Assembly: GCA_030145485.1 (NCBI GenBank)
Contig: JAQYVP010000155.1
Span: 1 to 48,238 of the forward strand
Length of the DNA stretch: 48,238 nt
Direction: 5' to 3'
Origin: Chromatiales bacterium
GTDB lineage: Bacteria; Pseudomonadota; Gammaproteobacteria; Chromatiales; Chromatiaceae
Part shown: positions 1-48,238 of the stretch, piece after piece
How the letters are laid out: each line of letters opens with the position of its first letter
Numbering within the stretch: position 1 is the first letter of the stretch
Position numbers and translations under genes: made by a program
Notes under the pieces: generated by a model
The model's input: only the letters and a program-made list of their open reading frames with translations
Told to the model about the DNA's origin: nothing
The model's database searches: none

Positions 1-3
1 TAA

Positions 4-189
4 TTGGTCTGTATGCAGACCATGTTTTTCCTGATGGTCCGCCAGATAAGTGCGGGTTCTCGTAACCATCTACATGGTTTGCGTTACTGCATCAATTTTG
101 CTTCGTTGCGTTTTATTCATCTCGATGAGATGGAAGCAGAGGATTACGGGGTCTATGTCTCTCGAATTGACAATAAAAAAGGTAATTGA
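4..189 (+). CDS. Possible small or partial hypothetical ORF at the left edge
   Basis: An open frame ends in TGA two bases before the msrA ATG; the spacing would suit the last gene of an operon. The frame is closed upstream by TAA at 1-3, and the first ATG is at 16. I do not recognise the peptide. A different frame (3-65) reads [20 protein letters not shown] and then stops, and also looks protein-like, so this could be the end of a gene outside the window, possibly frameshifted. Coding status is uncertain. Confidence 0.2.
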
Positions 190-191
190 TC

Positions 192-689
192 ATGACAATA
201 GAACATGCGATTCTGGCTGGTGGTTGTTTTTGGGGCATGCAGGATCTGATGCGTAAATTACCCGGCATACAGTCAACACGTGTCGGCTACACGGGCGGTG
301 ATGTAGCCAATGCAACCTATCGAAACCACGGCAACCATGCTGAAGCGATTGAAATTGAATTTGATAGTGAGGTGATCAGTTACCGGGATATATTGGCTTT
401 TTACTTTCAGATTCACGATCCCTCGACACTTGATCGCCAGGGGAGCGACCGCGGTGCATCGTATCGCTCTGAAATCTTTTACAACACAGATGAACAACGT
501 GCAGTTGCCGTTAGAACCATTGAAGATGTCAACGCTTCCAATCTATGGCCTGCTGCAGTGGTGACTAAAGTCAGTGCTGCAGGTGACTTTTGGCAGGCAG
601 AGCCCGAGCATCAGGATTATCTTGAACGCCTACCGCATGGTTACACCTGCCACTTTCCCCGTCCTGACTGGGTACTACCAAAGTCGTAA
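192..689 (+). CDS. msrA: Peptide-methionine (S)-S-oxide reductase MsrA
   Basis: Reduces the S-epimer of methionine sulfoxide, free or in proteins, back to methionine in the cytoplasm, using thioredoxin as electron donor. The 165-residue product has the MsrA signature GCFWG at residues 11-15 with the catalytic Cys12. The family blocks [28 protein letters not shown]-like and YRSEIFY follow, and the C-terminus ends near PEHQDYLER. No MsrB domain is fused. ATG at 192 is preferred over the in-frame TTG at 186 because AAGG lies about 9 nt upstream of it. It is a single gene facing the minus-strand gene at 777. Thioredoxin-like proteins elsewhere in the window (trxC, cnoX) could serve the same oxidative-stress response; that link is inference. 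Confidence 0.95.
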
Positions 690-776
690 TATCTCAATAT
701 ACGAATAACACCAGGCTCAAGGGGCAGTTGTCATTGTCAATGCAGCCCCATGCTCTCGAGACTGACTCTGCCGTGG

Positions 777-3374
777 TCACACTTCGTTCATTTCATCCAT
801 GGTTCCCACCAGCTTTGCCGGCAGCCAGGGCATTCCGCTGATCACAGAAACTACCACAGCAGCTGCATAGGTGATGCTCTGGATGACGAGCACCAGCGCC
901 CACAACCGGACATCCAGCATATCACCGTCAAAGCGCATCAGCACCACACTGGCAGCCAGCAAGAATGCCGCCAGAAACAGGAGCTCTTCGCGGGCATCGA
1001 GCAACGAGCGGTACAGCGCATTGCTTTGAACCCGTTTTGGAGTGCGAAAAAATCCAATCTTGCGGGTCACAAATCCAGCCAGCATGGCGCGGGCGATGGT
1101 ATGCGACAGCGCCAGTCCCGCGATACCGGCAGCGATACTCTGTCTCAGAGTCGCGCCAATACTATGACGATAGAGAAAAAATATCTTCAATATCTTGAAT
1201 AAAAACAGCGTCACCGGCAGTACCATGAAGATGATATGCGGCGGACTCACGTACTGGGGAAACCAGATCATGCCGATCGACCAGCCCAGCGCGGCAAAGT
1301 TAAAAATAAGATTGAAGCCATCGGCAAACCACGGCAGCCAGCCGGCAATAAAGTGGTAACGCTGGCCTCTGCTGAGCCGGGACTTCTCCAGTCCCAGCAA
1401 CTCGACCAGGTGCTTGCGCATGATCAGCACAGCCCCGTAAGCCCAGCGAAAACGCTGTTTTTTATAATCGATGAAGGTGTCCGGCATCAACCCCTTGCCA
1501 AAGCTCTGTGCAACATAGGTTGCCGCAAATCCATGCTCGAAGATGCGCAGACCGAGCTCTGCATCCTCGGTAATACACCACTCAGGCCAGCCGCCGACCT
1601 CCTCCAGTACTGATTTGCGCACCAGTGTCATGGTACCGTGCTGGATGATGGCATTGCGTTCATTGCGCGTCACCATGCCGATGTGAAAGAAGCCCCGGTA
1701 CTCTGCCAGACACATCGCTTTGAAAGCATTCTCATCCCCGTCCCTGTAGTCCTGGGGGGCCTGCACAATGGCAATTTCTGGGGTAGTGAAACGGGGCACC
1801 GATGTACGCAGCCAATCAGAATTCACCTGGTAGTCGCTGTCGATCACCGCAATAATCTCCGCATCGGATGCGGTTTTTTTCAACACAAAATTGAGCGCAC
1901 CCGCCTTGAAACCTGAGAGTGGATCCACATGGAAAAAATGAAAACGTTCGCCCAGCTTGTCGCAATGGGCCTGCACCGGCTGCCACACGCCAGGATCTTT
2001 GGTGTTGTTGTCGATCACCAGAACCTCAAAGTGCGGGTAATCGAGAGCTGCCAGTGCATCCAGCGTCTGTATGAGCATTTGCTGCGGTTCGTCATAGGCC
2101 GGCACATGAATTGATACCATCGCCAACTCGGCATCCGCCATTGCACCTGCGTGTATTTCGCGGCGTGACTCTCCCAACCATAAAGCCTCGGCCCACTCAT
2201 GCGCCTCGGCCAACAGCACCACAATGACGCCCAGTGCAAACAGGAACAACACCACTCCCACGGCCAGGGTCGCAGGCGTCATATATTGCTGGAAAAACTG
2301 GTAAACCATCCACACTGCAAAAGTGGTGATTGCAAAAGTAATCAGCGCCAGAAAACCACGGCCACGTGATCCCAGGCCACTGCTGTCACGAAACAGCAGC
2401 GCAAGCAGTAAAATTGCAATGCCGATGGCAATGGCCGACAATCCTCTCCACTCGGGAATCATCACCACCGGTTGTACAAAATCGAATTTAGGATCCCGCT
2501 CGGTATTATAGACACCCCAATGCGAACCCGCCTCCCCCTCCAGCTCGCGCTTCCACAGCTGATCGAAAGCTTCCATTATGTAGTAGGTGTAGCCCTCTTT
2601 CTCGGCAGAGTCGAGGAAGCGGCGTAAAAAAATCGCCTGGTTTGCCTGGCTGGCCACAGCTCCCTGCCGGGTGCGGCCATAACTCGGCCAACCCACCTCG
2701 GCAATCACGATCTCCTTGGCGGGGAAAGCCGTTTGTAACTCGTTATAACGCATGTTGACATAATCGACGGCGCTATCGACCGGAATCCCCTCCCAGTACG
2801 GCAGCAGATGCACTGCGATGAAATCGACGTTTGCTGCAAGTTCGGGGTGCTCCAGCCAGATATGCCAGGGCTCTGCCAGACTGACAGGAGCCCACACAAC
2901 CTCTTTCACCTGCTTGATATAGGTAATCATCTGTTCGACAGAGCGTTCACCACGTAACAGCGCCTCATTGCCGACGATCACACGCACCACAGCCCGATGA
3001 CTCTCACGGTAAATGCTTAGCAGCTTCTCAATTTCAGCGGCATTAGCCTCCTCGTTATCACTGATCCAGGCGCCGAGGGCTACATTCAGATCATAGACTC
3101 CGGCCAGCCTGGGAATCTCCGCCAGAGTCGATGCCACGGAGTAGGTCCGAATTGCATGCGCATCGCCGGACAAGAGCGCGAGATCCTCGTTAATCTCTTC
3201 GATTTTGGGATAGGTATTCGTCGACGGACCGTGCTCACTGCGACCGGGGGAGAAACAGAAACCATCAATTTCTGAAGGCCAGGGCGGCTCGATATCAGGC
3301 TGGTTGACCACCGCCCACAGCATAACCGTAAGCCCGCCCATAAGGAGGGTGATGATAAGGCTGGAACGATTCAC
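777..3374 (-). CDS. GH17-GT2 fusion: NdvB-like beta-glucan synthase/transglycosylase
   Basis: An 865-residue membrane protein joining two carbohydrate-active domains. An N-terminal membrane anchor (about 5-23) precedes a glycoside hydrolase family 17 domain (about 35-305). That domain has the acid/base motif VGNEALLR (Glu137) and the nucleophile motif EVGWPS (Glu226). Three hydrophobic segments (about 311-328, 340-360, 368-390) lead to a GT2 processive glycosyltransferase domain (about 418-650) with DSD at 512-514, TED at 602-604 and QRFRW at 640-644. At least four more membrane segments follow. This architecture matches the Pseudomonas NdvB type of beta-(1,3)-glucan enzymes. The GT2 part should polymerise UDP-glucose in the cytoplasm and the GH17 part should face the periplasm and rearrange or cyclise product; topology and product are inferred. 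It starts 43 nt after the decarboxylase gene. Confidence 0.85.
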   Translation of the reverse strand: MNRSSLIITLLMGGLTVMLWAVVNQPDIEPPWPSEIDGFCFSPGRSEHGPSTNTYPKIEEINEDLALLSGDAHAIRTYSVASTLAEIPRLAGVYDLNVALGAWISDNEEANAAEIEKLLSIYRESHRAVVRVIVGNEALLRGERSVEQMITYIKQVKEVVWAPVSLAEPWHIWLEHPELAANVDFIAVHLLPYWEGIPVDSAVDYVNMRYNELQTAFPAKEIVIAEVGWPSYGRTRQGAVASQANQAIFLRRFLDSAEKEGYTYYIMEAFDQLWKRELEGEAGSHWGVYNTERDPKFDFVQPVVMIPEWRGLSAIAIGIAILLLALLFRDSSGLGSRGRGFLALITFAITTFAVWMVYQFFQQYMTPATLAVGVVLFLFALGVIVVLLAEAHEWAEALWLGESRREIHAGAMADAELAMVSIHVPAYDEPQQMLIQTLDALAALDYPHFEVLVIDNNTKDPGVWQPVQAHCDKLGERFHFFHVDPLSGFKAGALNFVLKKTASDAEIIAVIDSDYQVNSDWLRTSVPRFTTPEIAIVQAPQDYRDGDENAFKAMCLAEYRGFFHIGMVTRNERNAIIQHGTMTLVRKSVLEEVGGWPEWCITEDAELGLRIFEHGFAATYVAQSFGKGLMPDTFIDYKKQRFRWAYGAVLIMRKHLVELLGLEKSRLSRGQRYHFIAGWLPWFADGFNLIFNFAALGWSIGMIWFPQYVSPPHIIFMVLPVTLFLFKILKIFFLYRHSIGATLRQSIAAGIAGLALSHTIARAMLAGFVTRKIGFFRTPKRVQSNALYRSLLDAREELLFLAAFLLAASVVLMRFDGDMLDVRLWALVLVIQSITYAAAVVVSVISGMPWLPAKLVGTMDEMNEV

Positions 3375-3417
3375 AGCATAAAACGAATGTTATGGCGGCA
3401 GGAATCCGCATGGTGAA

Positions 3418-3837
3418 TCATCGCGACACCCTGCCGCGCAATGCCTCGCTCACCTCCATGCGTCCGGGGTAGAAGGCACGCTTGAGTACCGGAATGGCAT
3501 TTTCGGGTTGCGCATCGCCACACATGAAGAGATCGAAGGCTGCATAATCACGCTCAGGCCAGGTATGTACACTCATATGTGACTCGGCAAGCACCGCAAC
3601 ACCGGAGACACCACCACTGGAAGAAAAATGATGCAGATGAATATGCAACAGGGTTGCTCCACAGGCATCAACACACTGACGCATTGCTTTTTCGATGTGT
3701 CCTATATCATCGAGATAGCTGGCTTCCCATAAATCCAGCAACAGATGGAGACCGGCGTACTCAACATCTTCACGCAGGATAAAGTGATCATCCGGGGTCT
3801 CGATGTCTGTCTCAGAAGGCGCAATTATGTGCATCAT
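3418..3837 (-). CDS. speD: S-adenosylmethionine decarboxylase proenzyme (SpeH-type)
   Basis: Makes decarboxylated S-adenosylmethionine, the aminopropyl donor for spermidine. From the chosen start the proenzyme is 139 residues, the size of the small bacterial/archaeal class. Self-cleavage is expected between Glu85 and Ser86 in AESHMSVHTWPE, with Ser86 becoming the pyruvoyl group. His91 and Cys106 (FMCGD) are the conserved catalytic residues. An in-frame ATG at 3990 would add 51 residues, but that extension is encoded by a dispersed palindromic repeat (3861-3975) that recurs at the right edge of the window, so it is rejected; the ATGATG at 3837 is used. No spermidine synthase gene is in the window. 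The GH17-GT2 gene follows 43 nt later. Confidence 0.9.
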   Translation of the reverse strand: MMHIIAPSETDIETPDDHFILREDVEYAGLHLLLDLWEASYLDDIGHIEKAMRQCVDACGATLLHIHLHHFSSSGGVSGVAVLAESHMSVHTWPERDYAAFDLFMCGDAQPENAIPVLKRAFYPGRMEVSEALRGRVSR

Positions 3838-3860
3838 TTGTAAATTCTCAATAGCCCGCG

Positions 3861-3975
3861 CAGTAAGCAGGGTTGGGAGTCTGCTTTTCAGGGCTGTATA
3901 AAACAGGGATGTTTTATCAGAGCTTACATGGACGTATTCACGCGTCCCTGAAAGGCTGATCCCGACCCTGTGCAG
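3861..3975. repeat. Family C palindromic repeat, copy 1
   Basis: An imperfect palindrome between perM and the AdoMet decarboxylase gene. Outer arms GCAGGGTTGGG and CCCGACCCTG pair, inside them CTTTTCAGG pairs with CCTGAAAGG, and the centre carries AACAGGGATGTTTTATCAG. A second copy with the same order lies at 48036-48150. Confidence 0.85.
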
Positions 3976-4026
3976 ACTCGGACAATGCACAGATTTTTTG
4001 AGGAGTTATCATCATTTCCCTCTAAA

Positions 4027-5082
4027 TCAGGCTTCAAGCTGCTGGCTTGGCCAGGCTGTCAATACGGCTTTGACCAGGGTACCCAGTGGTATGGCGAAAA
4101 ACACCCCCCAGAAGCCCCATAATCCACCAAATACCAGGATTGATACGATGATTGCCACCGGATGCAGATTGACCACTTCCGAAAACAGCAGCGGGACCAG
4201 AACATTGCCGTCGAGCGCCTGGATAACGAAATAGGCGACAGCCAGACCTCCAAAGGCGCCGCCCCAGCCCCACTGGAACCAGGCGACGAGCAGCACCGGC
4301 AGCGTAACCACTGCAGCGCCAATATAGGGAATAATTACAGAGAGGCCAACCAGCACCCCCAGCAGCAAGGCATAGTGCAGACCGAACAGTGAAAAAGTGA
4401 TGTAGCTCGCCAAACCGATAATCAATATTTCCCAGAATTTGCCGCGCACGTAGTTGGCAATTTGCATATCGACATCGATCCACACCTGATCTGCTATGCC
4501 ACGGTCTTTGGGGAAAAAACGCAGAAACCACTGCGCAATCAGCTCTTTGTCCTTCATAAAAAAGAACACCAGCATCGGCACAAGAATGAGATAGACAAGC
4601 AGGGTGATAATGCCGACAACCGAAGCTGCCGAGGTAGAGAGAATCTTCTGCCCTGCCAACGCCACTTCGTTTTTGATCACAGTGATCAGGCGTGTGATCT
4701 GATCAGCAGTGACAAGCTCAGGATAGAACTCCGGAAGCCTCATGAGGCTGTTTTGTCCGCTCGAGATCATGTAAGGAAGTTGCTGAACCAGTTCCGTCAG
4801 CTGGCTGGAAGCCAGTGGCAGAACCCTAAAAATAATCAGCACCACGAACAGCATAAAGGCAAAAAAGACAACGATAACCGACAGCAGTCTTGGTAGATGA
4901 TAGCGCTCAAGAATGCTCACCAGGCCTTCGAGCAGATAGGCAATAACCAGACTTGCAAGCACCGGCGCCAGCATGTCCCCGAAAAACAGGATGACTGTAA
5001 ACCCGGCAACCAATGCCAGTACCAGCGCCACAACCCGGGGATCGGAAAAGGTACGGCGAAACCAGTCAGTGACAAGATTCAT
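4027..5082 (-). CDS. perM: PerM/AI-2E transporter-family permease
   Basis: A 351-residue integral membrane protein of the PerM/YdiK/TqsA (AI-2 exporter-like) family. Hydrophobic segments occur near residues 18-35, 38-56, 65-88, 150-178, 208-232, 237-262, 268-292 and 305-335, with a central soluble stretch (about 90-145) between the third and fourth, the usual family layout. The PDD-like signatures near the C-terminus (YFVIQALDGNVLVPLLFSE, then NLHPVAIIVSILVFGGLWG) are typical. Substrate is unknown for most members, so quorum-signal export should not be assumed. It is third in a lysR-unknown-perM cluster, 3 nt after the unknown gene. Confidence 0.85.
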   Translation of the reverse strand: MNLVTDWFRRTFSDPRVVALVLALVAGFTVILFFGDMLAPVLASLVIAYLLEGLVSILERYHLPRLLSVIVVFFAFMLFVVLIIFRVLPLASSQLTELVQQLPYMISSGQNSLMRLPEFYPELVTADQITRLITVIKNEVALAGQKILSTSAASVVGIITLLVYLILVPMLVFFFMKDKELIAQWFLRFFPKDRGIADQVWIDVDMQIANYVRGKFWEILIIGLASYITFSLFGLHYALLLGVLVGLSVIIPYIGAAVVTLPVLLVAWFQWGWGGAFGGLAVAYFVIQALDGNVLVPLLFSEVVNLHPVAIIVSILVFGGLWGFWGVFFAIPLGTLVKAVLTAWPSQQLEA

Positions 5083-5085
5083 CCC

Positions 5086-5475
5086 TTACTCCGTCTGAAG
5101 TTGCTTGCGGTATTCTTCATATCGTGAGGAAAACAGCACTTCCAGATCATCAATCACATCAGTGGCTGTCCTTCCCTTCAAAACATGGGAAGACATCAGG
5201 TCTGAAGTCTCGTGCAGCAGGGTCTCTTTTTCCAGCATGGGATAACAGCCGGATAATCGCCGAATTGCGGCCACCACACTCTCCTGCTGCGGCCGCTGCA
5301 TATCTCCGGGTAGTTGCAACTGCTGCTGCAGGGACTCTTTTTTCAAGCTGGAACGCTGTTGCAAAAACTCGGCAAATGCTACCAAAGAGTGCTTGTCCTC
5401 GCTACTGAGGCTTTGATACAAAGCGTGCAATCTGCTGTTTTTCTCGCCCCCGCCCATGGGCATCGAAGGCAGCAT
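5086..5475 (-). CDS. Conserved-looking hypothetical protein coupled to lysR and perM
   Basis: About 129 residues, soluble, with no membrane segment. I do not recognise a family with certainty. The middle is strongly helical and Gln-rich (residues about 15-65), followed by RRLSGCYPMLEKETLLHE and a Glu/Arg-rich C-terminus ending YEEYRKQLQTE. The ATG at 5475 overlaps the TGA of the upstream LysR gene by one base (TGATG), with GGAGAG just before it, and perM begins 3 nt after its stop. Translation therefore appears coupled to both neighbours. An in-frame TTG at 5478 is an alternative start. It could be a small adaptor or regulator; no function is claimed. Confidence 0.7.
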   Translation of the reverse strand: MLPSMPMGGGEKNSRLHALYQSLSSEDKHSLVAFAEFLQQRSSLKKESLQQQLQLPGDMQRPQQESVVAAIRRLSGCYPMLEKETLLHETSDLMSSHVLKGRTATDVIDDLEVLFSSRYEEYRKQLQTE

Positions 5476-6380
5476 CAACTCTCCTTCTCTGAACCGGAGG
5501 ATTCGCAGTAGTCTCGTGCAAATTCCAGCAGTGTCTCCATCAGGCGCAAACGAAATTTCTGCTTTTGGTGCACAAATGAGAATGGACGATCCGGTTGGGT
5601 ATCAAAAGGAATGCACACCAGGGTCCCCAATTGCAACTCCTTCTGAATCGTTGCTCTGGAAACCACCGAAACTCCCATATCCGCCTCGACCGCCCCCTTG
5701 ACAGCTTCAGGACTGCCAAGTTCCATCGATATATTGATGCTGGAGTCACAGTCATCCATCATGCTCATCACAGCTTCGCGGGTTCCGGAGCCCTCTTCAC
5801 GGCAGATAAAGGGGTATTTTGCAAGATCCTTGAAAGAGATGACTTTTTTCTCGGCAAGTGGATTACCGGGTGCAGCAATTGCGACCAGCTGGTCTTTACG
5901 GCACTCTTCGACTACCAGGTTTTTATTGGTAACAGGCGCCTCGATGACTCCAAGATCGATAACATTGTTCTCCACCATACGAACAATTCCCTCGGAGTTG
6001 GAGACCTTGAGATGAATATTGACATCGGGATGCTCTGCCTTGAAATCACCCAGCAGCGGTGGCAGCATGTATTCCGCGATGGTTGTACTGGCGCCAATGG
6101 TGAGAGTACCGCTGATCTCCCCAGTCATCTCGCGTACGGCGTTCTCCATCTGTCCGTAGATCTCGAAGATCTTGTCGGCATAACCATAGACACGTGTACC
6201 TGCTTCAGTCAGAGTGATGCGGTTATGCGTACGATCGAAAAGACGCGTGTTGAAATACTCTTCCAGCTGGCGCACCTGAAAAGTGACGGCAGGTTGCGTC
6301 ATGTGCAGGGATTCGGCCGCTTTGGTAAAACTTAACAAGCGGGCAACCATGTGGAATACCTGTAATCTGCGATCAGCCAT
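5475..6380 (-). CDS. LysR-family transcriptional regulator
   Basis: A 301-residue LysR-type regulator. The N-terminal winged helix-turn-helix covers about residues 1-60 (LLSFTKAAESLHMTQPAVTF, then LEEYFNTRLFDR), followed by a linker helix and a periplasmic-binding-protein-like effector domain (about 85-295) with FICREEGSGTREAV. The overall look is of the CysL/CbbR-like branch; the effector is not predictable from sequence alone. ATG at 6380 (MADRRLQVF) is preferred because the extra eight codons from 6404 lie outside the family start. It heads the cluster lysR-unknown-perM on the minus strand, and zwf ends about 118 nt upstream. Confidence 0.92.
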   Translation of the reverse strand: MADRRLQVFHMVARLLSFTKAAESLHMTQPAVTFQVRQLEEYFNTRLFDRTHNRITLTEAGTRVYGYADKIFEIYGQMENAVREMTGEISGTLTIGASTTIAEYMLPPLLGDFKAEHPDVNIHLKVSNSEGIVRMVENNVIDLGVIEAPVTNKNLVVEECRKDQLVAIAAPGNPLAEKKVISFKDLAKYPFICREEGSGTREAVMSMMDDCDSSINISMELGSPEAVKGAVEADMGVSVVSRATIQKELQLGTLVCIPFDTQPDRPFSFVHQKQKFRLRLMETLLEFARDYCESSGSEKES

Positions 6381-6497
6381 GAATGAATGCCATTTTGCTA
6401 TCAATAAATTACATTTATACCATAATTCACTCCTAAATAATATTTATAGAAGCAATATAGTTGAACAAACCCCAGGCAAATCGAGTATTCTGAAAAG

Positions 6498-7979
<1,482 letters not shown>

Positions 7980-8312
7980 TGAAAATACTCGCTGTAGTTC
8001 AAAATGGATGGCTCAACCTGATTCAGGATGACTGCTGCTCAGGAGCAGGCGACTATATCACTATCCAATGGAATCCCCATTCCATCAGCAATTCTAAATG
8101 TAGAGAGATTACTCACCACGAAGGAGACGAAGAGCACGAAGGCATTTTTATAAACAGTTGATTCTTCGTGGTCTTCGTGTGCTTCGTGGTAAAAGTCTTT
8201 TAAAATATCGACATTTTATAGGTACGTTGAGAATTGCTACCATCCCATAGATTGATTCAGCGTTTTCCCGGACAACTGATATAATAGACGGTGAAAAGAG
8301 CCAGGAATCAAC
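7980..8312. other. Intergenic region between divergent zwf and DUF3581 genes
   Basis: This gap carries a family A hairpin element (8083-8215) and then an AT-rich promoter-like stretch. A TATAAT hexamer at 8280-8285 is a plausible -10 for the plus-strand gene, but no well-spaced -35 is obvious. No gene is seen. Confidence 0.5.
8083..8215. repeat. Family A hairpin element (CACGAAG type)
   Basis: The left arm has repeated ACGAAG units starting at ACCACGAAGG (8115). The right arm has the complementary TTCGTGG units ending at 8190, so the transcript would fold into a long hairpin. Read in reverse complement, the element and its flanks match the copy at 30126-30252, from TATCGACAT at one end to ATTGCTGAT at the other. 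The homologous unit is therefore about 130 bp, larger than the hairpin. Confidence 0.85.
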
Positions 8313-9020
8313 ATGCGATTAGACGACTACTATTCACAGGTAGAGGGCAAAACACTCATTTCACCACAGCAGGCAAGTGATTTTGCCAAGTCTGTCGCCG
8401 GTGACTTCAACCCCCTGCATGATGTGGACTCCAAGCGCTTTTGCGTGCCTGGGGATCTGCTGTTTGCCATCGCCCTGGCAAAATTTGGTCTCAGTCAGAA
8501 AATGCACATCTCTTTCCTCGGCATGGTCGGCAAGGATGTACCGCTTGACTTTTCAGACACTTCACCGGGAGAGCAGCGCATCGTCGATGAAAATGGCAAG
8601 GAGTATCTCAGTGTCGAACGCGAAGGGAGTGTAGCAACGGATGAAACCCTGATTCGTGACCTGGTGTGCCGCTATGTGGAGTTTTCCGGTCATACGTTCC
8701 CTGATATCCTGATCCCGCTATTGTCAGAACATAACGTCATGACCAATCCGGCGCGTCCACTTATCATCTATCAAAGCATGTCAATCGACCTGAACCGCCT
8801 TGACTTTGCCAAACCCGAACTGGAGCTCAGCAATGCATCTCTCAGCGTCTCGGGAAGAAGAGGCGATGCTCGCCTGGAGTTCCGTCTGACTGCATCCGGT
8901 GAAGTCGTCGGCAGCGGAGAGAAGAAGTTTGCAATCAGTGGACTGCGTGAACTGGACGAGGAGATCGTTCGCAAATTTGTCGACGACTACAACCGGCATA
9001 AGCAAGCATTTGCTGGTTGA
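8313..9020 (+). CDS. DUF3581 family protein
   Basis: A 235-residue soluble protein matching the gammaproteobacterial DUF3581 family by overall pattern. The N-terminal part SVAGDFNPLHDVDSKRFCVPGD resembles the MaoC/hotdog dehydratase signature, where Asp and His are catalytic; here D and H occur in the equivalent DFNPLHD stretch. An acyl-thioester-related role is possible, but this is inference. No signal peptide or membrane segment is present. It stands alone, facing the rubrerythrin gene. Confidence 0.8.
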   Translation: MRLDDYYSQVEGKTLISPQQASDFAKSVAGDFNPLHDVDSKRFCVPGDLLFAIALAKFGLSQKMHISFLGMVGKDVPLDFSDTSPGEQRIVDENGKEYLSVEREGSVATDETLIRDLVCRYVEFSGHTFPDILIPLLSEHNVMTNPARPLIIYQSMSIDLNRLDFAKPELELSNASLSVSGRRGDARLEFRLTASGEVVGSGEKKFAISGLRELDEEIVRKFVDDYNRHKQAFAG

Positions 9021-9130
9021 CCCGGGATTTCAACCGGCAGTTGGCAGTTGGAAACCTTTTTTGCTTGAATCTGTAACTTTTTTTGCTGTTTTTACTGCAA
9101 ACTGACGACTGCAGACTTTTCTTTTGCGGC

Positions 9131-9709
9131 CTACCAGTTCTCACCCAGCAGTTCGAAATGCGCCTGTGGATGCAGACATGCAGGGCAGAGTTCGGGTGCA
9201 TCATCCGCTTCATGCAGATAGCCGCAGTTTCTGCAGCGCCACACTACCTTGCCGTCCCTCTTGAAGACCCGGCCAGCTTCCAGGTTGTCAGCAAGATCAG
9301 TGTAACGCTTGCCATGCTGCTTCTCTGCAACAGAGATTGCTTCGAAGGCGAGAGCAATTTCATCAAAACCTTCACTCCAGGCCACCTTGGCAAAACCTGG
9401 GTACATATCTGACCACTCCTGCTCTTCATTTACCGCCGCCGCCCGCAAATTTTCCAGCGTAGAGCCGATCACGCCAGCCGGAAATGTTTCCGTGATCTCG
9501 ACATCGCCTCCCTGCAGAAACTTGAAGAAGCGCTTGGCATGCTCCTTCTCCTGGTTGGCAGTCTCCTCGAAGATCGATGAGATCTGCACCAGCCCCTCTT
9601 TTCTCGCAGCTGCCGCATAATAGGTATAACGGTTCCTGGCCTGGGATTCACCGGCAAATGCCATCAACAGGTTTTTTTCCGTCTTGCTTCCTTTAAATTC
9701 AGTCGTCAT
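9131..9709 (-). CDS. rbr: Rubrerythrin
   Basis: A non-haem di-iron peroxidase that reduces hydrogen peroxide, typical of microaerobic or anaerobic stress defence. The 192-residue protein begins with a ferritin-like four-helix domain (about 1-145) with diiron ligands in ESQARNRY, EETANQEKEHAKRF and EAISVAEKQHGKRY. It ends in a rubredoxin-like Fe(SCys)4 domain with CRNCG and CPAC. ATG at 9709 has GGAG 9 nt upstream; an in-frame extension to 9775 is not needed. It is convergent with the DUF3581 gene, separated by 110 nt of low-complexity sequence. The presence of rubrerythrin hints at a life with fluctuating oxygen. Confidence 0.95.
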   Translation of the reverse strand: MTTEFKGSKTEKNLLMAFAGESQARNRYTYYAAAARKEGLVQISSIFEETANQEKEHAKRFFKFLQGGDVEITETFPAGVIGSTLENLRAAAVNEEQEWSDMYPGFAKVAWSEGFDEIALAFEAISVAEKQHGKRYTDLADNLEAGRVFKRDGKVVWRCRNCGYLHEADDAPELCPACLHPQAHFELLGENW

Positions 9710-9771
9710 GTTGCCTACTCCAGGTTTATATTGTCGGGATTGAACATAGTCAGGTAACTCAATAATCCCGT

Positions 9772-9854
9772 GCATTTCGCGGTCAGAAGACCGCTCCTAC
9801 GTCTCGATGAGACATCAATGATGTAGGAGTGGTCTTCTGACCACGATGAAATGC
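9772..9854. repeat. Palindromic repeat (GGTCAGAAGACC type, family D)
   Basis: The left part GCATTTCGCGGTCAGAAGACC is mirrored by the right part GGTCTTCTGACC followed by ATGAAATGC, with GCTCCTAC/GTAGGAGT inside, so the whole 80 bp can form one hairpin. It lies upstream of rubrerythrin and downstream of greA. A degenerate relative is at 47909-47986. Confidence 0.8.
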
Positions 9855-9891
9855 GTTAGTCCTGCACGCTGTTATTGAGAAATTACGCTGG

Positions 9892-10368
9892 TTATACATA
9901 CCGCACTTCAAGAATCTCGAATTCGCGCTGGCCTCCGGGTGTATTGATTTCAGCCACGTCACCCTCCTCCTTGCCGATCAGTCCCCTGGCTATGGGGGAA
10001 TTCACCGAGATCAGTCCCTGTTGGATATCGGCTTCATCTTCACCAACGATCTGATAGGTCTGCTCCTCATCGGATTCAAGATCGATGACATCTACGGTCG
10101 CACCGAAAATAACACGCCCCTGTGCATCGATGCTGGTCACATCGATAACCTGTGCATGCGAAAGCTTGGCATCGATATCCTTGATGCGTCCTTCGATAAA
10201 GCCCTGTTGTTCACGCGCCGCATGGTATTCGGCGTTCTCCTTGAGATCGCCGTGCGCACGCGCCTCGGCGATTGCCGCAATCACTGTGGGACGTTTTACG
10301 GTTTTCAGTTCGTTCAGTTCGTTGCGCAGCGTCTCTGCGCCACGCACTGTTAACGGGATTTTATTCAT
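9892..10368 (-). CDS. greA: Transcription elongation factor GreA
   Basis: Rescues backtracked RNA polymerase by stimulating cleavage of the nascent transcript through the secondary channel. The 158-residue product has the full family layout: an N-terminal antiparallel coiled coil (about 1-75) with the acidic tip in the [17 protein letters not shown] region, then a C-terminal FKBP-like domain containing [14 protein letters not shown]. It lies 21 nt after the carB stop, the familiar carA-carB-greA order of many gammaproteobacteria. Confidence 0.97.
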
Positions 10369-10389
10369 TGCTTGGTCCTGTGCAATCCG

Positions 10390-13611
<3,222 letters not shown>

Positions 13612-13645
13612 ATCTGCTTCTATTCATCATTATTGACTAGCGAAA

Positions 13646-13885
13646 CCTGGTCTCAGAGTGACGAGGCGTGAAAAAATTATTTTCTCTCGCCAAGGCCCTA
13701 AGACCGCAAAGATTTTTCTTGGCGAACTTGACCTACATGGATGTAGGTCAGGGGCGTGAGCAGGGATGCGGAAGCTTTGCGGCTTCGCCTGCATGGACGC
13801 CAGGTGAGGGGCGTGAGCAGGACGCGGAAGCTTTGCGAGAGTTATTATTGAAATTTGACGCATTTGTGAGGTTGTCAATTATTCA
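13646..13885 (-). repeat. Family B modular repeat, copy 1 (between carA and carB)
   Basis: A 240 bp element in the carA-carB gap. In the minus orientation it reads from the end block with ACAACCTCACAAATG through CTCTCGCAAAGCTTCCGCG to GCGAGAGAAAATAATT and CTCTGAGACC. It is longer than other copies because the GAGCAGG-GCGGAAGCTTTGCG module is duplicated. The GCAAAG/CTTTGCG and CTCTCGC/GCGAGAG parts are inverted, giving a large imperfect hairpin. Confidence 0.85.
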
Positions 13886-13890
13886 GGGAG

Positions 13891-15024
13891 TCACATTGAC
13901 TGTTTCATCAAGTCGATGAAGTGATCAAATACCGGCGCGACATCATGCGGTCCGGGACTGGCCTCGGGATGCCCCTGAAAACTGAATGCGGGCTTGCGGG
14001 TATGATGAATCCCCTGCAGGGAGCCATCGAAAAGAGACCTGTGAGTCGCCTCGAGATGCGGCGGCAGACTAGCCTCATCCACCGCAAAACCATGGTTCTG
14101 GCTGGAAATCATCACTTCACCCGTCTCGATGACCTGCACAGGGTGGTTGGCGCCATGATGGCCAAACTTCATCTTCACACTGCTCGCGCCGCAGGCAAGC
14201 CCCAGCAGCTGATGTCCAAGGCAGATGCCGAAGATGGGGATATTGGTCTCCAGCAGCTGCTGAATCGCCTCGATGGCGTAGAGACACGGCTCGGGATCAC
14301 CCGGACCATTGGAGAGAAAGATACCGTCCGGTGACATTGCCAGCACATCCTGCGCAGGAGTCTGAGCAGGGACCACGGTCACCCTGCAGCCACGATCTAC
14401 CAGCATGCGTAAAATATTGCGTTTGACGCCAAAATCATAGGCCACGACATGAAAGTCATGCTGTGCATCATCAACAAGCTGGTAGCCCTCTTCGAGCGAC
14501 CAGACTCCCTCATCCCAGCAATAATCGGCTGTCGTGGTGACCTCCTTTGCCAGATCCATGCCCTTCAGGCCAGCAAATGCCTGTGCAACTGTCAGCGCCT
14601 TTGACTCCTCGATATTTGAACCGCTTATCAGGCAGCCGTTCTGCGCACCCTTCTCGCGTAAAATCCTTGTCAGGCGGCGGGTATCGATATTGGCGATAGC
14701 CACGATCTTGTGACGCTTCAAATAATCCTGAAGAGACTCCTGGCTGCGCCAGTTGCTGGCGATCATCGGCAGGTCACGGATGATCAGGCCAGCTGCATGC
14801 ACAGTTGAAGACTCTTCATCTTCGCTATTGATGCCGGTATTGCCGATATGCGGATAGGTCAGGGTGACGAGTTGTCGCCGATAGGAGGGGTCGGTCAGAA
14901 TCTCCTGATAGCCTGTCATCGAAGTATTGAATACCACTTCGCCAACAGATTCTCCGTCTGCACCGATTGATTCGCCACGAAACATACAGCCATCTTCCAA
15001 AACCAGAAGTGCGGAGTTATTCAC
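13891..15024 (-). CDS. carA: Carbamoyl-phosphate synthase small subunit
   Basis: The glutamine amidotransferase subunit that hydrolyses glutamine and tunnels ammonia to CarB. From the GTG start it is 377 residues, normal for the family. The N-terminal CarA-specific domain (about 1-150) is followed by a class I amidotransferase domain. Its nucleophile Cys268 is in GICLGHQ and the His/Glu pair in [16 protein letters not shown] at 15024 is chosen because AGAGG lies 7 nt upstream; the in-frame ATG at 15066 would add 14 residues outside the family start. The upstream 40 nt contain no obvious PyrH/ArgR box that I can assign with confidence. Confidence 0.96.
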
Positions 15025-15178
15025 CGGCCATCCTCTTAAAACAGGCACACGAAAAATGGGGCCCAATGAAGCCGCCCCGAAAACCCAAATGGGTAACTGA
15101 TGGAATTTTACGTTAGTTACCCCTCATTCGGCAAGAGATATTACCCTGAAAAACCTCAACAACAACTACAACAAGGAT

Positions 15179-15258
15179 AACCACGAAAAACACAAAATTC
15201 ACGAAAGGGGTAACCACTTACAGTCTGATCATTCGTGTCTTTCGTGCTTTTCGTGGTT
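15179..15258. repeat. Family A hairpin element (CACGAAA type)
   Basis: AACCACGAAAAACAC and TTCACGAAAG on the left are answered by ATTCGTGTCTTTCGTG and TTTTCGTGGTT on the right, between trxC and carA. It could act as a terminator-like or processing hairpin for the minus-strand trxC-carA direction. Confidence 0.8.
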
Positions 15259-15297
15259 GAAAAAATCTTGTAGCTTCTGAATAAAAATACAGAAAAA

Positions 15298-15732
15298 TTA
15301 CAAAATGCTCCTCACCCACTGCAGTAGCTGCGACGCCTGCATCGCTCCCGCCTGGCGCGCCACCTCCTTGCCTCCCTTGAAGATGGCAATGGTAGGAATA
15401 CTGCGGATATCGAACTGTGCCGCGAGATTCTGGTTTTTCTCGGTATCGACTTTCAGCAGCCGCACCTGCGGCTCCAACTCTGTTGCCGCCTGAGCAAACA
15501 TCGGCGCCATCATTTTGCAGGGTCCGCACCACTCGGCCCAGAAATCCACCAGCAGCGGCACATCCGAGCGGATGATTTGGCGCTGGAAAGCAGCCTCATC
15601 GACTTCCAGCGGCCTTCCCTGGAACAACGGCTGGCTGCACTTTCCGCATTTTGGATGATCACTCAGGCGCGCTGCGGGAATGCGATTGACACCCTGGCAG
15701 TGCGGGCAAACAATGTGGATTTGATCGGACAT
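15298..15732 (-). CDS. trxC: Thioredoxin 2 (zinc-binding thioredoxin TrxC)
   Basis: A cytoplasmic disulfide reductase with an extra N-terminal zinc finger. From ATG 15732 it is 144 residues. The zinc ligands are Cys9, Cys12, Cys29 and Cys32 (CPHC and CGKC). The thioredoxin fold follows, with the canonical active site WCGPC (Cys69/Cys72) and the cis-proline region RSIPTIAIF. Three upstream in-frame codons from 15741 give an alternative start. TrxC genes are often part of the peroxide response; no OxyR site is evident here. Confidence 0.95.
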   Translation of the reverse strand: MSDQIHIVCPHCQGVNRIPAARLSDHPKCGKCSQPLFQGRPLEVDEAAFQRQIIRSDVPLLVDFWAEWCGPCKMMAPMFAQAATELEPQVRLLKVDTEKNQNLAAQFDIRSIPTIAIFKGGKEVARQAGAMQASQLLQWVRSIL

Positions 15733-15814
15733 AGGATGCACTCAATGATTTCCAATGAAACAGATATGGGGTTTCTGCAACTCTATTTCAATCCAGGAGA
15801 TACCTAAAAAAGAT

Positions 15815-16024
15815 AACCACGAAAGTCACGAAAAGCACGAAAAGCACGAAAAAAAGAGCTATGATCGAATGGTGCTGCGGAAAGCCAAAATCAACGCCAT
15901 CCCAGCCAATGAGCATGCTCCCTGGATACCGGCATTCGCCGGTATGACGAATCAGTTAATCGAATAGAGGTTTTCAGCTTGGTGAGCGCCATTCGATTAT
16001 TATTTTTTCGTGCTTTTCGTGGTA
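15815..16024. repeat. Family A hairpin with an interrupted centre
   Basis: The left arm AACCACGAAAGTCACGAAAA and right arm TTTTTCGTGCTTTTCGTGGT pair as in the other copies. The pairing continues inward (ATGATCGAATGGTGC with GCGCCATTCGATTATT). About 110 bp then separate the inner ends, including the small palindrome ATACCGGCATTCGCCGGTAT. The layout suggests insertion of one repeat into another. Confidence 0.7.
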
Positions 16025-16052
16025 AAAATTGTTTTTCTGTAGATTTTCAGGC

Positions 16053-16088
16053 CAAAAAAAACCTCTCCAGAAGGAGAGGTTTTTTTTA
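16053..16088. terminator. Bidirectional rho-independent terminator after hppA
   Basis: Perfect 8 bp stem ACCTCTCC / GGAGAGGT (16061-16068 with 16073-16080), AGAA loop, flanked by A8 on one side and T8 on the other. It lies 17 nt beyond the hppA stop on the minus strand. Confidence 0.93.
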
Positions 16089-16104
16089 TTCCATCACTGC
16101 CTAA

Positions 16105-18129
16105 TCAGGCAAGCAGAGGAATGATCATCAGTGCAACGATATTGATGATCTTGATCAGCGGATTGATCGCAGGGCCAGCGGTATCCTTGTAGGGGTCACC
16201 TACAGTATCACCGGTTACCGCCGCCTTGTGGGCATCGGAACCTTTACCACCGTGGTTACCATCTTCGATATACTTCTTGGCGTTATCCCATGCACCACCA
16301 CCGGTGGTCATGGAGATGGCGACAAACAGGCCAGTGACGATAGAACCCAGCAACAGGCCGCCCAGAGCTTCTGGCCCCAGCAGTAGACCAACTGCGACAG
16401 GCACAAGGATTGGCAGCAGTGAAGGTATGATCATCTCTTTGATGGCCGCCCTGGTCAGCATATCAACCGCCCTCGAGTAGTCAGGCTTCTCGGTGTAATC
16501 CATGATGCCCGGGTTCTCTTTGAACTGGCGACGCACCTCGTTGACGATACCGCCGGCAGCACGACCGACCGCTTCCATCGCCATAGCGCCAAACAGATAG
16601 GGAACCAGACCGCCAATGAACAATCCGATGATGACCATGTGGTTGGAGAGATCAAAAGTGGCTGAAATACCCGCTGCCTCGAGACCATGGGTATAATCGG
16701 CAAACAGCACCAGCGCCGCCAGACCGGCTGAACCGATTGCATAACCCTTGGTGACAGCCTTGGTGGTATTGCCGACAGCATCCAGCGGATCGGTGATTGC
16801 ACGCACACTCTCATCCATGTTGGCCATTTCCGCAATGCCGCCGGCATTGTCGGTGATCGGGCCATAGGCGTCGAGTGCAACGATGATACCGGTCATGGAG
16901 AGCATCGCAGTGGCTGCGATGGCAATGCCATAGAGCCCCGCCAATTCGTAGGCACCCCAGATCGAGAGACACACCATCAGCACCGGCAGCGCCGTTGATT
17001 TCATAGCGACGCCCAGGCCGGCGATGACATTGGTGCCGTCACCGGTGGTGGATGCTTCCGCGATATGCCGCACCGGAGAGTACTCTGTGCTGGTGTAATA
17101 TTCGGTGATGACAACCATGGCGCCGGTCAATGCCAGGCCGATCAATGCAGAACCGAACAGCGCCATACTGGAGTATTGCGCATTATCGCCCATGAGCCAC
17201 TCTGTTACGCCATAGAAACCACCGGCGGACAAGACGCCTGCGACAATCAGGCCGCGATAGAGTGCGCCCATGATGTTGGTGCTGCCCTCAGGCAGTTTCA
17301 CCATGTAGAGACCAACGATCGAGGCGATAATAGAGACAGCGCCCAGCATCAATGGATAGATGATCGCTGCAGTACCTGCATCTTTCATCAAGAGGAATCC
17401 CAGCAGCATGGTCGCGACTACGGTTACCGCATAAGTTTCGAACAGGTCGGCGGCCATCCCGGCGCAGTCACCGACATTATCGCCGACGTTATCTGCAATG
17501 ACCGCCGGGTTGCGTGGATCATCCTCGGGAATGCCTGCTTCGACCTTGCCGACGATATCGGCGCCAACATCAGCCCCCTTGGTAAAGATACCACCGCCGA
17601 GCCGGGCGAATATAGAGATCAGTGAACCGCCGAATGCGAGACCGACCAGGGAGTGCAGTGCTTTATTATCATCGACGCCCAGCATCGACATGACGGCATA
17701 GTAGCCAGCAACTCCTAGCAGTCCCAGACCTACAACCAGCATGCCTGTAATCGCTCCGCCGCGAAAGGCGATATCCATCGCCGGCGACATGCCCAGTTTT
17801 GCAGCTTCGGCCGTACGACTGTTGGCGCGCACCGAGATATTCATGCCGATAAAACCTGCGGCTCCGGAGAGAATGGCTCCAATCGCAAAACCGACGGCCA
17901 TATAAGTGCCGAGAAAATAAGCGATAACGATCAGCAATACGACGCCAACAATGCTGATGGCTGTGTACTGACGCTTCAGATAGGCTGATGCGCCCTCCTG
18001 TACCGCCAGTGAAATGGCCTGCATCTCGCCGGAACCCTGCGGCTTGGCTAACAACCAGCGGATCGATATTCCGCCATAGGCAAGAGCCACTACCGCAGCG
18101 GCGAGGATAATCAATAATTCTGTAGTCAT
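16105..18129 (-). CDS. hppA: K+-independent membrane H+-translocating pyrophosphatase
   Basis: An integral membrane enzyme that couples hydrolysis of pyrophosphate to proton pumping, conserving energy from biosynthetic PPi. The 674-residue protein has about 16 hydrophobic segments. Its catalytic loops include [18 protein letters not shown] (about 178-195), DNVGDNVGD (213-221) and the C-terminal [10 protein letters not shown] and [16 protein letters not shown]. The subfamily determinant GNTTKA (453-458) has Lys457, which marks the K+-independent class (K+-dependent enzymes have Ala there). That specificity rests on established family knowledge. It is monocistronic with its own terminator. Confidence 0.97.
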
Positions 18130-18318
18130 TGTGAAACTCCTATTTTAGAGGTAACGGGATGCTACTCTTCTTATCCGCTGCAGTGAAATAAGTATGCATA
18201 ACTCCAAACATAAGAAAATCCTATTCATCGATTTGATTTACCTCAATGCCATCTTTGGCGTATTATGTATCTTTACTGACAAATATCAATCAAAACAGAA
18301 GAGATCTGGAGGAGACAC

Positions 18319-18906
18319 ATGTCATTTATTCGCAACCTGCTCGCCCTTATCGGCGTTATTGCCATCGCCAGCGGCATCTTTTTCTATGGGAAAATTGCAC
18401 CCGAAATTGCTGCATTCAAGCAACTTGACCCCGGTGCCAAGGATGTCTATCTCACCATGTGGGAGAAACTCAAGGAGACAGGCAATTCTGCCGAGGCCAG
18501 TATCTGGAGATTTCCACTCGAGGAGGGTGTCAGCTGGGAGGATGCCGAAGAGGCGATGGCGTCAGTCGCCAACGAGCACAACATCAAGAATGTCGGAGAG
18601 CTGCCGCTCTCGGAGCAGGTCAAGATCATGACCGGTGAAGAGCAGCGTTTTCTGAAGATCTATCAATACTGCGATCCGCTCATCGCCAAACAGATGGTGG
18701 ATTACAGCGATGCCTTTGCCGCTTTTCTTCCCTGCCGCATCTCCATGGTCGAGGACAAAGAGGGAAAATTCTGGCTCTATGCGCTGAATATGGACATGAT
18801 GATCGAAGGTGGCAGGACTCTTCCTGATCCACTGCTCTCAAAGGCCAGCAATGTGAGGGAAGTCATCCTCGATATCATGAAAAAGGGCGCTGCCGGAGAT
18901 TTTTAA
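18319..18906 (+). CDS. DUF302 domain protein with N-terminal membrane anchor
   Basis: A 195-residue protein with one hydrophobic segment at about residues 5-23, so probably anchored in the inner membrane with the rest in the periplasm. The remainder resembles DUF302: GVSWEDAEEAMASVANEHNI, ELPLSEQV, then YCDPLIAKQMVDYSDAFAAFLPCRI and the C-terminal WLYALNMDMMIEGG block. Function of DUF302 is not firmly known. An excellent Shine-Dalgarno GGAGGAG lies 6 nt before the ATG. It is transcribed in the same direction as the CnoX-like gene, with a family A hairpin between them. Confidence 0.85.
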   Translation: MSFIRNLLALIGVIAIASGIFFYGKIAPEIAAFKQLDPGAKDVYLTMWEKLKETGNSAEASIWRFPLEEGVSWEDAEEAMASVANEHNIKNVGELPLSEQVKIMTGEEQRFLKIYQYCDPLIAKQMVDYSDAFAAFLPCRISMVEDKEGKFWLYALNMDMMIEGGRTLPDPLLSKASNVREVILDIMKKGAAGDF

Positions 18907-18928
18907 GGCATCCTAAAGCAAAGAATTT

Positions 18929-18997
18929 CACCACTGAACACACGCGGACCACACGGAATTAATTTCTTTTTCCGTGTTTTCCGTGTGGTCCGTGGTC
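18929..18997. repeat. Family A hairpin element (CACACGG type)
   Basis: CACCACTGAACACACGCGG plus ACCACACGGAA pair with TTCCGTGTTTTCCGTGTGG and TCCGTGGT across an AT-rich loop. Located between two co-directional genes, 23 nt after the DUF302 stop. Confidence 0.8.
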
Positions 18998-19027
18998 AAT
19001 TTTTCTATTTCGTCAGTGTTTTAATCT

Positions 19028-19888
19028 ATGTCTGAATCCCCCTACGTTATTGATGTCACAGCCGAGAACTTTCAGGCGGTTATCCTCGAAGGCTCCATGG
19101 TGCAGCCTGTTCTGGTCGATTTCTGGGCCGACTGGTGTCAACCCTGCAAGACACTGATGCCAATACTGGCAAAGCTTGCGCATGAGTACCAGGGCGCCTT
19201 TGTGCTGGCAAAAATCAATACCGAAGAGCAGCAGGAGTTAGCCGGACAGTTCCAGATTCGCAGCATCCCTGCCTGCAAACTGTTTGTGAACGGTCAAATG
19301 GTCGATGAGTTTACCGGCGCCCTGCCTGAAGAGCAGCTTCGCACCTTTCTTGACAAACACGTCTCACATGAAGCCGATAATTTTGCCGGGGAGGTACAGC
19401 AGTTGCTTCAGCAGGGCGACGCAGATGCCGCTGCGGATTTGATTGCGCAGGCCCTTAAAGAGAATCCTGCCGATTCACGCGCCATCATTGCCTTTGCCAA
19501 ACTCAAGGCGAGCATCGGCGAAAGTGATGCAGCACAGCAGGCACTCGACTCCCTGCCCGAGGATGAGCAGAAAAAGCCTGAAGTTGCAGCCATGCGGGCG
19601 CAGATTGTGTTCGACGAAGTCACCATTAATGCACCTCCCCTCGAAGAGCTCGAAAAAGCTGTCACTGCTGACTCAGACGACAGTGAAGCACGCTACCAAC
19701 TGGCTGCGCAGCTGGTAATGCATAATCAGCTGGAAGCGGCCCTGGATCAACTGATGATACTGCTGCAGAAAGATCGCAGCTATGGAGATGATGCAGCACG
19801 CAAGGCGATGATCCAGGTATTCGACATTCTGGGTGAGCATCCCATTACTGCGAAATACCGTGGCCGCATGTTCGGTTACCTACACTAA
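19028..19888 (+). CDS. cnoX: CnoX/YbbN-like thioredoxin-TPR co-chaperone
   Basis: A 286-residue protein with an N-terminal thioredoxin domain (about 1-112) and C-terminal TPR-like helices (about 118-280), the layout of CnoX (YbbN), a chaperedoxin that guards clients for GroEL and DnaK under oxidative stress. The active site is WADWCQPC with both cysteines (Cys37 and Cys40), whereas E. coli CnoX has lost the first one and lacks reductase activity. This copy may therefore be redox active. The cis-Pro region RSIPACKLF contains an additional Cys. No clear Shine-Dalgarno is visible before ATG 19028. Confidence 0.88.
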   Translation: MSESPYVIDVTAENFQAVILEGSMVQPVLVDFWADWCQPCKTLMPILAKLAHEYQGAFVLAKINTEEQQELAGQFQIRSIPACKLFVNGQMVDEFTGALPEEQLRTFLDKHVSHEADNFAGEVQQLLQQGDADAAADLIAQALKENPADSRAIIAFAKLKASIGESDAAQQALDSLPEDEQKKPEVAAMRAQIVFDEVTINAPPLEELEKAVTADSDDSEARYQLAAQLVMHNQLEAALDQLMILLQKDRSYGDDAARKAMIQVFDILGEHPITAKYRGRMFGYLH

Positions 19889-19892
19889 AATT

Positions 19893-20052
19893 CTTGAGTG
19901 ATCGACATCTTTACAAATGAGGAAAATGTCAATAACCGATAATGACTCTCGCAAAGTCGCAAAGCACGCCAAGAAAACCCTTTGCGGTCTTAGCATTTTT
20001 GCGAGAGAAAATCATCTATTTATGCCCCGTCAGTCTGAGGCATGTTCTCGAT
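19893..20052 (+). repeat. Family B modular repeat, copy 2 (left of glycosyltransferase)
   Basis: Runs from TTGAGTGATCGACATCTTT through ACTCTCGCAAAG, a short core lacking the CTTCCGCG module, GCGAGAGAAAATCAT and GTCAGTCTGAGGCATG to TTCTCG. It ends 2 nt before the start codon of the glycosyltransferase gene. Copy 3 lies in the opposite orientation at the other end of that gene. Confidence 0.85.
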
Positions 20053-20054
20053 AG

Positions 20055-20939
20055 ATGGACCTTTCCGTCTCAGTCATTATCCCGACATTTAACAGGGCGG
20101 ATGTGCTTGGGCGCGCAATTGAATCTGTACTGCAGCAGAGCCTGCCGGCGAAAGAGATCATTATCGTCGATGATGGCTCCGACGATCATACGCAACAAGT
20201 GGTGGCGGCATTGCATCGCAGTGCTGTTGTTCCCATCAGCATCCTCTATCAGAAAAACTCCGGTGTCAGCGCTGCCCGCAACAGCGGCATCCGTCACGCC
20301 AATGGAGAGTGGATCGCATTTCTCGACTCGGATGATGCCTGGCTCCATGACAAGCTGAAAAATCAGGCGGGTCTGATTGCACAACATCCGGGTTTTCGTC
20401 TGTGCCACACGCAGGAGAACTGGATTCGCAACGGCGTACAGATCAAGCAGATGAAAAAACACGCCAAAAGCGGCGGCCATATTTTCCAGCAGTGCCTGCC
20501 GCTGTGTGTCATCTCTCCCTCTTCGGTGGTGATTCATCGCTCACTTTTCGACGCTGTCGGACTCTTTGACGAGACTCTGCCTGCCTGTGAAGATTACGAT
20601 CTGTGGCTGCGCATCTGCGCGCATGAAGCAGTGCTGTATGTCGACACCCCGCAGATTCTCAAATATGGCGGCCATGACGACCAGTTGTCGCGCAAATACT
20701 GGGGAATGGATCGTTTCCGCATCAAGGCGCTGCAGAAAATTCTGCAGGATCCAGGGCTAGACAAGAGCCAGCAGCAGCTTGTTGTCAAAACCCTGCGATA
20801 CAAAGCCGGCATACTCCGCCAGGGGGCCGAGAAGCGCAACAATCAACTCAGAGCGGATAAATACAGAAAAATCGAAGCCACCTGTAGCAACCTGCTGGAG
20901 AAAACTGGCGAGACCAAGGTTCAGACTGACGAAGCATGA
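20055..20939 (+). CDS. GT2-family glycosyltransferase between inverted family B repeats
   Basis: A 294-residue GT-A-fold transferase of family 2, which would move a sugar from a nucleotide-sugar donor onto a glycan or lipid acceptor. The N-terminal block VSVIIPTFNRADVLGRAIES, the donor motif VDDGSDD (38-44) and metal-binding DSDD (91-94) are clear; the catalytic-base region is near ACEDYDLWLR (about 181-190). The C-terminus is Lys/Gln rich and has no membrane segment. Start and stop abut repeats: ATG is 2 nt after copy 2, and the last nine codons (ETKVQTDEA) lie within copy 3. No Shine-Dalgarno is well placed. Acceptor unknown; no glycan cluster surrounds it. Confidence 0.9.
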   Translation: MDLSVSVIIPTFNRADVLGRAIESVLQQSLPAKEIIIVDDGSDDHTQQVVAALHRSAVVPISILYQKNSGVSAARNSGIRHANGEWIAFLDSDDAWLHDKLKNQAGLIAQHPGFRLCHTQENWIRNGVQIKQMKKHAKSGGHIFQQCLPLCVISPSSVVIHRSLFDAVGLFDETLPACEDYDLWLRICAHEAVLYVDTPQILKYGGHDDQLSRKYWGMDRFRIKALQKILQDPGLDKSQQQLVVKTLRYKAGILRQGAEKRNNQLRADKYRKIEATCSNLLEKTGETKVQTDEA

Positions 20940-21113
20940 AAGAGATCATTTTCTCTCGCAAAGACGCCAAGACCGCAAAGATTTTTCTTGGCGAGCTTGG
21001 CCTACATGGATGTAGGTCAGGGGCGTGAGCAGGGATGCGGAAGCTTTGCGAGAGTCATGATTATAATTTGATTCATGCAAAAAGATGTTGATCACTCAAA
21101 GATTGCTAGTGTT
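20908..21113 (-). repeat. Family B modular repeat, copy 3 (right of glycosyltransferase)
   Basis: Inverted relative to copy 2. It starts GCGAGACCAAGGTTCAGACTG inside the 3' end of the glycosyltransferase gene, contains TTTTCTCTCGCAAAGACGCC and GCGGAAGCTTTGCGAGAGTCA, and ends at AAGATGTTGATCACTCAAAG, the complement of the copy 2 terminus. Confidence 0.85.
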
Positions 21114-21127
21114 TCTCCGGAGCAGCC

Positions 21128-21712
21128 ATGATCTGTTTTGTCATCGCCTATAAAGCCGAAGCTGCTTCATTGATCAGTCACTACCGGCTCGAGCTACAGC
21201 AACAGCAGGAATTCCCGCTCTATAGCGCTGAAGATATCGCACTGGTGATTTGCGGCAGCGGTAAGAGCAATGCAGCAGCGGCCACGGCATACCTGTATGG
21301 AAAAACAGGCTTTCATCGCGATGCCATATGGATCAATTTCGGCATTGCCGGTCATGCCGTCGATGCTCCAGGCAGCGTCTATGTGGCGAGCAAAGTTATT
21401 GATGTTGCAACAGAGCGTGTTTTACATCTCGCGCTTCCCGACAAGCCTCCATGGAAAACAGCGGCTTTATATACCTATGATCAACCTCACAGGGGTGGTC
21501 AGCGCGACAAGGGGGTATTTGACATGGAGGCCAGCGGCTTTGCTTTTACCGCCAGACGTTTTTCGCAATCGCAGTTCGTGCATTGCATCAAGCTCATCAC
21601 GGATAATTGCAATACCTCCATTGAGATCCCTGCTTCAGCGACGTTTGAGCAGTGGATGATGCCGCAGATGCATCCTCTTGATAGCTTTCTACACGCACTT
21701 CTTCAGGTATAG
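21128..21712 (+). CDS. Nucleoside phosphorylase-like protein (MTA/SAH nucleosidase superfamily)
   Basis: A 194-residue protein with the PNP/UDP-phosphorylase fold. VICGSGKSNAAAATAYL gives the phosphate-loop-like glycine motif, WINFGIAGHA matches the conserved NxGxAG strand, and GVFDMEASGFAFTA holds the ribose-binding Met-Glu. It is shorter than E. coli MtnN (about 232) and the ribose/base regions differ, so the substrate is uncertain: MTA/SAH nucleosidase, or a hopanoid-type adenosylhopane phosphorylase relative are both possible. GGAG sits 6 nt before the ATG. The SDR gene begins 5 nt after the stop, suggesting one operon. Confidence 0.8.
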   Translation: MICFVIAYKAEAASLISHYRLELQQQQEFPLYSAEDIALVICGSGKSNAAAATAYLYGKTGFHRDAIWINFGIAGHAVDAPGSVYVASKVIDVATERVLHLALPDKPPWKTAALYTYDQPHRGGQRDKGVFDMEASGFAFTARRFSQSQFVHCIKLITDNCNTSIEIPASATFEQWMMPQMHPLDSFLHALLQV

Positions 21713-21717
21713 AACAG

Positions 21718-22419
21718 ATGAACAGCCAAAGCACATGTCTGGTCACAGGCTGCAGCCGTGGAATCGGCGCCGCCATCTCTCATCGTCTGCTCGAAATGGG
21801 CCACCATGTGATCGGTATCAGCCGCAACCTGCCGGAGTTCAGTCCAGAGAATTTTACGCATATCACCGCCGATCTCAGTGATCTTCGCTCACTGCCAGGA
21901 ATTCTCAATGACATCGCAACCATCTGCGCCACTCCTGATGGAGTGATACTGAATGCCGGCCAGGGGGTTTTCGGCTCCCTGGAACAGTTCTCAGTACTAC
22001 GCATCGAGCAACTGATCAACCTCAACCTCACCAGCCAGATACTGATCGCACGGAAATTTCTGCCCTCGATGAAGAGCAAACAAAGCGGCAATCTGATCTT
22101 TATAGGTTCGGAAGCAGCGCTCGCCGGCGGCAGAAACGGCGCGGTCTACTGCGCCACCAAGTTTGGTCTGCGCGGACTGGTGCAATCACTGCAGGAGGAG
22201 TGTTCCGCCAGCGGCATACGCGTCGGCATTATCAATCCCGGCATGGTCAACACCTCCTTTTTTGATGAACTCGGCTTCCAGCCCGGCGACAAACCTGATC
22301 AGCATCTGATTGCCGAGGATGTCGCCGAAGCCGCGCTGTTGATGTTGAATGCAAGAGCGGGCGCGGTGATACAGGAGATCAATCTGCAGCCGCAGAAGAA
22401 GGTGATCCGGTTTTTGTAA
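21718..22419 (+). CDS. Short-chain dehydrogenase/reductase
   Basis: A 233-residue classical SDR oxidoreductase using NAD(P)H. Cofactor motif TGCSRGIG (10-17), NAG at 79-81, catalytic Ser131 (FIGSEAAL) and YCATK with Tyr144 and Lys148 are all present. The Arg14 just inside the glycine motif is usual for NADP preference. It ends with QPQKKVIRFL, similar to uncharacterised YciK-like SDRs. Co-transcription with the nucleoside phosphorylase-like gene (5 nt gap) suggests they act in one pathway, but the substrate cannot be read from sequence. Confidence 0.92.
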   Translation: MNSQSTCLVTGCSRGIGAAISHRLLEMGHHVIGISRNLPEFSPENFTHITADLSDLRSLPGILNDIATICATPDGVILNAGQGVFGSLEQFSVLRIEQLINLNLTSQILIARKFLPSMKSKQSGNLIFIGSEAALAGGRNGAVYCATKFGLRGLVQSLQEECSASGIRVGIINPGMVNTSFFDELGFQPGDKPDQHLIAEDVAEAALLMLNARAGAVIQEINLQPQKKVIRFL

Positions 22420-22453
22420 TATCGTATTCCATCATTGAGACTGGAAAAAGATG

Positions 22454-22536
22454 AACCACGAAAGTCACGAACTGCACGAAAAACAGGAACAATCAGATTA
22501 TCTTTTTTCGTGATTTTCGTGTCTTTCGTGGTAAAA
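22454..22536. repeat. Family A hairpin element (CACGAAA type)
   Basis: AACCACGAAAGTCACGAAC on the left pairs with TTTTCGTGTCTTTCGTGGT on the right. It lies between convergent SDR and parE genes, where it could terminate both. Confidence 0.85.
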
Positions 22537-22552
22537 AAGTGGTTCTGAGCAG

Positions 22553-24451
22553 TTACACCTCTGCCATGTCGCCCTTCTCCTGCAGCCAGCTTTTGCGGTC
22601 GCCGGCGCGTTTTTTTGCAAGCAGCATATCCATCATGCGCATGGCGTCATCTTCAGAATCCACCGTCAACTGCACCAGACGCCTGGTGTCCGGGTGAATG
22701 GTCGTCTCTCGCAACTGCTTCGGGTTCATCTCACCCAGTCCCTTGAAGCGCTGGATGGAGATTTTGCCTCGCAGTTTTTCTGCGGCGATACGATCCAGAA
22801 TCCCCTCTCTCTCTGCATCATCGAGAGCATAGAAGACCTGCTTTCCCACATCGATGCGAAACAGCGGCGGCATGGCGACATAGACGTGTCCCTCCTCCAC
22901 CAGTCGGGGAAAATGACGCATGAAAAGCGCACACAGCAGGGTGGCGATATGCAGACCATCCGAGTCCGCATCGGCAAGAATACAGATTTTTCCAAATCGC
23001 AGCCGCGACAAATCACTGCTGCCGGGATCAGCTCCGATGGCCACGGAAATATCATGCACCTCCTGCGAAGCCAGCACTTCGGCAGAATCGACCTCCCATG
23101 TATTCAGGATTTTACCGCGCAGCGGCATGATCGCCTGGAAAGTCTTGTCCCTGGCCTGCTTGGCGGAACCGCCTGCAGAATCCCCCTCGACCAGAAATAG
23201 CTCCGTCATGCTGGTGTCCGTCGAAGTGCAGTCGGCGAGTTTGCCCGGCAGGGCAGGGCCCTGCGTAATCTTCTTACGCGCCACCTTGCGCCCTGCGCGC
23301 ATACGCATCTGTGCAGAGTTGATAGCCAGTTCGGCAATCGCTTCGCCTGCATCCGTATGCTGATTGAGCCACAGGCTGAAACTGTCCTTGACCACGCCCG
23401 AGACGAAGGAAGCACATTCGCGCGACGAGAGCCGCTCCTTGGTCTGACCGGAAAACTGGGGATCCGCCAGTTTGACCGAAAGAATATAGCTGAGTTTGCT
23501 CCATACATCATCCGGCGACAATTTCACCCCGCGCGGCAACAGATTGCGGAACTCACAGAATTCACGCACTGCTTCCGTCAACCCCGAACGCAGCCCGTTG
23601 ACATGCGTCCCACCCTGCACCGTCGGGATCAGGTTGACATAACTCTCTGTCACCGCATCACCGCCTTCCGGCAGCCACACCACGGCCCAGCTCACGGCCT
23701 CTCTATTGCCTGACAGGTCACCGACAAACGGCTCCTCGGGAAGACGCACACTCTGCTGCAACGAGTCGATCAGATAGTCACACAATCCATCTTCGTAATA
23801 CCATTCGCTGTTGTCTCCGCTATTCTCATCCTTGAAACTGATGTGCAGACCAGGGCAGAGCACCGCTTTGGCGCGCAACAGGTGCACCAGTTGTCGCACA
23901 GAGAATTTGCTTGTGTCGAAGTATGCTGCATTCGGCCAGAAACGCAGCACCGTTCCGCTGTTGCGCTTACCGACTGTTCCTATCTCTTCGAGTTCGGATG
24001 CCTTCTCACCATTAGCGAAGGCGATGTTGTATTCCCTGCCGTTGCGTTTGACCCATACCTCCAGATGGGTTGAAAGCGCATTGACGACCGAGATGCCAAC
24101 GCCGTGCAAACCGCCTGAAAACTGGTAGTTCTTGTCAGAAAATTTTCCACCGGCATGCAGTTTGGTGAGAATCACCTCGACTCCGGAGACACCCTCCTGC
24201 GGATGGATATCAACTGGCATGCCGCGACCGTCATCACTTACTTGCAAAGAGCCATCCTTGAACAGGATTACCTCGATATTTTTTGCAAAACCGGCAATCG
24301 CCTCATCGACACTGTTGTCCACCACCTCCTGGGCGAGATGATTTGGACGCGTGGTATCGGTATACATGCCGGGGCGTTTGCGCACCGGATCCAGACCACT
24401 GAGCACCTCAATGGCGGACGCATCATAGTTACTTACCGCAGCACTGCTCAT
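22553..24451 (-). CDS. parE: DNA topoisomerase IV subunit B
   Basis: ATPase subunit of topoisomerase IV, which decatenates daughter chromosomes together with ParC. The 632-residue protein has the GHKL ATPase domain (about 1-225) with EVVDNSVDEAIAG, DDGRGMPVD and GGLHGVGISVVNAL. The transducer and the TOPRIM domain (about 410-530) follow, with EGDSAGGSAKQARD and the metal-binding DADSDG. The length and the absence of the long GyrB insertion separate it from GyrB. It begins 6 nt after the CNP1-like gene stop, so both are probably one transcript. parC is not in the window. Confidence 0.97.
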   Translation of the reverse strand: MSSAAVSNYDASAIEVLSGLDPVRKRPGMYTDTTRPNHLAQEVVDNSVDEAIAGFAKNIEVILFKDGSLQVSDDGRGMPVDIHPQEGVSGVEVILTKLHAGGKFSDKNYQFSGGLHGVGISVVNALSTHLEVWVKRNGREYNIAFANGEKASELEEIGTVGKRNSGTVLRFWPNAAYFDTSKFSVRQLVHLLRAKAVLCPGLHISFKDENSGDNSEWYYEDGLCDYLIDSLQQSVRLPEEPFVGDLSGNREAVSWAVVWLPEGGDAVTESYVNLIPTVQGGTHVNGLRSGLTEAVREFCEFRNLLPRGVKLSPDDVWSKLSYILSVKLADPQFSGQTKERLSSRECASFVSGVVKDSFSLWLNQHTDAGEAIAELAINSAQMRMRAGRKVARKKITQGPALPGKLADCTSTDTSMTELFLVEGDSAGGSAKQARDKTFQAIMPLRGKILNTWEVDSAEVLASQEVHDISVAIGADPGSSDLSRLRFGKICILADADSDGLHIATLLCALFMRHFPRLVEEGHVYVAMPPLFRIDVGKQVFYALDDAEREGILDRIAAEKLRGKISIQRFKGLGEMNPKQLRETTIHPDTRRLVQLTVDSEDDAMRMMDMLLAKKRAGDRKSWLQEKGDMAEV

Positions 24452-24457
24452 TCAGAA

Positions 24458-25048
24458 TTACTCATTATAATCAAGGATCTGCGAATAGGGACTATGCAGT
24501 TGGTAGCTGCCGCCAAGAGAAGCCCTGATTCCGTCCAGGGTGCGCGGCACCCCGCTGCTGCAGAGATAGTTTTTGGCAAGTTCCCGATGATAATCCCTGC
24601 TTCTATCCGTTCTGACAGGTTTCCATCGGGAGTTTTTCAGAGGCGTAATCTGCGTGCTGTTTTGCGGACTGGCATAGGCATAACTGCGATATTCACCTGT
24701 TGAGCATCGCAAACCCTCATAGTTCAGACTGCTGATACGTTTACCGCTCTTGATCGCTATCCAGTAGCGCACCACGCGGTCTTTTTTATTAACCCTGACC
24801 GAATCCTCATCCAGATAGAGCGATGCATCAATTGGCCCGTGATCTATGGTCAACTTTTTCAGCGCCTGCAGCGAAACTGCCGGAATTGCACCCTTCTGTT
24901 CCTTCCAGGGAGCTACCAGAGAGTCATCAAAATCAAAGCGATCGCGATCATTCTCTCCCCGAAAACGGTCATAAGGATCAGTCACGTCATCGGCATAGAG
25001 GGGAGAAATGAACATCACAGGCAGTAAAATCAGTAGCAGTCGCATCAT
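24458..25048 (-). CDS. CNP1-like family periplasmic protein
   Basis: A 196-residue exported protein. Residues 1-19 form a signal peptide (hydrophobic LLLILLPVMFISPLYA, likely cut before DDV). The mature part matches the CNP1-like (cryptic neisserial protein 1) family by RYWIAIKSGKR, NYEGLRCSTGEYRSYAYA and the C-terminal YLCSSG. The family has no firm function; a role in the periplasm or outer membrane is likely from the signal alone. It is encoded directly upstream of parE, an arrangement that says more about transcription than about function. Confidence 0.85.
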   Translation of the reverse strand: MMRLLLILLPVMFISPLYADDVTDPYDRFRGENDRDRFDFDDSLVAPWKEQKGAIPAVSLQALKKLTIDHGPIDASLYLDEDSVRVNKKDRVVRYWIAIKSGKRISSLNYEGLRCSTGEYRSYAYASPQNSTQITPLKNSRWKPVRTDRSRDYHRELAKNYLCSSGVPRTLDGIRASLGGSYQLHSPYSQILDYNE

Positions 25049-25187
25049 CTTTGTTTTCCAAATTCATGTAGTATAGTAATGATAACCCTCAGGAGCCTGT
25101 CCGAGAATAAAAAAGCTGTTGCGGACATCAATCAAAAGGTAGCATCTCAATAACTCAGTGCATTTATTACATTATTTTAAACAGATA

Positions 25188-25264
25188 TCATTGCAAGGAG
25201 CCAGAGGCGACACGGCAACCTGATATGGAGATTGCCGCGGTCGCTTAGGCTCCCTCGCAATGAC
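25188..25264. repeat. Palindromic TCATTGC...GCAATGA repeat
   Basis: TCATTGCAAGGAGCC and GGCTCCCTCGCAATGA form the outer arms, and CGGCAACC with GATTGCCGCGG lie inside. This type of TCATTGCGAGG hairpin is dispersed in many proteobacteria. It lies in the 278 bp gap between divergent CNP1-like and xseB genes; only one copy is in this window. Confidence 0.8.
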
Positions 25265-25326
25265 AGCATTCATACTGGCTTCTTAAAACATATAACAAAT
25301 GAATCAGACAAGAGAACCCTAATCCG

Positions 25327-25575
25327 GTGAGCAAAAAAAAACCCGACACAACCTTAGCTGATAATATCCCCTTTGAACAGGCGCTTGCAGAACTGGAGCA
25401 ACTGGTAGAGGAGATGGAGAGAGGTGATCTCTCCCTGGATGAATCCCTCAAATCCTTTGAGCGCGGCATCGCATTGACGCGGCATTGCCAGCAGTCTTTA
25501 CAGGCAGCCGAGCAAAAGGTCACCATGTTGAGTACCCCGTCAGCAGACTCGGAAACAGAGATTTTCAAACAGTGA
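25327..25575 (+). CDS. xseB: Exodeoxyribonuclease VII small subunit
   Basis: Small subunit of the ssDNA-specific exonuclease VII, which helps in mismatch repair and recombination together with XseA. The 82-residue product matches the family pattern [35 protein letters not shown] and has the usual size. It starts with GTG at 25327. The stop codon overlaps the proposed GTG start of ispA (GTGA). The xseB-ispA pairing (often followed by dxs) is common in gammaproteobacteria; dxs is not present here. Confidence 0.95.
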
Positions 25576-26453
25576 TCGATAACAGCAGTTATCTGAATTA
25601 CTGCCAAAGCCGCATTGAAGTTGCTCTGCAACGGCATCTGCCGTCACTGCAGCGCCTGCCGCTGGAACTGCACGAGGCAATGCACTACTCCGTGATGACA
25701 CCGGGAAAACGCATTCGCCCGCTGCTGGTTTATGCCGCTGGCCACGCCTTCGGTGCGCCGCCAGAAACTCTTGATAATCCAGCCTGTGCGGTCGAATTCA
25801 TCCATGTCTTTTCGCTCATTCACGACGATCTGCCGACTATGGATGATGATGACCTGCGGCGTGGATTGCCGACTTGCCATGTCAAATTTGGTGAAGCAGT
25901 AGCTATCCTCGCCGGAGATGCACTGCAGTCTCTCGCATTTGAAGTGCTCTGTGACGGCGACATCGATGCCTCCATGCGCCTGAAAATGATAGCAGATCTG
26001 GCATGTGCGTCCGGATCGCACGGCATGGCGGGAGGGCAGGTGATGGACCTGACTGCCACTGGTAACAGTTTGACATTGCCAGAACTGGAAAATTTGCATA
26101 TTCACAAAACCGGGGCGCTGATTCGCTCCAGTGTCCTGATGGGGGCAATGGCAGCGCCCGGAGAGAAGCAACAACTGCAGCAGCTTGATCACTACGGCAA
26201 ATGCATCGGCCTGGCATTTCAGATCGTTGATGACATTCTCGATATTACCGGCGACACCGAAACTCTTGGCAAAACAGGGGGTAAGGATGCCGCCCAGCAG
26301 AAAACCACCTACGCTTCTCTGCTTGGACTCCCACAGGCGCGTGAAAGGGCCTCACAACTCTACGACGATGCCGTAGCCGCCCTGGATGCATTCGGTGAAC
26401 GCGCCGATCCGCTGCGTGAGCTTGCCAAATTGACCATTCATCGCTCCTATTGA
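25572..26453 (+). CDS. ispA: Farnesyl diphosphate synthase (polyprenyl synthetase)
   Basis: Condenses dimethylallyl/geranyl diphosphate with isopentenyl diphosphate to farnesyl diphosphate, for ubiquinone and undecaprenyl carriers. The 293-residue protein carries the first Asp-rich motif [14 protein letters not shown] and second motif DDILD, plus PGKRIRP for IPP binding. The GTG at 25572 overlaps the xseB stop by 3 nt, and the family N-terminus fits this start; an in-frame ATG at 25485 lies inside xseB and is rejected. Translational coupling with xseB is likely. Confidence 0.95.
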
Positions 26454-26611
26454 GGGATTGTATTCAATCCAGTCGGCATATTGATTATGAGCATGAACTC
26501 CTGGAAAGTTGCCGCTGAAGTAATCACATGACTGGTTGTGTGTATTTTCAGCACTGACATCTGCCTCTATTCGCTGTAGAATTGTCAGTCCTGTGGGACC
26601 AACCCAGCAGC

Positions 26612-27421
26612 ATGATCAACAGAGAAACCCAAGTGACAGAGCAAATTGCAGACGTTCAGGGCAGCGCCGACACCAGGCAGATTGCCATCAATAAGGTGGG
26701 TATCAAGGATATCCGCCATCCCGTGCGTGTGCGTGACCGTAGCGAGGGTGAGCAGCATACCATTGCGACCTTCAACATGTATGTCTACCTGCCGCATGAT
26801 TTCAAAGGCACCCACATGTCCCGCTTCGTGGCAATCCTGAACAATCACGAACGCGAGATCACCGTCTCCTCGTTCAAGGATATGTTGCTGGAGACAGCTG
26901 CACTCCTCGAGTCAAAAGTCGCTCATATCGAGATGCGCTTCCCTTTCTTTATCAACAAGAAGGCCCCTGTCTCAGGCGTTGAAAGCCTGATGGATTACGA
27001 AGTCTCTCTGATCGGCGAGGTGCGTAACGGCATCCCCGAGATGTATACGCAGGTGGTCGTCCCTGTCACCAGCCTGTGTCCCTGTTCCAGAAAGATCTCG
27101 GATTTTGGCGCACACAACCAGCGTTCCCATGTCACGGTGACTGTCCGTGCAGATGATTTCATGTGGATCGAGGATGTCATCGACCTGGTGGAGAGTGAAG
27201 CCTCCAGCGAGCTTTACAGCCTGCTGAAGCGTCCGGATGAGAAGCATGTCACAGAGCGCGCCTACAACAACCCCAAATTCGTCGAAGATATGGTACGCGA
27301 TGTTGCTGTCCGCCTCAACGAAGACGAGCGCATCACCGCCTACAAGGTGGAAGCCGAAAATTTTGAATCCATCCACAACCACTCTGCCTATGCCCTGATT
27401 GAACGGGACAAGAACGCATAG
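26612..27421 (+). CDS. folE2: GTP cyclohydrolase I FolE2 (type IB)
   Basis: Converts GTP to 7,8-dihydroneopterin triphosphate, the first step of folate synthesis. It belongs to the FolE2 (COG1469) family, which can work with Mn or Zn and in many bacteria replaces zinc-dependent FolE under zinc limitation. About 269 residues. The metal-site cysteine is in [10 protein letters not shown], and HNQRSH and the C-terminal NHSAYALIE are conserved. Start codon is uncertain: ATG 26612, GTG 26633 and TTG 26582 are in frame and none has a strong Shine-Dalgarno; family N-termini fit either of the first two. No Zur site is evident in the upstream 150 nt. Confidence 0.93.
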
Positions 27422-27459
27422 CAGCGACGATCTCGCACCTACTGAATAATTATCCGCAG

Positions 27460-27843
27460 TTATTTTTTGCCGATCAATTCGATCTGGTAGCCGTCAGGAT
27501 CCTCGATGAAGGAGATGACTGTGGCGCCGGCATTCATCGGACCGGCTTCCCTGATCACTTTTCCACCACGTTTTTTGAGTGCATCGCTCGCCTGGTAGAC
27601 ATCATCGACCTCCAGGGCGATATGGCCGAAAGCCGTGCCGATGTCGTAGCTTTCAACGCCCCAGTTGTAGGTCAGTTCGAGAACCGTATTGGCAGACTCA
27701 TCGCCATAGCCGAGAAAAGCCAGGGTGAACTCGCCATCGGGATACTTTTTCTGTCGCAACAGCTGCATTCCCAGCAGCTCGGTATAGAAGGTGATCGAGC
27801 GCTGCAGATCCCCGACGCGCAGCATGGTGTGTAGAATACGCAT
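27460..27843 (-). CDS. gloA: Lactoylglutathione lyase (glyoxalase I)
   Basis: Isomerises the methylglyoxal-glutathione hemithioacetal to S-lactoylglutathione. The 127-residue protein has the family size, and the four metal ligands are visible: His5 (RILHTMLRV), Glu56 (VLELTYN), His74 (FGHIALEV) and Glu122 (YQIELIGKK). The short length with these ligands fits the Ni2+-dependent bacterial class. Convergent with folE2. A family B repeat lies just upstream of its start. Confidence 0.97.
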
Positions 27844-27844
27844 A

Positions 27845-28053
27845 CTATTACCCTTGAGTAGCCAACATTTTTACAAATGAGTCAAATTTCAATAATAACT
27901 CTCGCAAAGCTTCCGCGTCCTGCTCACGCCCCTCACCTGGCGTCCATGCAGGCGAAGCCGCAAAGCTCGCCAAGAAAACCCTTTGCGTTCTTGGCGTCTT
28001 AGCGAGAGAAAATAATCATTTCCATGCAGCGTCAGTCTGAGACCTGATCTCGC
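27845..28053 (+). repeat. Family B modular repeat, copy 4
   Basis: Contains GTAGCCAACATTTTTAC, AATAACTCTCGCAAAGCTTC, TCGCCAAGAAAACCC, GCGAGAGAAAATAAT and GTCAGTCTGAGACCTG. It fills the space between gloA and the thiC stop. Confidence 0.85.
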
Positions 28054-28058
28054 AAGTA

Positions 28059-30073
<2,015 letters not shown>

Positions 30074-30125
30074 TGGGTGGTAGTATAACCTATCTTCGCG
30101 AAGCAATTCTCAATGTACTAATTAA

Positions 30126-30252
30126 AGTATCGACATCTTAAAAAACTTTTACCACGAAGCTCACGAAGACCACGAAGAATCAAATAGATACAAAAATGTC
30201 TTCGTGTCCTTCGTGGTGAATATCTCTCTATATTCAGGATTGCTGATCTTCA
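30126..30252. repeat. Family A element, close match to 8083-8215
   Basis: TTTTACCACGAAGCTCACG and ACCACGAAGAATCAA are shared with the reverse complement of 8083-8215, together with outer TATCGACAT and GATTGCTGAT. The hairpin right arm (TTCGTGTCCTTCGTGGT) is one unit shorter than the left. Confidence 0.85.
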
Positions 30253-30272
30253 GAAGTTAGATGTATGGTGCA

Positions 30273-30851
30273 TTACTCTTCACGCACACCTTCGATATTC
30301 AGCAGCAGCACGACCTCTTTGGAGTGCTCACCCAGTGATTTCAGAATTCCGAAATCAGAGAGCAGAAAGCTGGTTTTTCCGGAAAACCCCATGCGATAAC
30401 CGCCCCAGGGATCTTCACCCTCGCCAACCTTGCTCACACGAATCGTCAACGGTTTGCTGATGCCGTTCAAGGTGAAATCTCCCATCATCACAATAGCACC
30501 GGAAGTATCCTCTTTGAATGATGAACTGACGAATGTTGCTTCGGGGTACTTTTTACTATTGAGGAAATCCTTGCTGCGCAGGTGTTTGTCGCGCTCCGCG
30601 TGATTCGAGTCGACGCTGCCGGTTTCAATGACCACAGAAACACTCGATGCCGACGGCTTGTCCCGATCATAATTGAATTTTCCGGAAAAGCGGTTAAAAC
30701 GCCCGGTCAACAGGCTGTAACCGAGATGCGGAATTTCAAAGTTGATCGACGCATGCATGCCTTTGGTATCAATCACATAGGTTTCGGCAGCCACGAGAGG
30801 CGCACTGCCAAAGAGGCTCAACAACAGCATAACAATTCTGGTTTTACTCAT
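30273..30851 (-). CDS. YceI-family periplasmic lipid-binding protein
   Basis: A 192-residue member of the YceI family, a lipocalin-like beta barrel that binds isoprenoid-type lipids. Signal peptide at residues 1-22 (VMLLLSLFGSAPLVAA, cut before ETYVID). Family features are INFEIPHLGYSLLTGRF, the DSNHAERDKHLRSKDFLNS block and the C-terminal SDFGI region. ATG 30851 overlaps the cytochrome b561 stop by 8 nt. A yceI-cytochrome b561 operon is a known arrangement and suggests that the pair handles quinone or other isoprenoid at the membrane; this remains inference. Confidence 0.93.
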   Translation of the reverse strand: MSKTRIVMLLLSLFGSAPLVAAETYVIDTKGMHASINFEIPHLGYSLLTGRFNRFSGKFNYDRDKPSASSVSVVIETGSVDSNHAERDKHLRSKDFLNSKKYPEATFVSSSFKEDTSGAIVMMGDFTLNGISKPLTIRVSKVGEGEDPWGGYRMGFSGKTSFLLSDFGILKSLGEHSKEVVLLLNIEGVREE

Positions 30852-31416
30852 TATTTTCTCTTTTTTGTGGACAGTTGCATCCAAACATACGCACTAAAAC
30901 CACATCATGCAACATAAAATGATGATAAACAGCCGCCAGAGCATGCGCAAGCGACAGAATCATCAAGCCCCAGGCGAGCCATAAATGAAATTGTCCGGCA
31001 CTCTCTGCACCTTCACCTGCAGTCTCAAGCAGCGGCGGCAGTTCGAACATGGAGAACACGGCTACACCCTGCCCTTCGGCAGTCACCACCAGATAACCAC
31101 TCAATGCAATCAGCAGCGGCAGCAGGTGCAGCAACAGATGCACCGCACTGGCAGCCAACGCCGCCACTCTTGTGATGAGTGGTTGAGGATGACGACTGAA
31201 CAATGACCACAGCATGCGCGCCACCACCAGCAAGGTCACCAATACGCCGAATGAGATGTGCAGTGCAGGCGCACTGTTATACCAGGGGTGGTAATAGTCG
31301 AGACTGGTCATCCACAACCCCGATGCAAACAGAGCCACCAAAGCAACGGCGATCAGCCAGTGCAGCAGAATGGTGACCAGGCCGTAGGAGTTCTCGTTGT
31401 TTTTTAGCCGCAGCAT
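30844..31416 (-). CDS. Cytochrome b561 family protein
   Basis: A 190-residue four-helix di-haem b membrane protein, proposed to move electrons between the quinone pool and soluble partners. Hydrophobic helices near residues 13-33, 45-68, 85-107 and 138-165; His residues that can bind haem lie in LLHWLIA, ALHISFG, HLLLHLLPLL and LSLAHALAAVYHHFM. The stop lies 8 nt inside the YceI-family gene, so the two are translated together. Confidence 0.92.
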   Translation of the reverse strand: MLRLKNNENSYGLVTILLHWLIAVALVALFASGLWMTSLDYYHPWYNSAPALHISFGVLVTLLVVARMLWSLFSRHPQPLITRVAALAASAVHLLLHLLPLLIALSGYLVVTAEGQGVAVFSMFELPPLLETAGEGAESAGQFHLWLAWGLMILSLAHALAAVYHHFMLHDVVLVRMFGCNCPQKRENNE

Positions 31417-31473
31417 GCTGTAAGCATAGACGATAGAGGGGTTTTAGGTGGTTAGGTTTTAGGTTTGAAGTTG

Positions 31474-31549
31474 AACCACAGATGAACACGGATGCACACA
31501 GATATTTTTCATATCTTTGAATCTGTGTTTATCTGTGTACATCTGTGGA
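31474..31549. repeat. Family A-type hairpin (CACAGATG variant)
   Basis: AACCACAGATGAACACGG and ATGCACACAGAT pair with ATCTGTGTTTATCTGTG and ATCTGTGG. Nearly identical in order and length to the copy at 35333-35406. Located between the cytochrome b561 start and the folK stop. Confidence 0.85.
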
Positions 31550-31556
31550 AAAAAAT

Positions 31557-32042
31557 TCATTGATCTTCCAAAATTGCGATCTCCTGATCCTTCAAATGAG
31601 ATAGATAATCCTGTGCCAGGCCTTTTCCTGGAATGACTATCTGTGGTGCAATTTCAAGCAGTGGCAACAGCACGAAAGCTCTTTGGGTGATGCCCGGATG
31701 TGGAATCTGCAACTGCGGCGTCAGCAGTTCGAGATCATCATAGAGCAATAGATCCAGATCCAGGGTGCGCTCTCCCCAGTGGCGTTTACGGGTGCGGTGG
31801 TGCGCATGCTCGATACCCTGCAGCGCCTCGAGCAGCTGCAGTGGCTGCAGCATGGTTTCGATCTGCGCGACGGCATTGATGTAATCAGGTTGGTCAGCAG
31901 GGCCCATGGGCGGGCTGCAGTAGAGGCTCGATGTGGTCAACAGCGTTGTCTGGTCAACTAGCTCCAGCTCTGCCAGTGCATCCATTAACTGTTGACGGGG
32001 ATTATCCAGGTTGCTGCCGAGGCCAATGTAGGTAGACAGCAC
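31557..32042 (-). CDS. folK: 2-amino-4-hydroxy-6-hydroxymethyldihydropteridine pyrophosphokinase
   Basis: Transfers pyrophosphate from ATP to 6-hydroxymethyl-7,8-dihydropterin in folate synthesis. From the GTG at 32042 the protein is 161 residues, the family size. STYIGLGSNLDNP opens the fold; ALQGIEHAHHRTRKRHWGERTLDLDLLLYDD carries the conserved Arg and DLD residues. A longer in-frame ORF to 32300 lies inside pcnB and is rejected. The GTG is 7 nt after the pcnB stop, with TGAGG just upstream formed partly by that stop. pcnB-folK adjacency is typical of gammaproteobacteria; with folE2 the window has two folate steps. Confidence 0.92.
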   Translation of the reverse strand: MLSTYIGLGSNLDNPRQQLMDALAELELVDQTTLLTTSSLYCSPPMGPADQPDYINAVAQIETMLQPLQLLEALQGIEHAHHRTRKRHWGERTLDLDLLLYDDLELLTPQLQIPHPGITQRAFVLLPLLEIAPQIVIPGKGLAQDYLSHLKDQEIAILEDQ

Positions 32043-32049
32043 ATCTCCC

Positions 32050-33321
32050 TCAGGATTTTGCACTGTTGCGTGGACGGCGGCGACGCCGACGCGTGCGGGT
32101 ATTCGGCTGATGCTTGTGGGTATCCGGGTGATCGACCTGATAGTCAGTCCACCATTGCGCCACTTCCTGCTCGATTTCACCGCAGTGTGCGCGCAGCAGC
32201 AGGAAATCATAGGCTGCACGAAAACGCTGGTGGGCAAACAGGCGATTCGGTCGCTTGCCGTTGCGATTGAAAAAACGCGGCTGCAACGACCAGATCTCAT
32301 TCATCATGATGGTATAGCGTTTATGAATCGGGATGACCTGAGCCTGGCTGGATAAAACTTTGGAGGCGGCGCGCTGAATAGCTGGAATAGCAGGCATTCC
32401 CTTGTCATCACGGTTGATCTCCGCCCGGGCGCGCAGCGGCTCCCACAACATCACCGCAAACAGGAATGCGGGAGTCACCGGCATCTCTTTGGCGATACGC
32501 TGATCGGTGTTCAGCAATCCCTGGTTAAGCATCTGTGCAGTTCGTTCAGAAAATTCGCCTTCAAGAGCAGCCGCCGTCTGCGGGAAAAGATGGGGCAACA
32601 GCTTGTATTTTTGTAATATGCGAAAACTGACATGCGCCTGTCCCGCCATCAAAAGCTTCAGTATTTCATCAAAAAGACGCGCATCCGGAACCCCGTCAAG
32701 CAATCCACCCAGCTCATAGATGGGTTTTGCAGTCTCTTCGGCAATTTCAAAATCCAGCTTTGCCGCAAAACGCGCGGCACGCAGCATGCGCACCGGATCT
32801 TCACGGTAACGGGTCTCAGGATCCCCAAGCAGGCGCAGCAGCCCCTCTTCAAGATCAGCGATGCCCCCCCAGTAGTCAACGATGGAGAAATCCGCGATAT
32901 TGTAATAGAGTGCGTTGACCGTAAAATCGCGTCTCAGCGCATCCTCTTCGAGGGTTCCATAGACGTTATCACGAAGAATCATGCCCTCATCACTTTGATG
33001 ATCACCGCTTTCAGCAGGCTCTCCTCCTCTGAAAGTCGCCACCTCGATGATTTCGCGTCCGAAAAAGACATGCGCAAGGCGAAAGCGGCGTCCGATCAGG
33101 CGGCAGTTGCGAAACAGTTTCTTGACCTCTTCCGGCTTCGCATCTGTTGCTATATCAAAATCCTTGGGACGGTGACCAAGCAGCAGATCACGCACAGCAC
33201 CGCCCACCAGGTGGGCCTCATAACCTGCATTGTGCAGACGGTAAAGCACCTTGACCGCATTTTTTGAGATATTCGACCGCGAAATATCATGTTTCGGACG
33301 AGGGATTATTGTTGGTTGAAT
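32050..33321 (-). CDS. pcnB: Poly(A) polymerase I, probable ATT start
   Basis: Adds A tails to RNA 3' ends, marking RNA for decay. Member of the class II nucleotidyltransferase family with LVGGAVRDLLLG, DFDIAT, and the RxxR-type FRNCRLIGRRFRLAHV; the C-terminus is Arg-rich (RTRRRRRRPRNSAKS), as in E. coli PAP I. No ATG or GTG is near the family start. In frame, AGGAAG with 6 nt of further spacer precedes ATT at 33321, opening IQPTIIPRPKHDISR, which aligns with the E. coli N-terminus TVIPREQHAISR. E. coli pcnB itself is known to use AUU. The alternative TTG at 33360 overlaps the orn stop and lacks a Shine-Dalgarno. Length 423 residues from ATT. Confidence 0.9.
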   Translation of the reverse strand: MQPTIIPRPKHDISRSNISKNAVKVLYRLHNAGYEAHLVGGAVRDLLLGHRPKDFDIATDAKPEEVKKLFRNCRLIGRRFRLAHVFFGREIIEVATFRGGEPAESGDHQSDEGMILRDNVYGTLEEDALRRDFTVNALYYNIADFSIVDYWGGIADLEEGLLRLLGDPETRYREDPVRMLRAARFAAKLDFEIAEETAKPIYELGGLLDGVPDARLFDEILKLLMAGQAHVSFRILQKYKLLPHLFPQTAAALEGEFSERTAQMLNQGLLNTDQRIAKEMPVTPAFLFAVMLWEPLRARAEINRDDKGMPAIPAIQRAASKVLSSQAQVIPIHKRYTIMMNEIWSLQPRFFNRNGKRPNRLFAHQRFRAAYDFLLLRAHCGEIEQEVAQWWTDYQVDHPDTHKHQPNTRTRRRRRRPRNSAKS

Positions 33322-33356
33322 AGTGCTCTTCCTGTGTTGATTGATTGCATCATGCG

Positions 33357-33899
33357 TCAAATAGTGAACACATGCTGACGATAATACTTGAGTTCTTCGA
33401 TCGAGTCATAGACATCATCCAGTGCCTGATGGCGCATGTTTTTCTGCATCGCCTCGGCGGTCTCAGGGTCCCAACGCCTGACAAGTTCCTTGATCGTACT
33501 GACATCGAGATTGCGGTAGTGGAAGTATCGCTCCAGAGTCGGCATCAGCCGCGCCATGAAACGGCGATCCTGGCAGATTGAATTGCCACACATGGGGGAC
33601 TCGCCCGCCGGCACGTGCTCTTTAATAAAATCCAGAGTCAGCTTCTCCGCCTGTTCCACGCTGTATTCACTACTATGAATTCGCTCTATCAGCCCCGATC
33701 CAGTGTGCGTGCGTGTATTCCACTCATCCATCGCCTCGATAACCGCAAGCGGCTGTTTGATCGCCACCACCGGGCCCTCGGCCACGGTTTCGAGCTGGGC
33801 ATCGGTGATCACTGTTGCAATCTCGATGATCAGATCCCTGTCTGTATCCAGACCGGTCATCTCCAGATCGATCCAGATCAGGTAATTTGGATTTTGCAT
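33357..33899 (-). CDS. orn: Oligoribonuclease
   Basis: A 3'-5' exoribonuclease that degrades RNA di- to pentanucleotides, including pGpG from cyclic-di-GMP breakdown. The 180-residue protein has the DEDDh motifs: [10 protein letters not shown] (Asp/Glu), [12 protein letters not shown] (Asp) and the C-terminal [14 protein letters not shown] with His and Asp. Size and layout are normal. It is directly upstream of pcnB in the same direction, placing two RNA-turnover enzymes in one transcript. A family B repeat ends immediately upstream. Confidence 0.97.
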
Positions 33900-33902
33900 G
33901 AT

Positions 33903-34105
33903 TTCTCTAGTAATCCTTTAGTGGCCAACATCTGTACATATAATCAAATTTCAATAATGACTCTCGCAAAGCTTCCGCATCCCTGCTCACGCCCCTGACC
34001 TACATCCATGTAGGCCAAGCTCGCCAAGAAAAACCTTTGCGCTCTTGGCGTCTTGGCGAGAGAAAATGTTTTTTATGCCTTGCCAGTCTGAGGCTTAGTC
34101 TCGCT
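33903..34105 (+). repeat. Family B modular repeat, copy 5
   Basis: Contains GTGGCCAACATCTGTAC, AATGACTCTCGCAAAGCTTC, TCGCCAAGAAAAACC, GCGAGAGAAAATG and CCAGTCTGAGGCTTAG to TCTCGC. It lies between orn and the A-type carrier gene. Confidence 0.85.
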
Positions 34106-34110
34106 TGGTA

Positions 34111-34144
34111 AAAAAAAACCGCATCCAAACGATGCGGTTTTTTG
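34111..34144. terminator. Bidirectional rho-independent terminator
   Basis: Stem AACCGCATC / GATGCGGTT (9 bp) with a CAAAC loop, A8 on the left and a T-run on the right. It lies 19 nt beyond the stop of the A-type carrier gene. Confidence 0.93.
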
Positions 34145-34162
34145 ACATATAATGGCAGGGTA

Positions 34163-34567
34163 TCAGGAACAGCCGCCGCCCTGCGCCTGGGATGAACCGC
34201 ATGTTCCGCATCCACCGCCGCCGCTGGCTGCAGGCTGTATATTGTTGAATACAAAGCTGGCTTCGCCATTTCCACGATCGACAAAATCGATCTCGACGCC
34301 GCGCAGATGCTCCAGGGTACCGTCATCGACGATCACCTTGAAACTGTCATAGTCACGCACACTGTCATTTCCATTCAACTGATCGGTAAAACTCATGCCG
34401 AAATTGATGCCGCTGCATCCACCCGGAGTTGCATAAACGCGCACACCGGCAATGTCATCTTCGATCTGGGTCAGCAGTTCGGACATTTTTCCCTGTGCTG
34501 TCTCAGTCAGACTCAAATCGCTGTTTGACAATAAATTCTGTGCTTCACTCATCTGTACTTCACTCAT
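34163..34567 (-). CDS. A-type Fe-S cluster carrier (HesB/IscA family)
   Basis: A 134-residue protein of the IscA/ErpA family, which delivers iron-sulfur clusters to target proteins. Cys51 in GGCSG is the first ligand position. The C-terminus has CGTCGSSQAQGGGCS (Cys120, Cys123, and an additional Cys133) instead of the standard CGCG. FSF-like FGMSF and NGEASFVFNNIQP fit the family. The relaxed CxxC plus Gly-rich tail is a recognised variant in some sulfur-oxidising gammaproteobacteria by my recollection, but its effect on ligation is unclear. GGGAGAG precedes ATG 34567. Neighbours are not isc or suf genes. Confidence 0.87.
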   Translation of the reverse strand: MSEVQMSEAQNLLSNSDLSLTETAQGKMSELLTQIEDDIAGVRVYATPGGCSGINFGMSFTDQLNGNDSVRDYDSFKVIVDDGTLEHLRGVEIDFVDRGNGEASFVFNNIQPAASGGGGCGTCGSSQAQGGGCS

Positions 34568-34750
34568 TCGAAATCTCTCCCACGAGAATCAGAGACAAGT
34601 CTTAATTATACCACTCACTACAAATTTATTGCTATTAATTTTTTTTACAACATATTGTCCCCTTATCCGGTCTATAATAGTGACGAATCTTTATGGATAT
34701 AGTCGACAGAAAGCTATATCTATCAATTATAAAAGCATTGGAGGAATCAC

Positions 34751-35182
34751 ATGCGTCTGCTTACAGCTATTCTTGTTCTCTTGACCAGTAGTGCGGTTTT
34801 TGCTGAAAACAGCACAAAGGTTGATGGATACACCATTCACCACAACATCATCACCACAGACTTTCTCAGTGACGATGTCGCTCGAAGCTATGGCATCATC
34901 CGCAGCAAAAACAGGGCCATGCTAAATGTTTCCGTTATCAAGGATAAGGCAGGCACGACTGGCACCCCTGTCAGCGCCCATATACAGGCCAATATGACAA
35001 ACATCTACGGGCAGCAGCGTGGTCTCAACTTGCGTGAAATCCACGAAGCTGACGCCATCTATTACATTGGGAACTTTCTGGTGCGCAACGGAGAAACTCT
35101 CAATTTTCACCTCGACGTCAAGCCCGAAGGAGAGAGCAAATACTCCCCCGCAGCTTTCAGCGAAGAATTCTTTATTGATTAA
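34751..35182 (+). CDS. DUF4426 exported protein
   Basis: A 143-residue protein with an 18-residue signal peptide (LLTAILVLLTSSAVFA, cut before ENS). The mature part fits DUF4426: HHNIITTDFLSDDVARSYGI, LNVSVIKDKAG, ANMTNIYGQQRGLNLREI and FHLDVKPEG. No function is established for the family. GGAGG is 6 nt before the ATG. TATAAT at 34673-34678 is a plausible -10. The gene stands alone, convergent with the SafE-like gene. Confidence 0.87.
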   Translation: MRLLTAILVLLTSSAVFAENSTKVDGYTIHHNIITTDFLSDDVARSYGIIRSKNRAMLNVSVIKDKAGTTGTPVSAHIQANMTNIYGQQRGLNLREIHEADAIYYIGNFLVRNGETLNFHLDVKPEGESKYSPAAFSEEFFID

Positions 35183-35193
35183 TTAAAGACAGG

Positions 35194-35264
35194 AACCACG
35201 GAACACACCGAATACACGGAAACAAAACATAATAGTTCCGTGTCCGTCCCTGTGTTCCGTGGTT
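35194..35264. repeat. Family A-type hairpin (CACGGAACAC variant)
   Basis: AACCACGGAACACACCG and TACACGGAA pair with TTCCGTGTCCGT and TGTGTTCCGTGGTT. Located 12 nt after the DUF4426 stop. Confidence 0.8.
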
Positions 35265-35332
35265 AAAAAGAGACCCTGCGACTTTGCGAAACGCCGCAAC
35301 TGCTTCAGACGGGAAAACCGGGATGAATGTTT

Positions 35333-35406
35333 AACCGCAGATGAACACGAATGCACACAGATATTTCGATATCTTTTAATCTGCGTTTATCTGTGTGCAT
35401 CTGTGG
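35333..35406. repeat. Family A-type hairpin (CACAGATG variant), second copy
   Basis: AACCGCAGATGAACACG and TGCACACAGAT pair with ATCTGCGTTTATCTGTG and TGCATCTGTGG. Matches 31474-31549 throughout. It follows 35194-35264 in the same convergent gap. Confidence 0.85.
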
Positions 35407-35435
35407 AAAAAAATTTATTATTGATTGGTTTCCAA

Positions 35436-36110
35436 TCAGACCGCTCCAAATCCGCGATAGAGGGTATAGAGTCCGAACACAGTCAGACCGATACCTGCTG
35501 CTGAACGCACGGATGAACGCTGCATGAAGGGCACAAACTCCCCTGCCAGCAACCCGGTTGCGATCAGATTCGGCAGGGTGCCGAGGCCGAAAGCCAGCAG
35601 CAGCAGCGAGCCGTTGACGGCGCTGCCCGAACCCAGCGCCCAAATCAGCATGCTGTAGACCAGGCCGCAGGGCAGCCAGCCCCACAACATACCGAGCACA
35701 AATCCCTGGCTGCTGTTTTTTACCGGCAATAACTTGCGTCCATAGGGCTCGATGAGCTTCCACAATGCGCCGCCGGCTGACTCGATATGACGCAGCACCC
35801 CGCTCCACCCTCCCAGGTAGAGCCCCATCAGTATCATCATTATGCCAGCGATCAGCGCCAGCGAAACCTGCATCCATTGCACCGGCATCAAACCTGTAGA
35901 GAACTGGCCAATACCACCAAACAACGCCCCGGCAATGACATAGGAGAGCACGCGCCCGCCGTTATAGCTCAGTAGCAGCGGCAGCCGTTTTTGCTGCTGT
36001 GGCATCGCCAGCGACAGCGCCCCGACTATGCCGCCGCACATGCCGACACAGTGAACCCCGCCAAGCAGTCCCGCTGTAAATGCGGATCCCAGTTGCAGCC
36101 ACTCAAACAT
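35436..36110 (-). CDS. SafE/TauE-like (DsbD_2-type) membrane transporter
   Basis: A 224-residue inner-membrane protein with six hydrophobic helices. The first is marked by GVHCVGMCGG, a Cys-containing signature of the UreH/DsbD_2-type family often annotated as sulfite exporter TauE/SafE; the fourth has WGWLPCGLVYSML. The paired cysteines suggest a role in metal (copper/nickel) movement or thiol transfer, and such genes often go with cytochrome oxidase assembly (ccoGHIS); the assignment to sulfite export is not established. The start lies 8 nt inside the permease gene end. Confidence 0.8.
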   Translation of the reverse strand: MFEWLQLGSAFTAGLLGGVHCVGMCGGIVGALSLAMPQQQKRLPLLLSYNGGRVLSYVIAGALFGGIGQFSTGLMPVQWMQVSLALIAGIMMILMGLYLGGWSGVLRHIESAGGALWKLIEPYGRKLLPVKNSSQGFVLGMLWGWLPCGLVYSMLIWALGSGSAVNGSLLLLAFGLGTLPNLIATGLLAGEFVPFMQRSSVRSAAGIGLTVFGLYTLYRGFGAV

Positions 36111-37668
36111 GTTTGTGCGCCAGTGGAATACTACGCGCTGTCAGCCAGATCAACAGCAGCACCGGAATTCCAATGATTGCGGTGCCAAGAAAGAACAGTG
36201 AATAACCAACCTGGTCGACGATCTGCCCGGAATAGCCTCCCAACAACTTGGGGATAAGCGTCATCAATGAGCTGAAAATCGCATACTGTATGGCGGTAAA
36301 GGAGACGCTGGTAAGACTCGACAGCCAGGCAATAAATGCAGCAACAGCCAGGCCGCCGCTGAGATTGTCCGCTGCAATGACTACCGTCAGCAGCCATACA
36401 TCGCCGCTATTTTGCGCCAGCAGCATGAATAGTAAATTTGTCGCGGCAGTCAGCACGGCGCCGGTAAATAGAATCTTCATGACGCCAAAACGCAGCGTCA
36501 GGAAACCACCGAGGAAACCGCCCAGGATAGTCATCCACAGGCCGAATACCTTGGTAACAGTCGCAATCTGCTCCTTGCTGAATCCCATATCCTGGTAAAA
36601 GACGTTTGAAATCACACCCATCACAATATCGGCTATGCGATAAAACCCCACCAGCAGCAGGATCAGTACGGCGGCGCGGCCATAACGGTGAAAAAAATCG
36701 GCAACCGGTTCGATATAGGTTTCACGCACCATGCCGCGGTTGGCGATGCCCACCAGAACTGCGAGATAAGCCATGCCCAGCGCAGTGACGAGTGAAATCA
36801 ACAGGCGGCCGATCTCCAGCAGAAAGGCAGCCAGGCCATTGTTGAAATGCAGGCTCTGCTGAATCCACAGTTTGCCTGAATCGACCACACCAGAGAGAGT
36901 GACGAATGTCGTAATAAAGGCAATCACGACGAGGATAAACAGCCCCAGAAACCGCACGTAGTCGACAGCGTGATGCAGATAACTGGAAGTGCGGCTGGTC
37001 TGCGGCTCTCTGATTACCAGCGTCGTTGCAACACCAATCAACATCGCGCCCGCCATACAGAGATAGGTTTGTTGCCAGGCGGTATAACTATAGGATCCCA
37101 TATCGGAACCAAACCATGCGGCGAGATAGAGCGCCATGGCGCCGGCAACGACCATACCGATGCGGTAACCGGCAACATAGGTCGACGACAGCAGAGCCTG
37201 CACATCATCCTCCGCCTCCTCGATGCGGTAGGCGTCAATAACGATATCCTGGGTGGCGGATGAGAAGCCCAGCATCACCGCGGCCATGGCCATGGCTGTC
37301 AACGCAGCATCTCCCGTCGACGGATCATTCATGGACATCCATACAATCGCCGAAATCACAGCAAATTGAGACAGCAGCAGCCAGCTGCGGCGGCGACCCA
37401 GCAGCGCCGTCAGCACAGGCAACGGAAGCTTATCCACCAGCGGCGCCCACACGAACTTGAAGGAGTAGCCCAGCGCCGCCCAGCTGAAATAGGTGACCGC
37501 ACTGCGTTCCAGCCCGGCTTCGCGCAGCCACAAAGAGAGGGTCGAAAAGATAAGCAGAATCGGCAGACCGGCAGAAAAGCCGAGAAACAGCATCGCCAGC
37601 ACCTTCTGCCAGTTTGCCTTCAGCAGAATGAGCCAGTCGCTGTCGTTGACATGATTGAGTAGATGCAT
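36103..37668 (-). CDS. ampG: AmpG-family MFS permease
   Basis: A 521-residue major facilitator with about 14 hydrophobic segments. The start LFLGFSAGLPILLIFSTLSLWLREAG and the DIVIDAYRIEE block are characteristic of AmpG, the importer of anhydro-muropeptides for cell-wall recycling. The N-terminal half also has WAPLVDKLPLP and GRRRSW. The length is somewhat above E. coli AmpG (491). Co-translated with the SafE-like gene (8 nt overlap), an unrelated function, so the link is probably only transcriptional. Confidence 0.9.
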   Translation of the reverse strand: MHLLNHVNDSDWLILLKANWQKVLAMLFLGFSAGLPILLIFSTLSLWLREAGLERSAVTYFSWAALGYSFKFVWAPLVDKLPLPVLTALLGRRRSWLLLSQFAVISAIVWMSMNDPSTGDAALTAMAMAAVMLGFSSATQDIVIDAYRIEEAEDDVQALLSSTYVAGYRIGMVVAGAMALYLAAWFGSDMGSYSYTAWQQTYLCMAGAMLIGVATTLVIREPQTSRTSSYLHHAVDYVRFLGLFILVVIAFITTFVTLSGVVDSGKLWIQQSLHFNNGLAAFLLEIGRLLISLVTALGMAYLAVLVGIANRGMVRETYIEPVADFFHRYGRAAVLILLLVGFYRIADIVMGVISNVFYQDMGFSKEQIATVTKVFGLWMTILGGFLGGFLTLRFGVMKILFTGAVLTAATNLLFMLLAQNSGDVWLLTVVIAADNLSGGLAVAAFIAWLSSLTSVSFTAIQYAIFSSLMTLIPKLLGGYSGQIVDQVGYSLFFLGTAIIGIPVLLLIWLTARSIPLAHKHV

Positions 37669-37722
37669 AAATCGAGGTGCAATGCGCTCCGCTTATTGAC
37701 ACCCTACGGTTTTAAAAAAATG

Positions 37723-37791
37723 AACCACGGAACACACGGACGTCACGGAAATATTATTGATTGTTTCCGTGTATTCAGTGTGTTTCATGGT
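37723..37791. repeat. Family A-type hairpin (CACGGAACAC variant)
   Basis: AACCACGGAACACACGG and CGTCACGGAA pair with TTTCCGTGTATTCAGTG and GTTTCATGGT. Located between the ccmI stop and the ampG start. Confidence 0.8.
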
Positions 37792-37800
37792 AAAAAATCT

Positions 37801-37865
37801 TTTGTAGGGTGGTATAAGCGATAGCGCATCCTGCCATGGCATTAGCCGGGTGCGATGACACAAAG
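37801..37865. repeat. GTAGGGTG...GCGATAGCGCAT repeat, partial
   Basis: GTAGGGTGGTATAAGCGATAG resembles, in reverse complement, the CTATCGCTTATTACGCCCTAC end of the repeat at 42186-42263. A further fragment (ATGCGCTCCGCTTATTGAC) is at 37682-37700. Confidence 0.55.
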
Positions 37866-37875
37866 CCATTTCTCC

Positions 37876-39168
37876 TTACCTGGCATCGCTGATAACCAGC
37901 GTAACCTCTTCTTTGGTGCCCGAGCTGACAGTGACTGTCTCGGAGATAAAGTCACTCCCCTGCGGTGTTGCAGTTCCGCTCGCAGAGATCTTTGCGCTGA
38001 TGGTCACCTGCCCTGCAGATGAGAGTTTCGCTTGTGGCGTCATTGCCATGCTGTCATCGAGCGTCACTTCAAGCGGCAGTTCATTCACCTTGTGGCGGGA
38101 TGCGGCAAGCGGCATCGGAGATCCATTGGCTGCCTTGGCAAAAACAAATACCGTATCTTCAGCTGAGAATACCCCCGTCAGCACAGGATCCAGTGACACC
38201 TTGACCCTGATTGCCACCTTTGCTGGCGTCTGTGGTTGAGACTGTGATTGTGGTTGTGCCTGCGGTGACGCTATCTGCGGCAATGGCGCCGGTTGCATCT
38301 GCGATTGTGCAAACTCCAGCTTCACACCGGCCTTGGTTGCCGCCGCCTGCATTCTGGAGCGCAGCTCCTGTTGGTCCGCAGGTTTAAGGGTGGGCTCGGC
38401 TTTACCCCAATGCAGCAGCGCCAGTTTGTAGTCGCCGCGCTCTTCAGCAGCAATGCCGGCCAGCCACAGCGCCGTGGTGCTGGTCGGATCCAGCTCCAGC
38501 GCCCTGTTGACAAGGTGTTCCGGCCTGCCGCCGATTTTTCCATTCTGCGCCATGGCGACGGCATTGGCGAGCGCCAGCATCACCGGCGGGTTGTCCGGCT
38601 GCAGCTTGTCGACAACTTCGAACGCCTTGACTGCATCACCGTATTTACCCATGCTCATGAGGCTGCGGCCAAGCAGGAACCACCCCTCGGCATTTTCAGG
38701 CTCCTGCTTGAGGCGCTCGGCCAGGCTCTGCACCATCTGCTCGACAGATTGCTGTCCCTCAGCCTCGCCGTGGCCGCTTGCGGCCTGCTGCTGCGCCGTA
38801 GCGCCGTTGATCAGTTGCGGAGAACCGATGGCGAAGTAGAGACCCAGCGTCAAAACCGGCAGCAATACACCGATGGCGGCCACACCCAGGGCGCCGGCAG
38901 TCGCAGAGGATTTCTGTTCCGTACCCTCACTCTGCAACTCGTCCGCCAGGGTCTTCTCCACCTCTGTTTTGACCTGCTGAAACTCTTCGTCAGAGATTTC
39001 CGCCGCCTTGTTTTCGGCTTCGAGTTCACTCAGACGCTCCCTGGCGATCTCAAGATTCTGCTGATTACGGTCAATCCCGACGCCACTTGTTTTTCTCAGC
39101 AATGGCCAGGCAAGCCCCGCCAACGCCGCCAGCAGCATCAGGGCGGTTACTATCCAGAAAGTTGTCAT
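37876..39168 (-). CDS. ccmI: Cytochrome c maturation protein CcmI
   Basis: Part of the haem-ligation module of system I cytochrome c biogenesis, where it holds apocytochrome c through its periplasmic TPR domain. The 430-residue protein has an N-terminal helix (about 5-24), a cytoplasmic heptad segment (about 30-85), a second helix (about 93-115), TPR repeats (about 140-290) and a C-terminal beta-rich domain (about 330-430) after a Pro/Gln-rich linker (QPQSQSQPQTP). The fused form with both CcmI1 and TPR portions is the usual gammaproteobacterial type. Overlaps the ccmH stop by 4 nt; last gene of the operon. Confidence 0.95.
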   Translation of the reverse strand: MTTFWIVTALMLLAALAGLAWPLLRKTSGVGIDRNQQNLEIARERLSELEAENKAAEISDEEFQQVKTEVEKTLADELQSEGTEQKSSATAGALGVAAIGVLLPVLTLGLYFAIGSPQLINGATAQQQAASGHGEAEGQQSVEQMVQSLAERLKQEPENAEGWFLLGRSLMSMGKYGDAVKAFEVVDKLQPDNPPVMLALANAVAMAQNGKIGGRPEHLVNRALELDPTSTTALWLAGIAAEERGDYKLALLHWGKAEPTLKPADQQELRSRMQAAATKAGVKLEFAQSQMQPAPLPQIASPQAQPQSQSQPQTPAKVAIRVKVSLDPVLTGVFSAEDTVFVFAKAANGSPMPLAASRHKVNELPLEVTLDDSMAMTPQAKLSSAGQVTISAKISASGTATPQGSDFISETVTVSSGTKEEVTLVISDAR

Positions 39169-39641
39169 GACTCTTTTTTCTCCAGCATGTGACGCGCCTG
39201 TTCGAGGCTCTGCTCATCGACAGGGTCTGTTTCGGATGACTGGTTGCGTCGCGTCCGGCCAATACGCCACAGCACCACGAACGCAATCAGCAAAAACAGC
39301 AGGGGACCCACCCACAAAAACAGCGTGGTGGCCTTGACGGGGGGGCGATAGAGGACGAAGTCGCCGTAGCGATCGACCATCCACTTCACAACCTCATCTT
39401 CGCTCTTGCCCTGTTTGACCTGCTCATAGGCCTTTTTGCGCAAGTCCTGGGCCAACTCGGCATTGGAGCCTGCAATGTTCTGATTCTGACACACCAGGCA
39501 GCGCAACTCCTCGGTCAGCTTGTGGTATATCCGCTCCTGCTCGGGAGTCTCGAAGGTATAGGTCTCGATCCCTGCAAACAGCGGGAGCGTGAAAATAAGC
39601 AGCAGCAGAGCCAGCGGCAATTGATACAACATTCTGTTCAT
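39165..39641 (-). CDS. ccmH: Cytochrome c maturation protein CcmH
   Basis: Periplasmic thiol-disulfide protein that reduces the CXXCH cysteines of apocytochrome c. The 158-residue protein has a signal peptide or anchor at 1-23, then the active-site motif RCLVCQNQ (Cys48/Cys51), and a C-terminal membrane helix (about 108-130). It is the short CcmH (CcmL/CycL) form without TPR domain, complementing the separate ccmI gene. ATGA overlap with ccmG upstream and with ccmI downstream. Confidence 0.97.
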   Translation of the reverse strand: MNRMLYQLPLALLLLIFTLPLFAGIETYTFETPEQERIYHKLTEELRCLVCQNQNIAGSNAELAQDLRKKAYEQVKQGKSEDEVVKWMVDRYGDFVLYRPPVKATTLFLWVGPLLFLLIAFVVLWRIGRTRRNQSSETDPVDEQSLEQARHMLEKKES

Positions 39642-40192
39642 GATTCAGCCTCCAATTTGCTCAAAAATGCGAGCAATTCATCGACACTATTCTGTGGTTT
39701 TTCATCAGGAGAGTCGTTGATCGGGCCGATCACCTTACGGCGAATCACACCGGCTTTATCGATGATGAAGGATTCCGGAACCCCGTAAACTCCATACTCG
39801 ATACCAATATCCCCTTCCGGGTCCATGACGCTGGTGACATAAGGGTTGCCGAACTGCTGCAGCCAGGCTTTAGCGTCGGCCGGTTCATCTTTGTAGTTGA
39901 GGCCAACCACGACTATGCCGTGCTCCCTGGCCATGCGCGTCACCAGTTCATGCTCTGCGCGGCAGGAGAAGCACCAGGAAGCCCACACATTCAGTATCCA
40001 CACTTTGCCATTCATGTCACTTGCAGAGAACTGCTTCTCAGGAACATGCAACTGCGGAGCGGTAAAGGCCGGAGCAAGTTTTCCAACCAGCGGTGAAGGC
40101 ACCTCTTTGGGATCCTGCCCCAACCCCTTCAGCAGCAGCGCCAGCAGCGCAGTAAAGAGCAGCAGCGGCAGAATATAGCGCATCGATTTCAT
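39638..40192 (-). CDS. ccmG: Thiol:disulfide interchange protein CcmG (DsbE)
   Basis: Membrane-anchored periplasmic thioredoxin that keeps CcmH or apocytochrome c reduced. The 184-residue protein has an N-terminal helix (about 6-22) and a thioredoxin fold with active site WASWCFSCRAEH (Cys74/Cys77) and the family acidic loop GVYGVPESFIIDKAG with cis-Pro. The dipeptide Phe-Ser between the cysteines is unusual (Pro-Thr in E. coli); it may tune redox potential. ATGA overlap with ccmF. Confidence 0.96.
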   Translation of the reverse strand: MKSMRYILPLLLFTALLALLLKGLGQDPKEVPSPLVGKLAPAFTAPQLHVPEKQFSASDMNGKVWILNVWASWCFSCRAEHELVTRMAREHGIVVVGLNYKDEPADAKAWLQQFGNPYVTSVMDPEGDIGIEYGVYGVPESFIIDKAGVIRRKVIGPINDSPDEKPQNSVDELLAFLSKLEAES

Positions 40193-42153
40193 GCAGTGGC
40201 TCCAACTGTAACTGCAGCCTGACGCCTCTGCCTGCGCGCACGGCTGGCCATACGCAGATAACGCTTGTCTGTCGCCGCCAGAAAACCTCCCAGCGCCATG
40301 ATGATGGTTCCCAGCCAGATCCAGCGAATAAATGGTTTGTGATACAAACGCACCGCCCAGGCGCCATCACCCAGCGGTTCGCCCAGAGCGACAAACAAAT
40401 CACGCGTAAAGCCGGCATCGATGCCCGCCTCCGTCATCGGCATGCTGCTGGAGAAATAGGTGCGTTTTTCCGGGTGAAGAACCGTCTCGAATTCATCCCT
40501 GGTGATGGTGATCGTGCCGCGGTTACCACTGTAGTTCGGCCCTGAAATCGTATTGATCTTGTCAAAAGCAAAGTTAAAGCCGCCCAGCTCATAACTCTCC
40601 CCCGGCGCCAGGCGAATATCTTTCTCGATGCTGTAGACCGAGGTCAACGTAATTCCCACGGCAAAGAAGGCGACGCCGATATGAGCGAATGCCATGCCCC
40701 AGAAACCGCGTGGAATTGACGTGAAAGAGCGAGCTTTCAACTGTTCGCGTATCGCCTTGCCGGTGGTGCAGACAATCCATACACCGAGCCCGATGCCGAG
40801 TGCGGCGCTGAACGTAAAATTGGGCATCAGCAACGCAGTCGCGGCAACTCCGGCAACGACACTGATAATCAGCGCAGTGCGCACCTTCGAGAAGAGATTT
40901 GTGACAGTGTCCCTCTTCCAGCGCAGCAGTTGCCCGGCGCCCAGCCCGATCGCCAGGGGCACGGTCAGAATGACAAAAAAGAGGTCGAAATAGGGCTTGC
41001 CGACCGAGAGGTTGCCCCAGCCGAATGCGTTGTGAATGATCGGATAGATGGTGCCGAGCAACACCATGAAGGTGACAACCACTAGCAGCACATTATTCAG
41101 CAGCAGCGCGCTTTCCCGCGACAACAGGTCAAAGGAGACATAACTGCGAATACTCTTGCCGCGCGCTGCAAACAATGCCAGCGAGCCGCCAATAACGAGC
41201 GCCAGAAAGCCGAGGATAAACACCCCGCGCGTCGGATCCGAAGCGAACGCATGCACCGACGTCAACACCCCGGAGCGCACCAGGAAGGTTCCCAACAGGC
41301 TCAGCGAGAAGGCAAAGATTGCCAGCAGCACGGTCCACGCCTTGAAGGCCCCGCGCTTCTCGGTCACGGCCAGCGAATGCATCAGTGCCGTCGCCACCAG
41401 CCACGGCATGAAGGAGGCATTTTCGACCGGATCCCAGAACCACCAGCCGCCCCAGCCAAGTTCGTAATAGGCCCACCAGCTGCCCAGTGAGATGCCGATG
41501 GTCAAAAACAGCCAGGCGATATTGGTCCATGGGCGCGACCAACGCGCCCATGCGGCATCCAGCCGTCCGCCCAGCATAGCGGCAATAGCAAAGGCAAAAG
41601 GCACTACCAGGCCGACATACCCCATGTAGAGCATAGGCGGATGCACCGCAAGGCCGAAGTCTTGCAGCAGCGGGTTGAGATCATGCCCATCGGCCTGCAT
41701 GGGAATACGCTCGAAAGGATTTGAAGTCAACAATGTAAATGCGAGGAAACCAATGCTGACCAGACCAAGAACTCCCAGAACCCGCGCCACCATCACATCG
41801 GGGATGCTGCGTGAGAAGAGGCTCACTGCGAATGACCACACCGCGAGTATCGTGGCCCATAACAGCAGCGATCCCTCGTGGCCGCCCCACACTGCGCTGA
41901 TGCGATAGATTGTCGGCAGTTTGCTGTTGGAGTTGGTGGCGACATACTTCACGGAAAAATCGAAATCGATAAATGCGTACATGAGACTGCCGAAGGCAAT
42001 CAGCATGAACAGCAGTTGCAAGTTAGCTGCAGGACGCGCGACATTGACCCAGGAACGGATTCCCAGCTGTGCGCCCGCGAGCGGGAAGAATGCCTGGATC
42101 ACGGCAATGCCGAGGGCAAGAATCAGTGCGATTTGTCCAATTTCCGGTATCAT
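40189..42153 (-). CDS. ccmF: Cytochrome c haem lyase subunit CcmF
   Basis: Core of the haem ligase, transferring haem from CcmE to apocytochrome c. The 654-residue membrane protein has about 14-15 hydrophobic segments. The Trp-rich WWD domain reads GWGGWWFWDPVENASFMPWL, flanked by conserved His residues (DFGLAVHPPMLY and HSLAVTEKRG). Normal length. It is separated from ccmE by 111 nt containing a repeat, the only sizeable gap in the operon. Confidence 0.98.
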   Translation of the reverse strand: MIPEIGQIALILALGIAVIQAFFPLAGAQLGIRSWVNVARPAANLQLLFMLIAFGSLMYAFIDFDFSVKYVATNSNSKLPTIYRISAVWGGHEGSLLLWATILAVWSFAVSLFSRSIPDVMVARVLGVLGLVSIGFLAFTLLTSNPFERIPMQADGHDLNPLLQDFGLAVHPPMLYMGYVGLVVPFAFAIAAMLGGRLDAAWARWSRPWTNIAWLFLTIGISLGSWWAYYELGWGGWWFWDPVENASFMPWLVATALMHSLAVTEKRGAFKAWTVLLAIFAFSLSLLGTFLVRSGVLTSVHAFASDPTRGVFILGFLALVIGGSLALFAARGKSIRSYVSFDLLSRESALLLNNVLLVVVTFMVLLGTIYPIIHNAFGWGNLSVGKPYFDLFFVILTVPLAIGLGAGQLLRWKRDTVTNLFSKVRTALIISVVAGVAATALLMPNFTFSAALGIGLGVWIVCTTGKAIREQLKARSFTSIPRGFWGMAFAHIGVAFFAVGITLTSVYSIEKDIRLAPGESYELGGFNFAFDKINTISGPNYSGNRGTITITRDEFETVLHPEKRTYFSSSMPMTEAGIDAGFTRDLFVALGEPLGDGAWAVRLYHKPFIRWIWLGTIIMALGGFLAATDKRYLRMASRARRQRRQAAVTVGATA

Positions 42154-42185
42154 AATTTACCCGTGATGTATCAATTTCGTTTACA

Positions 42186-42263
42186 GACTGAAGGGCGCAA
42201 TAACCAACGGGCATTGCGCCGCATGACTGGCGTAATGCGCTATCGCTTATTACGCCCTACGGA
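42186..42263. repeat. GCGCAATA/GCTTATTACGCC repeat between ccmE and ccmF
   Basis: AGGGCGCAATAACC and GGTAATGCGC-like segments are followed by CTATCGCTTATTACGCCCTAC. The outer GGGCGCAATAA and TTATTACGCCC are inverted. It resembles a common REP-like type and interrupts the ccm operon. Confidence 0.65.
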
Positions 42264-42264
42264 G

Positions 42265-42702
42265 TCAATTCGCCGCTTGCGGCGGATTTTTTTTCAGCGA
42301 TGCCGCCACTTCGGGAGGCATGTAATTCTCATCGTGCTTGGCGAGCACCTCTTCGGCGACGAAGACCTCTCCCTGCAGTTTACCCAGTGCAACCACACCC
42401 TGCCCCTCACGAAACAGGTCGGGAAGAATTCCGTCATAGGTGACCGTGACCGTCTTCTGGTAGTCTGTCAGTCCAAAACGGACTTGTAGCTCGCCTATCT
42501 CACGCTCCACGCTGCCTTCGACCACCATGCCGCCGATGCGGAAGGTGTGATCTTGCGGCGCTTCACCGGCGACCACCTGGGTTGGATCAAAGTAGTGATT
42601 GATGTTCTCGTTCAAGGCCAGCAGTATCAGGCTGACCGCCACCACGACCCCGATCACCATGGCCGAAATCAGAATCAGGCGTTGTTTACGTTTGGGATTC
42701 AT
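42265..42702 (-). CDS. ccmE: Cytochrome c maturation haem chaperone CcmE
   Basis: Periplasmic haem chaperone that binds haem covalently and passes it to CcmF. From ATG 42702 it is 145 residues, with an N-terminal membrane helix (about 9-30), an OB-fold beta barrel, and the haem-binding motif [12 protein letters not shown], where His123 attaches haem and Tyr127 is a ligand. GAGAGG sits about 8 nt before the ATG. The ATG overlaps the ccmD stop (ATGA). Confidence 0.97.
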
Positions 42703-42863
42703 ACACTTTTCCTCTCTCGTCTCAAACGACGTGAAATACGACATAATTCGCGTCTGTGATACAAGATCGCAGCAACTGCATTTGCGATCATCACTACTGC
42801 AGTCACTCCAACAGAACCCCAGACGTACAGGGCGTAACCGCCCATATGAAAAAACTCAGACAT
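42699..42863 (-). CDS. ccmD: Haem exporter small membrane protein CcmD (54 residues)
   Basis: A small gene between ccmC and ccmE. Translation gives [20 protein letters not shown], then a hydrophobic helix (about residues 11-35) and a highly basic tail ([15 protein letters not shown]). The conserved MGGY.YVWGSYG-like start and single helix match CcmD, which helps release holo-CcmE from CcmABC. Its ATG overlaps the ccmC TGA (TGATG) and its TGA overlaps the ccmE ATG (ATGA). The position between ccmC and ccmE is exactly the standard one. Confidence 0.95.
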
Positions 42864-43609
42864 CACTCACCACCAACCAGTTCACGCACCCAGCGACTTT
42901 TTGTCTCACGCGCCAGGATTTCACCACGCGCCCTGAGCATCATCACAATCACGTAATAGAGCTTAAACGCAATCGCCATCGACAACAGCGGCCATAACAT
43001 CTCCGGGGCTATAGCCGGGCCATCCAGTCTCATCACCGTCGTTCCCTGATGCAGCGTATTCCACCACACCACCGAATAGTGAATAATCGGAATATTGACG
43101 ACACCGACCAGCGTCAGCACCGCGGTTGCACGGCCGGCACTCTGCCTGTCTTCCACTGCGGAGTGCAGCGCAATAATACCCAGGTAGATGAACAGCAGCA
43201 GCAGTTCTGATGTCAACCGCGCATCCCAGGTCCACCAGGTGCCCCACATCGGCTTGCCCCACAGGGAGCCTGTGACCAGCGCGATGAAGGCGAATGAAGC
43301 GCCGATCGGGGCGCTGCTGATGAGCACCACGTCAGCAATTTTTATGCGCCACACCAAATGCACCACTGCGGCAGCAGCCATCACCATGTAGATGAACATC
43401 CCCATCCATGCGGCCGGAACATGCACGTAGATGATGCGAAAGCTGTCTCCCTGCTGGTAATCGGCGGGCGCCAGCACCAGGCCGGCATAGAGACCATAAA
43501 CCAGGGTAATGACAAACAGCCCGGTCAACCATGGCAGCATCATGCCGCTGACCCGGTAGAACCAGGGCGGCGAACCCCACTTGTGAATCCATTTCATGAA
43601 ACTATTCAT
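42863..43609 (-). CDS. ccmC: Haem exporter protein CcmC
   Basis: Delivers haem to CcmE at the periplasmic face. The 248-residue protein has six hydrophobic helices; the WWD motif reads WGTWWTWDARLTSELLLLF, with conserved His residues in IYVHVPAAWM and IIHYSVVWWNTLHQG. Normal size. It begins 1 nt after the ccmB stop and overlaps ccmD. Confidence 0.97.
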   Translation of the reverse strand: MNSFMKWIHKWGSPPWFYRVSGMMLPWLTGLFVITLVYGLYAGLVLAPADYQQGDSFRIIYVHVPAAWMGMFIYMVMAAAAVVHLVWRIKIADVVLISSAPIGASFAFIALVTGSLWGKPMWGTWWTWDARLTSELLLLFIYLGIIALHSAVEDRQSAGRATAVLTLVGVVNIPIIHYSVVWWNTLHQGTTVMRLDGPAIAPEMLWPLLSMAIAFKLYYVIVMMLRARGEILARETKSRWVRELVGGE

Positions 43610-43610
43610 A

Positions 43611-44285
43611 TCAACTCAGACTGATGCGTAATGCGGAAGCAGCCGCCACCGGCGCCAGCGAAAGCGCCATCGCCAGAAAAGCTGCAAGAATATAGAGCTG
43701 CCCTGCGACCGGCAACCCGGAAGCCGCGGCATCCACGGCGGCTGCGCCGAAGATCAATACCGGCACATACAGCGGCAAAACCAGCAGCGACAATATCACA
43801 CCGGCGCGGCGCAGTCCCACTGTTAATGCCACGCCGATGGCGCCGATGAGGCTCAACACCGGCGTACCCAGCAACAGCGACAACATCAAGGTTCCCATGG
43901 CGGCGGATTTCATGCCCAGCAGCATCGCCAGCAGCGGCGCAACCAGCAGCAGCGGCAGGCCGGTGACCAGCCAGTGGGCAACCACCTTCGCCAGCACCAT
44001 CACCGACAGCGGCTGGGCACTGAGCAGCAGCTGCTCGAGAGTGCCATCCTCAAAATCCGAGCGAAAAATGCTGTCCAGCGTCAACAACGCCGCCAGCAAT
44101 GCAGCCACCCACACCACACCGGCGGACATGCGCTCCAGTAGATTCGGCTCCGCGCCGACACCCAGCGGGAACAGCACGATCACCATCACAAAGAACAGCA
44201 GCGGATTGGCAATCTCGGCGCGGCGGCGCATCGCCAGCCGCAGATCGCGTTTCAACAGCTCAATAAAGGCTTGCCACACAGACAT
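43611..44285 (-). CDS. ccmB: Haem exporter permease CcmB
   Basis: Membrane partner of the ATPase CcmA in the CcmAB transporter that powers release of holo-CcmE. The 224-residue protein has six hydrophobic helices, an amphipathic N-terminus (FIELLKRDLRLAMRRRAEIANP) and FEDGTLEQLLLSAQPL typical of the family. It begins 3 nt after the ccmA stop. Confidence 0.96.
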   Translation of the reverse strand: MSVWQAFIELLKRDLRLAMRRRAEIANPLLFFVMVIVLFPLGVGAEPNLLERMSAGVVWVAALLAALLTLDSIFRSDFEDGTLEQLLLSAQPLSVMVLAKVVAHWLVTGLPLLLVAPLLAMLLGMKSAAMGTLMLSLLLGTPVLSLIGAIGVALTVGLRRAGVILSLLVLPLYVPVLIFGAAAVDAAASGLPVAGQLYILAAFLAMALSLAPVAAASALRISLS

Positions 44286-44288
44286 CGC

Positions 44289-44957
44289 CTATCCCTCCGA
44301 GAGATTCAGGCGTTTGATGACGCCTGCAGAGAGATGAACCTGGTGGTGGGATGTCATTACCAGGGCTCCGGCGGCGGAGAGATGGGTGTCCATGAGACTC
44401 TCAACCAGCTCGATGCCGTGCACATCCAGCGAGGTGAAAGGCTCGTCCAATACCCACAGACGTGCATCAGTCACCAGTAGGCGCGCCAGAGCGGCGCGGC
44501 GTTTCTGCCCTGCAGAGAGAAAATGCACTGGAATATCCTCGAACCCACCCAGTTTGACGGCTTCCAGCGCCTCTTCGACGCTGTATCTGCCCCTGCCGCT
44601 GAGCGTCTGCAATACACGCAGATTCTCCAGTGCACTCAACTCGCGCTTGATGCCGTCGAGATGGCCAACATAGACCATGTGGCGATGAAAATCGACGGCG
44701 CACTCCTCGATGGGAACACCGCTCCAGCGCACCTCGCCCTCGTCGGGGCGGCGTAGTCCACACAATATGCGCAGCAACGTAGTCTTGCCGGTGCCGTTGC
44801 GCCCCTCCAGGATCAGCGCCTCACCGCCGGATACTTCGACAGAGAGATTCTCGAACAGGAGGCGATCATCACGGCTGCACTCAACTGAATCAGCCTGCAG
44901 ATGAACTGTGGAGTTTGCTAAGTCGGTCACAGAAATGGAAGAGTAAAAAAAAGGCAT
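44289..44957 (-). CDS. ccmA: Haem exporter ATP-binding protein CcmA
   Basis: ABC ATPase of the cytochrome c maturation system and first gene of the ccm operon. About 222 residues from ATG 44957. Walker A is GRNGTGKT, the signature is LSAGQKRRAALARLL, Walker B is LWVLDEP, and the H-loop is MTSHHQ. The start is uncertain: ATG 44957 and GTG 44930 both fit the family and neither has a clear Shine-Dalgarno; the ATG at 45062 is unlikely. No promoter motif is clear upstream. Order ccmABCDEFGHI is complete. Confidence 0.96.
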   Translation of the reverse strand: MPFFYSSISVTDLANSTVHLQADSVECSRDDRLLFENLSVEVSGGEALILEGRNGTGKTTLLRILCGLRRPDEGEVRWSGVPIEECAVDFHRHMVYVGHLDGIKRELSALENLRVLQTLSGRGRYSVEEALEAVKLGGFEDIPVHFLSAGQKRRAALARLLVTDARLWVLDEPFTSLDVHGIELVESLMDTHLSAAGALVMTSHHQVHLSAGVIKRLNLSEG

Positions 44958-45198
44958 AGAATTAAAGACCTGACATTCTAACCTATTTTTCCTCTGAATA
45001 ACGATTGCCTGAAGATTTACAGGGTATGTACAGCAGTAAGAGGCACTTGCAAAACTCGTCATTCCGGCATGCTTTTAGCCGGAATCCATTTGTCTTGATC
45101 TGCAAGTGGTTGATTTTATGGATTCCGGCCTACGCCAGAATGACGTATTTGGGGATTTTGCAGAAAGCTCGAAATACTCTGATCATTCTGTCGACGCC
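44958..45198. other. Upstream region of ccmA
   Basis: The presumed ccm promoter region. It contains the palindromic repeat at 45057-45146 and otherwise no recognised gene; the following bases to 45549 hold the hsdM remnant. Confidence 0.5.
45057..45146. repeat. Palindromic CGTCATTCCGGC...GCCAGAATGACG repeat
   Basis: CGTCATTCCGGC and GCCGGAATCCAT on the left mirror ATGGATTCCGGC and GCCAGAATGACG on the right, over 90 bp. GTCATTCCGGC hairpins of this kind are common dispersed repeats in proteobacteria. A short relative with ATACCGGCATTCGCCGG is at 15917-15945. Confidence 0.8.
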
Positions 45199-45380
45199 TT
45201 AACTTCTTTCGCTTACCCGGCCCAAACTTGATGCTATTTCTCTAAAACTATTCAATCCTGCTTCTAATGTTTTCGATAATCTCTTCCGCCAGATCTTCAA
45301 GATCAGGCAGGTTATCCAGATCAGCGAGTGACTTATCCTTTAGCCAGAAAATATCGAGCCTGGTTTTGTCTCTGGTATAT
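45199..45380 (-). pseudogene. Frameshifted 3' remnant of hsdM (type I restriction-modification methylase)
   Basis: On the minus strand, an open stretch reads DKTRL then DIFWLKDKSLADLDNLP and LEDLAEEIIEN, closely resembling the C-terminus of large HsdM subunits. After one frameshift near AACATTAGAAGC, it continues LEAGLNSFREIASSLG, again the family end, and stops at TAA (45199-45201). No upstream methylase body (no NPPY/GxG region) is present, so only about 60 codons remain. Identification is from remembered family pattern; a protein search would settle it. Confidence 0.7.
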
Positions 45381-45549
45381 CACCACGCCTACACGGTTGA
45401 TCCCGAAGCGCAAAGATTTTGGTTCGCTCTCGCAAGTCACGAAACTGTTCCATCTTCCTTCTACCCTCTTTCTTCTACCCTCTTCATTTTCCATCACGCC
45501 GCCAACCTTTCCTTCTATTCATCAATCAATCCATACCAAACAACTACAA
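45381..45549. other. Unassigned sequence between hsdM remnant and vapC
   Basis: Pyrimidine-rich low-complexity DNA (TTCCTTCTACCCTCTTTC-like). GCAAAGATTTTGG followed by TCTCGCAAGTCACGAA at 45411-45440 resembles parts of families A and B. No gene is seen. Confidence 0.4.
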
Positions 45550-45951
45550 TCACGCCTCCCAATCCTCCATCCGCAACCCTGTCACACGCGCAAACTCGCC
45601 GCTGTTGTGAGTGATCAGTACGGCATCATGTGCGCGGGCTGTTGCTGTGATCAGCAGGTCATTGGGGCCGATGGAACTTCTCTGGCCTGCAAGATCGGCG
45701 CGGATCAAACCTGCCTCTTCGGCGCAGCGGTCATCGAATGGCAGGCTGACAAGCGGTGCAAAGAACCTGGTCAGCAGTTGCAGGTTTGCCTCAACCCGCT
45801 GGCTGTGGCGAGCACCGTATAGCAGTTCGGCTTTGACGATACTGCACAGTGCTATCTCGCCGGGTGAGCACTGCTGAAAATGTTGCTGTATGCCCGGGCG
45901 TCTCTGATTCAACAGGTGAATGCAGACATTGGTATCCAGCAAATACATCAC
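45550..45951 (-). CDS. PIN-domain ribonuclease toxin (VapC type)
   Basis: Toxin of a type II toxin-antitoxin pair, probably an RNase acting on tRNA or other RNA. The 133-residue PIN domain has the acidic residues in order: Asp6 (LLDTNVCIHLLN), Glu42 (KAELLYGA), Asp98 (GPNDLLITATA) and Asn116/Glu119 region (THNSGEFARV). The LLDTNVCI start is typical of VapC/FitB-like toxins. It overlaps the antitoxin gene by 4 nt (ATGA) and lies between hsdM and hsdR remnants. Confidence 0.92.
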   Translation of the reverse strand: MMYLLDTNVCIHLLNQRRPGIQQHFQQCSPGEIALCSIVKAELLYGARHSQRVEANLQLLTRFFAPLVSLPFDDRCAEEAGLIRADLAGQRSSIGPNDLLITATARAHDAVLITHNSGEFARVTGLRMEDWEA

Positions 45952-46172
45952 TCCAGGCCCGGACGAGATTCATACTGACCCTGGCCAGCACGCTCCAGAG
46001 GTTCGCCCTGCCAGCCGCCAAATAACTCGAAGTAGCCATCCGGCCACTGGGTTTCGACCTCTTTCTCGATTAGCAAGGCAAGGTATTTGGAGACTGACAG
46101 GTGAGCCTGCCGGGCTTTTTGCTGCAATTTGTCCGCGAGATCTTCATGAACATAACAGTGCAACTGGGGCAT
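45948..46172 (-). CDS. Antitoxin partner of the PIN-domain toxin
   Basis: A 74-residue protein. The N-terminal half (PQLHCYVHEDLADKLQQKAR, then SVSKYLALLIEKEVE) fits a ribbon-helix-helix DNA-binding fold. The Gly/Trp-rich C-terminus (YFELFGGWQGEPLERAGQ) would wrap and inhibit the toxin. Its stop overlaps the toxin start, the standard antitoxin-first order. It should repress its own promoter, but no operator is assigned. Confidence 0.85.
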   Translation of the reverse strand: MPQLHCYVHEDLADKLQQKARQAHLSVSKYLALLIEKEVETQWPDGYFELFGGWQGEPLERAGQGQYESRPGLE

Positions 46173-46210
46173 TGGTCTATTACCTCAAATACATGTGGAC
46201 TATTTGCATT

Positions 46211-46480
46211 CTAGTACAAACCTGTTCTGGCCGCCAGCGCTTGATTCAACTCATCGATCAGTCCATCCATATCCGCTCCAAACAGCTGGTGCATCTTTCG
46301 TTGCCCAAAAGGCGGCTCTTCGAGGTCATCCCGCTCGATATGAAAGATGTAATAACATGGCCGCGGATCATCTGCAGCCACTGCATCTGAACCTCGTTGA
46401 ATTTCACACCGGCGCCAGCGTGATGCTTCATGACCCAGCCCTGGAAGTTGCGTCGCACGGTGGCATCGTAGGTGGATAAC
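46211..46480 (-). pseudogene. Frameshifted 3' remnant of hsdR (type I restriction endonuclease)
   Basis: Minus-strand reading gives STYDATVRRNFQGWV then FNEVQMQWLQMIRGHV, matching the C-terminal domain of HsdR (EcoEI-type). A one-base loss around 46344-46348 shifts the frame. In the new frame it continues FHIERDDLEEPPFGQ and MHQLFGADMDGLIDEL to a TAG stop at 46211-46213, again family-like. The endonuclease and helicase parts are missing. Together with the hsdM remnant it marks a former type I system. Confidence 0.75.
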
Positions 46481-46648
46481 GTTGTGTCGATACTTGCTGC
46501 AACACTGTATTTAAAAAAGCCTGAACGCATTATGGCATTGCTAATGATTATGACTTTAAGGAGTTGTCCATAAATAACTTCCCGATATCGTGAAGCAATG
46601 TTGTTCGTATTCAAGGCGCAGCAATGGGCACATAGCAGGGTTATGTAA
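46481..46648. other. Junction DNA with an imperfect palindrome
   Basis: No gene recognised. From about 46609, CAAGGCGCAGCAATGGGCAC and ACATAGC are mirrored by GTTATGTAACTCTTGCTG. This palindrome abuts the broken 5' end of the vapB remnant and could be a small insertion, but that is inference. Confidence 0.4.
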
Positions 46649-46819
46649 CTCTTGCTGGAACACAGAAGACTGGCAACAGGGTTAAAGACTAAGAAAAATG
46701 TGGTGGAACTTGGCCTCAAGACCCTGATTCGGTTAAAAAAACAAGAAAGAATAAAAAATTTTCGCGGTCAGCTTAGATGGACCGGTGACCTGGATGACAT
46801 GAGAACCATGTCATCATGA
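46649..46819 (+). pseudogene. 5'-truncated vapB antitoxin gene
   Basis: A plus-strand frame directly upstream of vapC reads TGLKTKKNVVELGLKTLI and RLKKQERIKNFRGQLRW then GDLDDMR, the middle and C-terminus of VapB antitoxins of the VELGL type. Going upstream the homology fades, and an ATG followed at once by TAA (46643-46648) closes the frame, so the DNA-binding N-terminus is missing. Its TGA overlaps the vapC ATG (ATGA). A GTG at 46700 could start a short C-terminal peptide. Confidence 0.7.
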
Positions 46820-47205
46820 TTTTAGTTGATTCTAGTGTATGGATTGATTATTTCAATGGAGTTGACAATGAACAGACGGATAGGCTTAACGAGATGCTTG
46901 GGATAAAGCCAGTAGCCGTAGGTGATTTGATTTTGACAGAAGTTCTGCAAGGTTTCAGAGCGGATAAGGATTATGTGACTGCAAAATCACTATTTGAAGA
47001 GCTGATTATTTTTGATTTGGTTGGAAAGGATATGGCTATAAAAAGTGCGGAGAACTTTCGAACTTTACGTAAGAAAGGCATCACCATTCGCAAACCAGTC
47101 GATGTGATTATTGCCTCATTTTGCATCGAAAAGGATCTACCTCTACTTTTTTCTGACAGAGACTTCACCCCTTTTGTAAAAAACCTGGGGTTAATCTCAG
47201 CATGA
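46816..47205 (+). CDS. vapC: PIN-domain ribonuclease toxin VapC
   Basis: A 129-residue PIN-domain RNase. Active-site acids: Asp5 (MILVDSSVWIDYF), Glu42 (LTEVLQGF), Asp96 (KPVDVIIASFC) and Asp114/Asp116 (LFSDRDF). The length is complete and the frame intact. The antitoxin gene before it has lost its 5' part, so the toxin may be weakly expressed, inhibited by the remaining C-terminal antitoxin fragment, or inactive; none is shown. It is unlike the other PIN toxin in sequence, so the two pairs are independent. Confidence 0.92.
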   Translation: MILVDSSVWIDYFNGVDNEQTDRLNEMLGIKPVAVGDLILTEVLQGFRADKDYVTAKSLFEELIIFDLVGKDMAIKSAENFRTLRKKGITIRKPVDVIIASFCIEKDLPLLFSDRDFTPFVKNLGLISA

Positions 47206-47309
47206 GATAGACATAACGAGGTGCCGCGCTCTGTTCGCAATAACAAGGCTCTTCTTTCCTTGCGATGATATGATAAGCGGCCTGTCAAACACTTCAATTG
47301 AAACCCACC

Positions 47310-47900
47310 ATGTCAAACAAACGCATCGTGCTGGCGTCCAACAACGCCGGCAAAGTCCGTGAAATCAACCAACTGCTGGAGAACTCCGGCATCGAGGTGC
47401 TGCCGCAGGCGCAATTCGATATCGAGGATGCCGTCGAGGACGGCCTGACTTTCGTTGAAAACGCCATTATCAAGGCGCGTCATGCAACTAAACTCAGCGG
47501 CCTGCCGGCCATCGCTGACGATTCCGGTATAGAAGTCGATGCACTCAATGGCGCGCCAGGCATCTATTCGGCCAGATTCGCCGGGGAAGGTTCCAGCGAT
47601 GAGGAGAATCTGTTCAAGCTGCTGAAAGAGCTTCAAAATGTACCTGAAGAGCAGCGCAGCGCCCGCTTTCAATGTCTGATGGTGTATATGCGCCACGCCG
47701 AAGATCCAACACCGATCATCTGCCAGGGAACCTGGGAGGGGCGCATTCTGACTGCCCCGCAGGGAGAGAATGGATTCGGCTATGATCCGGTGTTTTTCGT
47801 TCCTGAAGAGGGGTGCTCCTCAGCAGAACTCGATGCCGCAACCAAGAACAGCCTCAGCCACAGGGGGAAAGCACTGCAGCAGTTGGTCAAGCGGCTGTAA
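47310..47900 (+). CDS. rdgB: XTP/dITP pyrophosphatase (RdgB/HAM1)
   Basis: Hydrolyses non-canonical purine nucleotides (dITP, XTP) to monophosphates, preventing their incorporation into DNA. The 196-residue protein has the family entry RIVLASNNAGKVREI, catalytic ADDSGIEVDALNGAPGIYSARFAG and the C-terminal GFGYDPVFFVPE and SHRGKAL. Normal length. ATG 47310 is preferred over an in-frame TTG at 47298. No strong Shine-Dalgarno is visible. Confidence 0.97.
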   Translation: MSNKRIVLASNNAGKVREINQLLENSGIEVLPQAQFDIEDAVEDGLTFVENAIIKARHATKLSGLPAIADDSGIEVDALNGAPGIYSARFAGEGSSDEENLFKLLKELQNVPEEQRSARFQCLMVYMRHAEDPTPIICQGTWEGRILTAPQGENGFGYDPVFFVPEEGCSSAELDAATKNSLSHRGKALQQLVKRL

Positions 47901-47908
47901 CTCTGCCG

Positions 47909-47986
47909 TCATTTCGCGGTCAGCCGAAAATGCTCCTGCGTATCCGGCACTTCCGCCATCCATGGCGGTCGGAAGACCGCTCCCAC
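47909..47986. repeat. Family D repeat, degenerate copy
   Basis: CATTTCGCGGTCAGCCG and GGTCGGAAGACCGCTCC relate to the palindrome at 9772-9854; a small CCGCCATCCATGGCGG hairpin lies inside. Confidence 0.55.
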
Positions 47987-48035
47987 ACCAAGCGCCATCG
48001 ATCTGTATTTACTGGTAACACCTCAGTAACTCTGC

Positions 48036-48150
48036 GCAGGAAGCAGGGTTGGGATTTTCCTTTCAGGGCTGTAGAAAACAGGGATGTTTTATCAGAACGT
48101 ACAGGGACGTATTCACAGCGGCGCTGAAAGGAAAAACCCGACCCTGCACA
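48036..48150. repeat. Family C palindromic repeat, copy 2
   Basis: GCAGGGTTGGGATTTTCC and CCTTTCAGGGC on the left; GCGCTGAAAGG and AAAAACCCGACCCTGC on the right; the centre has AACAGGGATGTTTTATCAG as in copy 1. Here the arms are closer to perfect than in copy 1. Confidence 0.85.
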
Positions 48151-48238
48151 GTATCCGAAAAAGGCACTGTGTGCATCTGTGGTTAATCATTCACTATTCA
48201 CGCCATCGATGAAGCTGTCTCTGGTGCTCTTTGCATTT

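Follow-up and report, generated by a model that had tools for sequence, protein, structure and literature searches.

Two probably independent insertions of a MITE-like repeat at CTAG sites border a conserved glycosyltransferase gene

A GT2 glycosyltransferase gene in the window, by which we mean the whole 48,238-nt stretch of DNA that was analyzed, lies between two inverted copies of a dispersed repeat. We consider it very probable (roughly 0.93) that the gene is a long-standing resident of its locus and that a MITE-like sequence, which targets CTAG and duplicates 4 bp on insertion, arrived beside it twice and independently without having carried the gene in. The gene is conserved among relatives, the insertions are polymorphic, the repeat prefers CTAG and duplicates 4 bp of its target, and one of the copies has supplied the protein with a new C-terminus. 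The opposite orientations of the two copies would be a coincidence, mobilization was presumably provided in trans by some enzyme, and the insertions may have been nearly neutral in effect.

The GT2 gene (20055..20939, forward strand) encodes a protein of 294 amino acids that matches PF00535 with an E-value of 9.3e-34. It was originally predicted to stand alone but is instead a member of a conserved cluster, cnoX-GT2-nucleosidase-SDR, with cnoX (thioredoxin-TPR; 19028..19888) upstream and a nucleosidase/phosphorylase-like gene (21128..21712, start ATG at 21128) and an SDR gene (21718..22419) downstream, all on the forward strand. A search of 54 other genomes found close relatives of GT2 in 20 of them. 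In relatives from the same and other genera the nucleosidase-like gene commonly comes next after it, often with the SDR gene as well, and cnoX lies 5' of it in several relatives whose fetched stretch extends that far. A small DUF1244-like gene, identified by eye, lies between cnoX and GT2 in G004, a 56% complete genome of the same genus as the window, and in G010, from another genus, and neither has a repeat on either side of GT2. The row cnoX-(DUF1244-like)-GT2-nucleosidase-SDR is likewise kept, free of repeats, in relatives from other genera, and GT2 overlaps the nucleosidase gene by ATGA in G005, G002 and G004, all of the same genus, as well as in G010. Judging from this gene order, GT2 has long belonged to the row. 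An inverted match of 60 nt (75%) between 15500-15559 and 19105-19164 of the window probably reflects two thioredoxin-like genes and not a repeat.

Two ends define the repeat, A (CTAGCGAGACCAGGTCTCAGACTGACGAGGCATGAAAGAGATCATTTTCTCTCGC) and B (CTAGTAATCCTTGAGTGACCAACATCTTTACAAATGAGTCAAATTTCAATAATGACTCTCGC). The left copy (19889..20050, forward strand) runs from B-end to A-end, and the right copy (20909..21105, reverse strand) lies from A-end to B-end. Their inverted orientation and their distances from GT2 are as originally predicted, and so are the matching outer ends (TTGAGTGATCGACATCTTT at 19894-19912 and AAGATGTTGATCACTCAA at 21082-21099), the start of the right copy at 20909 inside the end of the GT2 ORF (20055-20939) and the lack of a transposase between the copies. 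On the forward strand, the left copy is flanked by CTAA (19885..19888), which includes the cnoX stop TAA, and by ATAG (20051..20054), which adjoins the GT2 ATG at 20055; both are CTAG in G005. The right copy is flanked by CTGG (20905..20908) and CTAG (21106..21109), beyond which the displaced original 3' end of GT2, TGTTTCTCCGGAGCAGCCATGA (21110..21131, forward strand), recognized by comparison with the empty sites of G005 and G002, overlaps the nucleosidase start ATG at 21128. The two copies are of different size types, the left having 162 nt with a short core and the right 197 nt with an additional core module of about 47 nt. They are 82.6% identical, close to their median identities with other copies (81.3 and 82.9%, respectively), and each has closer relatives elsewhere than the other.

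The flanking pair is no chance resemblance, for the window contains five copies, and the stretches sampled from its genome (G000) yielded 52 distinct verified copies that have both ends. First-look counts there gave 131-194 candidates, unverified, which suggests that the genome holds more than the 52. The window copies score 31-48 for the A and B ends, against a best score of 14 in one shuffled window. Lengths of the verified copies cluster at 156-171 and 196-215 nt, with two of about 260, and the longer size type results from the additional core module of about 47 nt (around CCTACATGGATGTAGG), which at the orthologous site L025 is present in G000 and absent in G005 and G002. The other copies in the window are at 13637..13893 (reverse strand, about 256 nt, with the core module twice), 27844..28056 and 33907..34105 (both forward strand). 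Most copies lie between genes or at gene ends. The repeat has a hairpin core and two unlike ends, and at 156-261 nt in 52 distinct full copies, with no space for a transposase ORF, it is short, non-coding and multicopy in the manner of a MITE. Terminal inverted repeats were tested for and not found, the A and B ends sharing only a weak 12-nt stretch that is out of register, and the element is therefore named MITE-like and not MITE. At another locus (L153, 1501-1769) two copies form a tandem pair, apparently with one CTAG in common.

Strong matches to the repeat occur in G001, G002, G003 and G005, and among the genomes searched the full-length form is confined to the window's genus. No strong match was found in G004 (56% complete), and genomes outside the genus have only pieces of the core. 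One of these, G042, from another family, carries a matching 48-nt core piece without the repeat ends in at least 14 copies (for example in L057 near 1501). The named genomes in which an exact 37-nt core occurs all come from uncultured Gammaproteobacteria (isolates CSMAG_134, CSMAG_317, CSMAG_2860 and Sva-25).

CTAG is rare in this DNA: base composition predicts 186 occurrences in the 48-kb window, and only 8 are found outside the repeats. Yet 43 of the 104 repeat ends have a CTAG no more than 3 nt away. The neighboring ORF ends exactly at the end of the target 4-mer in 9 of 52 copies, an approximate count from mechanically called ORFs, so that the stop codon lies inside the target; CTAG ends none of the 45 ORFs of the window. 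Target site duplication, a further trait of MITEs, is seen as CTAG pairs and as empty sites with an exact 4-nt gap or a single CTAG. Six sites occupied in G000 are empty in at least one relative. The site of the right copy at GT2 is empty in G002 and G005, and those at 27.8k and 33.9k of the window are empty in G002, where the latter keeps a single CTAG; at the 27.8k junction a 5-nt duplication fits better than one of 4 nt. Elsewhere, L025 has a single CTAG in G001 where G000 has CTAG-repeat-CTAG, L003 is empty in G001 and G003 and L023 in G003, each with a gap of exactly 4 nt, and all three of these sites are occupied in other relatives. Most of the sites thus demonstrate insertion with a 4-bp duplication.

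At the left junction, G005 has the orthologous copy (L033) in the same place within a perfect CTAG/CTAG frame, CACTAG-repeat-CTAGATGG. With this copy removed the sequence becomes CACTAGATGG, in which the cnoX stop TAG immediately precedes the GT2 ATG. The left insertion would thus have occurred at a CTAG spanning the cnoX stop and the GT2 start (CACTAG|ATGG), and duplication of the CTAG would have kept both codons whole. Because the target CTAG sat at this boundary, the left repeat ends at the GT2 start codon. Before the insertion GT2 was probably coupled to cnoX, which may explain why it has no well-placed Shine-Dalgarno sequence. The empty state of the left site is a reconstruction, since the genus yielded no true empty site: in G001 the place is taken by an unrelated sequence, itself palindromic, and the contigs of G002 and G003 end.

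The other insertion would have hit a CTAG in the last codons of GT2. It would have exchanged the original C-terminus for ten residues and a stop codon encoded by the repeat, and parted the gene from its ATGA overlap with the nucleosidase gene. The A-end of the right copy encodes ETKVQTDEA and a stop in the GT2 frame, so that residues 286-294 lie inside the repeat and the codon of glycine 285 straddles the junction, giving GETKVQTDEA as the last ten residues. Removal of the repeat and one 4-mer from G000 restores an in-frame end, EQP and a stop, versus EKQP and a stop in G005 and G002, and this restored end again overlaps the nucleosidase start (ATGA). The span from a common landmark to the end of ATGA is then 27 + 22 = 49 nt, as it is in both G005 and G002 (49 nt each). 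The right site has a more complicated past, given what is found in G001 and G003. In both, the GT2 tail retains a remnant of the A-end, matching at 25 of 31 nt in G001 and less well in G003. The tails read TIETKSQIDKK and TIEAKSQIDKKQTGWQ, each followed by a stop and related to GETKVQTDEA, and both genomes have an aldo/keto reductase gene between this remnant and the nucleosidase gene. Probably a copy that was already present before the lineages of G001 and G003 split has since been replaced in part. The species tree of the genus is poorly resolved and too weak to order the events at this site. The aldo/keto reductase rearrangement at the former repeat site can be seen in L184 (G001:C104, 7765-9270) and L185 (G003:C313).

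That the repeats might serve as the start and stop context of GT2 was part of the original prediction. This is half borne out: the last ten residues and the stop codon come from the right copy, and the left one takes up the junction between cnoX and GT2. The repeats occupy these positions because CTAG targeting places them at gene ends, and no function was shown for either. An actual recruitment, in which the left copy would serve in 5' regulation or as a context for translation and the right copy would provide a working C-terminal tail and a 3' hairpin for the mRNA, is unlikely. The repeat-encoded tail with its relatives in G001 and G003 would be in keeping with such a role, as would the long hairpins into which both copies fold on either strand (z -2.6 to -3.9 versus mononucleotide shuffles). 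However, the hairpins are family-wide and expected from the palindromic core rather than specific to GT2, the tail lies past the GT2 domain and varies between species, and G005 and G002 manage without a repeat-encoded tail. Somewhat less probable still is that the repeats are old and were precisely excised in G002 and G005. The poor resolution of the species tree and the remnants in G001 and G003 leave some room for this, but the ATGA overlap is found also in G004 and G010, the empty state is therefore ancestral at the right site, and empty sites with a single CTAG or an exact 4-nt gap recur. Movement or inversion of the repeat-gene-repeat unit as one cassette, like a composite transposon, which had been proposed because two inverted copies of the same family stand close on either side of a single gene, is very improbable and fails on what the original prediction had itself set against it, namely GT2 at the same locus and in the same orientation in repeat-free relatives (G004 and G010), as well as on the independent presence and absence of the copies (G005 has only the left, and neither G002 nor G005 has the right), on separate flanking 4-mers for each copy with no single outer target duplication, on an identity like that of random pairs and far from near-identity, and on the absence of a transposase between them.

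Two independent insertions could produce such an arrangement by chance. If the genome has about 130 copies in 3 Mb, around five neighboring pairs within 900 bp are expected, of which about one would face inward. The repeat-GT2-repeat arrangement requires no special cause. The figure of about 130 is a first-look count; with only the 52 verified copies, the expectation is 0.8 pairs within 900 bp and 0.2 in this orientation.

No parent element was recognized among the DDE_Tnp_1 (PF01609) and Y1_Tnp (PF01797) loci of G000-G005, which do not have the A and B ends as termini. Specifically, the Y1 loci L116-L123 are without these ends except for L119, a contig-end fragment near one copy with two A-ends, and in the loci sampled we recognized no far-apart, unpaired ends with a gene between them. 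A speculative proposal, to which we give little weight, is that repeats without terminal inverted repeats are moved by a CTAG-targeting enzyme, and that CTAG, being nearly absent within genes and containing a stop codon, would allow harmless entry at gene ends, with the A-end as a ready-made in-frame tail and stop.

The behavior of the repeat family is of a familiar kind. YPAL/RU-2, a palindromic repeat of 168 bp in Yersinia, is likewise small and dispersed, with target duplication and no terminal inverted repeats (PMC2229807), but it differs in sequence and host, and the present repeat targets CTAG and has a variable core module. The 127-bp ERIC/RU-1 of enterobacteria is another small mobile repeat through which a conserved gene can lose its original C-terminus and stop and its protein gain a new one, as in ECA3499, an Erwinia amidase (PMC2759123). 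It carries TA at the ends and has short terminal inverted repeats, in contrast to the CTAG and two unlike ends seen here. Rickettsia palindromic elements are translated in frame within protein genes (PMC2229807), as the right copy is in part, although they are described inside ORFs whereas most copies of the present repeat are intergenic or sit at the ends of genes. GTAG-tagged REP sequences, associated with RAYT, are abundant extragenic palindromes found mostly downstream of genes (PMC3733652). The present family is similarly abundant, extragenic and palindromic, but REPs measure only 20-40 bp and carry their GTAG tag on one side. Identity with them was rejected on the length of about 160-260 bp, the CTAG on both sides and the Y1 loci described above, and identity with a composite transposon or gene cassette on the conservation of GT2 without repeats, the 82.6% identity and the separate 4-mers. 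Our literature search found no CTAG-targeting bacterial MITE of this kind and no description of this repeat family. The locus is a clean example of small mobile repeats coming to resemble designed gene boundaries. A gene end is preserved on target duplication because the target contains the stop codon, and the right copy illustrates a repeat that replaces a protein C-terminus and breaks a stop-start overlap.

Other repeats are also present in the window. Two further dispersed families, each with many matches in genomes of the same genus, are found at 25136-25284 and 30102-30245, and short intergenic arrays of CACGAA/TTCGTG 9-nt units, several in inverted pairs, at 8162-8194, 15797-15853, 22436-22536 and 30141-30221. 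An Rfam search of the window for structured RNA gave only a TPP riboswitch (RF00059, 70.7 bits; 29985-30076, reverse strand), which is away from the copies flanking GT2 and on the 5' side of the ORF at 28058-30035 (reverse strand). Finally, a 71-nt direct repeat of 85% identity occurs at 3871-3941 and 48046-48116, 44 kb apart.
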